From Betaproteobacteria bacterium (GTDB lineage: Bacteria; Pseudomonadota; Gammaproteobacteria; Burkholderiales; Burkholderiaceae_D): DNA of 53,608 nucleotides. Both the position numbers and the translations under genes were made by a program. The stretch lies in assembly GCA_016868055.1 (NCBI GenBank), contig VGHX01000010.1, forward strand, positions 1 through 53,608, in the 5' to 3' direction. Below the pieces are notes generated by a model. The model did not search any database. It was not told the DNA's origin and worked only from the letters and a program-made list of their open reading frames with translations. This document shows, one piece after another, positions 1-53,608 of the stretch (the first letter of the stretch is position 1; every line of letters begins with the position of its first letter).

Positions 1-135
1 GACTACAGCCCCGCAGCCCAAAGCCCCGCAGCCCAAAGCCCCGCAGCCCAAAGCCCCGCAGCCCAAAGCCCCGCAGCCCAAAGCCCCGCAGACTAAAGCT
101 CCGCAGACTTAAGCTCCGTTGACTAAAGAGGGGCA
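1..135. repeat. 15-bp tandem repeat (about nine units) at the window edge
   Basis: The unit GCCCAAAGCCCCGCA occurs five times perfectly (16-90). A variant precedes it (1-15) and three increasingly diverged units follow (91-135). The unit is a multiple of three. In frame 2 it reads as Pro-Lys-Ala-Pro-Gln, and the variant at 92-106 keeps Lys-Ala-Pro-Gln with a synonymous GCC to GCT change before a TAA at 110-112. It could therefore be the C-terminal tail of a gene whose body lies outside the window. It could equally be a noncoding minisatellite, since other spacers in this window carry similar arrays. The left edge is cut by the window. Confidence 0.9.
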
Positions 136-268
136 CGAAGGCGTGTTAACTCTCGCGCTTTATACGTCATTCAAGCACCAAAAAACTTTGCATTAACGGA
201 ACGATAGCTTGCTCAGAAACCACCTACCTGGGGCCGTATTTTTTACCCAAGGATATAGGAGTCATTTC

Positions 269-1867
269 ATGAGCCAACCCTCTGCTAATCAAGAAAAATC
301 TGTAAGTTTTCGTTTATTGCCTTCGGTAATACCTCAGAGCTCAAATCAAGGTCAGAACGACTTTGATTCGGGTAAAAAAGTTACTGATAAAAAACAAGCG
401 CCCATGTTGAAGACCGGGCAGGTATCTACATTAGATTTACTGACGTCAGCATCTGATACCTCCAAGGGAGCCTGTTCAGGTAAATCGACTGATCCAATCG
501 CTCCTCATACAACGCCAGTGATACATTCAAGGCAACCATCTTCGAGAGCACCAAGTTCGTCGGCCAACGACGTCAATAAACCAGGCGCATTAAATTCTCC
601 ACGTGAGCACAACATCGCCGCAGATAGCCCGAGACGGCAAAAACTGACGCCACGAGGGTCCGATCAACCAGGGCCAGCCGCCTCGTCAAAAGCAACGCCC
701 AGGCAAGTTGCTACTAGCGCCAAGTCTGACTCTTCTTCATCCTCGCCGAGAGAAGCAGATCAGGAAAAATTATCAAGCCCTCGTGACAATCGGTCTCGAG
801 AGTTCAGAAAAAAAGCCAGTAGAAAATTTAATGATCTGAAACTCAACCTCACTGGCTTATCTGAAAAGGTGGGCTCGAGTATTTCTACTTCACGACTGTC
901 GCCGAGCAGTGCCAGCAGTATTTCTCCTGGAAGGCTAACTCCGACCAAAAAGCACAACAATTTTCTGAAAGACGTACCGGTAGATATAAGAAATAAGCTG
1001 GCTAAAGCTTATTGGATGCTAAAAAAAGATTCGCTCTACGTTAATTCGGGTGAAACAAGAAGAAGTATGATGCTGAATGCAAAAATGATCGGCATCCTTT
1101 CGGAAAACAACATAGCATTCGATGGGAAAAAACTTCAAGCGCTGGTAGCAGATGCCGCGCTTCGCTCACAGCATGCAGAAATCGATATCGAAATTGATTT
1201 CACAAAGTCTCCTTATCCCGACTTAATCCATGACGGATCGAAGAAGTTTCTCACTCGTTGGGATTCAGATAATTCAGATAAGGGACAAAAATTCAAAGAC
1301 CTACCAGCAAATGAACGCGAGCTGATCGATCAACATTTCATGCCGACGTTTATTGCAGATTATTACCGTGCTGGGGTCAGTCATGAGCTGCAACTGTCTG
1401 ATGGCTCTACCAAAGAGTTTGCTTCGCCGGTAGCGTTGGCAGCGTATCTGAATGAAGGTGCTAATGGGGAGAGCCGATCGCGGTATATCAGTAATGTCAC
1501 TTTGCAGAATATCGTTAATTTGCTGCAGCAGCTGACTTGTGGTGGCTTACCCGGCACGACCTCGCCGATCAAGTTATTTGATGGAACGCCTTTGGTTCCT
1601 CGTGGCCGAGTAGAGCAACGATTTATTTACCAGCTCGAGAAAGACAATACGGTGACAGTCAGGGTGCAAGTCATGATCTATGCCGATAACCTGGGTAACG
1701 CCAAGCGTCAAAGTCAGGTGCAGAATCCGACAAGAGATCCGGTCGCTATTGATAACGATGCCAAGCTTCAGATCGAGTCGACTTTGCGCTTTGAGTCGAG
1801 CGGTGAGTGGACCATCTATAACCCCCACCTAGTGGCAAGCGGCTGGAATCTTCCGGAAAGCTATTGA
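269..1867 (+). CDS. Unrecognised Ser/Pro-rich protein, possible secreted effector
   Basis: I do not recognise this 532-residue protein. The ATG at 269 is chosen because an AGGAG ribosome binding site (257-261) sits seven bases before it; the longer reading frame begins with a TTG lacking such a site. Residues 1-230 look disordered and are rich in Ser, Pro, Arg and Lys. They hold six Ser/Thr-Pro-Arg motifs (near 110, 120, 127, 143, 159 and 170). Residues 235-532 look folded, with helices followed by a mixed segment ending in Trp-rich strands. There is no signal peptide or membrane segment. Base composition is clearly more AT-rich than in the housekeeping genes that follow, which suggests horizontal acquisition. 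The architecture resembles effectors exported by type III or IV systems, but no secretion signal can be proved from the sequence. A phase-variable or structural protein is not excluded. It stands alone and converges on trmB. Confidence 0.75.
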   Translation: MSQPSANQEKSVSFRLLPSVIPQSSNQGQNDFDSGKKVTDKKQAPMLKTGQVSTLDLLTSASDTSKGACSGKSTDPIAPHTTPVIHSRQPSSRAPSSSANDVNKPGALNSPREHNIAADSPRRQKLTPRGSDQPGPAASSKATPRQVATSAKSDSSSSSPREADQEKLSSPRDNRSREFRKKASRKFNDLKLNLTGLSEKVGSSISTSRLSPSSASSISPGRLTPTKKHNNFLKDVPVDIRNKLAKAYWMLKKDSLYVNSGETRRSMMLNAKMIGILSENNIAFDGKKLQALVADAALRSQHAEIDIEIDFTKSPYPDLIHDGSKKFLTRWDSDNSDKGQKFKDLPANERELIDQHFMPTFIADYYRAGVSHELQLSDGSTKEFASPVALAAYLNEGANGESRSRYISNVTLQNIVNLLQQLTCGGLPGTTSPIKLFDGTPLVPRGRVEQRFIYQLEKDNTVTVRVQVMIYADNLGNAKRQSQVQNPTRDPVAIDNDAKLQIESTLRFESSGEWTIYNPHLVASGWNLPESY

Positions 1868-1942
1868 AGTTTTGATAGAAATAGCAAGATGGGCCGGTGC
1901 TGATGTGACTTTGTTCGGAACCGGACATACCAACTTCGGCTA

Positions 1943-1982
1943 GCAGACGTTCAATCGTCAGTATTCGATATTGAACGTCTGC
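1943..1982. terminator. Perfect 13-bp inverted repeat between convergent genes
   Basis: GCAGACGTTCAAT (1943-1955) and its exact complement (1970-1982) enclose a 14-base loop. The element lies between the plus-strand unknown gene and minus-strand trmB, so a bidirectional transcription stop is the simplest role. There is no clear T-run on either side, so a protein-binding palindrome or repeat-family element is also possible. Confidence 0.45.
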
Positions 1983-2039
1983 GCCCACCTGATCAATCCT
2001 GAACGTCGGCGATTATCTGCGGTTTACGCGTAAGCCGTA

Positions 2040-2762
2040 CTAGCGCCGGCGAAACACCAAATCCCACACGCCGTGACCGAGCCGCAAGCCGCGTCGCTCG
2101 AATTTTGTCACGGGCCGGTAGCTCGGACGGTCTGCATAATCTTTAGCAGTATTCATCAGGCTCGGTTCAGATGAAAGCACAGCCAACATCTGAGACGCGT
2201 AGTCTTCCCAGTCGGTCGCACAATGCAAATAACCACCGACGGCAATGCGCGAGGCAAGGTGCTCAACGAAGGCGGTTTGGATCAGTCGACGTTTTTGGTG
2301 GCGCGCTTTATGCCATGGGTCGGGGAAAAAGATATGTACGCCCGCCAATGATGCTGGCTGAATCATATGGGTGACCACCTCGACTGCGTCATGTTGAATC
2401 AGTCGCAGGTTATGCAAGCCATGCTCATCGATGAGCTTGAGAAGACTACCAATACCTGGGGTGTGTACTTCAACCCCAAGAAAATTCTTTTCGGGCATGA
2501 GTCCGGCAATATGGGCAGTGGTCTCGCCCATGCCTGTGCCAATCTCGAGGATGGTCGGCGCCACTCTTCCGAAAAAACGATTCAGATCAACCGCACTTTT
2601 TTCATACGGTATGCAGTAGCGGGGGGCCAGCGACGCCAATGCGCGCGCTTGCCCGTCTGACAGCCTGCCCATGCGTGTGACAAAGCTACGGATTCGACGC
2701 TCGGTAGGATCGTAGGGCAGGGTGCGCCCAGGTTCGCGATTATGGCTTGGCGGTTCGTTCAT
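2040..2762 (-). CDS. trmB: tRNA (guanine-N7-)-methyltransferase TrmB
   Basis: A 240-residue SAM-dependent enzyme of the TrmB family, which makes m7G46 in the variable loop of tRNAs. Family signs are the SAM-binding Glu-Ile-Gly-Thr-Gly-Met-Gly-Glu loop (about residues 73-80), the Phe-Phe-Pro-Asp-Pro-Trp-His-Lys catalytic/tRNA-binding motif near residue 147 followed by a basic stretch, and a Thr-Asp-Trp motif further on. Length is usual for the family. I place the start at the ATG (2762) rather than the TTG one codon upstream. Only 13 bases separate this ATG from the encoded CCA end of a tRNA-Gly gene on the same strand, and no Shine-Dalgarno is visible. Tandem transcription with the tRNA therefore seems likely. 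Confidence 0.95.
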
Positions 2763-2775
2763 CAAGTTGGCAGGT

Positions 2776-2849
2776 TGGAGCGGGTGAAGGGAATCGAACC
2801 CTCGTATGCAGCTTGGGAAGCTGCCGTTCTACCATTGAACTACACCCGC
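2776..2849 (-). tRNA. tRNA-Gly, anticodon CCC
   Basis: The reverse strand folds as a cloverleaf. The acceptor arm is GCGGGTG/CACCCGC with a T discriminator and an encoded CCA. The anticodon stem is GCAGC/GCTGC around the loop TTCCCAA, giving anticodon CCC (reads GGG). The T arm carries GGTTCGATTCC. The 3' end abuts trmB. Confidence 0.95.
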
Positions 2850-3090
2850 GCAGGAGCTCATTTTAACGGATGAGGCTTGGCTTAATGCCAAAATAATAAT
2901 TTATCACTTTCGCCGATCAAATCGTAAATTGCAAACCGTACAAACCATCAACAGTATTAGCGACATTTTGATAGAGGCCTTAAAATGCGAATTGGTATTA
3001 CATAGGCTTCGGCAAACGGGTGCCAAAGCTTGATTAACTCGCACCATATCAATGCTGTAAGTATTTCAGGTGCTAATTGGAGACTAATAA

Positions 3091-3240
3091 ATGAAACTAC
3101 TCAAAAACTGCCTCAGTGTCTCAGTCTTGCTGGCTGTCGTCGTGCTGTCGTCGGGCTGCGAGACGATGTCATCAGCCTATGACTCGACCAAGGACACGGT
3201 CTCCGGCTGGTTCAGCAAAGGTCAGAAAAAAGCTGATTAA
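3091..3240 (+). CDS. Small lipoprotein, 49 residues
   Basis: A short open frame with ATG at 3091 and GGAG about eight bases upstream. Residues 1-22 form a lipoprotein signal: Lys-rich start, a Leu/Val core, and the lipobox Leu-Ser-Ser-Gly-Cys with Cys23 as the lipidated residue. The mature part is only 27 residues, polar, with an amphipathic Thr-Lys-Asp-Thr-Val-Ser-Gly-Trp-Phe stretch and a Lys-rich end. A strong intrinsic terminator follows 20 bases after the stop, which supports an independent transcript. It resembles entericidin-sized envelope lipoproteins in size and layout, but I cannot assign it to a family. The residue after Cys is Glu, not Asp, so outer-membrane sorting is the default expectation. 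Overlapping frames on the other strand belong to no recognisable protein. Confidence 0.75.
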   Translation: MKLLKNCLSVSVLLAVVVLSSGCETMSSAYDSTKDTVSGWFSKGQKKAD

Positions 3241-3260
3241 TTCTGCATCTACCAAAATCA

Positions 3261-3285
3261 AGCCGCTCAGATGAGCGGCTTTTTC
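3261..3285 (+). terminator. Intrinsic terminator after the small lipoprotein
   Basis: AGCCGCTC (3261-3268) pairs perfectly with GAGCGGCT (3273-3280) across a four-base AGAT loop and is followed by a T-run. It ends the lipoprotein transcript before the convergent rlmL-like gene. Confidence 0.9.
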
Positions 3286-3346
3286 ATGCGCGTACGGTTT
3301 TTTGGTTGTTTTCGCAGGATGAGTAAAAAACCAAACTACGTTGGTC

Positions 3347-4549
3347 TCAGCCTTGACTCGAAACCGACTCACGCCGATTGGACCCCGCGACCATCTCGAA
3401 GCGGAACAATCTGCACTCGATTGCGCCATTGAAAAACGGTGTTTTTTTCGATTCTTTTAATCGCAACATTCGCGGCAGCGTCAGATCGGCGGTAAACAAA
3501 CAAACCGTCCACCCGGCAAAGCGTTGTTTCAGCGTGCTGCCAAATGCGTTAAAGAAAGCAAGCGCCATGGCGTCGGGTTCTTGCGACCGGTCGCCGCGCA
3601 TATCAATCCGCTCACCATACGGCGGGTTGGCGATCAGCAGACCCGAAATACCGGTCGGTGGTTTCACCTCTTGCGCATCAATTTGTTTGAGCGGGATGTC
3701 GAATTGAATGCCAGCCCGTTGCAAGTTATTACGCGCCATCACCAACATATCGCCGGAAATATCACTACCGAAAATCGTGGGGTGAGCAGGCAACGGCAGC
3801 GGCTTCAATGCATGGCGCAACGTATCCCATTCTGTTTGCTTGAAGTTTTTGAATTTTTCAAAGGCAAAGCGACGGTTCATGCCGGGTGGCATACCCGCCA
3901 GCATTTGTGCTGCCTCGATCAGCAGTGTGCCGGACCCGCACATCGGGTCGAGCAGAGGGGTGCCTGGTTTCCATCCAGCGGTTCGCAGTAGACCCGCGGC
4001 GAGATTCTCGCGCAGTGGCGCATCACCCGTTTCCAATCGCCAGCCGCGCTTGAATAAAGATTCGCCCGAGGTATCCAGGTAGATCGTGATCGTGCGCGCA
4101 TCAAGAAAACCCCAGATACGCATATCGGGGGTTCGTGTGTTCACCGATGGCCGCTTGCCGACGCGATCACGAAAGCGATCACAGATACCATCTTTGATAC
4201 GCAGCGTGGCGAACTCCAGACTCTTCAGGGGAGACTTGATCGCATTCACATCCACCCGGATGGTGTGCTCCAGCTCGAACCAGTCCTCCCACGTCGCGCC
4301 CAGCGCCAGGTCGTAGACATCGTTTTCATTGATGTAGCCGGATTGCGCGATGCGTAACAGTACGCGCGATGCAATACGGGAGTGCAGATTCAGCCTCATG
4401 GCATCTTGCAAGGTGCCGGAGCAGTGGACACCACCGGGAACGCTGTTATGAATCTTTAGCGTCGCGCTGAGCGTTGCGATTTCATGGAGCTCTTCAGCAA
4501 GCGCAATCTCGAGCCCGCGCGGGCATGGGCAGAAAAAAGAATATGACAT
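3347..4549 (-). CDS. rlmL: THUMP-domain RlmL-type 23S rRNA guanine-N2 methyltransferase
   Basis: A 400-residue class I SAM-dependent RNA methyltransferase. The N-terminus (Phe-Phe-Cys-Pro-Cys-Pro-Arg-Gly-Leu-Glu) and residues about 45-160 match the ferredoxin-like plus THUMP RNA-binding module. The methylase core shows Asp-Pro-Met-Cys-Gly-Ser-Gly-Thr near residue 203 and the base-methylating Asn-Pro-Pro-Tyr-Gly-Glu-Arg motif near residue 308. This is the half that makes m2G2445 in E. coli; the fused RlmK half of the 702-residue E. coli enzyme is absent, as is usual in betaproteobacteria. The start has no obvious ribosome binding site. The spacer from the preceding isomerase gene holds a hairpin, so it is probably transcribed alone. 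Confidence 0.88.
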   Translation of the reverse strand: MSYSFFCPCPRGLEIALAEELHEIATLSATLKIHNSVPGGVHCSGTLQDAMRLNLHSRIASRVLLRIAQSGYINENDVYDLALGATWEDWFELEHTIRVDVNAIKSPLKSLEFATLRIKDGICDRFRDRVGKRPSVNTRTPDMRIWGFLDARTITIYLDTSGESLFKRGWRLETGDAPLRENLAAGLLRTAGWKPGTPLLDPMCGSGTLLIEAAQMLAGMPPGMNRRFAFEKFKNFKQTEWDTLRHALKPLPLPAHPTIFGSDISGDMLVMARNNLQRAGIQFDIPLKQIDAQEVKPPTGISGLLIANPPYGERIDMRGDRSQEPDAMALAFFNAFGSTLKQRFAGWTVCLFTADLTLPRMLRLKESKKTPFFNGAIECRLFRFEMVAGSNRRESVSSQG

Positions 4550-4620
4550 GGTGTACCGTTTGTCCGTTAGTGTCGGGCTCGGTTAGCTCGACAAGCTAAG
4601 TCAACATACTGAATAAATCA

Positions 4621-4648
4621 CTGGATCGCGGCGTAGGCCGAGATCCAG
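4621..4648. terminator. Hairpin downstream of the bamE-to-isomerase gene run
   Basis: CTGGATC (4621-4627) pairs with GATCCAG (4642-4648), and an inner CGGC/GCCG stem closes a GTAG loop. It lies ten bases beyond the isomerase stop on the minus strand. No strong T-run follows, so termination is probable rather than certain. Confidence 0.5.
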
Positions 4649-4657
4649 CCATATTGA

Positions 4658-5263
4658 TCAATTGTTTTGCAGCATACGTTCGACAAAATCTAATCGGTCT
4701 TGTCCCCAGTATCCTTCCCCCTCTACCCGATACCAGGGCACACCAAAGACTTGCGCGGCAATCGCGTCGTCGGTATTGCGCTGTAACTCATCAGCCACTG
4801 CCTGACTGGCAGCGTGGTTGAGTAGCTCTTGTCCATTCAAGCCAACAGCGTTTGCGACGGCTATCAAGGTATCCGCGTCCGCGATATTTTTTTCTTCGGC
4901 CCAGCAGGCGCGGCCAAGGGCGCCGAGCAGCGCCATTGCCGAGTCCACGCCGTTCTGATGAAGGGCTGCGATGATCAGCTTCGAGCCAGGGTCACCTGCA
5001 ACCGGGAAAAAAGCGGGATGAAGATTCAGCGGCATCTGCAGAAATTTGCTCCATCGCTCCAGCTCGGCAAGGCGATACGCCTGACGCTGTGCCGGCCGCT
5101 GGGCTACCGGTACACCGCCACTCGCAGCAAACACCTTCACCATATCGGTAGGTTTTAGTGCGACTTGTGCATGATGTCGTTTAAGGATAGCCATAAAACG
5201 CTCATGCCCCATATAAGCCCATGGCGACTGAGGCGCAATGAAATACTCAACGATCTTTGCCAA
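4658..5263 (-). CDS. 2-hydroxychromene-2-carboxylate isomerase-like DsbA-family protein
   Basis: A 201-residue kappa-class GST/DsbA-fold protein. Early residues carry the Ser-Pro-Trp-Ala-Tyr glutathione-site motif, and the C-terminal part has Val-Phe-Gly-Val-Pro-Trp-Tyr and Tyr-Trp-Gly-Gln-Asp-Arg-Leu, both typical of the HCCA isomerase group. HCCA isomerases act in naphthalene breakdown, but no aromatic-degradation genes are nearby, so a general glutathione-dependent isomerase or oxidoreductase role is more likely. The start codon is TTG with an AGGAG site about eight bases upstream. It is the last gene of the long minus-strand run, 24 bases after hemJ. Confidence 0.85.
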   Translation of the reverse strand: MAKIVEYFIAPQSPWAYMGHERFMAILKRHHAQVALKPTDMVKVFAASGGVPVAQRPAQRQAYRLAELERWSKFLQMPLNLHPAFFPVAGDPGSKLIIAALHQNGVDSAMALLGALGRACWAEEKNIADADTLIAVANAVGLNGQELLNHAASQAVADELQRNTDDAIAAQVFGVPWYRVEGEGYWGQDRLDFVERMLQNN

Positions 5264-5287
5264 GGGGTCTCTCCTGAACTGAGATGG

Positions 5288-5710
5288 TTAAACCGGTTTG
5301 ATGATGACGAGGGCGACTGCGGCAAACATACCGATCACGGGCAACTCATTGAACCAGCGATACCAGACATGGGTTCGAACATTCTCGCCACGTTCGAATG
5401 TATTTAGCAATCGCTTGCACAGGTGGTGATAAGCGATCAGCACCAGCACGATCAGCAGCTTTACATGCATCCAAAGGCTATCCTGCCCGACACCGTAGCC
5501 GAGCCACAGAATCAATCCGAGCGCGAGCGCAGGAATCATCAGAATGGTCATGAAGCGATAGAGCTTGTTCGCCATCAGCAGCAAACGTTGCGTGGCGGCT
5601 GAGTCTGTCTCCATCGCCAGATTGACGAAGATACGCGGCAAATAAAATAAACCTGCGAACCAGGACGCAATTAAAACAATGTGAACCGTCTTTATCCAGA
5701 GATACGCCAT
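5288..5710 (-). CDS. hemJ: HemJ-type protoporphyrinogen oxidase (CopD/UPF0093 family)
   Basis: A 140-residue membrane protein with four hydrophobic segments. It has HemJ hallmarks: Trp-Ile-Lys-Thr-Val-His in helix 1, Trp-Phe-Ala-Gly-Leu-Phe-Tyr-Leu-Pro-Arg after it, Arg-Phe-Met-Thr before helix 2, His-Val-Lys-Leu in helix 3, and Trp-Phe-Asn-Glu-Leu-Pro-Val near the end. HemJ oxidises protoporphyrinogen IX to protoporphyrin IX, the step before ferrochelatase, whose gene (hemH) is also in this window. No hemG or hemY is seen here. It starts three bases after the proA stop, so it should be co-transcribed. Databases often label this family only 'CopD family protein'. Confidence 0.82.
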   Translation of the reverse strand: MAYLWIKTVHIVLIASWFAGLFYLPRIFVNLAMETDSAATQRLLLMANKLYRFMTILMIPALALGLILWLGYGVGQDSLWMHVKLLIVLVLIAYHHLCKRLLNTFERGENVRTHVWYRWFNELPVIGMFAAVALVIIKPV

Positions 5711-5713
5711 TGC

Positions 5714-6988
5714 TTAAATCCGTACCTCGCCATGGCCCAACACCACAAATTTTACCGAGGTGAGTCCTTCCAGGCCCACAGGGCCGCGTGCATGCAGCTT
5801 ATCGTTGGAAATGCCGATCTCCGCACCAAGGCCGTACTCGAACCCGTCCGCAAAGCGCGTGGAGGCATTCACCATCACCGATGCAGAATCGACTTCGCGC
5901 AGAAACTGCAGCGCGCGCGAGTAATCTTCGGTAATGATGCTGTCGGTGTGCTGAGATGAGTAGGTGTTGATGAAGTCAATCGCCTCATCCACCCCCGAGA
6001 CAATCTTCACCGAGAGAATCGCGTCGAGATATTCGGTGTGCCAGTCTTCTTCAGTGGCTGCTTTCAGCATCGGGTAGCCGGCGAGGAGCTGCATCGCTTC
6101 CGTATCGGCGCGCAGCTCTACCTGTTTTTCTGCGAATAATTTTGCCAGCTCCGGCAGCACACGCGGTGCAATATCACGCGCGACGATTAATGTTTCCATG
6201 GTGTTGCACGTGCCATAGCGATGGCATTTGGCATTGAATGCCACCGGTAGCGCTTTGGCGATATCGGCTTTGTCATCAATGTATACGTGACAGATACCAT
6301 CCAGGTGCTTGATCATCGGTACCTTCGAATCTTTCATCAGGCGCTCAATCAAGCCCTTGCCACCGCGCGGCACGATCACGTCGATGAATTCCGGCATGGT
6401 GATCATCGCGCCGACGACAGCGCGGTCAGTGGTCTCAATGATCTGCACTGCCTCCGACGGCAAGCCAGCGCCAGCCAAACCTTCTTTGACTAATTTTGCC
6501 AGTGCCTGATTACAGTGAATCGCTTCTGATCCGCCCCGCAGTATGGTGGCGTTACCGCTCTTGATGCACAGGCCCGCTGCATCGACCGTCACGTTCGGGC
6601 GCGCTTCATAGATGATACCGATCACGCCTAGTGGTACGCGCATCTGGCCGACTTGTATGCCGCTCGGGCGGTATTTCATGTTGGTGATTTCACCGATGGG
6701 GTCGGGAAGTGCCGCAATTTGCTCCAGGCCCTCCGCCATGGTGGCGATCGCTTTTTCGGAAAGCGTTAATCGATCGACCAACGCAGCAGCAAGCCCATTC
6801 GCGCGAGCTGCGTCTAAATCTTTTTGATTTGCTGTAGTCAGCAAGGCGGCGTCGCGCCGAATAGCGGCGGCGATCAGTTGTAGCGCGCGGTTCTTCGCTG
6901 CGGTATCGGCCTTGGCCATCGCGCGCGATGCTTTACGCGCGGCTAGGCCGATGGTTGTCATGGTTTGTTGAAGTTCCATTGTTGTCAT
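5714..6988 (-). CDS. proA: Glutamate-5-semialdehyde dehydrogenase (gamma-glutamyl phosphate reductase)
   Basis: A 424-residue aldehyde-dehydrogenase-fold enzyme for the second step of proline synthesis: NADPH-dependent reduction of gamma-glutamyl phosphate. The catalytic cysteine is Cys261 in the Tyr-Gly-Thr-Cys-Asn-Thr-Met-Glu motif. The Tyr-Glu-Ala-Arg-Pro-Asn-Val segment near residue 127 and Val-Pro-Arg-Gly-Gly-Lys near 206 are also family signatures. The ATG overlaps the holA stop in an ATGA, which implies translational coupling. An internal ATG three codons later is an equally possible start. proB is not in the window. Confidence 0.96.
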
Positions 6989-8013
6989 TTCCTAGCTACG
7001 ACCAGTGCCAGCTGCAGTAATGCGTCCCAGGCATCGCCGGCGAAATCTTTGGCGCGTAATCCTTTGATCAGTCGATCGACTTGCGCCGCTTTACCGAGTG
7101 CACCGCGCAGGCTGGCAATGTTGGCGCGCGATACTGCCGGTGCCATCAGCCGCTCGCGCGGACCCCAAATCCGGTACTCCTTCAGCATGGCGGCGAGTGG
7201 GCGTCCTTCATCGCTACCGATTTTCAATTTCAGCAATGTGCGTATTTCTTCACTAATCGCCCACAGCACTAACGGTAGCGCTTCGCCTTCACCTTTCAAG
7301 CCATCCAGCATACGCGTGACGCGGCTGACATCGCCGGATAGCATCGCCTCCGACAGCTTGAATACATCGTAGCGTGCGACATTCAGCACCGCATCCTGAA
7401 TTTGTTCGAGGGACAGCCGACCCTCAGGATACAGCAAGGCCAACTTACGGATCTCCTGGTGCGCGGCCAGCAGATTACCCTCGACCCGATCAACCATGAA
7501 CTCTAGTGCTTGTTTATCCGCGCTCTGGCCTTGCGCCGCCAGCCGTTGACCTATCCAGCTTGCGAGCTGATGGCGCTCGATGTTCGCGATTTCTACATAA
7601 ACCGCTTGCTTCTGCAGGGCGCTGACCCAGGCACTTTTTTGCGTCGCCCAGTCAAGCTTGGGTAGCGTGATCAGAGTCAGCGTGTCGCCTGCTTCATTAC
7701 CGGAGCAGCCGGCCGCATAATCCTGCAGTGCCTGGCCACCTTCCTTGCCCGGTTTGCCATTGGGGATGCGCAGCTCGATCAGCTTGCGATCGCCAAACAA
7801 AGACATCGACTGCTGTACCGACAAAAACTCAGGCCATTTGAAATAGCGCTCAGCCACCAGCACCTCGCGCTCCGAAAAGCCAGCGACGCGCGCCTTGGCG
7901 CGTATGCGATCTGCGGTCTCTAGCAGCAGTAGCTGCTCGTCACTACTAATAACGTAGAGCGGTGCCAGCGATTTTTCCAGGTGCGCATCGAGCGCGTCGG
8001 CACGTACCTGCAT
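6985..8013 (-). CDS. holA: DNA polymerase III subunit delta
   Basis: A 342-residue clamp-loader subunit that opens the beta clamp. The N-terminus has the typical pattern ([11 protein letters not shown]), with the Ala-Glu-Arg-Tyr-Phe segment shortly after, Glu-Gly-Asn-Leu-Leu-Ala-Ala in the middle, and helical domain III at the C-terminus. Length matches E. coli HolA. It sits three bases after lptE, the usual leuS-lptE-holA-proA order in betaproteobacteria. Its stop overlaps the start of proA. Confidence 0.95.
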
Positions 8014-8016
8014 AAA

Positions 8017-8523
8017 TTAAAGCTGCTCCGGCTTGACCCGCGCCAGCTGCCGCATGATCTGCGCCACCGCGTCGCGGCGCATGTCTTCGAAGGTCATGCG
8101 TTCTTCCTGCTCTTTCGCCAGTGCCTGCTCTTCACTATAGGGAAGGATGGATTGCAGCGCGATCTCGGGAGGTTGAAGCAGCTTTTTGTTTTCTGCGTCG
8201 GCGACCTCAAACCGAACCCGGTAGGTCAGGCTAAATTCGCGCACTTTGCCTTGCGCGTTCAGCGTTAGTACTTTTTTCTCTTGTATCTGCGATAGAACCC
8301 GCAAAGTAATCGGCGCAGATTTCGCATCCCCGGTCAGCTGCGTGTTGGTAGCTCGAATGATCGTGCGCAGATCACGCTCCAGCGGAGTACCCACCGGCGC
8401 ATCCAGATAAAGCGCTTCAAAGCCAAGGCGCGTGTCTGGCGTCGAACCGCGCAACTGGAAGCCGCAGCCGGCGACCTGTATCGCCATCAGCAGAACAAAA
8501 AACCAGCGCGTGAACTTGTTCAA
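8017..8523 (-). CDS. lptE: LPS-assembly lipoprotein LptE
   Basis: A 168-residue outer-membrane lipoprotein. The signal peptide ends in Val-Ala-Gly-Cys (lipidated Cys20), followed by Gly-Phe-Gln-Leu-Arg-Gly, the conserved LptE start. LptE plugs the LptD barrel that delivers LPS to the cell surface. The start codon is TTG, with a GGGAG site about six bases upstream. It lies 11 bases after leuS in the standard gene order. Confidence 0.93.
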   Translation of the reverse strand: MNKFTRWFFVLLMAIQVAGCGFQLRGSTPDTRLGFEALYLDAPVGTPLERDLRTIIRATNTQLTGDAKSAPITLRVLSQIQEKKVLTLNAQGKVREFSLTYRVRFEVADAENKKLLQPPEIALQSILPYSEEQALAKEQEERMTFEDMRRDAVAQIMRQLARVKPEQL

Positions 8524-8534
8524 TGCGTTCTCCC

Positions 8535-11201
<2,667 letters not shown>

Positions 11202-11627
11202 TTAGCGACTCACATCTTTTGGATTGGTGACGAAACCGATTTTTGTCATGCCATTGGTTTGCGCGGCTGACATGACTTGCGCGATGATTTCGTAGCGGGT
11301 GGATTTATCAGCACGTAGTTGTAGTTCTGGCTGCGGTTTTTTTTGCGCAGCGGTTGAGAAGCGTGTACCCAACTCATCCAGGCTGATCGCCGTGTTGTTC
11401 CAGAACAGTATGCCTTCTGCGTTGATCGATAGCGTGATGCTTTCCGGCTTATCGGGTGCCGGTGCCGATGACGCAGTCGGTAGCTCAAGCTTGACCGCAT
11501 GCGTGAACAGCGGCGCGGTGATGATAAAAATTACCAGCAGCACCAGCATCACATCCACCATCGGCGTGACATTAATTTCTGCCATGGGTGCCTGGTGGCC
11601 GTTGTCGTTGAATCCGCCGAATGCCAT
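11202..11627 (-). CDS. exbD: Biopolymer transport protein ExbD
   Basis: A 141-residue inner-membrane protein with one N-terminal helix after Met-Ala-Glu-Ile-Asn-Val-Thr-Pro-Met-Val-Asp-Val. That Asp is the proton-path aspartate of the ExbD/TolR family. The C-terminal two thirds is the periplasmic domain. Its neighbours are exbB and a tonB-type gene, with no tolA, tolB or pal, so the ExbD role (energising TonB) is preferred over TolR. The last codon abuts leuS. Confidence 0.9.
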   Translation of the reverse strand: MAFGGFNDNGHQAPMAEINVTPMVDVMLVLLVIFIITAPLFTHAVKLELPTASSAPAPDKPESITLSINAEGILFWNNTAISLDELGTRFSTAAQKKPQPELQLRADKSTRYEIIAQVMSAAQTNGMTKIGFVTNPKDVSR

Positions 11628-11641
11628 GATGGTCTCCTTGC

Positions 11642-12349
11642 TTAGCTCAAGCGACCGCGTGCGGTACCGATGCGCGCGCCGGTGGTCAGGAAAGCATGCA
11701 GATCATGCGCGAACGCATCCAGCTCGCCTAAAGTGACCCGATTGACACGGGTGAATGCGTTGTAGCCGAGCACCGCTGGAATCGCTACCACCAAACCGAT
11801 CGCGGTCATGATGAGCGCCTCACCTACCGGGCCGGCAACTTTGTCAATTTGAATGGTGCCGGCCATCGCCACTGCCGCCAGCGCATGGTAAATACCCCAC
11901 ACGGTACCAAACAGCCCGACGAATGGCGCGGTGGACCCTACGGAAGCGAGCAGCGTGAGCCCGCTTTCCAGTCGCTGCGAGACGCGGTTAATCTGCTGAC
12001 GCAAGGTGCGCGTGACGAGCTCGCCTTGGTCAACATTCGCGTTCAATGAGCTGCTATTGGCTTTAACCTTGACCGCATCGACTGCGTGCGTTGCCAACGG
12101 CGAGTACACCTTCTCGGTATCGGCCTGGCTCAACACAGCGATCGCATCATCCATGCTGGGCGCATCCCAAAAATGCTCAACAGCGTCAGCGCTCTTGCGA
12201 ATGCGCCATGAGATCCAGGTTTTGGAGAGGATGTAGTACCAGCTCGCGATCGACATGATCAGCAACAGGTAGGCAACGCTGTGCGTTACGGCGTCGCCCT
12301 GCGCCCAGTAGTGTGCGAAGCCGAGGCTTTGGGTCATGGTGTCATTCAT
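11642..12349 (-). CDS. exbB: Proton channel ExbB (MotA/TolQ/ExbB family)
   Basis: A 235-residue protein with three membrane segments. It carries the family block Leu-Ala-Ser-Val-Gly-Ser-Thr-Ala-Pro-Phe-Val-Gly-Leu-Phe-Gly-Thr-Val-Trp-Gly, then Gly-Pro-Val-Gly-Glu-Ala-Leu with a Thr-rich third helix. ExbB and ExbD form the proton-driven motor that powers TonB-dependent uptake across the outer membrane. It starts seven bases after the tonB gene. Confidence 0.92.
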   Translation of the reverse strand: MNDTMTQSLGFAHYWAQGDAVTHSVAYLLLIMSIASWYYILSKTWISWRIRKSADAVEHFWDAPSMDDAIAVLSQADTEKVYSPLATHAVDAVKVKANSSSLNANVDQGELVTRTLRQQINRVSQRLESGLTLLASVGSTAPFVGLFGTVWGIYHALAAVAMAGTIQIDKVAGPVGEALIMTAIGLVVAIPAVLGYNAFTRVNRVTLGELDAFAHDLHAFLTTGARIGTARGRLS

Positions 12350-12355
12350 GGTGGT

Positions 12356-13105
12356 TCAGTTGGGGGGTTTGAAGGTGATGGGAACTTCGTAAGATTTATC
12401 GACCGCTTTGCCGTCTACCGTGGCGGGGTTGAAGCGCCAGGTTTTTACGGCATCCGCAGCGGCGCGGTCCAGTCGCGCAAAGCCACTCGAGGATTTTACT
12501 TCCACCTCGCTAGCGCTACCGTCGCTCTTCACCATCACGGTCAACACGACGGTGCCTTCTTCGCCCAGCCGCTGCGACATTTTTGGATACTCCGGCTTGC
12601 GATTAGCCGCCGCGTAGCTCGCCGAGATACTTACCTCGGTACGGGCCGTGGTCTTTGGCGCCGGGGGAGCCGGTGGCGCTGGGGGTGTTGGCGGCGGCGC
12701 AACCGCGGCCGGCGCTTGCGGCGCGGCCACCGGCGGTGGTGGCGTGTCGACTTTTACCGGCTCCGCTTTGGGCGCTGGCTTGGGCGGCTCGGGCTTCGCT
12801 GGCTCAGGCTTGGGCGGTTCCGGCGTGGGCTCGGGTTTAGGCGGCTCAGGCTTGGGTGGCTCGGGTTTAGGCGGTTCGGGCTTGGGTGGTTCCGGCTTCG
12901 GCGGCTCGGGCTTGGGCGGCTTCGGTTTTGGTGGCTCCGGCGGCGGTGGCTCTGGCTTGGGCGGCGGAGTTAGTAGCTGCACGACGACTGCGGGCGGCTC
13001 AATGTCTGTGCGCGGGTGCTCCAGCGCGCCTGACAGCACCAGCGCAATCATCGCCAGATGCAGCGCGATCGCGACAGCAAGCGCGGATGGCCTCATGTTT
13101 GACAC
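12356..13105 (-). CDS. tonB: TonB-like energy transducer with long Lys-Pro-Glu-Pro-Pro repeats
   Basis: A 249-residue protein. It has an N-terminal membrane anchor (about residues 6-27) and a Pro-rich periplasm-spanning arm (about 40-150) made of repeated Lys-Pro-Glu-Pro-Pro units. The C-terminal TonB domain (about 160-249) contains Tyr-Pro-Lys-Met-Ser-Gln-Arg, Glu-Gly-Thr-Val and Ala-Val-Lys-Thr-Trp-Arg-Phe-Asn-Pro-Ala. A GGGAG site six bases before the GTG at 13105 favours that start over the ATG at 13096. With exbB and exbD it forms a complete TonB motor. The GC-rich repeat creates long Arg- and Gly-rich shadow frames on the other strand that are not genes. The repeat number could vary between strains. 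Confidence 0.92.
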   Translation of the reverse strand: MSNMRPSALAVAIALHLAMIALVLSGALEHPRTDIEPPAVVVQLLTPPPKPEPPPPEPPKPKPPKPEPPKPEPPKPEPPKPEPPKPEPPKPEPTPEPPKPEPAKPEPPKPAPKAEPVKVDTPPPPVAAPQAPAAVAPPPTPPAPPAPPAPKTTARTEVSISASYAAANRKPEYPKMSQRLGEEGTVVLTVMVKSDGSASEVEVKSSSGFARLDRAAADAVKTWRFNPATVDGKAVDKSYEVPITFKPPN

Positions 13106-13124
13106 GGCACGCTCCCGCTGCGAC

Positions 13125-13931
13125 TCAGCGCAGCCCGAGCACGTCCTGCATGTCGTACAGGCCAGTGGCTTTGTGCTGCAGGAAGCGAGCGGCGCGTAAG
13201 CTGCCGTGCGCGTAGGTCACGCGGCTGGATGATTTGTGCGTGATCTCGATACGCTCACCAATGCCTGCAAACAACACTGTGTGATCACCGACGATATCGC
13301 CGCCTCGGATGGTCGCGAACCCAATCGATGAAGGGTCGCGCTCGCCGGTGACGCCCTCACGGGCGAATACGCCGACTTGCTTCAGGTCGCGCCCAAGGGC
13401 TTGTGCCACCACTTCACCCATTTTCAGTGCGGTACCCGAAGGCGCATCAACTTTATGGCGATGGTGCGCTTCGATGATTTCTATGTCGTACCCATGCGAG
13501 AAGCTCTTGGCCGCCAGCTCGAGTAGCTTCATGGTGACGTTTACTCCAACGCTCATGTTGGGTGCGAACACAATCGCGGTGCGTGTCGACGCCGCTTCGA
13601 TCTCGGCCTTGCCGGCATCATCAAAGCCGGTGGTGCCAATAATCATTTTGATGCCGTGTGCTGCGCAGTAGGCCAGGTGCGCCAACGTACCGGCCGGGCG
13701 TGTGAAATCGATCAGGTACTCGGAATCGGCAAGCCCGATATCAAACGCTGATTCGATAGTGACGCCCAGCGTGCGGCCCAGGGCGCTGCCGGCATCAGCC
13801 CCCAAGCCGGGCGCGCCAGCGACATCGAGCGCGCCGCTGAGCTGGGTGTCGGGGCCGGCATCAATAGCCTCGATCAGCATCCGGCCCATGCGGCCGGAGG
13901 CGCCGGCCACTGCAATCTTCAGTGGTTTCAT
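13125..13931 (-). CDS. dapB: 4-hydroxy-tetrahydrodipicolinate reductase
   Basis: A 268-residue enzyme of lysine and diaminopimelate synthesis that reduces the HTPA-derived intermediate with NAD(P)H. The N-terminal nucleotide loop is Val-Ala-Gly-Ala-Ser-Gly-Arg-Met-Gly. The catalytic and substrate motif is [15 protein letters not shown], near residue 155. The [10 protein letters not shown] segment is also present. It lies 16 bases after bamE. Confidence 0.97.
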
Positions 13932-13947
13932 GGGGTCTTGATCAGCC

Positions 13948-14418
13948 TTATTTCTTGGGCGCAGCGATCAGCTGCAAGTATTCTTTTTCGTTGGGGAGCT
14001 CGGCGCCATCAAAGTGCGATACCCGTCCCTCTTTGAAGTGCACCGCCACGTGGCTGGTTGTCACCGTGCCATCACCGCGCTTGAGCAGGAAAGGGTAGTC
14101 CCAGCGGTCGGGGTGAAACACATCATTAAGTAGCGGCGTGCCAAGCAGGAAGCGAACTTGCGCAGGTGTCATACCGACCTGAAGCTGCGCCACCTGCTCT
14201 TTCGAAATGAAATTGCCTTGCTGTGTGTCTGGTCGGTAGACCGGTAGCACACCGAACAATTTACTTTGCTGTACCCGCTGCGTCACACCGGCGGGAGCTG
14301 CCTCGGGTGCTTGCTCAGCGCTGAATAGCTTGCTGACGCAGCCGCACAGCATTAAAGGCAACATGATGACCGCGGCAGCGGTGTAACGACGAGGCAGTTG
14401 GGAGAACAGCTGGGGCAT
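13948..14418 (-). CDS. bamE: Outer membrane assembly lipoprotein BamE
   Basis: A 156-residue lipoprotein. The signal peptide ends in Leu-Met-Leu-Cys-Gly-Cys, with Cys27 as the likely lipidated residue. The SmpA/OmlA domain shows Gln-Gly-Asn-Phe, [11 protein letters not shown] and Leu-Leu-Gly-Thr-Pro-Leu-Leu. BamE supports the BAM complex that inserts beta-barrel proteins. It is the first gene of the long minus-strand run and is divergent from fur, as in many beta- and gammaproteobacteria. Confidence 0.94.
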
Positions 14419-14492
14419 GATGAGGACGTTAAAATAGCGTCAAACGCGAAACACTATATGATAAGGCAGTTCACGCTACTCACCGATAAATC

Positions 14493-14927
14493 ATGCCGCG
14501 TCACACTCCCGATCTGAAATCGAGCGGGCTGAAAGCCACGCTGCCCCGGCTGAAGATTCTGGAAATTTTCCAGTGCAGCTTGGTCCGGCATTTATCGGCA
14601 GAAGATGTCTACAAGCAGCTACTGGCAGAAAATCTTGATGTCGGACTGGCAACCGTCTACCGTGTGTTGACACAGTTCGAGCAAGCCGGGCTGCTATCGC
14701 GCAATCATTTCGAGTCCGGTAAGGCGGTGTTCGAGCTCAATTTAGGCGCTCACCATGATCATTTGGTGTGCCTCGATTGCGGCTTGGTAGAAGAATTTTT
14801 CGATGAAGAGATCGAAAAACGTCAGCACAATATTGCCGCAGAGCGTGGCTTCAAGCTGGCAGAGCACGCACTTTCGCTCTACGGCAACTGCACCAAACAA
14901 GATTGCCCGCATCGCAGCGGCAGATAG
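14493..14927 (+). CDS. fur: Ferric uptake regulator Fur
   Basis: A 144-residue metal-responsive repressor. The winged helix contains [10 protein letters not shown]. The metal site is [11 protein letters not shown], and a second Cys pair (Cys-x4-Cys) lies near the C-terminus. It is divergent from bamE across 74 bases. No convincing Fur box was seen in that spacer or before tonB/exbB, so control of the nearby TonB motor by Fur is plausible but not shown. Confidence 0.96.
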
Positions 14928-14960
14928 CTATTCTGCATAGTTCAGTACCGAGGCTTGCGC

Positions 14961-15974
14961 TCAAGGATGTGACAGGGCGTTAGATAACAAGCGCGCCGTA
15001 ATATCGACAATCGGAATCACGCGCTCATAAGCCATCCGGGTTGGTCCGATCACGCCCAAGGTGCCAACGATTCGACCATTCGATTCATAAGCGGCGGTGA
15101 CGATACTCATCTCGTCGAGCGGGACCAGCGTTGATTCGCCACCAATAAAAATTTGCACGCCGCTCGCTTTGCTGGAAGTATCCAGCAAGGCAGCAAGACT
15201 GGTTTTTTGATCAAACAGATCAAACATCTTGCGCAGAGAGCCCATGTTCGACGCTAGTTCGGACACCGACAGCAAGTTGCGCTCGCCGGAAATCACAACT
15301 TCGTCCTCGCCTTCATTCATCGCATCGCTGCCCGCTTCTACCGCGGCCTGCATCAGCTGCGTGATGTCATCGCGCAGCTGACGTAATTCATCGTTGAGCT
15401 TGATGCGAACTTCATCGAAAGGTAATCCAGCGTAGTGCTGGTTGATGTAATTCGCCGCCTGCACCAGCTCTGAGGGTGAGTGGTCGTGTGTGGTCAGCAG
15501 CAGCCGGTTTTGTACGTCGCCATTCGGCGCCACAATCACCAGCAGGATACGTTTTTCAGAGAGCCGCAAGAACTCGATTTGCTGAAACGTGCCTTCGCGC
15601 CGAGGCGCCAGCACGACGCCCGCGAATTGCGATAACTGTGAAAGCACTTGTGCTGCACTAGCGATCGTTTTTTGTGCGGACAAACCGGCGTGCAGCTTGG
15701 ATTCGACAGTACTTTCATCAATCGCTTGTACGGTGAGCAAGCTATCGACAAACAATCGGTAGCCGCGCGGGGTCGGAATTCTTCCTGCTGACGTGTGCGG
15801 GCTGGCCACAAGCCCAAGCTCCTCCAGATCCGACATGATGTTGCGGATCGTTGCCGGCGATAGATCCAAGCCGGAAATTCGCGCCAGAGCACGCGAACCC
15901 ACGGGTTGGCCATCAGCGATGTAACGTTCAACCAGTGCCTTGAGCAGCGTTTGTGCGCGATTATCGAGTTGCAT
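14961..15974 (-). CDS. hrcA: Heat-inducible transcription repressor HrcA
   Basis: A 337-residue repressor of CIRCE-controlled chaperone genes. The N-terminal winged helix contains Pro-Val-Gly-Ser-Arg-Ala-Leu-Ala and [13 protein letters not shown]. Thr-Ser-Ala-Gly-Arg-Ile-Pro-Thr follows, and the C-terminal end has Ile-Gly-Pro-Thr-Arg-Met-Ala-Tyr. It is convergent with fur and divergent from nadK. No CIRCE inverted repeat was seen before grpE, dnaK or dnaJ, so its target (commonly groESL in betaproteobacteria) is probably elsewhere. Confidence 0.96.
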
Positions 15975-16041
15975 GAGCTTATTCTATCGGGCGTGGACGC
16001 ATGATTCCAGAGACGAGTGCAATTATGGTCTAATCGACAGC

Positions 16042-16941
16042 ATGTCGACACCGCCGTCCTTTCCCACGACCGCAATTATCGGTAAGCATGGTGACCCACC
16101 GGCGGTCGAGGATTTGCTGTCGCTTGCGCGTTTTTTAGAGCAGCGCGGGCACCACGTGGTGTTCGAGTCGGCGACGGCAGTTGATCTGGGTCGGCCGGCC
16201 GCACAAGCGCTGACGCCTGAGCAGATCGGGGCGCAGGCGCAGCTCGCGATTGTGGTGGGCGGCGACGGCACCATGCTCGGCATCGCCCGGCAACTGGCGC
16301 CGTACCGGGTACCGCTGATCGGCGTCAACCAAGGGCGGCTCGGCTTCATGACCGACATACCGGCCGAGCGAATGCTGCCGGTGCTGGGTGAAATGCTGGA
16401 TGGTCGGGTTGAATCTGAGCAGCGCTGCTTGCTGGAGGGCACCGTGATCCGAGAGGGTCAACCCAGCTTTCAGGGCCTGGCATTCAATGACGTGGTGGTA
16501 GCGCGCGGTACCGGCGCCGGCATGATCGAGCTGCGGGTGACGGTGGACGGGCACTTCATGTACAACCAGCGCTCCGACGGGCTGATTGTCTCTACGCCCA
16601 CCGGGTCTACCGCCTACGCGCTGGCAGCGGGTGGGCCCATACTGCAGCCCCAGCTCGGCGGCATCGTGATGGTGCCGATTGCGCCGCACGCGCTGTCTAA
16701 CCGACCGATCGTGTTATCCGATGATCGTGAAATAGAAATTGAGCTATCCAGCGGCCGCGACTGTAGTGTGAACTTTGACATGCAGTCGGTGATTACCTTG
16801 CAGGTGCATGATCGTGTCGTACTGAAACGCTCACGCTACACCGTGACCTTTCTGCATCCGCTCGGTTGGAGTTATTTCGATACGCTGCGCGAGAAGTTGC
16901 ACTGGAATGAGTACCCGTCGACCTCCGGTCAATTCAAATAA
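16042..16941 (+). CDS. nadK: NAD kinase
   Basis: A 299-residue ATP-NAD kinase that makes NADP. The diagnostic Gly-Gly-Asp-Gly-Thr-Met-Leu motif is near residue 73, and the NAD site [15 protein letters not shown] is near residue 178. I use the ATG at 16042 because the family starts about here and the longer frame would run back into the divergent hrcA gene. No Shine-Dalgarno is visible; a very short leader is possible. It is followed 23 bases later by recN, a common pairing. Confidence 0.95.
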
Positions 16942-16964
16942 CTGTTTTTCTGCTCGCCTCGCTA

Positions 16965-18623
16965 ATGCTGCGCTCGCTCGCAATTCGTGACTTTGTCATT
17001 GTCGACTTGGTCGAACTTGATGTGTCGTCGGGTTTCACGGTATTTACTGGTGAGACCGGTGCTGGTAAATCTATTTTGATCGATGCGCTGACGCTGGCGT
17101 TGGGTGGTCGCGCAGACGCTAGCGTAGTGCGCGAAGGCGCGACGCGTGCCGATATCGTGGCCGAGTTCGGCGGCGAGCTAGACCCCTCATTACAAAGCTG
17201 GCTAAGCGAGCATGCTTTTGATAGCGAAGAAAACACACTATTGCTGCGCCGTGTGATCGATAACTCGGGTAAGTCAAAAGCCTTCATCAATGGCGTGACT
17301 GCCACTATCACTCAGCTACGTGAGCTGGGCGAGACGCTGGTAGATATTCATGGCCAGCACGCCCATCAGTCGCTGCTGCGTGCCGACGCGCAGCGTCAGC
17401 TGCTCGATGCGCACGCCGGATTACACGACAAGGTGAAGGAAGTGGGTGCTGCTTTCAAGCAGTGGCGCGCGATCACCCGGCAGCGCGAGGAATTTGAGCT
17501 TGACACCAAGCAGGCGCTGCTCGAGCGTGAGCGGCTGGAGTGGCAAGTGAGCGAGTTGCAGAAGCTATCGCCGCAGCCGGGCGAGTGGGCTGAGGTATGC
17601 AGCGAGCATAGCCGGCTGTCGCATGCCGCGAGTCTGATTGAAGGTGCGCAGCAGGCGCTGGATGCGCTGTCGGAATCTGACGCAACCCCGATGCTGTCGC
17701 ACCTCATCACCATAGAGCAGCGGCTTGGCAAGTTGGTGGATATTGATGACAAGTTGAAGCCCGTAGTCGATGCTATCGAGCCGGCACGCATTCAGCTGCA
17801 AGAGGCCGTCTATGCCTTGAATGATTATCTGGGGCGTATCGAGCTGGATCCGGCACGGCTGCGTGTGGTCGAGGCGAGAATGGAGTCGTTGCACTCCGCT
17901 GCGCGTAAGTTTCATGTGGCACCGGAAGAATTACCGAGAGAATTCGAGCAGCTTGCTGCGCGCTTGCGGCAGCTATCTGGTGCTACCGATATTGACGCGC
18001 TGCACGCACAAGAGAAACAACTTGAAGAGTCCTTCCAGGCCAGCGCCAAGCAGCTATCCAAAGCGCGCGCTGCGGCCGCTAAATCCCTATCGGCTGCGGT
18101 CACCAAAGCGATGCAAGACCTTTCCATGAGTGGCGGCCGTTTCGAGATTACATTACACGCGGCTGAACCAGCGGCCCACGGTCTCGAGCAGGTTGAGTTT
18201 TTGGTCGCCGGCCACACGGGTACCACCCCGCGCCCGCTGGCAAAAGTGGCCTCCGGTGGCGAGTTGGCGCGTATCTCATTGGCTATCTCGGTGATTGCTT
18301 CCAGCGCGACAGCGACCCCAACCCTGATCTTCGATGAGGTGGACAGCGGTATCGGGGGCGCAGTGGCCGAGGTGGTGGGGCGCTTGCTGCGCAAGCTTGG
18401 GCAAGACCGGCAAGTGCTGTGCGTCACCCACCTGCCGCAGGTGGCCAGCCAGGGCTCTCAGCATTTCCAGGTCAGTAAAGGCGCCGCGCCCGATGGCCGC
18501 ACCGTGTCGCGAATCAGCCCGCTGGCCGGCGCCGAGCGCGTCGAAGAAATTGCGCGTATGCTCGGCGGCCTTGAGATCACCGCAACCACGCGCAAACACG
18601 CCAGAGAGCTGCTGGCCTCCTAA
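16965..18623 (+). CDS. recN: DNA repair protein RecN
   Basis: A 552-residue SMC-like ATPase for double-strand break repair. Walker A is Gly-Glu-Thr-Gly-Ala-Gly-Lys-Ser near residue 30. A central coiled coil runs from about 150 to 370. The ABC signature is Ala-Ser-Gly-Gly-Glu-Leu-Ala-Arg, and Walker B is Leu-Ile-Phe-Asp-Glu-Val-Asp-Ser-Gly-Ile-Gly-Gly. Length is normal. In many bacteria recN is LexA-controlled, but I see no LexA box in the 23-base nadK-recN gap. It probably shares the nadK transcript. Confidence 0.97.
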   Translation: MLRSLAIRDFVIVDLVELDVSSGFTVFTGETGAGKSILIDALTLALGGRADASVVREGATRADIVAEFGGELDPSLQSWLSEHAFDSEENTLLLRRVIDNSGKSKAFINGVTATITQLRELGETLVDIHGQHAHQSLLRADAQRQLLDAHAGLHDKVKEVGAAFKQWRAITRQREEFELDTKQALLERERLEWQVSELQKLSPQPGEWAEVCSEHSRLSHAASLIEGAQQALDALSESDATPMLSHLITIEQRLGKLVDIDDKLKPVVDAIEPARIQLQEAVYALNDYLGRIELDPARLRVVEARMESLHSAARKFHVAPEELPREFEQLAARLRQLSGATDIDALHAQEKQLEESFQASAKQLSKARAAAAKSLSAAVTKAMQDLSMSGGRFEITLHAAEPAAHGLEQVEFLVAGHTGTTPRPLAKVASGGELARISLAISVIASSATATPTLIFDEVDSGIGGAVAEVVGRLLRKLGQDRQVLCVTHLPQVASQGSQHFQVSKGAAPDGRTVSRISPLAGAERVEEIARMLGGLEITATTRKHARELLAS

Positions 18624-18743
18624 GAATTTTCAATCTTGACGTGAAGCAGGCGTCAACGGCGCCCGGCAACTAATGCGATGAAGGTATTACCCGCGCAGTA
18701 GCGCTCCGCTTGCGTGAAGAAGAAAGACAGAAAGGTATTTCCG

Positions 18744-19850
18744 ATGGGTTTTAACGCTGAACCAACCTACCGACACGGTACCGTGGGCAAGGTGGGCATC
18801 ATTCTCGCCAATTTGGGGACGCCGGACGCGCCCACCCCCGAGGCGGTACGTGCCTACCTTAAAGAATTCTTGTCAGATCCGCGCGTAGTAGAGATCCCGA
18901 GAGCGATCTGGTGGTTCATCCTGAATGGCATCATCTTGCCGTTTCGGTCGCGTCAATCGGCGCATAAATATGCATCGATCTGGACCGACGAAGGCTCGCC
19001 GCTCAAGCTGCATACTGAGCAACAAGCGCACGCGTTGCAAGCCGAGTTGAGCCGCCGCTCGCTCTCAATTCAAGTGGCTTATGGCATGCGCTACGGCAGT
19101 CCGTCGATTCCGGATGTGCTCGAGCAACTGAGAGCGCAAGGCTGTGACCGTATTCTGGTGTTACCGGCCTACCCGCAGTACTCGGGTACCACCACCGCCT
19201 CCGTGTTCGATGCATTGTTTCAGCATCTATCGAAAGTGCGCAACGTACCCGAGCTGCGCCTGATTCGTCACTACCACGACGACCCCGGCTATATCGACGC
19301 ATTGGCAGATACCGTACGAGTGCACTGGGCGCAGCATGGACGACCCGACAAGCTTGTGATGAGTTTTCACGGCGTTCCCAAGCGCACCCTGTTGCTCGGT
19401 GACCCCTACCACTGCCAGTGCCACAAAACCGCGCGCTTGCTTGCCGAGCGCTTGGGCATCAGCAAGAGCGACTACGTCGTGACCTTTCAGTCGCGCTTCG
19501 GACGCGCCGAGTGGTTACAGCCCTACACCGCGCCAACGCTGCAGCAGCTCGCAGGTAGTGGCGTGGGTCGGGTAGATCTAATTTGCCCCGGCTTCACCAG
19601 CGATTGTCTTGAAACGCTGGAAGAAATTGCGATGGAGGCGAAAGAAGATTTCCTCGCCGCCGGCGGCAAGAGCTTCCACTACATTCCCTGCCTCAATGAG
19701 TCACCGAGCTGGATTTCCGCAATGGCGGCGCTGATCGAAGCGCACACGGGTGGCTGGCCGGTATCCACCGCCTCGGAGCAGCAACAAGCGCGGCAGGCAG
19801 ATGCAGACATTGGAAGGGGGCAAGCACTCGCCCTGGGTGCCCTCGACTAG
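18744..19850 (+). CDS. hemH: Ferrochelatase
   Basis: A 368-residue enzyme that inserts iron into protoporphyrin IX, the final step of heme synthesis. Motifs are [10 protein letters not shown] near the start, Ser-Phe-His-Gly-Val-Pro in the middle (the catalytic His), and [14 protein letters not shown] towards the end. The ATG at 18744 has an AGAAAGG site eight bases upstream; the GTG ten codons earlier has none. The C-terminal 20 residues form a Gln/Ala-rich tail beyond the usual end. It lies between recN and the grpE heat-shock promoter. Confidence 0.95.
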
Positions 19851-19914
19851 AACCTGACTGAGTTGGGTCGGTGGCGGTGTTGGCGCACGTTCGTCACCGT
19901 CAAAGGTGGCTTGC

Positions 19915-19942
19915 CTTGAAAAGTTCCACATTATCCCCATAT
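19915..19942 (+). promoter_or_regulatory. Sigma-32 heat-shock promoter of grpE-dnaK-dnaJ
   Basis: CTTGAAA (19915-19921) and CCCCATAT (19935-19942) are separated by 13 bases. Both boxes and the spacing match the sigma-32 (RpoH) consensus. The grpE start is 44 bases further on. Confidence 0.92.
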
Positions 19943-19985
19943 CTCCGGCAGTGCTTTGCAAGTCTATGTATTTACTGGAGATTTT

Positions 19986-20576
19986 ATGACCCAAGGCGAA
20001 CAGCGGCCGAATCCAGAGGAAGCCCAGCCGGTGCCCGAGTCGGCCTCAGAACCAACCCATGCGGCGCATGGTGCGCCGGAGGCGGCTGGTTTGCATGACG
20101 AGAGTCTTGGCGTGGGAGGCTTGCTGACAGCGCAGCTGATTGAGGCGCAGAGCAAGCTGGCCGAGATGAAAGACGCGTATCTGCGTGCCAAAGCAGAAGC
20201 CGACAATACCCGGCGTCGTGCGCAAGAAGATATTGCGAAGGCGCACAAGTTTGCGATCGAGTCGTTTGCCGAGTCCTTGCTGCCGGTGAGAGACAGCCTC
20301 GAGATGGCGCTGAAGGTAGAGACGCCATCGATCGATTCCCTGAAAGAGGGCGTCGATATGACCCTCAAGCAATTGGTCGCGGCGTTTGACAAGCATCGTC
20401 TGGTCGAGGTGAACCCGCAGCCGGGCGAGAAACTCGATCCGATGAAGCATCAGGCGATTTCAATGGTGCCGGCGGAGCAGGAGGCCAACACGATTGTTAG
20501 CGTGCTGCAGAAGGGCTACATGATTTCTGATCGTTTGCTGCGTCCGGCACTTGTGACCGTGTCGCAGGCTGCTTGA
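19986..20576 (+). CDS. grpE: Nucleotide exchange factor GrpE
   Basis: A 196-residue DnaK co-chaperone. An acidic, disordered N-terminus (about 1-45) precedes the long helix, which contains [13 protein letters not shown]. The C-terminal beta domain has the Gln-Lys-Gly-Tyr and Arg-Leu-Leu-Arg-Pro-Ala-Leu-Val motifs. The ATG at 19986 follows a CTGGAG site; the longer frame begins ten codons earlier without one. It is the first gene behind the sigma-32 promoter. Confidence 0.96.
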
Positions 20577-20650
20577 AAAGTAATGTGCCTACCGCATATC
20601 AGAACATACTCAGTATCTAAACTGTTTCAGATTCATAAGGAATTTTCATC

Positions 20651-22597
20651 ATGAGTAAAGTCATCGGCATTGACCTCGGGACTACCAACTCCTGTGTCGC
20701 GATCATGGAGGGCAATCAGCCGAAAGTGATCGAGAACTCCGAGGGTGCGCGCACCACGCCCTCCATCATTGCGTACCAAGACGACGGCGAGATTTTGGTC
20801 GGCGCACCCGCCAAGCGACAGGCGGTCACTAACCCAACGAATACCCTGTTTGCGGTCAAGCGCTTGATTGGTCGCAAGTTTGAAGAAAAGGAAGTGCAGA
20901 AAGACATCGGCCTGATGCCTTATGAAATCGTGAAGGCCGATAACGGTGACGCGTGGGTGTTGGCGCGTGACAAGCGCCTGGCGCCTCCGCAGGTCTCCGC
21001 AGAAGTTCTGCGCAAAATGAAAAAAACTGCCGAAGATTATCTCGGCGAAGAAGTCACCGAGGCCGTTATCACGGTACCGGCTTACTTCAACGATGCGCAG
21101 CGCCAGGCAACCAAAGATGCTGGTCGTATTGCCGGTCTGGATGTGAAGCGCATCATCAACGAGCCCACCGCCGCAGCGCTCGCATTCGGCCTAGACAAAT
21201 CAGGCAAGGGCGATCGCAAGATCGCGGTCTATGACCTTGGTGGCGGCACCTTTGACGTATCCATCATCGAGATCGCTGATGTGGACGGTGAGATGCAGTT
21301 CGAAGTGCTCTCCACCAACGGTGACACCTTCCTGGGTGGTGAAGATTTTGATCAGCGTCTGATCGATCACATTATTGAAGAGTTCAAAAAGATCAATGGC
21401 CTTGATCTGGCGAAAGACCCGATCGCGCTACAGCGTATCAAGGCATCCGCTGAGCGTGCCAAGATCGAGCTTTCATCGTCGCAGCAAACTGAAATCAACG
21501 AGCCCTACATCGCAATGGCGAACGGCGCGCCGGTGCACTTGACGCTGAAGATCACGCGCGCCAAGTTGGAGTCATTGGTCGAGGACTTGATTTCGAACAC
21601 CATCGAGCCTTGCCGCATCGCGATCAACGACGCTGGTGTCAAGGTGGCTGACATCGACGATGTGATTTTGGTCGGTGGTCAGAGCCGTATGCCGAAAGTT
21701 CAAGAGAAGGTCAAAGAGTTCTTCGGTAAAGAGCCGCGCAAAGACGTGAACCCTGACGAGGCAGTGGCGGTTGGTGCTGCGATTCAAGGTGCGGTGCTGT
21801 CAGGTGATCGTAAAGACTTGCTGCTTCTGGATGTGACACCACTGTCGCTCGGTATCGAGACGCTGGGTGGCGTGATGACCAAGATGATCAAGAAGAACAC
21901 CACGATTCCGACCAAGTTCAGTCAGGTGTTCTCCACTGCTGAAGATAACCAGCCAGCCGTGACCATTAAGGTGTACCAGGGCGAGCGCGAAATGGCTTCG
22001 GGTAACAAGGCGCTGGGTGAATTCAACCTTGAAGGTATTCCACCGTCACAGCGTGGCATGCCTCAGATCGAAGTGACCTTCGATATCGACGCCAACGGTA
22101 TCTTGCATGTGTCCGCTAAAGACAAGGCGACTGGCAAGGAGAACAAAATCACCATCAAGGCAAATTCCGGCCTGACTGAGGACGAGATCCAACGCATGGT
22201 GCGTGACGCCGAGGCCAATGCTGCCGAAGATCACCGCTTGAAGGAATTAGCCGAGTCGCATAATCAAGGTGATGCGCTGGTGCACTCAACCAAAAAAGCG
22301 CTCACCGAGCATGGCGATAAGCTGGAGTCGGGTGAAAAAGAAAAGATTGAGGCAGCGATCAAAGAGCTGGAAGAGACCTTGAAGGGTACCGATAAGGCGG
22401 CGATTGATGCCAAGATCGAGGCCTTGTCGACGGCGGCACAAAAACTCGGCGAAAAAATGTATGCCGATATGCAGGCGCAGCAAGCGGCGGCGGGTGCAGG
22501 TGCTGCTTCGCCTGAAACGGCTACTGCAGGTGCTGGCGCGAAAGCCGCACAAGACGATGTGGTCGATGCCGACTTCAAGGAAGTGAAGGACAAGTAA
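20651..22597 (+). CDS. dnaK: Chaperone DnaK (Hsp70)
   Basis: A 648-residue Hsp70. The ATPase domain starts with [10 protein letters not shown] and contains Asp-Leu-Gly-Gly-Gly-Thr-Phe-Asp-Val and Val-Gly-Gly-Gln-Ser-Arg-Met-Pro. The hydrophobic linker Asp-Leu-Leu-Leu-Leu-Asp-Val-Thr-Pro leads into the substrate domain. The tail is Ala/Gly-rich and ends in Asp-Ala-Asp-Phe-Lys-Glu-Val, close to the classical Glu-Glu-Val-Lys region. It lies 74 bases after grpE with an AAGGAA ribosome binding site; a hairpin with a T-run follows. Confidence 0.99.
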
Positions 22598-22632
22598 TTA
22601 CCACTGCGCGCAGCGAGGCTGTGTTGCTTATG

Positions 22633-22666
22633 CCGGGTCGGGGCGTTTTGTTCCGCCCGGTTTTTT
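22633..22666 (+). terminator. Hairpin with T-run between dnaK and dnaJ
   Basis: CCGGGTCGG (22633-22641) pairs with CCGCCCGG (22653-22660), with one bulged T, and six T follow. As dnaJ has no strong promoter of its own here, this probably works as a partial terminator that lowers dnaJ relative to dnaK, or as an mRNA-stabilising stem. Confidence 0.65.
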
Positions 22667-22713
22667 GCTTGGATAGGGTCCGCCCTGTTCGATCGTAGTC
22701 AGGATATTCAACC

Positions 22714-23844
22714 ATGGCAAAACGCGATTTTTACGAAACGCTCGGTGTAGCGAAGAACGCTTCGGACGAAGAAATCAAAAAGGCCTATCGCAAGCTCGCC
22801 ATGAAATACCATCCGGATCGCAACCCGGATAGCAAGCAGGCAGAAGACAAATTCAAAGAGGCGAAAGAGGCCTACGAGATGCTGTCTGATCCGCAAAAGC
22901 GAGAAGCCTATGACCGCTTTGGTCACGCCGGTGTAGACCCCAACGTGGGCGGTGCCGGCGGCGCGGGTGCGGGCTTTGGTGGTGGTTTTTCTGATGCCTT
23001 CGGCGACATATTCGGCGATATCTTTGGTGGTGGCGGACGCCAGCGCGGTGGCCCGCAGGTGTATCGCGGCGCTGATCTTCGCTACAACCTTGACATCACA
23101 CTCGAACAAGCAGCGAATGGTTTCGAGACGACGATCCGGGTGCCGTCATGGGATGAGTGTGAGACCTGTCACGGCTCTGGCGCAAAACCGGGTACCTCAC
23201 CCACCACGTGCGCTACTTGCGGTGGTCATGGCCAGGTGCGTATGCAGCAAGGTTTCTTCAGCATTCAGCAGACCTGTCCGAAGTGTCATGGTTCCGGCAA
23301 GGTGATCCCTGATCCTTGTAATCCGTGTAGTGGTTCGGGCCGGGTTAAACGTAATAAAACCCTGGAAGTCAAAATTCCGGCGGGTATTGATGACGGCATG
23401 CGGATTCGCTCCACCGGCAATGGCGAGCCTGGCATGAACGGCGGCCCACCGGGCGACTTGTACGTTGAAATTCACATCAAGCAGCACGGCGTGTTTCAGC
23501 GTGATGGTGATGACCTGCACTGCGAGATGCCGATCTCATTTGCCAAGGCAGCGCTCGGTGGTGAGATCGAGGTGCCGACGCTGTCGGGTAAAGTGTCGTT
23601 CAGCGTGCCTGAAGGTACTCAAAGCGGTAAAACTTTCCGCTTGCGCAGTAAAGGTATTAAAGGCGTTCGCTCCGGATTCCCCGGCGATCTGTTCTGCCAC
23701 GTTGTGGTCGAGACGCCAGTCAAGCTAACCGACCGTCAAAAAGAATTACTGCGTGACTTTGATCAACTCACCACCGAGGGTGGCGCCAAGCATAGCCCGC
23801 AGAGCAAGAGTTGGATGGATAAGGTCAAGGAATTCTTCGAATAA
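22714..23844 (+). CDS. dnaJ: Chaperone DnaJ (Hsp40)
   Basis: A 376-residue type I DnaJ. The J domain contains Tyr-His-Pro-Asp-Arg (His-Pro-Asp near residue 33). A Gly/Phe-rich linker follows (about 75-115). The four zinc-finger repeats are Cys-Glu-Thr-Cys-His-Gly-Ser-Gly, Cys-Ala-Thr-Cys-Gly-Gly-His-Gly, Cys-Pro-Lys-Cys-His-Gly-Ser-Gly and Cys-Asn-Pro-Cys-Ser-Gly-Ser-Gly, and then the C-terminal substrate domains. It is the last gene of the heat-shock operon. Confidence 0.98.
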
Positions 23845-23967
23845 GCGAGAACCCGACTCGCCGTGTTGCGCAATCTGCATACAGATGTGCACATTTCAAT
23901 TACAACGCGAGATTCCTGACCTCGAGCGCTAGACTCGCCGCTTCCTCAGTCATCTTAGGTCTCAACC

Positions 23968-26874
23968 ATGGTGATGCAAGAAGCGAATGCGCTGTCTGTG
24001 CTGAACAAGCCGCTGCAGCGCTTATGGCAAGCAGTGCTGCTCTACCATAAGGGCCGACGAAATAGCGAGCTCGAGCAGTCCATTGTAAGGATTTTGATCG
24101 GCGCTATGCTGATGTACTACTTCGAGTACATCAGCGACTCGATCAAGATGGCGACTCCCAGGCTGAGTATCGATCTCTGGCTGGTGGTCGCTTTTTTCTT
24201 GTTTGCCTCCGTATCGATTTGCGTGAGTATTTTGCTCAAGCCGACTGAGGTACCGATCCGCCGCGCATTCGCCATTCTGTTAGATACCGGCGCCCTGACG
24301 CTATTGCTCACTGTCGGTGGTGTACACGCTGCGCCGCTGTACTTCCTGTATCTCTGGATAATTATTGGTAATGGCTTTCGTTTCGGGCAAAAATATTTAC
24401 TGATATCGCTACTGTTTACCCAAGTCGGGTTCGGTATTGTTATTTGGGTAGAGCCCTACTGGTCTGCAGAAAAAAATTTTTCTATAGGCCTATGGCTTGG
24501 CACGCTGCTGATTTCGATGTACTTCAATCTGCTGGTCGGCCGTTTATTTGCTGCATTAGACCAGGCCAATAGCGCCAACCTGGCAAAGCGCCAGTTCATC
24601 TGTGCAGTAAGCCATGTGTTGCGTACACCGTTGAATGCGATCATCGGTATGGTCGATTTATTAAAAAGTACCAAGATCGATCGCGAACAGCGCGACATGC
24701 TTGATTGCATGACAACGACCTCGCAGCTCATGCTCTCCCAGATTGAAGATGTGCTTGATTTCTCAAAAATAGAAGCCGGCAAAATGGGTGTCGAGCAAGT
24801 AGAGTTTGATCTTTACGCGCTCATAGAAAACATACTGACAGTATTTAGCTATCGAATAGACCCCAAAGCGGTGCGCTTGATACGGCAGATTGATTGTCAT
24901 GTGCCTCCCGTAGTGCGTGGTGATCCCCACCACCTTCGGCAAATACTGATTAACTTGCTGGGGAATGCAGTCAAGTTCACCGAGCAAGGCACGATTGCTC
25001 TCAGGGTTCGCCTACACACCTTGCGTGCCGAGGGTGCCGAGCTATCTTTTGCGATTGAAGATACGGGTATCGGCATACCGGAGCCGGTACAAGGCCAAAT
25101 CTTTGAGAGTTTCACGCAGGCAGACAGCGCCACTGCCAGGAAATATGGCGGTACCGGGTTAGGAACAACGATATGCAAGCAGCTGGTTGAGCTGATGGGT
25201 GGACGCATTGGCTTACGGAGCCGTCCCGGCGTGGGTACCGAGTTTTGGTTTGAGCTTCCGTTTGGTCGGGTTTTGGCAATTGACGATACCTGCCTGCTCA
25301 GCCGCGCACCGAGCATGATTATCGACCCTGAAGGTGCTTGCTGGCGTCTCGCCAAAGATTTGGCTTTTCTGGGAAAAGTACTGCCACGAACCGTTCGCGA
25401 TCTGGATGAGGCTGAGTCGGTACTGACGCATGCGAAGTTACATGGCGCACCGATCTCCATGATCTTTTTGCGTGTTTCGAAGGCCGGCCACGGCGATACG
25501 CAGTCTCTCCGTACTTGGATGGCTGAAGCGGTTCGGCGGCTCGTACAGTACGACAGTGATGGCTCATTGATCTTGGTTATGGTGCCAACTGCCGACTTAT
25601 CGATCGATGAGGCAAACTGCCTTGCGGAGCAGCTAGGATTTTTTACTGTGCTGCCTTTGTTATTTAGCCTGGATCACCTGCGGCATTTACTTCATGCGCA
25701 ATCAGCCGCACTTATACCTGAGGCTAGATTGCGTCACTCATCGTCAGTAGTCGTGCCCGCGGTTGGCACTGGTAATTCTTTTGTTTTTGAAGAGACATCA
25801 GATAGCCTCGGTCAGCATGATGATGGCTTATCGATATTAGTCGTTGAAGATAATCCAACAAACCGTAAAGTTTTACAAAAAATATTACAACGTGCTGGGC
25901 ATCGCTGCGTACTGGCAAATGATGGCGAAGAGGCGCTGGATATCATCACCACGCGTCATTTCGATGCCATGGTGATCGATATGAATATGCCGAAACTGCC
26001 GGGCACCGAGGTCGTTCGTTTTTGCAGAATGATGGGCGGTATTGTCGCCAAGACGCCTATCATCATTTTCTCGGCAAGCGTGACCCAAGATGCGCGCCAA
26101 GAGAGTTTCGACGCCGGTGCAGATGCTTTTATCTCAAAGCCAATCGAGGTCGCAAAGTTTTTGAAAACGCTTGATGATTTGGTTGAGCAGCGTCGTGATC
26201 ATACGAAGCAAGATGATGCCGAATTCGCATTAAACAAATCGGCTGTAGCAAAAGGTAAAACGGAAGCCAGTCAGCTAGTCGCTCGCAATTTGGCAGTCGG
26301 TCATCCGGCAACAGGTAATTCAACAACAGAAAGTACAGCAACCAGTAATCCACCAACGGGTAATCCACTCATAGTCGATCCAACATTAGGTACTTCCAAA
26401 AGCTTGCCAGAGCTAGTGAATACGGCCCTATCCAATCACACAACAGATAACGTTATATCCGGCATGATGAACAATGATGCGTTGGCGAATATATCTGTAA
26501 ACAGCTGTGTTTTGGATAAGAAAAAGTTAGGTAACTTGGAGACGATGAGTCAAGACCCGGAATTTGTGAGCGAACTCATTACCGAGTTTATCGATGAAGG
26601 CGAGCGCTTGATCGGTAACGTGGGCAAAAGCTTGCAACGATCTGACTTTAGTCATGTCGCCTCATCTATTCATGCCTTGCGCGGTGCCGCCCTCAGTATC
26701 GGTGCGGATGCACTCAAGGCGTTTTGTACCCATCTCGAGAAGTTATCGGATGAGCAGCTGTCGGCAAGAAAAGCGGAGATTCACAGACAGCTTGAGTCGC
26801 ACTTTCAGCAACTTCGGGCTGAATTAGTTTTATATGAACAGAGCCGACGTGGCCAGCGATTAACAGCATCTTGA
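23968..26874 (+). CDS. rpfC: RpfC-like hybrid sensor histidine kinase of DSF signalling
   Basis: A 968-residue membrane hybrid kinase. An N-terminal stretch with Glu-Leu-Glu-Gln-Ser-Ile-Val-Arg leads into about five membrane helices (residues 35-200), the RpfC-type sensor of DSF fatty acids. A dimerisation/phosphoacceptor domain follows with His216, then an HATPase domain with N box Asn-Leu-Leu-Gly-Asn-Ala-Val-Lys, Asp-Thr-Gly-Ile-Gly-Ile-Pro and Gly-Gly-Thr-Gly-Leu-Gly. A degenerate receiver-like segment (about 445-590) precedes a true receiver (from 621, Asp671), a Thr/Asn-rich linker (about 745-835), and an HPt domain with His902 in Ile-His-Ala-Leu-Arg-Gly-Ala. The residue after His216 is Val instead of the usual Glu/Asp. 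It is longer than Xanthomonas RpfC (about 726 residues). The start has only a weak AGG ten bases upstream. No RpfG-type partner is in the window. Confidence 0.85.
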   Translation: MVMQEANALSVLNKPLQRLWQAVLLYHKGRRNSELEQSIVRILIGAMLMYYFEYISDSIKMATPRLSIDLWLVVAFFLFASVSICVSILLKPTEVPIRRAFAILLDTGALTLLLTVGGVHAAPLYFLYLWIIIGNGFRFGQKYLLISLLFTQVGFGIVIWVEPYWSAEKNFSIGLWLGTLLISMYFNLLVGRLFAALDQANSANLAKRQFICAVSHVLRTPLNAIIGMVDLLKSTKIDREQRDMLDCMTTTSQLMLSQIEDVLDFSKIEAGKMGVEQVEFDLYALIENILTVFSYRIDPKAVRLIRQIDCHVPPVVRGDPHHLRQILINLLGNAVKFTEQGTIALRVRLHTLRAEGAELSFAIEDTGIGIPEPVQGQIFESFTQADSATARKYGGTGLGTTICKQLVELMGGRIGLRSRPGVGTEFWFELPFGRVLAIDDTCLLSRAPSMIIDPEGACWRLAKDLAFLGKVLPRTVRDLDEAESVLTHAKLHGAPISMIFLRVSKAGHGDTQSLRTWMAEAVRRLVQYDSDGSLILVMVPTADLSIDEANCLAEQLGFFTVLPLLFSLDHLRHLLHAQSAALIPEARLRHSSSVVVPAVGTGNSFVFEETSDSLGQHDDGLSILVVEDNPTNRKVLQKILQRAGHRCVLANDGEEALDIITTRHFDAMVIDMNMPKLPGTEVVRFCRMMGGIVAKTPIIIFSASVTQDARQESFDAGADAFISKPIEVAKFLKTLDDLVEQRRDHTKQDDAEFALNKSAVAKGKTEASQLVARNLAVGHPATGNSTTESTATSNPPTGNPLIVDPTLGTSKSLPELVNTALSNHTTDNVISGMMNNDALANISVNSCVLDKKKLGNLETMSQDPEFVSELITEFIDEGERLIGNVGKSLQRSDFSHVASSIHALRGAALSIGADALKAFCTHLEKLSDEQLSARKAEIHRQLESHFQQLRAELVLYEQSRRGQRLTAS

Positions 26875-26971
26875 TGGTACTCGGATCACCACAGAGGACC
26901 CAGTTCCATCAGGCGTATGCAATCTCTCGAGACAAGATGGATATCCATAACCCCACCGGAGATATTCATCA

Positions 26972-27619
26972 ATGAAAAACCTACTGAACGAAACAACCGA
27001 ACGGCATCGGCTTCAGATCGAGGCGCTACCTCAGCTGCGATCTATGCTTAGCGGTAATTACTCAAAAGCTTCTTATACCGAGTTTATCCTGCAGCTCTAT
27101 CCGATCGTTTCAAATTTTTGCCCATTAATGGCTGCAGCAGCTGGCCGATGTGCCGATTGTCATTCATCGCTGCGACATTATTTGTATGAGCATATTCAAG
27201 AAGAGCGAGGTCATGAGTCGATGGTGCTGACCGACCTTGATCAGTTGGGCTATCCCTCGGGTGATGTACCGAAACAACGCCCTAGTTCGGCAGTACAAGC
27301 CATGCTTGCCTATAACTACTATGCGATCGACCGCATTGACCCACATTCTGTACTGGGTATGATTTACGTGCTTGAGCTTACGTCTGCAGGATACGGCGCC
27401 AAGATAGCGCAATCAGTAGCGCAGGCAATTGATCACCCGATCGAACGGGGTTTTACTTTTTCACAATCGCACGCGAGCCTGGATGATGATCATCTTGCTG
27501 AACTAAAAGCCTTGATTCAATCGATTGAGGCATCTGATTATCAGCAAAAAATTATTGAAAGCATTGACATGAATTTCTATTTATTAGCCCGGATGATCGG
27601 CGCACTTCCCATAGGCTAA
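26972..27619 (+). CDS. Heme-oxygenase-like diiron oxidase (HDO) candidate in the DSF locus
   Basis: A 215-residue all-helical protein of the heme-oxygenase-like fold. A His near the N-terminus (His12, in Thr-Thr-Glu-Arg-His) recalls the proximal His of true heme oxygenases. However, the distal Gly-Ser-x-Leu-Gly-Gly motif is replaced by Leu-Thr-Ser-Ala-Gly-Tyr. The residues that bind two irons in the HDO superfamily (UndA, SznF, BesC) are all present and correctly spaced: Glu78-x2-His81, Glu135, and His167-x3-Asp171-x2-His174. A diiron oxygenase or oxidase is therefore more likely than a biliverdin-forming enzyme. It has a good ribosome binding site (CCGGAG) and starts 97 bases after the rpfC-like gene on the same strand, converging on the rpfF-like gene. 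The substrate is unknown; UndA acts on fatty acids, so the DSF signal or its precursor is an attractive guess. Superfamily confidence is high; function is inferred. Confidence 0.8.
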   Translation: MKNLLNETTERHRLQIEALPQLRSMLSGNYSKASYTEFILQLYPIVSNFCPLMAAAAGRCADCHSSLRHYLYEHIQEERGHESMVLTDLDQLGYPSGDVPKQRPSSAVQAMLAYNYYAIDRIDPHSVLGMIYVLELTSAGYGAKIAQSVAQAIDHPIERGFTFSQSHASLDDDHLAELKALIQSIEASDYQQKIIESIDMNFYLLARMIGALPIG

Positions 27620-27687
27620 AGTATTGTTGCATGTGTTGAGACTGCAGTATCTTTCAGATACGTGTAAATGAGAAAGGCATAAAAATC

Positions 27688-27728
27688 AATCAGCCCTGTA
27701 ATTCTTGGGAAGAGTTCCAGGGCTGATT
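27688..27728 (-). terminator. Long hairpin terminator shared by the HDO and rpfF-like genes
   Basis: AATCAGCCCTG (27688-27698) pairs perfectly with CAGGGCTGATT (27718-27728). The inner AATTCTT/AAGAGTT arms extend the stem with one or two mismatches around GGG. On the minus strand a GATTTTTAT tract follows, so it best ends the rpfF-like transcript; it may also stop the convergent one. Confidence 0.8.
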
Positions 27729-27775
27729 CAGGCGTGTAGAGGGCTGCGGGCGCTATCCCGGTAAAGCAATTCATC

Positions 27776-27880
27776 AAAGGAAAGCCGAAGAAAGCAAGCT
27801 AAGTAAAGCTAAGTAAAGCTAAGGAAAGCAAGTCTAAGAAAGCAAACCTAAGAAAGCAAACCTAGGAAGGCAAACCTAAG
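27776..27880. repeat. Degenerate tandem repeat running into the rpfF-like stop codon
   Basis: Units related to AAAGCAAACCTAAG occur about three times at 14 bp, preceded by shorter forms (TAAAGCTAAG twice) and a 15-bp variant. The last unit contains the TAG stop (27876-27878) of the rpfF-like gene. The array therefore forms the start of that gene's 3' untranslated region, ahead of the terminator. Confidence 0.85.
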
Positions 27881-28838
27881 CAGCGATTCGCTCGTCCTCT
27901 TCAAATTGCTGTGTTGATTCGGTGTAGCGGTAGCCGGCATGCTGAACTGTCTGCGCCTTGAGCAATCGGCTCATCATTCGTAAGTCTTTATCTTGAATTT
28001 TCAGTGCGGCATCGACCCACATCGACGCAATATCCGAGAGCTCCTGGTAGCTTATCGGCCAGATATGTTTGCGGCAGTCATAGATAGTACGCATGCCATT
28101 GAGCTGGTGATGATGCTTGCGGATCCAGTTTTCTACTGTGCGCTCACCTTCGCCCACGGGCGCCACGATATCAACGACGCCTAATTCAGCCAGCTTTTCT
28201 GCAGTATAGATATTGCCACTCAGGAGCATGGTTTCGGCTTCACGTGGGCCGATACGGCGAGCCAAAAAGCTATACGCTCCCATACCAGGAAACAGGTTAA
28301 ACAGTATTTCAGGAAAGCCGAGCCTTGTACCAGCCTCGGCGATAATCACATCGCTCGCCAGCGCGAATTCAAAGCCGCCGCCCAGCGCATCACCCTGAAC
28401 GAGCGAGATTGTTACCGTAGAGGCTTCATAGCCTCGAATCCTGGAATAGATGCCATCAACACAATACATCGCATAATTGAGCAAACCTTCGCGATCTTTT
28501 TCCCGAATCAAGTTGAGGAACAGCCTCAAGTCGCCGCCAAGATTGAATATCTCCGCTCGCCGCGAGGCAATCACGGAGTAATCAACCGGAACCCACTCAT
28601 GCCCACATACCGTCTGCCCTTGATGGCTGTGCATCTCGCTAAACAAATGGTGTAGCTCTTCAATCATGTTTTGATTGAAGCAAGGGATACCTATCGGCTT
28701 CATGTAAGTCCAGAGCGTGCGGAATCTGGGGTCGTAACTCACATCAACCTGTTGCATCATGCGGCGGGGCCAGGCTGCTGGCGCGGGTGCATCAGAGAGC
28801 CGTTTTGCATAGCTGACTTTTTCGGTGGTCATCAACAT
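27876..28838 (-). CDS. rpfF: RpfF-like DSF synthase (enoyl-CoA hydratase/crotonase family)
   Basis: A 320-residue crotonase-fold enzyme. RpfF dehydrates 3-hydroxyacyl-ACP and releases cis-2-unsaturated fatty acids (the DSF family of quorum signals). Both catalytic glutamates are visible 20 residues apart, as in Xanthomonas RpfF: Glu157 in Ala-Leu-Gly-Gly-Gly-Phe-Glu and Glu177 in Leu-Gly-Phe-Pro-Glu-Ile-Leu-Phe. Further RpfF marks are Gly-Gly-Asp-Leu-Arg-Leu-Phe near residue 101 and Asn-Leu-Phe-Pro-Gly-Met-Gly-Ala after Glu177. The ATG at 28838 follows AAGGAGA by six bases; the open frame extends eleven codons further without a site. It is convergent with the rpfC-like/HDO pair. An ordinary enoyl-CoA hydratase is unlikely given these motifs and the neighbour. 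Confidence 0.9.
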   Translation of the reverse strand: MLMTTEKVSYAKRLSDAPAPAAWPRRMMQQVDVSYDPRFRTLWTYMKPIGIPCFNQNMIEELHHLFSEMHSHQGQTVCGHEWVPVDYSVIASRRAEIFNLGGDLRLFLNLIREKDREGLLNYAMYCVDGIYSRIRGYEASTVTISLVQGDALGGGFEFALASDVIIAEAGTRLGFPEILFNLFPGMGAYSFLARRIGPREAETMLLSGNIYTAEKLAELGVVDIVAPVGEGERTVENWIRKHHHQLNGMRTIYDCRKHIWPISYQELSDIASMWVDAALKIQDKDLRMMSRLLKAQTVQHAGYRYTESTQQFEEDERIAA

Positions 28839-29168
28839 GGAGTTCTCCTTAATTGGTAGGACTGCAAACATGTCTGCTTGATTTTTCCTAGAACTTTGAG
28901 CGATGCTGTTTGGTTTTGCTCAATATTTTCAAGCGCGATCTCAGTTTAGGAAGTTCGCGCTGCGATTGAATAGCTATTAAGGTTTTTTTTCGAATAGCTA
29001 ATTTTGCTTGCCTTGAATTTTAATTTTTGAATATCAAAAAAGGTTTTAACTGAGAGCGTGAAATAAGTGATATCGATAGCTGATCGAACAGAAAGCAATG
29101 AGGTAGGGTCGGCGGTGTTTTTCAGGCATACTCACTGACAAGCTCTAAAAATTTAAATCAGGAAAGAT
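28839..29168. promoter_or_regulatory. AT-rich divergent regulatory region between the rpfF-like gene and carbonic anhydrase
   Basis: A gene-free spacer of 330 bases, clearly AT-rich. It contains a 7-bp inverted repeat AGCGCGA/TCGCGCT (28932-28938 and 28955-28961) and a direct repeat GAATAGCTA (28968-28976 and 28992-29000), whose copies start 24 bases apart. It also contains T- and A-runs. These are candidate operator sites for either divergent gene. I could not fix promoter boxes with confidence. Confidence 0.5.
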
Positions 29169-29837
29169 ATGGCGACCAAAAATCCGTTCGACAAGGCGCT
29201 CGGCCAGCTAGTAGAAAACAATCGGCAATGGGCTGCGTCCATGCTTGAGCAAGACCCTCAATTTTTTAGCAACTTGGTATCGCAGCAAGCGCCAGAGTAT
29301 CTTTGGATCGGTTGCTCTGACAGCCGGGTGCCTGCTAACTCAATAGTGGGGCTGGATCCCGGCGAGCTTTTTGTTCATAGAAATGTGGCGAATGTGGTAG
29401 TGCATACCGACTTGAATAGCTTGTCGGTGCTTCAGTTCGCGATTGATCTACTCGGTGTAAAGCACGTAATGGTTGTGGGACATTACGGTTGCTCGGGCGT
29501 GCATTGTGCGATGGAAGGTAAGCGCGTCGGCCTTGCCGATAACTGGTTACGGCATGTGCAAGATGTTTTTCATAAGCATGCGCATCTTCTCCCAGCAGCC
29601 ATGCCCGATACGGAGCGGCATAATCGCTTATGCGAGCTCAACGTGATCGAGCAAGTTGTCAATGTGTGTCAGACGACGATAGTGCAGGATGCGTGGGAGC
29701 GTGGCCAGGATCTGACCATACACGGCTGGGTCTACAGCTTGGACGATGGTCTGGTGAGAGACCTGGGCATGTCGGTAAGCGCGGCAGACGAGTTGATGCC
29801 GCAGTTAAGAGGCTCGCTCGCCCAGTACCAGCGCTGA
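29169..29837 (+). CDS. can: Beta-class carbonic anhydrase
   Basis: A 222-residue zinc enzyme that interconverts CO2 and bicarbonate. The zinc ligands are Cys49, Asp51, His105 and Cys108, in Cys-Ser-Asp-Ser-Arg and Gly-His-Tyr-Gly-Cys-Ser-Gly. His70-Arg-Asn-Val-Ala-Asn is also typical. The ribosome binding site CAGGAAAG precedes the ATG. Its end is 25 bases from the convergent panB stop, separated by a 13-bp tandem duplication. It is divergent from the rpfF-like gene. Confidence 0.96.
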   Translation: MATKNPFDKALGQLVENNRQWAASMLEQDPQFFSNLVSQQAPEYLWIGCSDSRVPANSIVGLDPGELFVHRNVANVVVHTDLNSLSVLQFAIDLLGVKHVMVVGHYGCSGVHCAMEGKRVGLADNWLRHVQDVFHKHAHLLPAAMPDTERHNRLCELNVIEQVVNVCQTTIVQDAWERGQDLTIHGWVYSLDDGLVRDLGMSVSAADELMPQLRGSLAQYQR

Positions 29838-29848
29838 TTACGTCTCGA

Positions 29849-29874
29849 ATTAAAAACTATGATTAAAAACTATG
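29849..29874. repeat. Perfect 13-bp tandem duplication across the panB stop codon
   Basis: ATTAAAAACTATG occurs twice without a gap (29849-29861 and 29862-29874). The right-hand copy contains the panB stop (29863-29865) and its last codons. Confidence 0.95.
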
Positions 29875-30678
29875 CTCTGCGGAGGGGAAGCTTCCTTGCT
29901 TGACTGCGTCAACATAGGCGCGGATTGCGGCTGCGACGCTGGTTTGTCCATGCATGAAGTCGCGCACAAATTTCGGGCGACGCCCCGGGAACGCGCCCAG
30001 CATATCGTGCATCACCAGTACCTGGCCTGAGCAATCCACGCCAGCACCAATACCGATGGTGGGTATCGACAACGTCGAGCTTACCTCGGCGGCTAACTTG
30101 GCGGGTATCGCCTCCAGTACCAGCATGGCGGCGCCGGCACTTTGCAATGCGAGCGCGTCTGCGATCAGCTGTTGCGCGTCTGCTTCGCTGCGTGCCTGCA
30201 CCCGGAAACCACCGAGTTGATGTACCGACTGCGGCGTCAGGCCGAGATGCGCACAGACCGGAATACCGCGCTCAACCAGCATCCTCACCGTCGCTTGCAA
30301 CCAGGCGCCACCTTCAAGTTTTACCATTTCAGCGCCGGCGCGCATCAGCACCGTAGCGCTATCCAATGCTTGCTGCGCGCTGTGATAGCTACCAAACGGC
30401 ATATCAGCAATCAATAATGGCCGCCGCGTGCCACGTGCCACGCAGTCGGTGTGGTACGCAATGTGATCGAGTGTGACGGGTAAAGTTGTAGCGTGTCCTT
30501 GCACCACCATGCCCATGGAATCACCAACCAGCAAGGCATCGACACCGCACTGGTCCATCAGCGCCGCAAAGCTGGCGTCATAGCAAGTCAGCATGGCGAT
30601 TTTTTCACCGCTGACGCGCATTTTCTCTAGCAGGGTGAGCGTGACTTTAGGTAGTGCTGAGCCAGCAGCATTCGACAT
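29863..30678 (-). CDS. panB: 3-methyl-2-oxobutanoate hydroxymethyltransferase
   Basis: A 271-residue enzyme, first step of pantothenate synthesis (ketopantoate from 2-ketoisovalerate and methylene-tetrahydrofolate). Motifs are [10 protein letters not shown], Val-Gly-Asp-Ser-Met-Gly-Met-Val (metal site), Ala-Asp-Met-Pro-Phe-Gly-Ser-Tyr and Val-Lys-Leu-Glu-Gly-Gly. Length is usual. It starts two bases after the deoxynucleoside kinase gene and closes the minus-strand run. panC is not seen. Confidence 0.97.
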
Positions 30679-30680
30679 GA

Positions 30681-31322
30681 CTACTCTCCACGGTTGAAGA
30701 ATTCGCGCTTACCGCGCATGCCGGCGATACGCTCTAGCAGCAGCGCAAAATCATCGCTGCGCTCGATCGGGTTGAGATGTTCGGCATTCACTATCAATAA
30801 AGGCGACGTATCGTAGTGATGAAAGAAGCGGCTATAGCTTTCGCATAAGCGCTGCAGATAAGATTCCGATATGCCTGATTCCATCGGGATACCCCGGCGA
30901 CGGATACGCTCTGCCAGCGTTGATGGCGCGGCCTGCAAATAAATCACTAAATCCGGGCGTGGTGATTGCTGGGTCAGATGATCGAACATCTGACGGTATA
31001 GATTCAGCTCATCATCTGCCAGCGTCAGTGTTGCAAAAATTGGGTCTTTTTCCAGCAGGAAGTCGGATACTACCGGCGCCGAAAACAAATCTGTTTGCGC
31101 CAAGTCGCGAAGCTGGTGCATACGCTGGAACAAAAAGAACATTTGCGTTGGCAGCGCGTAGCGGGTTGAGTCGCGGTAGAAGCGCTCCAGAAAAGGATTT
31201 TCCTGTGGCTGCTCAAGCAGCGGCTGCGCGCCGGTCTCAGTGGCGATACGACGCGCAAGACTCGTCTTGCCGACACCAATCGGCCCCTCCACAACGATAT
31301 ATCGGTATTTTGACAAACTCAT
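30681..31322 (-). CDS. Deoxynucleoside kinase family protein
   Basis: A 213-residue P-loop nucleoside kinase. The N-terminal [15 protein letters not shown] is the ATP-binding loop. Asp-Arg/Glu-type substrate residues and a lid with Arg-Ile-Arg-Arg-Arg-Gly follow. I place the start at the ATG 31322, where the family begins. A longer frame to 31364 runs towards the minisatellite and has no better ribosome binding site. Substrate preference (dA, dG or dC) cannot be read from sequence. The gene regularly sits between folK and panB in betaproteobacteria. Confidence 0.9.
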
Positions 31323-31364
31323 AGAGATCGATGATACGACATGCCTGGCGTACTCGTTAACCAC

Positions 31365-31507
31365 AACCGCTACCCGTAACCACTATCTGCAACCACTATC
31401 TGCAACCACTATCTGCAACCACTATCTGCAACCACTATCTGCAAGTACTGCCTGCAATCACCACCCGCAATCACCACCCGCAATCACCACCCGCAAGTAC
31501 TATCCCC
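31365..31507. repeat. 13-bp tandem repeat, eleven units
   Basis: Exactly 143 bases form eleven contiguous 13-bp units. There is one AACCGCTACCCGT, five perfect AACCACTATCTGC (31378-31442), one AAGTACTGCCTGC, three perfect AATCACCACCCGC (31456-31494) and one AAGTACTATCCCC. Thirteen is not a multiple of three and the array lies between genes, so it is noncoding. It fills the folK to deoxynucleoside kinase spacer, where it would be transcribed as part of the operon mRNA. Confidence 0.97.
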
Positions 31508-31531
31508 AAACCGGTATATCGCTAAAGGTAG

Positions 31532-32026
31532 TCAGAGCACCGATATTAATTTTTCAATCGGCTGATCACGCACATGTGCCAGTAGTGGTTCGATCTGCCC
31601 CAGACCCGGGATTGCCAAGTGCGGATTCAGCTCATGCAGCGGTAGCAGCACAAACGCACGGTTGCCCATGCGCGGGTGAGGTACCTCGAGCGCGCTGTCC
31701 TGAATGATGGATTGGCCAAACACGAGTAGGTCCAGGTCGAGCGTGCGCGGCGCATTGCGAAAAGGTCTCGCTCGACCAAAATCTAGCTCGATGCGCTGTA
31801 GCTCCCGCAGCAGTTGGTGCGCGTCCAGCGTCGTGTCTAGCTGCACAGCGGCATTGACAAAGTCATCCCCGGTTGCATCAATCGGTGCGCTACGGTAAAG
31901 CGACGAGCAGCGGACAAGCCGGGTGTCGGGCAGCTCACTGAGCAGCTGAATAGCGCTGCGTACCGATGCCGCAGCATCGCCTAAATTCGCGCCCAGGCCA
32001 ACATAGGCATGTACCCCTTGGCTCAT
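31532..32026 (-). CDS. folK: HPPK, 6-hydroxymethyl-7,8-dihydropterin pyrophosphokinase
   Basis: A 164-residue folate enzyme that transfers pyrophosphate to the pterin. The N-terminus has Ala-Tyr-Val-Gly-Leu-Gly-Ala-Asn-Leu-Gly. The Mg/ATP motif is Arg-Thr-Leu-Asp-Leu-Asp-Leu-Leu, and Pro-His-Pro-Arg follows it. The ATG overlaps the pcnB stop in an ATGA. pcnB-folK is a common gene pair in proteobacteria. Confidence 0.96.
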   Translation of the reverse strand: MSQGVHAYVGLGANLGDAAASVRSAIQLLSELPDTRLVRCSSLYRSAPIDATGDDFVNAAVQLDTTLDAHQLLRELQRIELDFGRARPFRNAPRTLDLDLLVFGQSIIQDSALEVPHPRMGNRAFVLLPLHELNPHLAIPGLGQIEPLLAHVRDQPIEKLISVL

Positions 32027-33405
32027 TCCTGATGGCCTTTGGCGGAAGACCCATTGCTGCTCTCTGAGCCGGCTTTTGCTCGCCCCCGACCACCGCGACG
32101 CCGGCGCCGCTTGCCGGCAGGCTGATCAGTTTCTACCGGCTTGCGTGATAGCAGCACTTCACGCTTAGGACCGTCAGCGGCCATGAAATCTGTCCACCAC
32201 TCACCCAACTCGGATTCAATCTCACCAGAGGCGCAGCGCAGCAGTAAAAAATCGTAGCCAGCGCGTAGCCGGGGGTGCTCAAGTAGTTTGTAAGGCGACT
32301 TACCGATACGCCGATCGAAGCGCGGCTGCATCGCCCAAATGTCGCGCATATCGGTGGCAATGCGACGCTGAATCGCCAACTGCTCAGTTTGACCATCAAG
32401 TACATCATCAGCAGCCAAATGCAGCGCTGGAATCGGCGCCTCACCGGCAGCTTTGTAGGCATTCCATCGTTCCAGCACTTGATGCCATAGCAGCGACGCA
32501 AACAAGAAGCCAGGTGACACCGGCTTACCCTCGCGCACGCGCTCATCTGTGTTGCGCAGCGCAAGCGTTACAAACCGCTCACCGAGTGGCTGCTCCAGCA
32601 CCACGTCGAGCAAGGGTAGCAGGCCATGATGCAGCCCCTGCTTGCGTAATTGCTGCAAGCAGGCCATCGCGTGGCCACTCATGAGCAGCTTGAGCATTTC
32701 ATCGAATACACGTGCTGCCGGCACGTTATTGATCAGCGGCGCCATCACCTTGATCGGTGAACGCGTCGGTGCAGCGATGGCGAATCCGAGTTTGGCCGAG
32801 AAACGCACCACGCGCAGCATCCGCACCGGGTCTTCGCGATAGCGCGACTCCGGCAGGCCGATAATACGCATGGTCTTGCTGCGAATATCTTTCATGCCGC
32901 CGTGGTAGTCCAGTACCTGCTCACGCGCCGGGTCGTAGTACATGGCATTTACCGTGAAGTCGCGGCGCTCGGCATCTTCATGCTGCTCACCAAAGGTGTT
33001 ATCACGCAGTACGCGGCCGTGCGCGTCTTTGGGTGCTTCGTCGGTTGATGCGCCGCGAAAGGTAGTGACCTCGATCAGATCCTGGCCGAACATCACGTGC
33101 ACGATCTGAAATCGCCGGCCAATGATGAAGGCACGCCGGAATAATCGCTTAACCTCTTCCGGCGTCGCATTAGTCGCGACATCGAAATCTTTTGGGCGAA
33201 ATCCCAGTAGCAGATCACGTACTGCGCCGCCGACGATAAAGGCCTTGAACCCGGCGTCTTGCAAGGTCTGAGTGACCCGTATCGCATTCGGCGAGACATC
33301 ATTCAGCGCGATACCGTGCGCTGATTTCTCGTAGACCTTGGGCTTGACCTTGCCGGGGCTGTCAGACCCGGCACCAAGGATGCGACGAATCAATTTTCTG
33401 ATCAT
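32023..33405 (-). CDS. pcnB: Poly(A) polymerase I
   Basis: A 460-residue nucleotidyltransferase that adds 3' poly(A) tails to RNA. The signature is Val-Gly-Gly-Ala-Val-Arg-Asp-Leu-Leu-Leu-Gly followed by Lys-Asp-Phe-Asp-Val-Ala-Thr-Asn-Ala. Arg-Arg-Asp-Phe-Thr-Val-Asn-Ala-Met-Tyr-Tyr is also present, and the C-terminal tail is strongly basic (Gly-Lys-Arg-Arg-Arg-Arg-Arg-Gly-Gly). The long C-terminal domain and basic tail distinguish it from CCA-adding enzymes. The ATG at 33405 overlaps the upstream HAD gene stop in an ATGA; the frame runs 13 codons further, inside that gene. Confidence 0.95.
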   Translation of the reverse strand: MIRKLIRRILGAGSDSPGKVKPKVYEKSAHGIALNDVSPNAIRVTQTLQDAGFKAFIVGGAVRDLLLGFRPKDFDVATNATPEEVKRLFRRAFIIGRRFQIVHVMFGQDLIEVTTFRGASTDEAPKDAHGRVLRDNTFGEQHEDAERRDFTVNAMYYDPAREQVLDYHGGMKDIRSKTMRIIGLPESRYREDPVRMLRVVRFSAKLGFAIAAPTRSPIKVMAPLINNVPAARVFDEMLKLLMSGHAMACLQQLRKQGLHHGLLPLLDVVLEQPLGERFVTLALRNTDERVREGKPVSPGFLFASLLWHQVLERWNAYKAAGEAPIPALHLAADDVLDGQTEQLAIQRRIATDMRDIWAMQPRFDRRIGKSPYKLLEHPRLRAGYDFLLLRCASGEIESELGEWWTDFMAADGPKREVLLSRKPVETDQPAGKRRRRRGGRGRAKAGSESSNGSSAKGHQE

Positions 33406-34079
33406 GTCTCTGCCGGAAAAAGCTGCATCATCGGCCAGCCACATTGCTCGGCATGGCGTGCCAAAGCGGCATTCGGATTGGTTGCAACCGGGTGGGTTAC
33501 CGCAGACAGTAGCGGGATATCATTTTGCGAGTCGCTATAAAAAGTGCTGCGCTCAAAATCGCTGAGTGTTTTGCCGAGTGAGCCTAGCCATTGCTGAAGA
33601 TTCGTGACTTTACCAGCGCCAAATGGTGGGTTGCCGATTAATCGTCCGGTAATCTCGCCGTCCGGGCCGAGCTCGGGTTCGGCCGCGATCAGATGCTCGA
33701 CACCGAAAGCCTGCGCGATTGGTCCGGTAACAAAGCGATTGGTCGCCGTGATGATTACCATCAGATCGCCTTGTTGACGATGTGATTCCACCAAATCACG
33801 CGCATTGTTGTGGATAGCAGGCTGTATGACGTCCTGCATGAATTGTTGGTGCCAAAGATCCAGCTGCGTGCGTGGAAAGCGTTTCAGCGTGCCGAAAGCG
33901 AACTCCAGGTACGCCACCGGATCAAGTGTTCCGGCGACATATTGCTGATAAAACGCGTCATTACGCGCCGTAAATGCTTCCCGCTCAACCGCTCCCACCC
34001 GACACAAGAATTGTCCCCACTCGTAGTCGGAATCGATCGGAAGCAAGGTGTTATCAAGATCAAATAGCGTGAGGTTCAT
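33402..34079 (-). CDS. HAD-IB family phosphohydrolase (SerB/CicA-like)
   Basis: A 225-residue haloacid-dehalogenase phosphatase. Motif I is Leu-Phe-Asp-Leu-Asp-Asn-Thr-Leu-Leu at residues 4-12 (nucleophile Asp7). Motif II is Ile-Ile-Thr-Ala-Thr-Asn, and motif III/IV is Phe-Tyr-Ser-Asp-Ser-Gln-Asn-Asp with Pro-Leu-Leu. A helical cap lies between I and II. Relatives act on phosphoserine or histidinol phosphate; the substrate here is open. The start overlaps the hda stop (ATGA) and its stop overlaps pcnB, so it is translated within a coupled chain. Confidence 0.93.
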   Translation of the reverse strand: MNLTLFDLDNTLLPIDSDYEWGQFLCRVGAVEREAFTARNDAFYQQYVAGTLDPVAYLEFAFGTLKRFPRTQLDLWHQQFMQDVIQPAIHNNARDLVESHRQQGDLMVIITATNRFVTGPIAQAFGVEHLIAAEPELGPDGEITGRLIGNPPFGAGKVTNLQQWLGSLGKTLSDFERSTFYSDSQNDIPLLSAVTHPVATNPNAALARHAEQCGWPMMQLFPAET

Positions 34080-34762
34080 GGCTCAGTCGTGTAGTCGCTG
34101 GTTTGCAGAAGCTCGCGAAGCAGCGGCAGCGTAATCGGGCGCTGTGTCTCAAGTGAGTAGCGATCAAGCGCGTCAAGCATGGTCGATAGTGATTGCATGT
34201 CGCGCCGAAAATGCGTCAGCAGGTAAGGCACCACACCTGCGGACAGTGACAAGCCGCGCGCTGCTGCAGATTTACTGAGTGCGTCGACTTTTTCCTCATC
34301 CGACAAACCATGAGCCTGGTACACCAAGCCCCAGCCCAGCCGGGTACGAAGGTCCTCGCGTAGTGCTAATTGCAGCGGCGCGTGTCTTGCGCTGAGAATC
34401 AGCACGCTACCGTTTTCACGTACCTGATTAATCAGATGGAACAGCGCTTGCTGTTGCGCGGGATCCAGCTGATCGCAATTATCAACCAGATAAAGCCGAT
34501 GGTCCGCCGACCAAAGCAAACGCTCGGGCGGGCTGGATGGTGTCAGCAGCATTGCACCAGTATGCGCGCCAAGCGCGTGCAGCAGATGCGATTTGCCGGC
34601 GCCGGCTTCGCCCCAGATCAGTAATTGCTGGGTGCTTGAACTGCCGGCAGCTGTTTGGGAAATCTGACGCAGTAGCGACGCCAGCTCCTGATTTCTACCG
34701 ACTACAAAGCTGTCCAGTGTCTGCGGTCGTATTGCGCCCCAATCGAGCAGTAATTGCTTCAT
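34076..34762 (-). CDS. hda: DnaA inactivator Hda
   Basis: A 228-residue AAA+ protein homologous to DnaA domain III but lacking the DNA-binding domain. It works with the DNA-loaded beta clamp to trigger DnaA-ATP hydrolysis. The N-terminal Gln-Leu-Leu-Leu-Asp-Trp resembles a clamp-binding motif (usually Gln-Leu-x-Leu-x-Phe). Walker A is Gly-Glu-Ala-Gly-Ala-Gly-Lys-Ser-His-Leu-Leu, and Walker B is near Leu-Tyr-Leu-Val-Asp-Asn-Cys-Asp. It overlaps both neighbouring genes by four bases. Confidence 0.93.
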   Translation of the reverse strand: MKQLLLDWGAIRPQTLDSFVVGRNQELASLLRQISQTAAGSSSTQQLLIWGEAGAGKSHLLHALGAHTGAMLLTPSSPPERLLWSADHRLYLVDNCDQLDPAQQQALFHLINQVRENGSVLILSARHAPLQLALREDLRTRLGWGLVYQAHGLSDEEKVDALSKSAAARGLSLSAGVVPYLLTHFRRDMQSLSTMLDALDRYSLETQRPITLPLLRELLQTSDYTTEP

Positions 34763-35826
34763 GGCTGATTATAAAAATGACTGCTCAGGTAGTGACGCCG
34801 CAAACGCCCAAAAGCAACCGACAGAATCGCCGACGCGGGTAATGCCAACAGCACACCTACAAACCCAAACAGCTGGCCGAACGCCAGCAGCGCAAAGATC
34901 ACGACCAATGGATGCAAGCCGATACGCTCGCCTACCAGGCGCGGAGTGAGCAGGAAACTCTCCAGAAACTGACCAACGCCGTAAATCACGGCGACCGCCA
35001 TCAAGCCTTCCCAAGCTTCAAACTGTAATAGAGCGGCGATGACGGCGAGTACTAATCCAAGACCAAAGCCCACATACGGAATAAACACCAGCAGGCCTGT
35101 CAGCATACCCACCGGCAGCGCGACATCGAAGCCCGCCAGCGTCAGCGCGCTGGAGTAATACGCTGCCAACAAGAACATCACCAGTAATTGTCCGCGCAGA
35201 TACTGCGCCAGCAAAGTATCAGTCTCTACCGCCATCTCGGCGACGAGCACTGACCATCGTCGCGGTACGGTCTCGCTGACGCGTCGGATCACGCGATGCC
35301 AATCCAGCAGCAGGTAGAACAGAACAATAGGAATCAGAAACAGCGTACCGACCCAGGCGATCAATGCGCTGCCGCCGATACGTAGCCAGTTCAGCAAAGC
35401 CGTTGCCGAGCCGTCACCCGCGGCGAGCTTGGCGGCGATAGCTTTCTGAAGCGCGATCAGGTCGAGTCGGCCACCGACACCCCATTGCCGTAGTGTCGGA
35501 CCGAAAGCCGCGTCTATGCGCGACAACAGGGCCGGCAGCCGCTCGCGTAATACAGGTAGCTCTTCTGCCAGGATGGGCAGCACGATAAGCGCCAGTGCCG
35601 TGACCACAACGAACACCGACAGCATGGCCAGCAGTACCGCGACGACCCTTGGCAAGCCACGCTGGTGCATCCAGTCGACACCCGGATTCAGCACATAGCC
35701 AATGATGAACGCCGCCACAAACGGCGTCAGCACCGGGGTCAGCAGCCACAGCAGGGCAAGAAACCCAAGACTGATCGACAACCACAGCAGATTTTGGCGG
35801 GATTCGGGCCCGATCAGGGGGTTCAT
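34759..35826 (-). CDS. AI-2E family transporter (PerM-like)
   Basis: A 355-residue membrane protein with about eight hydrophobic helices. It has the family features Leu-Thr-Pro-Phe-Val-Ala-Ala-Phe-Ile-Ile-Gly-Tyr near residue 32, Pro-Arg-Leu-Val-Gly-Glu-Arg-Ile-Gly-Leu-His-Pro in the last third, and Phe-Gly-Phe-Val-Gly-Val-Leu-Leu-Ala-Leu-Pro after it. Family members export AI-2 or work as Na+/H+ antiporters; the substrate is not predictable. It leads the minus-strand run and is divergent from purM, a conserved arrangement in betaproteobacteria. Confidence 0.9.
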   Translation of the reverse strand: MNPLIGPESRQNLLWLSISLGFLALLWLLTPVLTPFVAAFIIGYVLNPGVDWMHQRGLPRVVAVLLAMLSVFVVVTALALIVLPILAEELPVLRERLPALLSRIDAAFGPTLRQWGVGGRLDLIALQKAIAAKLAAGDGSATALLNWLRIGGSALIAWVGTLFLIPIVLFYLLLDWHRVIRRVSETVPRRWSVLVAEMAVETDTLLAQYLRGQLLVMFLLAAYYSSALTLAGFDVALPVGMLTGLLVFIPYVGFGLGLVLAVIAALLQFEAWEGLMAVAVIYGVGQFLESFLLTPRLVGERIGLHPLVVIFALLAFGQLFGFVGVLLALPASAILSVAFGRLRRHYLSSHFYNQP

Positions 35827-35934
35827 TAGCGCGATTGGCGGGGCTGGTTTGATAAAATGAGGAGCCCCGTAGGTCTTGTCATCAGGGCAAGCACTGATTC
35901 TACCGTTTCCTCAGCCTATCCCGCCTATCCTTTT

Positions 35935-36978
35935 ATGTCTTCCCCTTCCCAGGTTTCACTCTCGTACCGCGACGCCGGTGTTGATATTGATGCTGGCGAT
36001 GCGCTGGTTGAAGCGATCAAACCCTTTGCCAAGCGCACCATGCGCGAGGGAGTGCTCGCGGGTATCGGCGGCTTCGGCGCGCTATTCGAGGTGAGCAAGA
36101 AGTTCAAAGAACCCGTGCTGGTGGCGGGTACGGATGGTGTGGGCACCAAGCTGAAGCTGGCGTTTCATCTCAATCGCCATGACACCGTGGGCATCGATCT
36201 GGTCGCGATGAGTGTCAACGATATTCTGGTGCAGGGCGCCGAGCCGCTGTTCTTCCTTGACTATTTTGCCTGTGGGCGGCTGGATGTGGCGGCTGCGACC
36301 GACGTCATCAAAGGCATTGCCCAAGGCTGCGAACAGGCCGGCTGCGCACTGATTGGTGGCGAAACCGCCGAGATGCCGAGCATGTATCCGGACGGTGAGT
36401 ATGACCTTGCTGGTTTCGCCGTCGGTGCCGTTGAAAAATCAAAGATCATCGACGGCAGCAAAATTACGCCAGGTGATGTGGTGTTGGGGCTAGCCTCGTC
36501 CGGTGCGCATTCGAATGGTTATTCGTTGGTACGTAAAATTCTCGAGGTAGCCAAGCCTGACTTGAGCGCTGATTTTCATGGCCGACCGCTCGCTGATGTC
36601 TTGCTCGCGCCGACGCGTATCTATGTCAAGCCCTTGCTATCGCTGATGAACACACTGGATGTTCACGGCCTGGTACACATCACTGGCGGTGGCCTGGTCG
36701 AAAACATTCCGCGTGTATTACAACCGCATCTCACCGCCGAGTTGCAGCGCGACGCGTGGACCATGCCGCCTTTATTCTCCTGGCTTCAGCAATACGGCGG
36801 TGTCGCCGATGATGAAATGCATCGTGTTTTTAACTGCGGTATCGGCATGACCGTGATTGTGTCGAAACAGAACGCAGATACCGCAGAGGCTGGGTTGAAG
36901 CGACTCGGTGAGACGGTGTACCGCATCGGCACCATTCGCGAACGTCAGGGCGACGAGGCGCAAACGATCGTCATCTGA
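35935..36978 (+). CDS. purM: Phosphoribosylformylglycinamidine cyclo-ligase (AIR synthetase)
   Basis: A 347-residue enzyme of purine synthesis that closes the imidazole ring with ATP. Motifs are Tyr-Arg-Asp-Ala-Gly-Val-Asp-Ile near the N-terminus, Gly-Ile-Gly-Gly-Phe-Gly-Ala-Leu-Phe, Gly-Thr-Asp-Gly-Val-Gly-Thr-Lys-Leu and Gly-Gly-Glu-Thr-Ala-Glu-Met-Pro. The ATG at 35935 matches the family start; the open frame extends 26 codons upstream without support, and no clear ribosome binding site is present. It is convergent with the Anbu gene; the 132-base spacer holds no gene or clear terminator. Confidence 0.96.
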
Positions 36979-37110
36979 CCCGCCGCGGTTAGAGCGTAGA
37001 GTTGTACTTTACTGAAGCGCGCGGCTAATTCCATAGCTTAAGCCATGCCTTCAGGTACACCTACAGCCATACCTCTAGTTGCACCGAACCACGCTGCACT
37101 ACAGTTGCCG

Positions 37111-37989
37111 TTACTGCGGCTGACCGCGCTGATCTTGTTGTGCCAGGGTTTGTAGCTGCGTTGTCTTTAATTCACCCTTGGTCACGCTATTCGGCGGCTG
37201 CACACGAACGGGCTGATTGTGATTGGCCGCACTCGACAATACGTTGGCCTCGGTATTCAGCGCAGCATTCCACACCGGGTCAGGGATACCTTCAAATACC
37301 TGCTTCAACTGCTGGCCCCAAGTCGAACGGATCATTTGAAAATACTGATTGCGCTCATCGACTGTTACGAAGCGGCCAACGGATAAGGCATCTTTTTCAT
37401 ACACCAGCAAATCCAGCGGGAAGCCCACCGAGATATTCGAGCGCAGTGTTGAATCCATCGATACCAGCGCGCACTTGGCGGCTTCATCAAGCGGTGTGGT
37501 GGGTGTGATCACCCGATCAATAATCGGCTTGCCGTATTTTGCTTCGCCAATCTGGAAATAGGGGTTTTCGTCGTGAGACTCGATGAAATTACCTGCGGCG
37601 TACATCTGGAACAGACGGCAGCGCTCGCCTTTGATCTGCCCACCGAAAATCATGCTGACATTGAAGTCGATGCCGAATTGCTCGAGTGACTTGGCATCAC
37701 GCTTATGCACCGTACGGATCGCATCACCAACAATCTGCGCCGCTTCATACATGGATGTAGCGCTCCAGATGCTGGTGCCATCGGCGGACAAATGTTCCGC
37801 AACGGTCTGCCGGATCGACTGAGAAATGGACAGGTTACCTGCTGTCATCAGTACCATCATCCGATCGCCCGGATTTTCGAAAACTGATAGCTTGCGAAAG
37901 GTGCCAATATGGTCAACACCGGCATTGGTGCGTGAGTCTGATAAAAATACCAGCCCGGCGTTCAGACGCATAGCGACGCAATAGGTCAT
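37111..37989 (-). CDS. Proteasome-type protease Anbu (betaproteobacterial proteasome homologue)
   Basis: A 292-residue Ntn-hydrolase of the HslV/20S beta family. The N-terminus is Met-Thr-Tyr-Cys-Val-Ala-Met, so removal of Met exposes Thr as nucleophile, as in Anbu. Phe-Leu-Ser-Asp-Ser-Arg-Thr-Asn-Ala-Gly-Val-Asp near residue 15 is the Anbu signature, and Leu-Met-Thr-Ala-Gly-Asn-Leu follows. The C-terminal 45 residues are a Gln/Asn-rich extension. It is the last gene of the operon with transglutaminase, alpha-E and ATP-grasp genes, the conserved neighbourhood predicted to make and process a peptide. No unfoldase partner is adjacent. Confidence 0.93.
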   Translation of the reverse strand: MTYCVAMRLNAGLVFLSDSRTNAGVDHIGTFRKLSVFENPGDRMMVLMTAGNLSISQSIRQTVAEHLSADGTSIWSATSMYEAAQIVGDAIRTVHKRDAKSLEQFGIDFNVSMIFGGQIKGERCRLFQMYAAGNFIESHDENPYFQIGEAKYGKPIIDRVITPTTPLDEAAKCALVSMDSTLRSNISVGFPLDLLVYEKDALSVGRFVTVDERNQYFQMIRSTWGQQLKQVFEGIPDPVWNAALNTEANVLSSAANHNQPVRVQPPNSVTKGELKTTQLQTLAQQDQRGQPQ

Positions 37990-37998
37990 TTCACATAC

Positions 37999-38814
37999 TC
38001 ACTTTCTTAGGGTGACGTCGACATGTACCGTCATCTGCTCATCACTGCCGCCGCGCCGCATGCCGCGCACCGGCGCTACTGATTCATAATCTCGGCCCAC
38101 CGCAAGCCGGCAGTAATCGGCGGTCTGCAAACACGCGTGCGTGACATCAATACTGACCCAGCCGCTGTAGTCCGCATCCTCGACCCAGACATCGACCCAG
38201 GCATGGCTTGCGCTGTGCTCAACCTCTCCGGGATAAATATAGCCTGAGACGTAGCGCACCGGCAGGCTGACGCTATGGCAGCAGGCGATGAATAGATGCG
38301 CATGATCTTGGCACACACCGAGCCCAAGCCGGAGCGCGTCATCAGCGCTACTCGAAATGGCGGTCGCACCTGATTGATAGCCCACGGCATCGCAGATCGC
38401 TGCAGCCAGCGCAAGTGCTTGAGAGGTGCTTGCGCTCGTACCGCTCAAAGCCCGAGCGGCGAAGGCGCGTACGGCCTCGGTGGGCTCGGTCAGGCGCGTT
38501 GGCACCGTGAACACAGGTAGCTGCAAACTCATTTTTTCACGTATGCGGCCTTGCGTTGGCGCTTGTATTTCTACATGACCCACCGCCGTGATACGTACCT
38601 CTCTAAGCGGCGTGCATAGCGTGACGATGTCGCTGGCATTGCCAAATGCGTTATGCGTTTGACGTCGTTTACCTGGTGTGGTGATGGTCCAGTCCAGCGT
38701 GCGCTGCAGCGGCTCGGCGCGGGGCGTCATATGCAAGCGCTGTATCGAGTACACCGCCGGTGATTCATAGCGATACACCGTCTCATGATGTATCGATAGC
38801 GTGACAAAACTCAT
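37999..38814 (-). CDS. Transglutaminase-like cysteine protease
   Basis: A 271-residue protein. The N-terminal bacterial transglutaminase-like beta domain contains His-His-Glu-Thr-Val-Tyr-Arg-Tyr and Arg-Leu-His-Met-Thr-Pro-Arg. The papain-like core has the Cys of Gly-Leu-Gly-Val-Cys-Gln-Asp-His-Ala-His (near residue 170), the His of Ala-Ser-His-Ala-Trp-Val-Asp-Val, and the Asp of Val-Ser-Ile-Asp-Val-Thr-His. The full catalytic triad is therefore present. It is probably a peptidase or amide-forming enzyme rather than a protein cross-linker. Its start overlaps the alpha-E stop by four bases (ATGA) and it lies nine bases before the Anbu gene. Confidence 0.92.
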   Translation of the reverse strand: MSFVTLSIHHETVYRYESPAVYSIQRLHMTPRAEPLQRTLDWTITTPGKRRQTHNAFGNASDIVTLCTPLREVRITAVGHVEIQAPTQGRIREKMSLQLPVFTVPTRLTEPTEAVRAFAARALSGTSASTSQALALAAAICDAVGYQSGATAISSSADDALRLGLGVCQDHAHLFIACCHSVSLPVRYVSGYIYPGEVEHSASHAWVDVWVEDADYSGWVSIDVTHACLQTADYCRLAVGRDYESVAPVRGMRRGGSDEQMTVHVDVTLRK

Positions 38815-39755
38815 GCCGCCAAGGGTACCAGAAAGTCGTGGCTGACTCGGTTACCCAGCTCGTACACTTGCTCGAGAAACTCGGTCAAGTAGTCGTGAAG
38901 GCCGCGCTGCATGATGTCGTCGATGCTATTGAAGCGTAAGCCTGCGTGTAAACGCCCTGCAAAACGCTCGGTCTCGCGTGACACATCATTGCGCACCTGC
39001 TCCAGATTATTCACGACCTCCGTCAAGCAAGCCATTAATGAGCGCGGCATCTCACCGCGCAAGATGAGTAGCTCTGCGACGCGCTCGGGCGTGATCACGT
39101 CGCGATACGTCTTGCGATAAGTTTCGAACGCTGACACCGAACGCAGCACAGCAGCCCAGTGGTAGTAATCCATCTCGCTGGCCGTCAGTTGCTCGCCATC
39201 GGCACCGTGAAACTTTACATCTAGTAGCCGCGCCGTATTGTCTGCACGCTCAAGAAAGGTGCCTAGTCGAATGAAATAAAACGCTTCATCTTTCAGCATG
39301 GTGCCAATCGTCACGCCTCGCGACAGATGCGAGCGATGTTTGACCCACTCGAAAAATTCCGAGGGATCGCGGTCCAGCATGCCGTCTTTCAGCAAGCTGG
39401 CCATTTCCAGCCAGGTGGTGTTTTGTGTTTCCCACACTTCGGTGGTGAGTGTGCCGCGCACCGCGCGCGCGTTTTCGCGCGCACTTGTCAGACAAGACAC
39501 GATCGATGAAGGATTCATCGGATCGCACACCATGAAGTCGAGCACATCTTTACGGCTGAGGATGCCGTACTTAGCGTCGAATGCGGGCAATAGCTCAGAA
39601 ATGCCGAGTAAAGCGCGCCAGCTTTGTTCCGCAGCTTCGACTGACTGCGGCAGCAATTGCGTTTGAATGTTCACGTCGAGCATTCGCGCGGTGTTCTCTG
39701 CGCGCTCGGTATAGCGTGCCATCCAGAACAAATGGTCTGCTGTACGACTTAACAT
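38811..39755 (-). CDS. Alpha-E domain protein (DUF403)
   Basis: A 314-residue all-helical protein of the alpha-E family, beginning Met-Leu-Ser-Arg-Thr-Ala-Asp-His-Leu-Phe-Trp-Met-Ala-Arg-Tyr. The Arg/Glu-rich first helix and later Leu-Glu-Arg-Ala-Asp-Asn-Thr-Ala-Arg-Leu-Leu-Asp repeat are characteristic. Its biochemical role is unknown; it always travels with circularly permuted ATP-grasp and transglutaminase genes. Unusually, its first 60 bases also occur 188 bases upstream, directly after the ATP-grasp gene. The intact gene therefore starts inside a duplicated segment, with AAGG in the insert as the likely ribosome binding site. The small upstream ORF stops (TAA 39749-39751) two bases past this ATG. 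Confidence 0.92.
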   Translation of the reverse strand: MLSRTADHLFWMARYTERAENTARMLDVNIQTQLLPQSVEAAEQSWRALLGISELLPAFDAKYGILSRKDVLDFMVCDPMNPSSIVSCLTSARENARAVRGTLTTEVWETQNTTWLEMASLLKDGMLDRDPSEFFEWVKHRSHLSRGVTIGTMLKDEAFYFIRLGTFLERADNTARLLDVKFHGADGEQLTASEMDYYHWAAVLRSVSAFETYRKTYRDVITPERVAELLILRGEMPRSLMACLTEVVNNLEQVRNDVSRETERFAGRLHAGLRFNSIDDIMQRGLHDYLTEFLEQVYELGNRVSHDFLVPLAA

Positions 39756-39943
39756 GGGCTATTGCCTTGACATTCAAGCGCGCAGCAAACACCGCCGGCA
39801 GTGTTTTGGCTTCGGCCGGGCTTTACGCCCTTAACGTTCGCTTTGCTCACGTTAGCCTGCGCCGCAATCGCGCGAGCACGATTGTCTGCGCGCTCGGTGT
39901 AGCGTGCCATCCAGAACAAATGGTCTGCTGTGCGACTTAGCAT
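39749..39943 (-). pseudogene. Duplicated, truncated 5' end of the alpha-E gene (64-codon decoy ORF)
   Basis: The ATG at 39943 lies one base after the ATP-grasp stop, with GGAG seven bases upstream: the normal coupled position for the alpha-E gene. The first 60 bases match the intact copy at 57 positions. All three differences are C/T and synonymous (Leu, Arg and Tyr codons). The frame then runs through unrelated sequence and stops within the second codon of the intact copy. The two copies are 188 bases apart, hence out of frame. It may be a remnant, or a leader ORF that couples translation. Confidence 0.85.
39788..39853 (-). other. Three adjacent hairpins in the insert between the two alpha-E starts
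   Basis: Within 66 bases there are three palindromic units. AACGTTCGCTTTGCTCACGTT (39833-39853) has two central mismatches. GGGCTTTACGCCC (39818-39830) has a perfect 4-bp stem. AACACCGCCGGCAGTGTT (39788-39805) pairs at eight of nine positions. The pattern suggests an inserted structured element or a folded leader rather than neutral spacer. No known family was recognised. Confidence 0.6.
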
Positions 39944-39944
39944 G

Positions 39945-41360
39945 TCATCGCTCCAATACCCAGGTATCTTTGGTACCGCCACCCTGCGAAGAATTGACGA
40001 CCAGCGAGCCTTCTTTCAGTGCCACTCGGGTAAGACCGCCCGGCACCATGGTGACGGTCTTGCCCGACAACACAAACGGACGCAGATCGATATGGCGTGG
40101 CGCGATCCCCGATCCAACATAGGTTGGGCAAACGGATAGTGCGAGCGTTGGCTGAGCGATATAGCCATCGGGCTTGGCGATGAGTCGCTGCCGAAAATCT
40201 TCAATCTCTGGACGTGTCGATGCGGGGCCCACCAGCATGCCGTAGCCACCTGCGCCATGCACCTCCTTGACCACGAGTTGATCGAGATGCTCGAGGGTGT
40301 ACTGCAAATCTTCTTTTTTTCTGCACTGCCAGGTCGGCACGTTGTTCAGTATCGGCTGTTCCGACAAATAGAAACGGATCATGTCCGGCACAAACGGGTA
40401 GATGGACTTGTCGTCTGCAACACCGGTACCGATAGCATTCGATAGTGTGACCCGGCCAGCGCGGTAGACAGATAACAGCCCCGCTACACCAAGTGAAGAA
40501 TCCGAGCGGAATACCAGCGGATCAAGGAAGTCGTCATCAATGCGGCGGTAGATCACATCAACACGCTTGGGGCCGCGTGTGGTCCGCATGAAGACGTAGC
40601 CATCATCGACAAACAGATCCTGGCCTTCTACCAGCTCTATGCCCATCTGTTGCGCCAGAAATGCGTGCTCGAAATAGGCCGAGTTGTACATGCCCGGCGT
40701 CATTAACACCACGGTGGGGTCATCGACGCCTGGCGGCGCAACTGATCGCAGCATGTCGAGCAGCAGATCAGGGTAATGCGCGACCGGTGCTACTTTGTGA
40801 TGAGCGAATAGTTCCGGAAACAAGCGCATCATCATCTTGCGGTCTTCGAGCATGTAAGACACGCCGGAAGGCACACGCAAGTTATCTTCAAGGACGTAGA
40901 ATTCGCCCTCACCAGCACGCACGATATCGATGCCAGCAATATGGGCGTAGATATCACTGGTGACGCTGATGCCTTGCATCTCGGGACGGTACTGTGCATT
41001 ACGAAACACCTGCTCAGCAGGCATCACGCCAGCGCGCACGATATGTTGTTCGTGATAGATATCGTGAATGAACAGATTGAGCGCTTGCACACGCTGGCGC
41101 AAGCCTCGTTGCAGTGTTTCCCATTCGGCAGCCGGGATAATACGCGGGATGATGTCAAAAGGAATTAGTCGTTCAGTGCCTGCCTCGCTGCCATACACCG
41201 CGAAGGTGATGCCAACGCGCCGAAACATGAGATCGGCTTCGACACGTTTGCGTGCAACGATGTCAGCCGGCTGTTCAGCCAGCCAGCGGTCAAAGCCCTG
41301 ATAGTGCGGACGCGTGTTAGCGCCGCTCTCATCAAACATTTCGTTGAAAAACCGGGCCAT
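39945..41360 (-). CDS. Circularly permuted type 2 ATP-grasp protein (DUF404/DUF407)
   Basis: A 471-residue protein predicted to form peptide bonds with ATP. Typical segments are Gly-Ile-Thr-Phe-Ala-Val-Tyr-Gly near residue 50, Arg-Ile-Ile-Pro-Ala-Glu-Trp-type residues after it, and Tyr-Val-Leu-Glu-Asp-Asn-Leu-Arg-Val-Pro-Ser-Gly-Val-Ser-Tyr (Mg site). Further on are Arg-Arg-Ile-Asp-Asp-Asp-Phe-Leu-Asp and Val-Lys-Glu-Val-His-Gly-Ala-Gly-Gly-Tyr-Gly-Met. The ATG at 41360 (Met-Ala-Arg-Phe-Phe) fits the family; a TTG at 41399 would add 13 residues. It is the first gene of the Anbu operon. Confidence 0.92.
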   Translation of the reverse strand: MARFFNEMFDESGANTRPHYQGFDRWLAEQPADIVARKRVEADLMFRRVGITFAVYGSEAGTERLIPFDIIPRIIPAAEWETLQRGLRQRVQALNLFIHDIYHEQHIVRAGVMPAEQVFRNAQYRPEMQGISVTSDIYAHIAGIDIVRAGEGEFYVLEDNLRVPSGVSYMLEDRKMMMRLFPELFAHHKVAPVAHYPDLLLDMLRSVAPPGVDDPTVVLMTPGMYNSAYFEHAFLAQQMGIELVEGQDLFVDDGYVFMRTTRGPKRVDVIYRRIDDDFLDPLVFRSDSSLGVAGLLSVYRAGRVTLSNAIGTGVADDKSIYPFVPDMIRFYLSEQPILNNVPTWQCRKKEDLQYTLEHLDQLVVKEVHGAGGYGMLVGPASTRPEIEDFRQRLIAKPDGYIAQPTLALSVCPTYVGSGIAPRHIDLRPFVLSGKTVTMVPGGLTRVALKEGSLVVNSSQGGGTKDTWVLER

Positions 41361-41425
41361 GCTTTCCGCATCCTGATCTTGTGTAATCAGGCTACGCAAT
41401 CAAGAAGCATGCCAGTCGGCTTTTA

Positions 41426-43462
41426 TCAGGGTGCGCGCAACTGATCCACCAGCGCCAACTGTCGCTCGCTCGGTGCCGGCGTCAGCAGGGTGACGACCAC
41501 CATCGCGGTGAAGCCCGCCGGCACGCCGAAGATACCTGCCGATACCGAGGCAATGTGAAACCACTGATGAGCCGCGCTACCACCAAACGCCGGACTGGTT
41601 TGCACCAAATAGATCGCGCACACTAAAAATCCGACCAACATTCCGGCGATTGCCCCTTGTTGGTTCGCGCGTTTCCAAAAAATGCCCAAAACTAGTGCAG
41701 GAAAGAGCGTTGACGCGGCAAGTGAAAACGCAGCACTCACCATCGAGAGAATATCCCCCGAACGAAATGACGCCACATACGCCGCCAGAAGTGCCACCAC
41801 CAGCAGCAGTAGTTTGGAGGCGGTCACGCGTCGCTGTGCTGAGGCGCGCGGGTTGATCATCTTGAAATAGGTGTCGTGCGAGAGCGCGCTGGCAATCGTC
41901 AGCAGCAGGCCATCGGCAGTCGACAAGGCTGCTGCTAACGCACCGGCGGCGATGAGTGCCGACATCACATACGGTAGCCCTGCGATTTCCGGTGTGGCCA
42001 ACACGATCATGTCGCCATCGATGAGTATTTCGCCGAACTGCACTAAGCCGTCGGCGTTGATGTCAGTGATACTGATCATCGGCTTGTCACGATCGATGCC
42101 GGCCCAGTAGCTTACCCACGAAGGTAAATTAGCGTAGTCGCTTCCCACTAAAGTAGTAATAATTTCGTACCTGACCAGTACTGCCAGCGCAGGCAGCGCG
42201 GTGTACAGCAATAAAATAAACACGAGTGCCCAGAACACCGAGCTACGCGCTGCTGGCACTGAGCGCGTAGTAGAAGATCGCACAAGCACGTGCGGTAAAG
42301 CAGCAGTACCCAGCATCAAACAAAACACCAGCGCCAGAAAATTATTGCGTTGAATATCTGAAGAGACTTGCGCGCTGCCGGCAAAAGCTTGCGCATGAGG
42401 CTGCAGCGGCTGAGCTCGTGCTAACGCCTCTTCGCGCTGGCGTTCCCACAACCGGCGAGCGGCGTCTGGGCTTTTGGGGTAGTCGGCCAGCGCGCGATTC
42501 GCCGCTTTGATATTGATGAGTGAGGCGTTACTGGTTTGCAGATCCTGTAATCGTTTGCGCGCCTCGGCGCGCCCCGCATCCCACGAACGGGGTAGATCCG
42601 CGATTCTCGCTTCAAGCAGTTGTGCACGCTTGAGATACATCTTGCGGACTTGTTGCTCGCTGTCTTTTTCAGTGAGTGCTTGTTCTTGTTTAGCGAGTCG
42701 CTCAAGCGCAGTGCCATAGGCAATTTGCGGCAGCGGGATACCGGTTTGCTTGAGCGCGAGCCAAGACACCGGAATCATGAACGCGATGACGATAATCACG
42801 TATTGCGCGATCTGTGTCAGCGTGATCGCGCGCATACCACCCAGAAAAGAGCACACCAGCATACTCGCCAAGCCTAAAAAAATGCCGACCGAAAAATCAA
42901 TTCCGGTAAAGCGTGAGGTGATCAGCCCGACACCGTAGATTTGCGCTACGACATAGGTAAAAGAAATGATCAGCGTGGCGATCACGGCGATAGCGCGCAC
43001 GGCGCCCGCACCCTCGGTGCCTGCGTAACGGGCTGCCAGGTAATCCGGTACGGTGTACTGACCGAGTCGCCGCACGTAAGGTGCGATCAGTAGCGCGATC
43101 AGACAGAAGCCGCCGGTCCAGCCGAGGATATAGGCCAGACCATCGAAACCGTGAAGGTACAAGCCGCCGGCCAGTCCGATGAAACTCGCGGTGGAGATCC
43201 AGTCTGCAGCGGTCGCCATGCCATTGAATACCGGCGGGATACGCCGGCCAGCCACATAGTATTCATCGACATCCGAGGTACGGCTGAACACGCCGATGGC
43301 TGCGTAAACCACAATCGTGCTGAACAAGAACAAGTAGCCTAACCAGAAGCGTGGAAAGCCTTCGTGCTCGAGAATGGCCAGTGACGCGAGCAGCGCGCAG
43401 AAGCCTGCGGTATAGAGCCAGAAATAGCGCCGCAGCGGGCGAGATAATAGATCAGCGCTCAT
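41426..43462 (-). CDS. Sodium:solute symporter, VC_2705/ActP subfamily
   Basis: A 678-residue transporter with about 13 membrane helices. Family marks are Asp-Glu-Tyr-Tyr-Val-Ala-Gly-Arg-Arg-Ile-Pro-Pro near residue 65, Asn-Gly-Met-Ala-Thr-Ala-Ala-Asp-Trp-Ile-Ser, and Ala-Ala-Leu-Ser-Thr-Ala-Asp-Gly-Leu-Leu-Leu. Residues about 247-365 form a charged, coiled-coil-like soluble insert between helices. The substrate is probably a short carboxylate such as acetate, pyruvate or lactate. The ATG at 43462 overlaps the DUF4212 gene stop by 11 bases; the frame extends 56 codons into that gene without support. The upstream kinase/regulator pair suggests substrate-controlled expression. Confidence 0.9.
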   Translation of the reverse strand: MSADLLSRPLRRYFWLYTAGFCALLASLAILEHEGFPRFWLGYLFLFSTIVVYAAIGVFSRTSDVDEYYVAGRRIPPVFNGMATAADWISTASFIGLAGGLYLHGFDGLAYILGWTGGFCLIALLIAPYVRRLGQYTVPDYLAARYAGTEGAGAVRAIAVIATLIISFTYVVAQIYGVGLITSRFTGIDFSVGIFLGLASMLVCSFLGGMRAITLTQIAQYVIIVIAFMIPVSWLALKQTGIPLPQIAYGTALERLAKQEQALTEKDSEQQVRKMYLKRAQLLEARIADLPRSWDAGRAEARKRLQDLQTSNASLINIKAANRALADYPKSPDAARRLWERQREEALARAQPLQPHAQAFAGSAQVSSDIQRNNFLALVFCLMLGTAALPHVLVRSSTTRSVPAARSSVFWALVFILLLYTALPALAVLVRYEIITTLVGSDYANLPSWVSYWAGIDRDKPMISITDINADGLVQFGEILIDGDMIVLATPEIAGLPYVMSALIAAGALAAALSTADGLLLTIASALSHDTYFKMINPRASAQRRVTASKLLLLVVALLAAYVASFRSGDILSMVSAAFSLAASTLFPALVLGIFWKRANQQGAIAGMLVGFLVCAIYLVQTSPAFGGSAAHQWFHIASVSAGIFGVPAGFTAMVVVTLLTPAPSERQLALVDQLRAP

Positions 43463-43712
43463 GCTCGCTGGGTTGATGGTCGCTTGCCTCAAGCCGCTGC
43501 ATGACCCAAGCGTAGATTCCCACAATCGCGAGATAGACCAAGGTCGCGCCTTGCGATGCGAAGTAATAGTGCAGTGGCCAACCCCACACCGATACCGTAG
43601 ATAGCGGACGCGCAAACACGACAACCACAATCGTGGTCAGCAGCCAGACTACCAGCAGCCCCAGTGTCAACGCCTGCGCCCGGCGCCAGCGGCGTTCATG
43701 GCCGGCGCTCAT
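43452..43712 (-). CDS. DUF4212 small membrane subunit of the symporter
   Basis: An 86-residue protein with two membrane helices (about 15-35 and 50-70). The Pro-Leu-His-Tyr-Tyr-Phe-Ala-Ser-Gln-Gly motif between them is typical of DUF4212 proteins, which accompany VC_2705-type symporters. It overlaps the sensor kinase stop by four bases and the symporter start by 11, which indicates strict co-translation. Confidence 0.93.
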   Translation of the reverse strand: MSAGHERRWRRAQALTLGLLVVWLLTTIVVVVFARPLSTVSVWGWPLHYYFASQGATLVYLAIVGIYAWVMQRLEASDHQPSEHER

Positions 43713-45223
43713 GGCGCGTCATCATCCTTGGCTGCGCTGCCCATTCGGAAGCTGATGCGGAACAGGCAGCCGGGAAAACGCGGGTCTGTGCTGCGCGGGT
43801 TGCTGAAGATATCCACTTCGGCATCATGCCGTAGCGCGATTTCGCGCACAATCGCAAGGCCCAGGCCACTGCCTTCGCTCTCGCTGCCGAGAATTCGGTA
43901 AAAGCGATCAAACACCAAATCGCGCTCGGATGCGGCGATACCCGGGCCGTTATCTTCGACTTCAATAATCGCCAGCGCGCGTGATTCTTCACGACGAACT
44001 CTGACCGTTACGCTGCCGCGCGGCTGCGTGTAAAGCAGCGCATTATCGATCAAGTTATTCAGCATCTCGCGCAGCATGGTTGCGTTGCCAGCGATGACAA
44101 GATTCATCTCGTCTGCCTCGAACCCCAAGTCGATATCGCGCGCTTGTGCGTTGCCGAACCAGTCGTGAACGGTACTGCGCGCCAGCAGCGCCAACTCGAC
44201 GCTTTGCAGCGGTGTAGAGTGCGGCGAATCATTCTCGGCGCGCGCCAGCGCCAGAAGCTGATTGACCAGGCGCGTGGCAGACGCCGAGCTTTTCGCAAGT
44301 TGCTCAAGCGAGCGCTGAATCTCTTCGCGTGCGTCTTGGCGCAGTGCCAGCTCGGATTGCATCCGCATACCTGCCAGCGGGGTTTTCATCTGGTGCGCGG
44401 CGTCAGCAATAAATCGCTTCTGCGACTGAATACTCTGCGCCAGACGGGCCAGCATCTCGTTCAACGAGCGCACCAGCGGCGATATCTCCTCCGGCACGCT
44501 GCGCGAGTCTATCGGCGATAAATCATCGGGTCGTCGAGCGCGGATATTTTCCTGCAGCGTGGTTAACGGCGATAAGCCGCGTGACAATGCAAACCATAAC
44601 AATGCGATTGCAATCGGCAGAATGATAAATTCCGGCAGTATCACGCCTTTGATGATCTGGTTGGCAAGCATACGCCGCTTCTCGGTGGTCTCGGCCATTT
44701 GTACCAGCGCGTAGCGTGGTGCTGCGATCGCTTGCTCGGGGTTGCCGCCTGGCTGCAGATTGACATAGGTGTAGGCAATACGTACCTCGGCATTACGCAT
44801 CTGCCCGTCGCGCATCATGACTGCCCACGGCACGGGTACTTCTTCATCCTCCGGTAATGGAACATCGCTATCGCCGGTGATCAGCTCGCGCTTTGGTCCG
44901 CTGACCTGAAAATAGACATTGTCGACATCATCGGCGCGCAAAATGTCGCGCGCCGCAAACGGTAGCTGCGCGCTCAAATCACCGTTCATCTCTTTCACTT
45001 GCTGCGCGAGTACAGTTACGCGGTCTTCCAGCGAGCGATCAAATGGTTCGTTGGCGATCGATTTTGCAGCAAGATAGGTGACGCCAATCGAGAGCGGCCA
45101 CAGCAGCAGCAGCGGCATCAGCAACCAATCGAGGATGTCGCCAAACAGAGAGCGCGGATTAGCCGGCTGCTCGCTGGCTGGCGTTGTATGCGCGATGGGC
45201 GCTTTCGCCTGATCGGCTTGCAC
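43709..45223 (-). CDS. Sensor histidine kinase (TctE/QseC-like)
   Basis: A 504-residue kinase with membrane helices near residues 30-55 and 195-215 around a periplasmic sensor of about 140 residues (TctE-like N-terminal domain). The linker is followed by the H box Ala-Ala-His-Gln-Met-Lys-Thr-Pro-Leu-Ala-Gly. ATP-binding motifs are Asn-Leu-Ile-Asp-Asn-Ala-Leu, Asp-Asn-Gly-Pro-Gly-Ile and Gly-Ser-Gly-Leu-Gly-Leu-Ala-Ile-Val. The start is GTG eight bases after the response regulator stop, with a weak ribosome binding site. It probably senses the carboxylate imported by the downstream symporter. Confidence 0.9.
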   Translation of the reverse strand: MQADQAKAPIAHTTPASEQPANPRSLFGDILDWLLMPLLLLWPLSIGVTYLAAKSIANEPFDRSLEDRVTVLAQQVKEMNGDLSAQLPFAARDILRADDVDNVYFQVSGPKRELITGDSDVPLPEDEEVPVPWAVMMRDGQMRNAEVRIAYTYVNLQPGGNPEQAIAAPRYALVQMAETTEKRRMLANQIIKGVILPEFIILPIAIALLWFALSRGLSPLTTLQENIRARRPDDLSPIDSRSVPEEISPLVRSLNEMLARLAQSIQSQKRFIADAAHQMKTPLAGMRMQSELALRQDAREEIQRSLEQLAKSSASATRLVNQLLALARAENDSPHSTPLQSVELALLARSTVHDWFGNAQARDIDLGFEADEMNLVIAGNATMLREMLNNLIDNALLYTQPRGSVTVRVRREESRALAIIEVEDNGPGIAASERDLVFDRFYRILGSESEGSGLGLAIVREIALRHDAEVDIFSNPRSTDPRFPGCLFRISFRMGSAAKDDDAP

Positions 45224-45231
45224 GGTGCGGT

Positions 45232-45936
45232 TCAGGCGTGGCCAGCGTTATTCGCCGCTGCCGAGGCGGCGTTGAATTTTTCCAGGCAGTAGCCAAGACC
45301 GCGCACGGTGGCGATACGAACACCGTCGCTCTCGATTTTTTTGCGCAGCCTGTGCACATAAACCTCGATCGCATTGTTGCTGACTTCCTCGCCCCATTCG
45401 CACAGGTGATCGACCAGCTGTTCTTTCGATACAAGGCGACCACTGCGCTTCAATAACACCTCAAGCAAGCCAAGCTCGCGCGCGGAAAGATCAATCATCT
45501 GATCATGAAGGTAAGCGATGCGGCCCACCTGATCAAATGACAGCGGGCCGTGCCGGATCACAGTCGGACCACCGCCCACGCCACGACGGGTTAACGCTCT
45601 GACCCGCGCCTCCAGTTCCGACAACGCGAACGGCTTGGCCATGTAGTCATCGGCACCAAGGTCGAGTCCTTTCACGCGCTGATCGACCGAGTCATTCGCG
45701 GTCAAAATCAATACCGGCAATAGCGACTCACGCGCCCGCAAGCGCCGAAGCACTTCGAGACCCGGCATCTTTGGCAGATCCAGATCAAGAATCAACAGAT
45801 CGAAGTCTTGTGTCGACAGCACACTGTCGGCTGCCTCGCCGTTGTTCACGCAATCGGTGACATAGCCGGACTGTCGCAAGGATCGGGTCAGTCCGTCGGC
45901 GAGCACACTGTCATCTTCAGCAAGCAGGATGCGCAT
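45232..45936 (-). CDS. OmpR-family response regulator
   Basis: A 234-residue two-domain regulator. The receiver begins Met-Arg-Ile-Leu-Leu-Ala-Glu-Asp-Asp, with the phosphoacceptor Asp in Leu-Leu-Ile-Leu-Asp-Leu-Asp-Leu-Pro and the conserved Lys in Tyr-Met-Ala-Lys-Pro-Phe. The C-terminal winged helix contains Leu-Ser-Ala-Arg-Glu-Leu-Gly-Leu-Leu and Val-Arg-Gly-Leu-Gly-Tyr. It is first in an operon with sensor kinase, DUF4212 and symporter genes, and is divergent from recA. Confidence 0.93.
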   Translation of the reverse strand: MRILLAEDDSVLADGLTRSLRQSGYVTDCVNNGEAADSVLSTQDFDLLILDLDLPKMPGLEVLRRLRARESLLPVLILTANDSVDQRVKGLDLGADDYMAKPFALSELEARVRALTRRGVGGGPTVIRHGPLSFDQVGRIAYLHDQMIDLSARELGLLEVLLKRSGRLVSKEQLVDHLCEWGEEVSNNAIEVYVHRLRKKIESDGVRIATVRGLGYCLEKFNAASAAANNAGHA

Positions 45937-46076
45937 AGCGGTGGGTGAGGGTTGGTTGAGCTGCCGAATCTATCGCCGGCTTGTTTCAGTCTATTGGGTT
46001 TGGAAGTTGCCAGCAACCAAGCGGCAGCCCGGCCCGGCGCCGGCCTTGTCAATCCGATAAGTCGGGAAAAATCTTC

Positions 46077-46105
46077 TTGCACTTTTTACTGGAGTTTTAT
46101 ACAGT
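46077..46105 (+). promoter_or_regulatory. Sigma-70 type promoter of recA
   Basis: TTGCAC (46077-46082) and TACAGT (46100-46105) are 17 bases apart; TATACA (46098-46103) is an alternative -10 box. The LexA box overlaps both spacer and -10, as expected for SOS repression. Confidence 0.65.
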
Positions 46106-46106
46106 A
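46087..46106 (+). promoter_or_regulatory. LexA (SOS) box of recA
   Basis: TACTG-GAGTTTTATA-CAGTA matches the LexA consensus TACTG-N10-CAGTA at both outer arms, with an AT-rich core. It ends 33 bases before the recA ATG. Confidence 0.92.
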
Positions 46107-46139
46107 CTGTCCAGTTTCCACTGTACTGAGAGAACAAGC

Positions 46140-47234
46140 ATGGACGAGAAAAAATTCGGTAATGCCGAGAAGGCTAAGGCCCTGAGCGCTGCCTTGGCCC
46201 AGATCGAGAAGCAGTTCGGCAAGGGTTCGGTCATGCGGATGGATGGCGCGGTGGCCGAGGAAGTTCAGGTAGTGTCTACAGGCTCGCTGGGACTGGATGT
46301 CGCCTTGGGCGTAGGCGGTTTGCCGCGTGGTCGCGTGATTGAAATTTACGGCCCTGAATCATCCGGCAAAACCACCATGACCCTGCAAGTCATCGCCGAG
46401 ATGCAAAAGCTGGGCGGTACCTGTGCCTTTATCGACGCCGAGCACGCTCTCGATACCGTGTACGCGCAAAAGCTCGGTGTCAATCTTGAAGATTTACTGA
46501 TCTCTCAGCCGGATACCGGCGAGCAGGCGCTTGAGATTACCGATGCCTTGGTGCGTTCGGGTGCGGTGGATTTGGTCGTGATCGACTCGGTAGCTGCCCT
46601 CACGCCGCGCGCCGAAATCGAGGGCGACATGGGCGATTCGCTGCCAGGTTTGCAGGCGCGCCTGATGTCGCAGGCGCTGCGCAAGCTCACAGGCTCCATC
46701 AGCCGCACTAACACCATGGTGATTTTCATCAACCAGATCCGGATGAAAATTGGTGTCATGTTCGGTAATCCGGAAACCACCACCGGTGGTAACGCGCTGA
46801 AGTTTTATGCCTCGGTGCGGATGGATATCCGCCGCACTGGCTCCATCAAGTCCGCTGATGAGGTCATCGGCAACGAGACCAAAGTCAAGGTTGTGAAGAA
46901 CAAGGTCGCGCCCCCATTCAGAGAGGCTCACTTCGATATTTTGTATGGCGAGGGCACCTCGCGCGAGGGCGAGATCATCGATCTCGGCGTAGAGGCCAAG
47001 ATTGTCGACAAATCTGGTGCTTGGTACAGCTACAACGGCGAGCGCATCGGTCAGGGCAAAGACAACGCACGTACCTATTTGAAAGAGCGGCCAGAGTTGG
47101 CGCGAGAGATAGAAAACAAGGTGCGCGCCCACCTCGGCGTGCCTGAGCTGCCGCCTGCGCAGAGCCTACCGCCGGCGGCTACCGATACGCCGGCCGGCAG
47201 CGGGCGCAAGGCGAAAGCCGCAGCGGAAGAGTGA
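46140..47234 (+). CDS. recA: Recombinase RecA
   Basis: A 364-residue recombinase for homologous recombination and SOS induction. Walker A is Gly-Pro-Glu-Ser-Ser-Gly-Lys-Thr-Thr. Walker B lies in [11 protein letters not shown]. The L2 region contains [15 protein letters not shown]. The start (Met-Asp-Glu-Lys-Lys) is set by the family; the frame extends 53 codons upstream through the promoter and cannot be coding there. The C-terminal 35 residues are Pro/Ala-rich. A strong terminator separates it from recX. Confidence 0.99.
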
Positions 47235-47279
47235 TTCGCCGCGGTTGCCGTTTCAGTTGCAACATCTGTTGTTGAGTAA

Positions 47280-47324
47280 ATCGGGCGAGGTCAGGCTGCT
47301 GGCCTCGCCCGATTCATTTTTATT
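47280..47324 (+). terminator. Intrinsic terminator after recA
   Basis: ATCGGGCGAGGTCAG and its complement CTGGCCTCGCCCGAT (one G-T pair) form a 15-bp stem with a GCTG loop (47280-47313), then a T-rich tract. Read-through into recX 34 bases later is likely partial. Confidence 0.9.
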
Positions 47325-47357
47325 TTCTTTAGCGGGCTGCTCAGTGCTGCCGCGGTC

Positions 47358-47822
47358 ATGTCAACCAACAAGCCGAGCCTGAAGGCGCGTGCTTTGCGTT
47401 ACCTCTCGGCGCGTGAGCACAGTCGACAAGAGCTAGCACGCAAGCTGATGCGTCACGCCCAAGAAGGTGACGATATCGACAGTGTGCTCGACTGGCTGGA
47501 AGCACAAAAATTTTTGTCGGAATCGCGGTTTGCCGAGTCGCTGGCGCACCGGCGTGCGGCACGCTTCGGTAACGCGCGCGTGATGTCTGAGCTGCACAGC
47601 CACGGCTTGGATGAGGGCCTTGTGGCTGAGGTGAAAGCGCAGCTGCTGTCAGAAGAGGATGAGCGTGCTTGGCTAATTTGGCAGCGGAAGTTTGGCGCTG
47701 TGGCAGATAATCCCGCCGACGTAGCTCGTCAGCAGCGGTTCCTCCAGCAACGCGGGTTTTCTCACACCGCCATTCGTGCAGTGATGCGCCGCGCCGCACA
47801 GCGGGATGACGCCGATGGGTAA
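47358..47822 (+). CDS. recX: Regulatory protein RecX
   Basis: A 154-residue inhibitor of RecA filaments built from three-helix repeats. Typical features are [15 protein letters not shown], then Leu-Ser-Glu-Ser-Arg-Phe-Ala-Glu-Ser and Gln-Gln-Arg-Gly-Phe-Ser at the third repeat. It lies directly after recA and its terminator, so its SOS control probably comes through read-through. Confidence 0.95.
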
Positions 47823-47991
47823 AGCCCACACGCGCGGCATCTCCTGCGGATGATCTGCGCTAATCAGCGCAGCGCCATGTTAAGCTTCATCTGTTTTAAT
47901 GCACTGCAAAAGCGGTACGCGCCGCAGAAACTGCGGCAAACTTTCCAAATGAATTTGAGCGCGCCAGTGCTGGCCGCTGCGCCTCGCCTCT

Positions 47992-48564
47992 ATGCCTTTG
48001 CCTGCCCCCAAATCCTCTCGAGTGACGCGCCATCTGCGTAGTATGTCCGCACAGGCATTCGAGCGTGACGACGGCTTGTGGGATATCGAAGCCCGTCTGA
48101 CCGACACCAAACCGCGGCCTATTGTGCTTGCCTCGGGTAGCCGCGCGGCGGGCGAGCCGGTGCATGATTTGTGGCTACGCGTGACTGTCGATACAGCGCT
48201 GAATATCGTTGACGCAATTGCAGCCTCAGACGCAACGCCTTACCCCGGACATTGCGACAGCTTTCCCGAGGTCTATCGGCAGCTGATCGGGCTGAATCTA
48301 GCCAAAGGCTTTCGGCATGCGCTACGCGAGCGGCTCGGTGGTATCGGCGGATGCACTCACCTGACAGAGCTGGCCGGCATCTTGCCGACGGCCACCATTC
48401 AAGCGTTTGCCGGCGACGTGGTGCCAACGCGAGACGGTCAGCCCGACGAAGAGCAAAGCCAGCCGCCGTTTCAGTTAGATCGATGTCGGGCACTACGGCG
48501 CGACGGCCCGGCGGTTGCGAAATACTACCCTCGGTGGGTGATAAAGCCACTCGACGCATCCTGA
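47992..48564 (+). CDS. DUF2889 domain protein
   Basis: A 190-residue protein of unknown function. The conserved part begins at [18 protein letters not shown] (about 23-40), with His-Asp-Leu-Trp-Leu-Arg in the middle. Gly-Gly-Cys-Thr-His-Leu-Thr-Glu-Leu follows near residue 120; its Cys and His could bind metal. The protein ends with Tyr-Tyr-Pro-Arg-Trp. DUF2889 genes often sit near recA-recX or sucCD in betaproteobacteria. An internal ATG at 48043 is a possible later start. The 169-base spacer before it holds only a small CTGCGCT/AGCGCAG hairpin. Confidence 0.85.
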
Positions 48565-48610
48565 TCCCATCGCAAAAGATTTCATCTATCGGCTTCAAAG
48601 GACATGCGGT

Positions 48611-49774
48611 ATGAAGATTCATGAGTACCAAGGCAAAGAAATCCTGAACAAATACGGCGTTGCGGTACCACGCGGAATTCCATGCATGAGCGTGGAAGAG
48701 GCGGTCACGGCGGCGCAGACGTTGGGTGGCGCTGTCTGGGTGGTGAAGGCCCAGATTCATGCCGGCGGACGGGGCAAAGGCGGCGGGGTGAAAGTCGCCA
48801 AATCTTTGGATGACGTTCGGCAGTACGCCACCAGTATCCTCGGCATGCAATTGGTCACGCATCAGACCGGACCGGCGGGTCAAAAGGTTCGCCGGCTTCT
48901 GATCGAAGAAGGCGCCGACATCAAAAAAGAGCTGTATGTCTCGATGGTGACTGACCGCGTATCACAACGCGTGGTGCTGATGGCATCGAGCGAGGGCGGT
49001 ATGGATATTGAAGAGGTTGCCGCATCGCACCCGGAAAAAATTCACAAGGTCGCGATCGACCCAAGTGCCGGCCTGACAGATGCGGAGGCAGATGACATTG
49101 CCGGAAAAATCGGCGTGCCGCCTGACTCAATCGCGCAAGCGCGCGCTTTGTTGCAGGGTTTGTATAGAGCCTATTGGGAAACTGATGCCTCTCTTGCTGA
49201 GATCAATCCGCTGATTCTCACAGGCGATGGCAGAGTCATCGCGCTCGATGCAAAATTCAACTTTGATTCCAACGCTTTATTCCGTCACCCTGAAATCATG
49301 GCGTATCGCGATCTGGACGAGGAAGACCCGGCCGAGATCGAAGCATCCAAGCACGACCTGGCGTACATCTCGCTCGATGGCAATATCGGCTGCCTGGTGA
49401 ATGGTGCGGGATTGGCGATGGCCACCATGGACACCATCAAGCTATTCGACGGAGAGCCTGCGAATTTTCTTGATGTGGGCGGTGGCGCAACCGCAGAGAA
49501 AGTCACCGAGGCTTTCAAGATCATGCTGCAGCATCCCGGACTGAAAGCAATCCTGGTGAATATTTTTGGCGGCATCATGCGCTGTGATGTGATCGCAGAG
49601 GGCGTAGTCACTGCCTCGCGCGCGGTCAAGTTATCAGTGCCACTGGTGGTGCGCATGAAGGGTACCAACGAAGATCTTGGCAAAAAAATGCTGGCGGATT
49701 CAGGCTTGCCGATTATTTCTGCTGACACCATGGAAGAGGCCGCGAAAAAAGTCGTCGCCGCAGCCAACGCATAA
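48611..49774 (+). CDS. sucC: Succinyl-CoA synthetase beta subunit (ADP-forming)
   Basis: A 387-residue ATP-grasp subunit of the TCA enzyme that makes succinate and ATP from succinyl-CoA. The N-terminus (Met-Lys-Ile-His-Glu-Tyr-Gln-Gly-Lys) and [10 protein letters not shown] are diagnostic. The Glu-Ile-Asn-Pro-Leu metal motif and the C-terminal CoA-ligase domain with Asn-Ile-Phe-Gly-Gly-Ile-Met-Arg-Cys are present. An AAAGGA site precedes the ATG. It is followed 22 bases later by sucD. Confidence 0.98.
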
Positions 49775-49796
49775 TCCATCACGAGGAAGCATCGCA

Positions 49797-50678
49797 ATGT
49801 CGATCCTGATCAACCAACACACCAAGGTCATTACGCAGGGCATTACCGGTAAGACGGGGCAGTTTCATACCCGCATGTGCCGCGACTACGCCAACGGCAG
49901 GCAGTGCTATGTCGCCGGTGTTAACCCGAAAAAAGCTGGCGAAGATTTCGAGGGAATTCCCATTTTCGCCAACGTGCGCGAAGCCAAACAGGCCACCGGC
50001 GCTAATGTCTCAGTCATTTACGTGCCGCCTGCTGGCGCTGCTGATGCGATTTGGGAAGCAGTCGAAGCAGAATTAGATTTGACGATTTGTATCACCGAGG
50101 GCATTCCCGTTCGCGACATGCTCGCGCTGAAGGACAAGATGCGCAAGAAAGGCAGCAAGACATTGCTGCTCGGGCCGAACTGCCCCGGCCTGATAACGCC
50201 TGACGAAATCAAAATCGGCATCATGCCCGGGCACATCCACAAGAAAGGCCGTATTGGTGTGGTCTCGCGCTCGGGTACGTTGACTTATGAAGCAGTGGGC
50301 CAATTGACTGCGCTCGGTCTGGGGCAATCCTCGGCAGTGGGCATCGGCGGAGATCCTATCAATGGTTTGAAGCATATCGACATCATGCAGATGTTCAATG
50401 ATGATCCGGATACGGACGCCGTGATCATGATTGGTGAAATTGGTGGTCCGGATGAGGCTAATGCATCCTACTGGATCAAAGATCACATGAAAAAACCTGT
50501 AGTCGGCTTTATTGCCGGTGTGACTGCGCCTCCGGGTAAGCGCATGGGTCACGCCGGCGCTCTGATATCTGGTGGCGCCGACACTGCGGACGCGAAATTA
50601 CAGATCATGGAGTCCTGCGGTATCAAGGTCACACGTAATCCTTCCGAGATGGGTCGTCTGCTGAAAGCCATGCTGTGA
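49797..50678 (+). CDS. sucD: Succinyl-CoA synthetase alpha subunit
   Basis: A 293-residue CoA-binding subunit. It has Thr-Gln-Gly-Ile-Thr-Gly-Lys-Thr-Gly-Gln-Phe-His near the start, Gly-Pro-Asn-Cys-Pro-Gly in the middle, and the phosphorylated His in Arg-Met-Gly-His-Ala-Gly-Ala-Leu-Ile. The ATG at 49797 follows GAGGAAG; the frame runs 40 codons back into sucC. A minisatellite and a strong terminator follow. Confidence 0.98.
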   Translation: MSILINQHTKVITQGITGKTGQFHTRMCRDYANGRQCYVAGVNPKKAGEDFEGIPIFANVREAKQATGANVSVIYVPPAGAADAIWEAVEAELDLTICITEGIPVRDMLALKDKMRKKGSKTLLLGPNCPGLITPDEIKIGIMPGHIHKKGRIGVVSRSGTLTYEAVGQLTALGLGQSSAVGIGGDPINGLKHIDIMQMFNDDPDTDAVIMIGEIGGPDEANASYWIKDHMKKPVVGFIAGVTAPPGKRMGHAGALISGGADTADAKLQIMESCGIKVTRNPSEMGRLLKAML

Positions 50679-50727
50679 TTTAGAAATGTGGAGACCTTCA
50701 AGGGTAGCGAGCAATAGACACCTGCAG

Positions 50728-50822
50728 CCGTAGGTGTATCTAACCGTAGATTTATCTTCGGTAGAAGCATCCAACCATAAATATATTCAACAGTAGATGT
50801 ATCTAACCGTATCTGTATCGAA
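50728..50822. repeat. Degenerate 16-bp tandem repeat after sucD
   Basis: Six units of the form CCGTAGATGTATCTAA run back to back: CCGTAGGTGTATCTAA, a 15-bp variant, CGGTAGAAGCATCCAA, CCATAAATATATTCAA, CAGTAGATGTATCTAA and CCGTATCTGTATCGAA. The array lies between the sucD stop and its terminator, so it would be transcribed. Confidence 0.88.
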
Positions 50823-50834
50823 CGGTAAAAAAAT

Positions 50835-50862
50835 GGGGAGCCAATGCTCCCCGTTTTATTTT
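50835..50862 (+). terminator. Intrinsic terminator of sucCD
   Basis: GGGGAGC (50835-50841) pairs perfectly with GCTCCCC (50846-50852) around CAAT, and GTTTTATTTT follows. Confidence 0.93.
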
Positions 50863-50944
50863 ACAGCGCTTGATCTAAAGATCGTTTCAGCCCCGGCGTG
50901 TCAACTCTGGCAGTTTGCCATGACTTGCACAAAGACTTCCACCA

Positions 50945-51492
<548 letters not shown>

Positions 51493-51823
51493 CCCGCACT
51501 CAGAGCAAATAGCTGTTCGGTGATCGAATTCGATTTGTATTTTTTGAGCGGATTACTGCCGTTATGTTTTTTTTCTTGATGCGGCAACAGCAGATCGAAC
51601 GACTTCAAGCGGGACAGGTCGAATAAGGTCGTGTTTTGTCCATCGTTCGTTTAACGGTTTTGCGTACGCGTGCGGACGTTTATTGGCGAATTCGACGGTT
51701 TATGTCTTTATCGGTCAATACACGTCAAGCGCTAAGCAGTCTCTACGCGCATGACGAGGCTCATTCCGGTACTGCGAGCTAGGCGAGCTGGTTTGAGCGA
51801 CAAGTTTCCTTTTGGAATCAAAA
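51493..51823. other. Gene-free spacer upstream of the pilin and the membrane-gene pair
   Basis: About 330 bases without a supported gene. The part next to the sigma-54 promoter may carry activator (PilR) sites, but none could be recognised with confidence. No repeat or RNA was seen. Confidence 0.5.
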
Positions 51824-51832
51824 TGCTAGAAT
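51824..51832 (+). promoter_or_regulatory. Possible extended -10 promoter of the membrane-gene pair
   Basis: TGCTAGAAT contains the TGn extension and a good -10 box (TAGAAT, 51827-51832), about 75 bases before the first gene. No good -35 box was seen. Confidence 0.45.
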
Positions 51833-51908
51833 TCTGACCCGACACCGATCAGCCTCGCGACGATGTACCTCAGTGCCGTCGCAGGTGGGCTTATGGCAAG
51901 GGCACCGG

Positions 51909-52547
51909 ATGACGCAGCGGCGCGGCGAGGAAACAAATTGGGAAGGCAACCCGGAATCTCCGGGGCTTCGCCGACTTCGTCGATTTTTCAGCGTGTGCGC
52001 CTTGATCACGATTGCAGTCATCAGCTACATCACGGGATTGGTACGTAATTGGGTCGAGATCGGGGTGCTGACGCTCGGTATTGTTGCGCTGGTGGCGGTA
52101 TGGCGCCGCTGGCAAGAGCAACGCGGTCAGCGTCGCTGGCGTCGCGACAGTGCGCTGGTGGTGCCGTCACTGCCCAACCCGGTATCCCACATACCTGTCG
52201 AGCTGGAGTGGCGCTGGGCCGCGAGTCCGCTCATTCGTGCGCCGCTGGCAGTGGCGCTGATCGCTGCGCTTTACTGGGCCATTGTCTTGAACGCGTTGCA
52301 ATTGCCCGCGCACTGGTTATTTGCAGTGGCACTGCTTGCGCTGCTGAATTTGTGGTGTTGGAGCGAGCCGCTCATGTTGGTGCTGATCGTGGTGCCCGGT
52401 GTATTGCTATTGGCAGTCGTCGGATGGCTGGTTGATAACCTCTCGCTGGCGGGAGCGATCGGTGTCGTAATCGTGCTTGCTGTTGTGCTTGCGATCTCTG
52501 CATCAGAAATTCGTAAACGTTTTCTCAGGAATCCACCCTCGCAATGA
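51909..52547 (+). CDS. Unrecognised inner-membrane protein, first of a pair
   Basis: I do not recognise this protein of 212 residues. A charged N-terminus (about 1-25) is followed by two membrane helices (about 28-65), then a basic Arg/Gln/Trp stretch. Three or four more helices (about 110-195) follow, and the end is basic (Ser-Glu-Ile-Arg-Lys-Arg-Phe). The ATG at 51909 is preferred because AAGGGC lies upstream; a GTG 12 codons earlier is the other option. The stop overlaps the next gene in an ATGA, so the two are translated together and may form one complex. Confidence 0.7.
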   Translation: MTQRRGEETNWEGNPESPGLRRLRRFFSVCALITIAVISYITGLVRNWVEIGVLTLGIVALVAVWRRWQEQRGQRRWRRDSALVVPSLPNPVSHIPVELEWRWAASPLIRAPLAVALIAALYWAIVLNALQLPAHWLFAVALLALLNLWCWSEPLMLVLIVVPGVLLLAVVGWLVDNLSLAGAIGVVIVLAVVLAISASEIRKRFLRNPPSQ

Positions 52548-53413
52548 AAAAAGAACCTGGCGTGAACGGAGACTGGGTGCCGGTCAGCATGCAGGAGCGC
52601 GTGCACGCGGCAGCGATCCCTTCGTTTGTGACGCTTGGCACGCCAATGCTGATCCAGTTCCAGTATGCGTTTAGTAATGGCTGGGGCGAGCGTGGCTGGT
52701 TACTACCTGCGGTGATCTGGTTTTACGGCATCTTGTTCTGGACACTTTCTTCTGGCATTGATCTGGTGAGATCCAAGCGCTGGGAGTGGACGCCCGAAGC
52801 TCTGGAAGAAAAATACCGCTACTGGAGTGATGCGCGGCGCGCCAGCCGACGCTTTTGGGGCCACTGGTGGGTCAGGTTTCCAATTGGGTTGCTGTTTCTT
52901 GCCTATGGCGTGCACGGCATGGAGACCAGAGATTTCGCCGCTGAGTGGGTCAGCCTGATTTTGCTCATGTCGGCGTTCGTCACGCCGTTTGTGTTTGTTG
53001 CCGAGTTGGCGCTACTGCCTTTGGTGATTATCGCGATATTTGCCTATCTCGCGGTGATCGTGGCGATACCGATTTCCGTCATCATGATGATGTCGGTATT
53101 GGCATTACTCGCGACCATGATGATGGCCTTGTCGCGACGTGACCCCAAACCACCGGCGCCGAGAAAAGAAGAGCCGCCGAAGGACGCTGCGGCTGATACC
53201 ACTGCAGCCCCTGCCGCTGCTGCGGCGCCCGCTGCCGAGGCGGCCACTACTGACGCGGGCACTACAGAGCCAGCGGCAGCACCAGCGGCGGCGCCAACGA
53301 CCGAGCCCGTTAGCGAGCCAGCACCGGCACTGGCATCAGCCGATACGTCGCCCAAGGTCGAGCCGGTAACCGTGGCGGTACCCGCACCCGCAGCACCAGA
53401 GCCAGCAAAGTAA
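52544..53413 (+). CDS. Unrecognised membrane protein with Ala/Pro-rich tail, second of a pair
   Basis: I do not recognise this 289-residue protein. It has an amphipathic N-terminus, about five membrane helices (between residues 25 and 200), and a Trp/Arg-rich cytoplasmic-looking loop (about 78-108). The low-complexity tail of about 80 residues is made of Ala, Pro, Glu and Thr. Such tails are seen in cell-envelope proteins that span the periplasm or act as flexible linkers. It is translationally coupled to the preceding membrane gene. No terminator was seen before the convergent tRNA-Leu. Confidence 0.75.
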   Translation: MKKEPGVNGDWVPVSMQERVHAAAIPSFVTLGTPMLIQFQYAFSNGWGERGWLLPAVIWFYGILFWTLSSGIDLVRSKRWEWTPEALEEKYRYWSDARRASRRFWGHWWVRFPIGLLFLAYGVHGMETRDFAAEWVSLILLMSAFVTPFVFVAELALLPLVIIAIFAYLAVIVAIPISVIMMMSVLALLATMMMALSRRDPKPPAPRKEEPPKDAAADTTAAPAAAAAPAAEAATTDAGTTEPAAAPAAAPTTEPVSEPAPALASADTSPKVEPVTVAVPAPAAPEPAK

Positions 53414-53506
53414 TACAGATTTGTAGAGCGACTCGATGTGACCGCTTGTCGTATGGTTGTCGTCAGCGTCGATCAGGGTAGCCTGAACGACGCGAGCGAA
53501 CGGGGA

Positions 53507-53591
53507 TGGTGCCTCGGGTCGGAATCGAACCGACACTCCTTTCGGAACCGGATTTTGAGTCCGGCGCGTCTACCAGTTCCACCACCGAGGC
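53507..53591 (-). tRNA. tRNA-Leu, anticodon CAA
   Basis: The reverse strand folds as a class II tRNA. The acceptor arm is GCCTCGG/CCGAGGC with discriminator A and encoded CCA. The anticodon stem is CCGGA/TCCGG around CTCAAAA, giving anticodon CAA (reads UUG). A long variable arm and the T arm GTCGG-TTCGATT-CCGAC follow. Confidence 0.95.
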
Positions 53592-53608
53592 AGATGCTCG
53601 CCGGACAA

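Follow-up and report, generated by a model that had tools for sequence, protein, structure and literature searches.

A predicted HDO-type dimetal oxidase gene between rpfC- and rpfF-like genes as a candidate accessory of a DSF-type signalling module

Introduction

Variation among DSF signals is ascribed mainly to the acyl substrates that the synthase RpfF receives. In the Xanthomonas rpf layout, as given in the available text of PMC4504480, rpfB-rpfF is convergent with rpfG-rpfH-rpfC and no heme-oxygenase-like dimetal oxidase (HDO) is present, in agreement with an earlier note on the DNA studied here, by which described rpf loci are not known to contain such an enzyme. The same text has RpfF making cis-2-enoic acids and, by thioesterase action, freeing saturated and hydroxylated acids. 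The HDO enzyme UndA is a fatty-acid decarboxylase, whose medium-chain substrate the earlier note had also named, and the ligand set is of the 3-His/3-carboxylate (3H/3C) type in UndA and CADD and 3H/4C in SznF (available part of the review PMC13108848). CADD and the Nitrosomonas-type self-sacrificing pABA synthases are likewise HDOs by sequence. A literature search for rpfF together with UndA found no paper, and none pairing an HDO with rpf genes stood among the matches listed, most subscription papers lying outside the search.

Results and Discussion

Gene layout of the locus

The window, that is the whole 53,608-nucleotide stretch of DNA analysed, carries an HDO-type gene between genes resembling rpfC and rpfF, with the following features:

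23968..26874, forward strand: rpfC-type hybrid histidine kinase gene, 968 aa, with HisKA, HATPase_c, receiver and Hpt domains
26958..26961, forward strand: GGAG, read from the sequence as the probable site of ribosome binding for the HDO gene
26972..27619, forward strand: predicted HDO-type dimetal oxidase gene, 215 aa, ATG start, stop included
27688..27728, no strand: inverted repeat, 19-nt, 89% complementary, with a 3-nt loop, in the space where the HDO and rpfF genes converge
27876..28871, reverse strand: rpfF-like gene for a DSF synthase of 331 aa, running towards the HDO gene

The upstream gene lies on the same strand as the HDO gene and is separated from its start by 97 nt; the GGAG motif stands ten bases ahead of the HDO ATG. 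Pfam matches to HisKA, HATPase_c, Response_reg and Hpt, together with a receiver that matches the solved RpfC receiver (3m6m_D, 1.6e-23), assign the product as a probable RpfC-type kinase. The downstream product matches RpfF (3m6m_A, 2.9e-55), and its residues E168 and E188 align with the catalytic Glu pair of Xanthomonas RpfF, which we take to be E141/E161. It falls under the cut-off of the NCBIfam model SgnlFctrSynRpfF (235.8 bits vs 550) and passes the broader crotonase model NF006452 (355.1 bits vs 177). The placement of the HDO gene between RpfC-like and RpfF-like genes, claimed in the earlier note, is thus borne out by domain and structure matches, and the reading frame and six putative ligand residues that it had listed are present exactly where it put them.

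The locus resembles that of Xanthomonas in its rpfF gene convergent with an rpfC-type kinase gene, in the RpfF catalytic Glu pair and in the RpfC-like receiver. In contrast to Xanthomonas, an HDO gene stands between rpfC and rpfF, and the genome of the window (G000) has no match to HD_5, the RpfG-type HD-GYP domain, in a draft of 195 contigs that is 99% complete; the same genome has two EAL and three GGDEF matches. Thus, the RpfC of this organism probably works without an RpfG. The inverted repeat between the convergent genes is a possible two-way terminator. Promoter and terminator scans supported no signal, with 7 sites against 7.3 expected for the former and 9 against 6.0 for the latter. 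Imperfect short tandem repeats (AAAGCAAACCTAAG-like) occupy window positions 27777-27874, beside the 3' end of rpfF.

Family assignment and putative metal ligands

Membership of the HDO superfamily, for which the earlier note had proposed a profile search, is established at the level of sequence by a match of the window protein to PF14518 (2e-16, 60.8 bits, above the curated cut-off of 28.9). The candidate metal ligands are E78, H81, E135, H167, D171 and H174, a 3H/3C set, and the protein is predicted to be a dimetal oxidase that would bind its metals through these residues and activate O2. All six are invariant in the 36 aligned cassette members (alignment A2) and in all 68 RpfF-carrying locus copies, duplicates included. 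They are likewise invariant in a sister HDO group found away from rpf genes (34 copies; in a single copy the last three are gapped), and thus mark the superfamily and not the rpf-linked clade. The marks of that clade are instead Cys-50 (66 of 68 copies) and Asn-201 (68/68), residues which recur in the sister group in 2 and 1 of the 34 copies, respectively. Position 12, presumably the column of the proximal heme His of heme oxygenase, is His in 5 of the 36 members, which would fit a loss of that residue.

Other identities were considered for the window protein. A canonical heme oxygenase was rejected on the PF01126 score (21.7 bits), just under the cut-off of 23, and a CADD-type pABA synthase on the NCBIfam TIGR04305 score (21.5 bits, cut-off 200). 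For a phage origin, no PHROGs match was obtained, and six pattern stretches in viral contigs were none of them related.

In a search of the PDB with a profile of the 36 cassette members, the best match was 3dde (2.1e-20), to which no role is assigned, followed by MboA (9ypi, 1.1e-5), UndA (4wwj, 2.2e-4), CADD (1rcw, 3.1e-4) and a pABA synthase (8va9, 3.8e-4). The nearest annotated solved relative by sequence is therefore MboA, of mangotoxin biosynthesis, and UndA is no closer than other HDOs, since 3dde and MboA score better and CADD about equally. UndA shares the fold family by profile and the 3H/3C ligands, yet its sequence similarity to the window protein is very low. The six ligands of the window protein fall on E103, H106, E161, H196, D200 and H203 of the UndA chain, presumably E101, H104, E159, H194, D198 and H201 of the literature, the chain numbers being two higher. 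Glu68 of the UndA chain aligns with Asn or His at position 48 of the rpf-linked HDOs. The earlier note had described the ligand set as that of both UndA and SznF; the UndA half of this comparison holds in the alignment, while the SznF half is corrected by the review, which in its available part gives SznF as 3H/4C (PMC13108848). CADD and the pABA synthases, although CADD is also 3H/3C, differ in that the window protein scores far under the CADD model and no folate genes stand beside the HDO gene in the window.

Conservation beside rpfC and rpfF

Some HDO match was found in 29 of the 96 relatives searched, and matches to both rpfC and rpfF flank the HDO in sixteen loci (L001-L016, own included), 14 from the genus of the window and 2 from other genera. 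A scan of genome contigs seeded with the cassette alignment returned 36 loci, a seeding that favours the rpf-linked HDO clade though not any neighbourhood, and 33 of them hold both rpfC and rpfF matches. In the remaining three, L052 and L065 have rpfF only, the contig ending before the HDO, and L066 has rpfC only, the contig ending inside the HDO. The matches include Noviherbaspirillum massiliense JC206, N. galbum and Noviherbaspirillum sp. Root189, and most of the others are MAGs. Two MAG records with this environmental rpf locus (L054 and L066) are titled Bordetella parapertussis, titles that look mislabelled.

An order-level sample of 399 genomes, with thresholds of 1e-25 for RpfF and 1e-15 for HDO, contained RpfF in 72 genomes and HDO in 59. 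Every HDO match of at least 245 bits has an RpfF match no more than 300 bp away (7/7), whereas none of those of at most 166 bits has one nearby (0/52). The rpf-linked clade is therefore tied to rpf, yet it occurs in only 7 of the 72 RpfF-bearing genomes and is absent from the other 65; the HDO is accessory. In class (369 genomes) and phylum (398 genomes) samples, apart from the match of the window's own genome, G566 and the already known G313 were alone in exceeding 180 bits. G566 belongs to another order; its clade-like HDO (253 bits, with an FCP motif) adjoins ABC-transporter and MAPEG genes, and its RpfF is on a different contig, beside an rpfC-like gene.

Of the 21 genomes in the genus of the window, own included, 17 have RpfF, in truncated form in G002, and 14 have an HDO of the rpf-linked clade; none has the clade HDO without RpfF. 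Three have RpfF and no HDO: in G009 rpfC and rpfF are whole, in G006 the contig ends at that point, and G002 (L170:6971-8847) lacks at once the 3' part of rpfC, the HDO and half of rpfF, as though a single deletion had removed them. Elsewhere, G043 keeps rpfC and rpfF without an HDO. G349 also has rpfC and rpfF without an HDO; on the RpfF tree it falls within a group of HDO carriers, and the absence is likely a loss.

After deduplication (L134 repeats L051 and L142 repeats L065) and length limits, 102 HDO matches gave 69 rows and 107 RpfF matches gave 66; G566 and Methylibium PM1 are in neither tree. In the quick HDO tree a branch with SH-aLRT support of 100 splits 40 rows from 29. All 40 rows of the first clade derive from rpfC/rpfF loci; the locus includes RpfF in 38 of them and is cut by a contig end in the other two (L049 and L066), while RpfF occurs in none of the 29 sister rows on the stretch fetched, mostly about 1.5 kb on each side. 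On the RpfF tree, 3 changes suffice to account for the presence of the HDO, where shuffled labels need 21.5 on average. HDO and RpfF distances are correlated over 38 pairs (r = 0.915, with none of 2000 permutations as high), a correlation that shared vertical descent alone could yield. The HDO-rpfF pairing spans many genera and is found in dozens of betaproteobacteria, so the adjacency to rpf genes on which the earlier note had staked its reading is widely kept.

Gene order and overlap with rpfF

The HDO gene lies behind rpfC and on its strand in all 37 measured intervals, with a gap of at most 116 bp, measured to the match start, in 29 of them. The rpfF gene is usually convergent and is co-directional in Noviherbaspirillum (L036, L037 and L040). 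Another order is found in G313, where the HDO gene precedes rpfF with a 4-bp gene overlap and the pair faces a hybrid kinase gene. Similarly, on a Methylibium petroleiphilum PM1 plasmid, one of two plasmid records examined out of 23 matched, the HDO gene overlaps an RpfF-like crotonase gene by 4 bp, and no kinase is annotated in the 14.6-kb stretch, for which the gene table is incomplete. The two HDOs are 68% identical, so the 4-bp overlap may be one event. Three gene orders keep the HDO beside rpfF, and the overlaps suggest that its partner is the synthase rpfF rather than the receptor. The HDO-rpfF pair of the PM1 plasmid is followed by a gene (L177:8678-9520) whose product is annotated as a ferritin; this protein matches FA_desaturase_2 and AurF weakly and may be a further oxidase of the module.

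Enzymes sharing the rpfC-rpfF interval

The rpfC-HDO interval is long, at 918 to 1039 bp, in six of the 37 cases, and in five of these a fatty-acid hydroxylase gene, on the opposite strand, separates rpfC from the HDO. The inserted genes, including one from an HDO-less relative, are as follows:

L047:5024-5956, L055:5074-5940, L062:4935-5885 and L133:1902-2771, strand opposite to the HDO: PF04116 fatty-acid hydroxylase
L063:5057-5935, strand opposite to the HDO: fatty-acid hydroxylase by similarity
L064:4312-5217: PF00487 desaturase with His boxes, taking the place of the hydroxylase of its relatives
L127:5454-6722: ketoacyl-ACP synthase gene, between rpfC and rpfF

The ketoacyl synthase is present in one of the 13 HDO-less rpfC-rpfF intervals examined, the other 12 being 288 bp or shorter; four of the 20 RpfF/HDO stretches (L136, L138, L141 and L146) stand outside these 13, having no rpfC-like gene beside rpfF. 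The 468-bp rpfC-HDO gap of L042 holds no evident gene. All three kinds of non-HDO insert are lipid enzymes, by raw counts in a small set. The space between rpfC and rpfF may tentatively be viewed as an exchangeable slot for signal-tailoring enzymes, with RpfF and the HDO conceivably making a new oxidised class of DSF. If so, the slot enzymes (HDO, membrane hydroxylase, desaturase and ketoacyl synthase) would provide each lineage with a private dialect of the fatty-acid language.

Proposed role of the HDO

An HDO coupled to RpfF would most simply act on an acid that RpfF releases, and we lean, with some reserve, towards a dimetal oxidase that is accessory to the DSF-type module and oxidises a medium-chain fatty acid released by RpfF. 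In the proposed mechanism a diiron (or Fe/Mn) site would use O2 to oxidise either the finished cis-2-enoic acid or the acids, saturated or 3-hydroxylated, that RpfF sets free by thioesterase action, and the desaturated, hydroxylated or decarboxylated product would be read as a signal by the cognate RpfC. Metal binding, O2 activation, the fatty-acid substrate and the effect on signalling are all inferred in this scheme. The proposal of the earlier note, an HDO that oxidises the DSF acid or its precursor, is to this extent partly supported, and the data suggest that bacteria with the HDO-rpfF pair chemically modify their DSF signal in an undescribed way. If an oxidase were dedicated to the product of the neighbouring synthase, the signal would be tailored once made, and this could explain signal specificity between species. 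Signalling would also become connected with O2 and iron, and an HDO clade so far uncharacterised would gain its first role in vivo.

The enzyme could instead serve signal turnover or by-product clearance. It would then make no new signal and would oxidise free fatty acids either to remove signal or, like RpfB in Xanthomonas, to offset what RpfF releases as a thioesterase. According to the available text of PMC4504480, RpfF does release both saturated and hydroxylated acids in free form, an activity that RpfB works against; dodecanoic acid is consumed by UndA, according to that of PMC13108848. UndA-type C3-H abstraction should moreover suit saturated or 3-hydroxy acids better than a cis-2-enoic acid, which has no sp3 C3-H. 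However, the hydroxylase, desaturase and ketoacyl synthase that share the slot are of biosynthetic kinds, which favours tailoring over clearance, and the 4-bp overlap with the synthase gene fits joint production. Clearance is unlikely, and slightly less probable still is an HDO that acts on a non-fatty-acid such as an amino acid, yielding a separate metabolite, and that is merely co-located with rpf. The closeness to MboA and the ABC-transporter and MAPEG neighbours of the clade-like HDO of G566, in place of rpfF, are consistent with such a substrate, and amino acids or their derivatives are usual for HDOs of known substrate (available parts of PMC13185094 and PMC13108848). Against it stand the retention of the HDO beside rpfF in three gene orders and the slot shared with fatty-acid enzymes; the examined loci showed no genes for amino-acid biosynthesis.

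A non-catalytic or sensory role, in which the HDO would bind RpfC or RpfF or report O2 or iron to the RpfC pathway, is very improbable: its constant position behind rpfC, mostly at short distance, and the known binding of RpfF to the RpfC receiver (3m6m holds both) are countered by the invariance of the complete ligand set and by the Methylibium plasmid, where the HDO is coupled to rpfF with no kinase in the annotated, incomplete gene table. A chance neighbourhood was discounted in view of the adjacency of the HDO to rpfC/rpfF recurring across the loci, the order sample and the tree.

The sister HDO group

The sister group also matches PF14518 and is about 30% identical to the rpf-linked clade. 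In contrast to the latter, its neighbours are an AMP-binding ligase and an SDR, with no rpfF. It was checked as a possible source of false linkage to rpf: three order-sample genomes have a sister HDO on the contig that bears RpfF, with about 295 kb between the closest two, and in the others the two are on different contigs. The operon of AMP-binding ligase, HDO and SDR was located at L161:3585-6471, L157:3759-6680 and L178:3544-6441, and may represent another HDO pathway, on an activated acid. In Citrobacter this operon stands behind a thermostable hemolysin gene.
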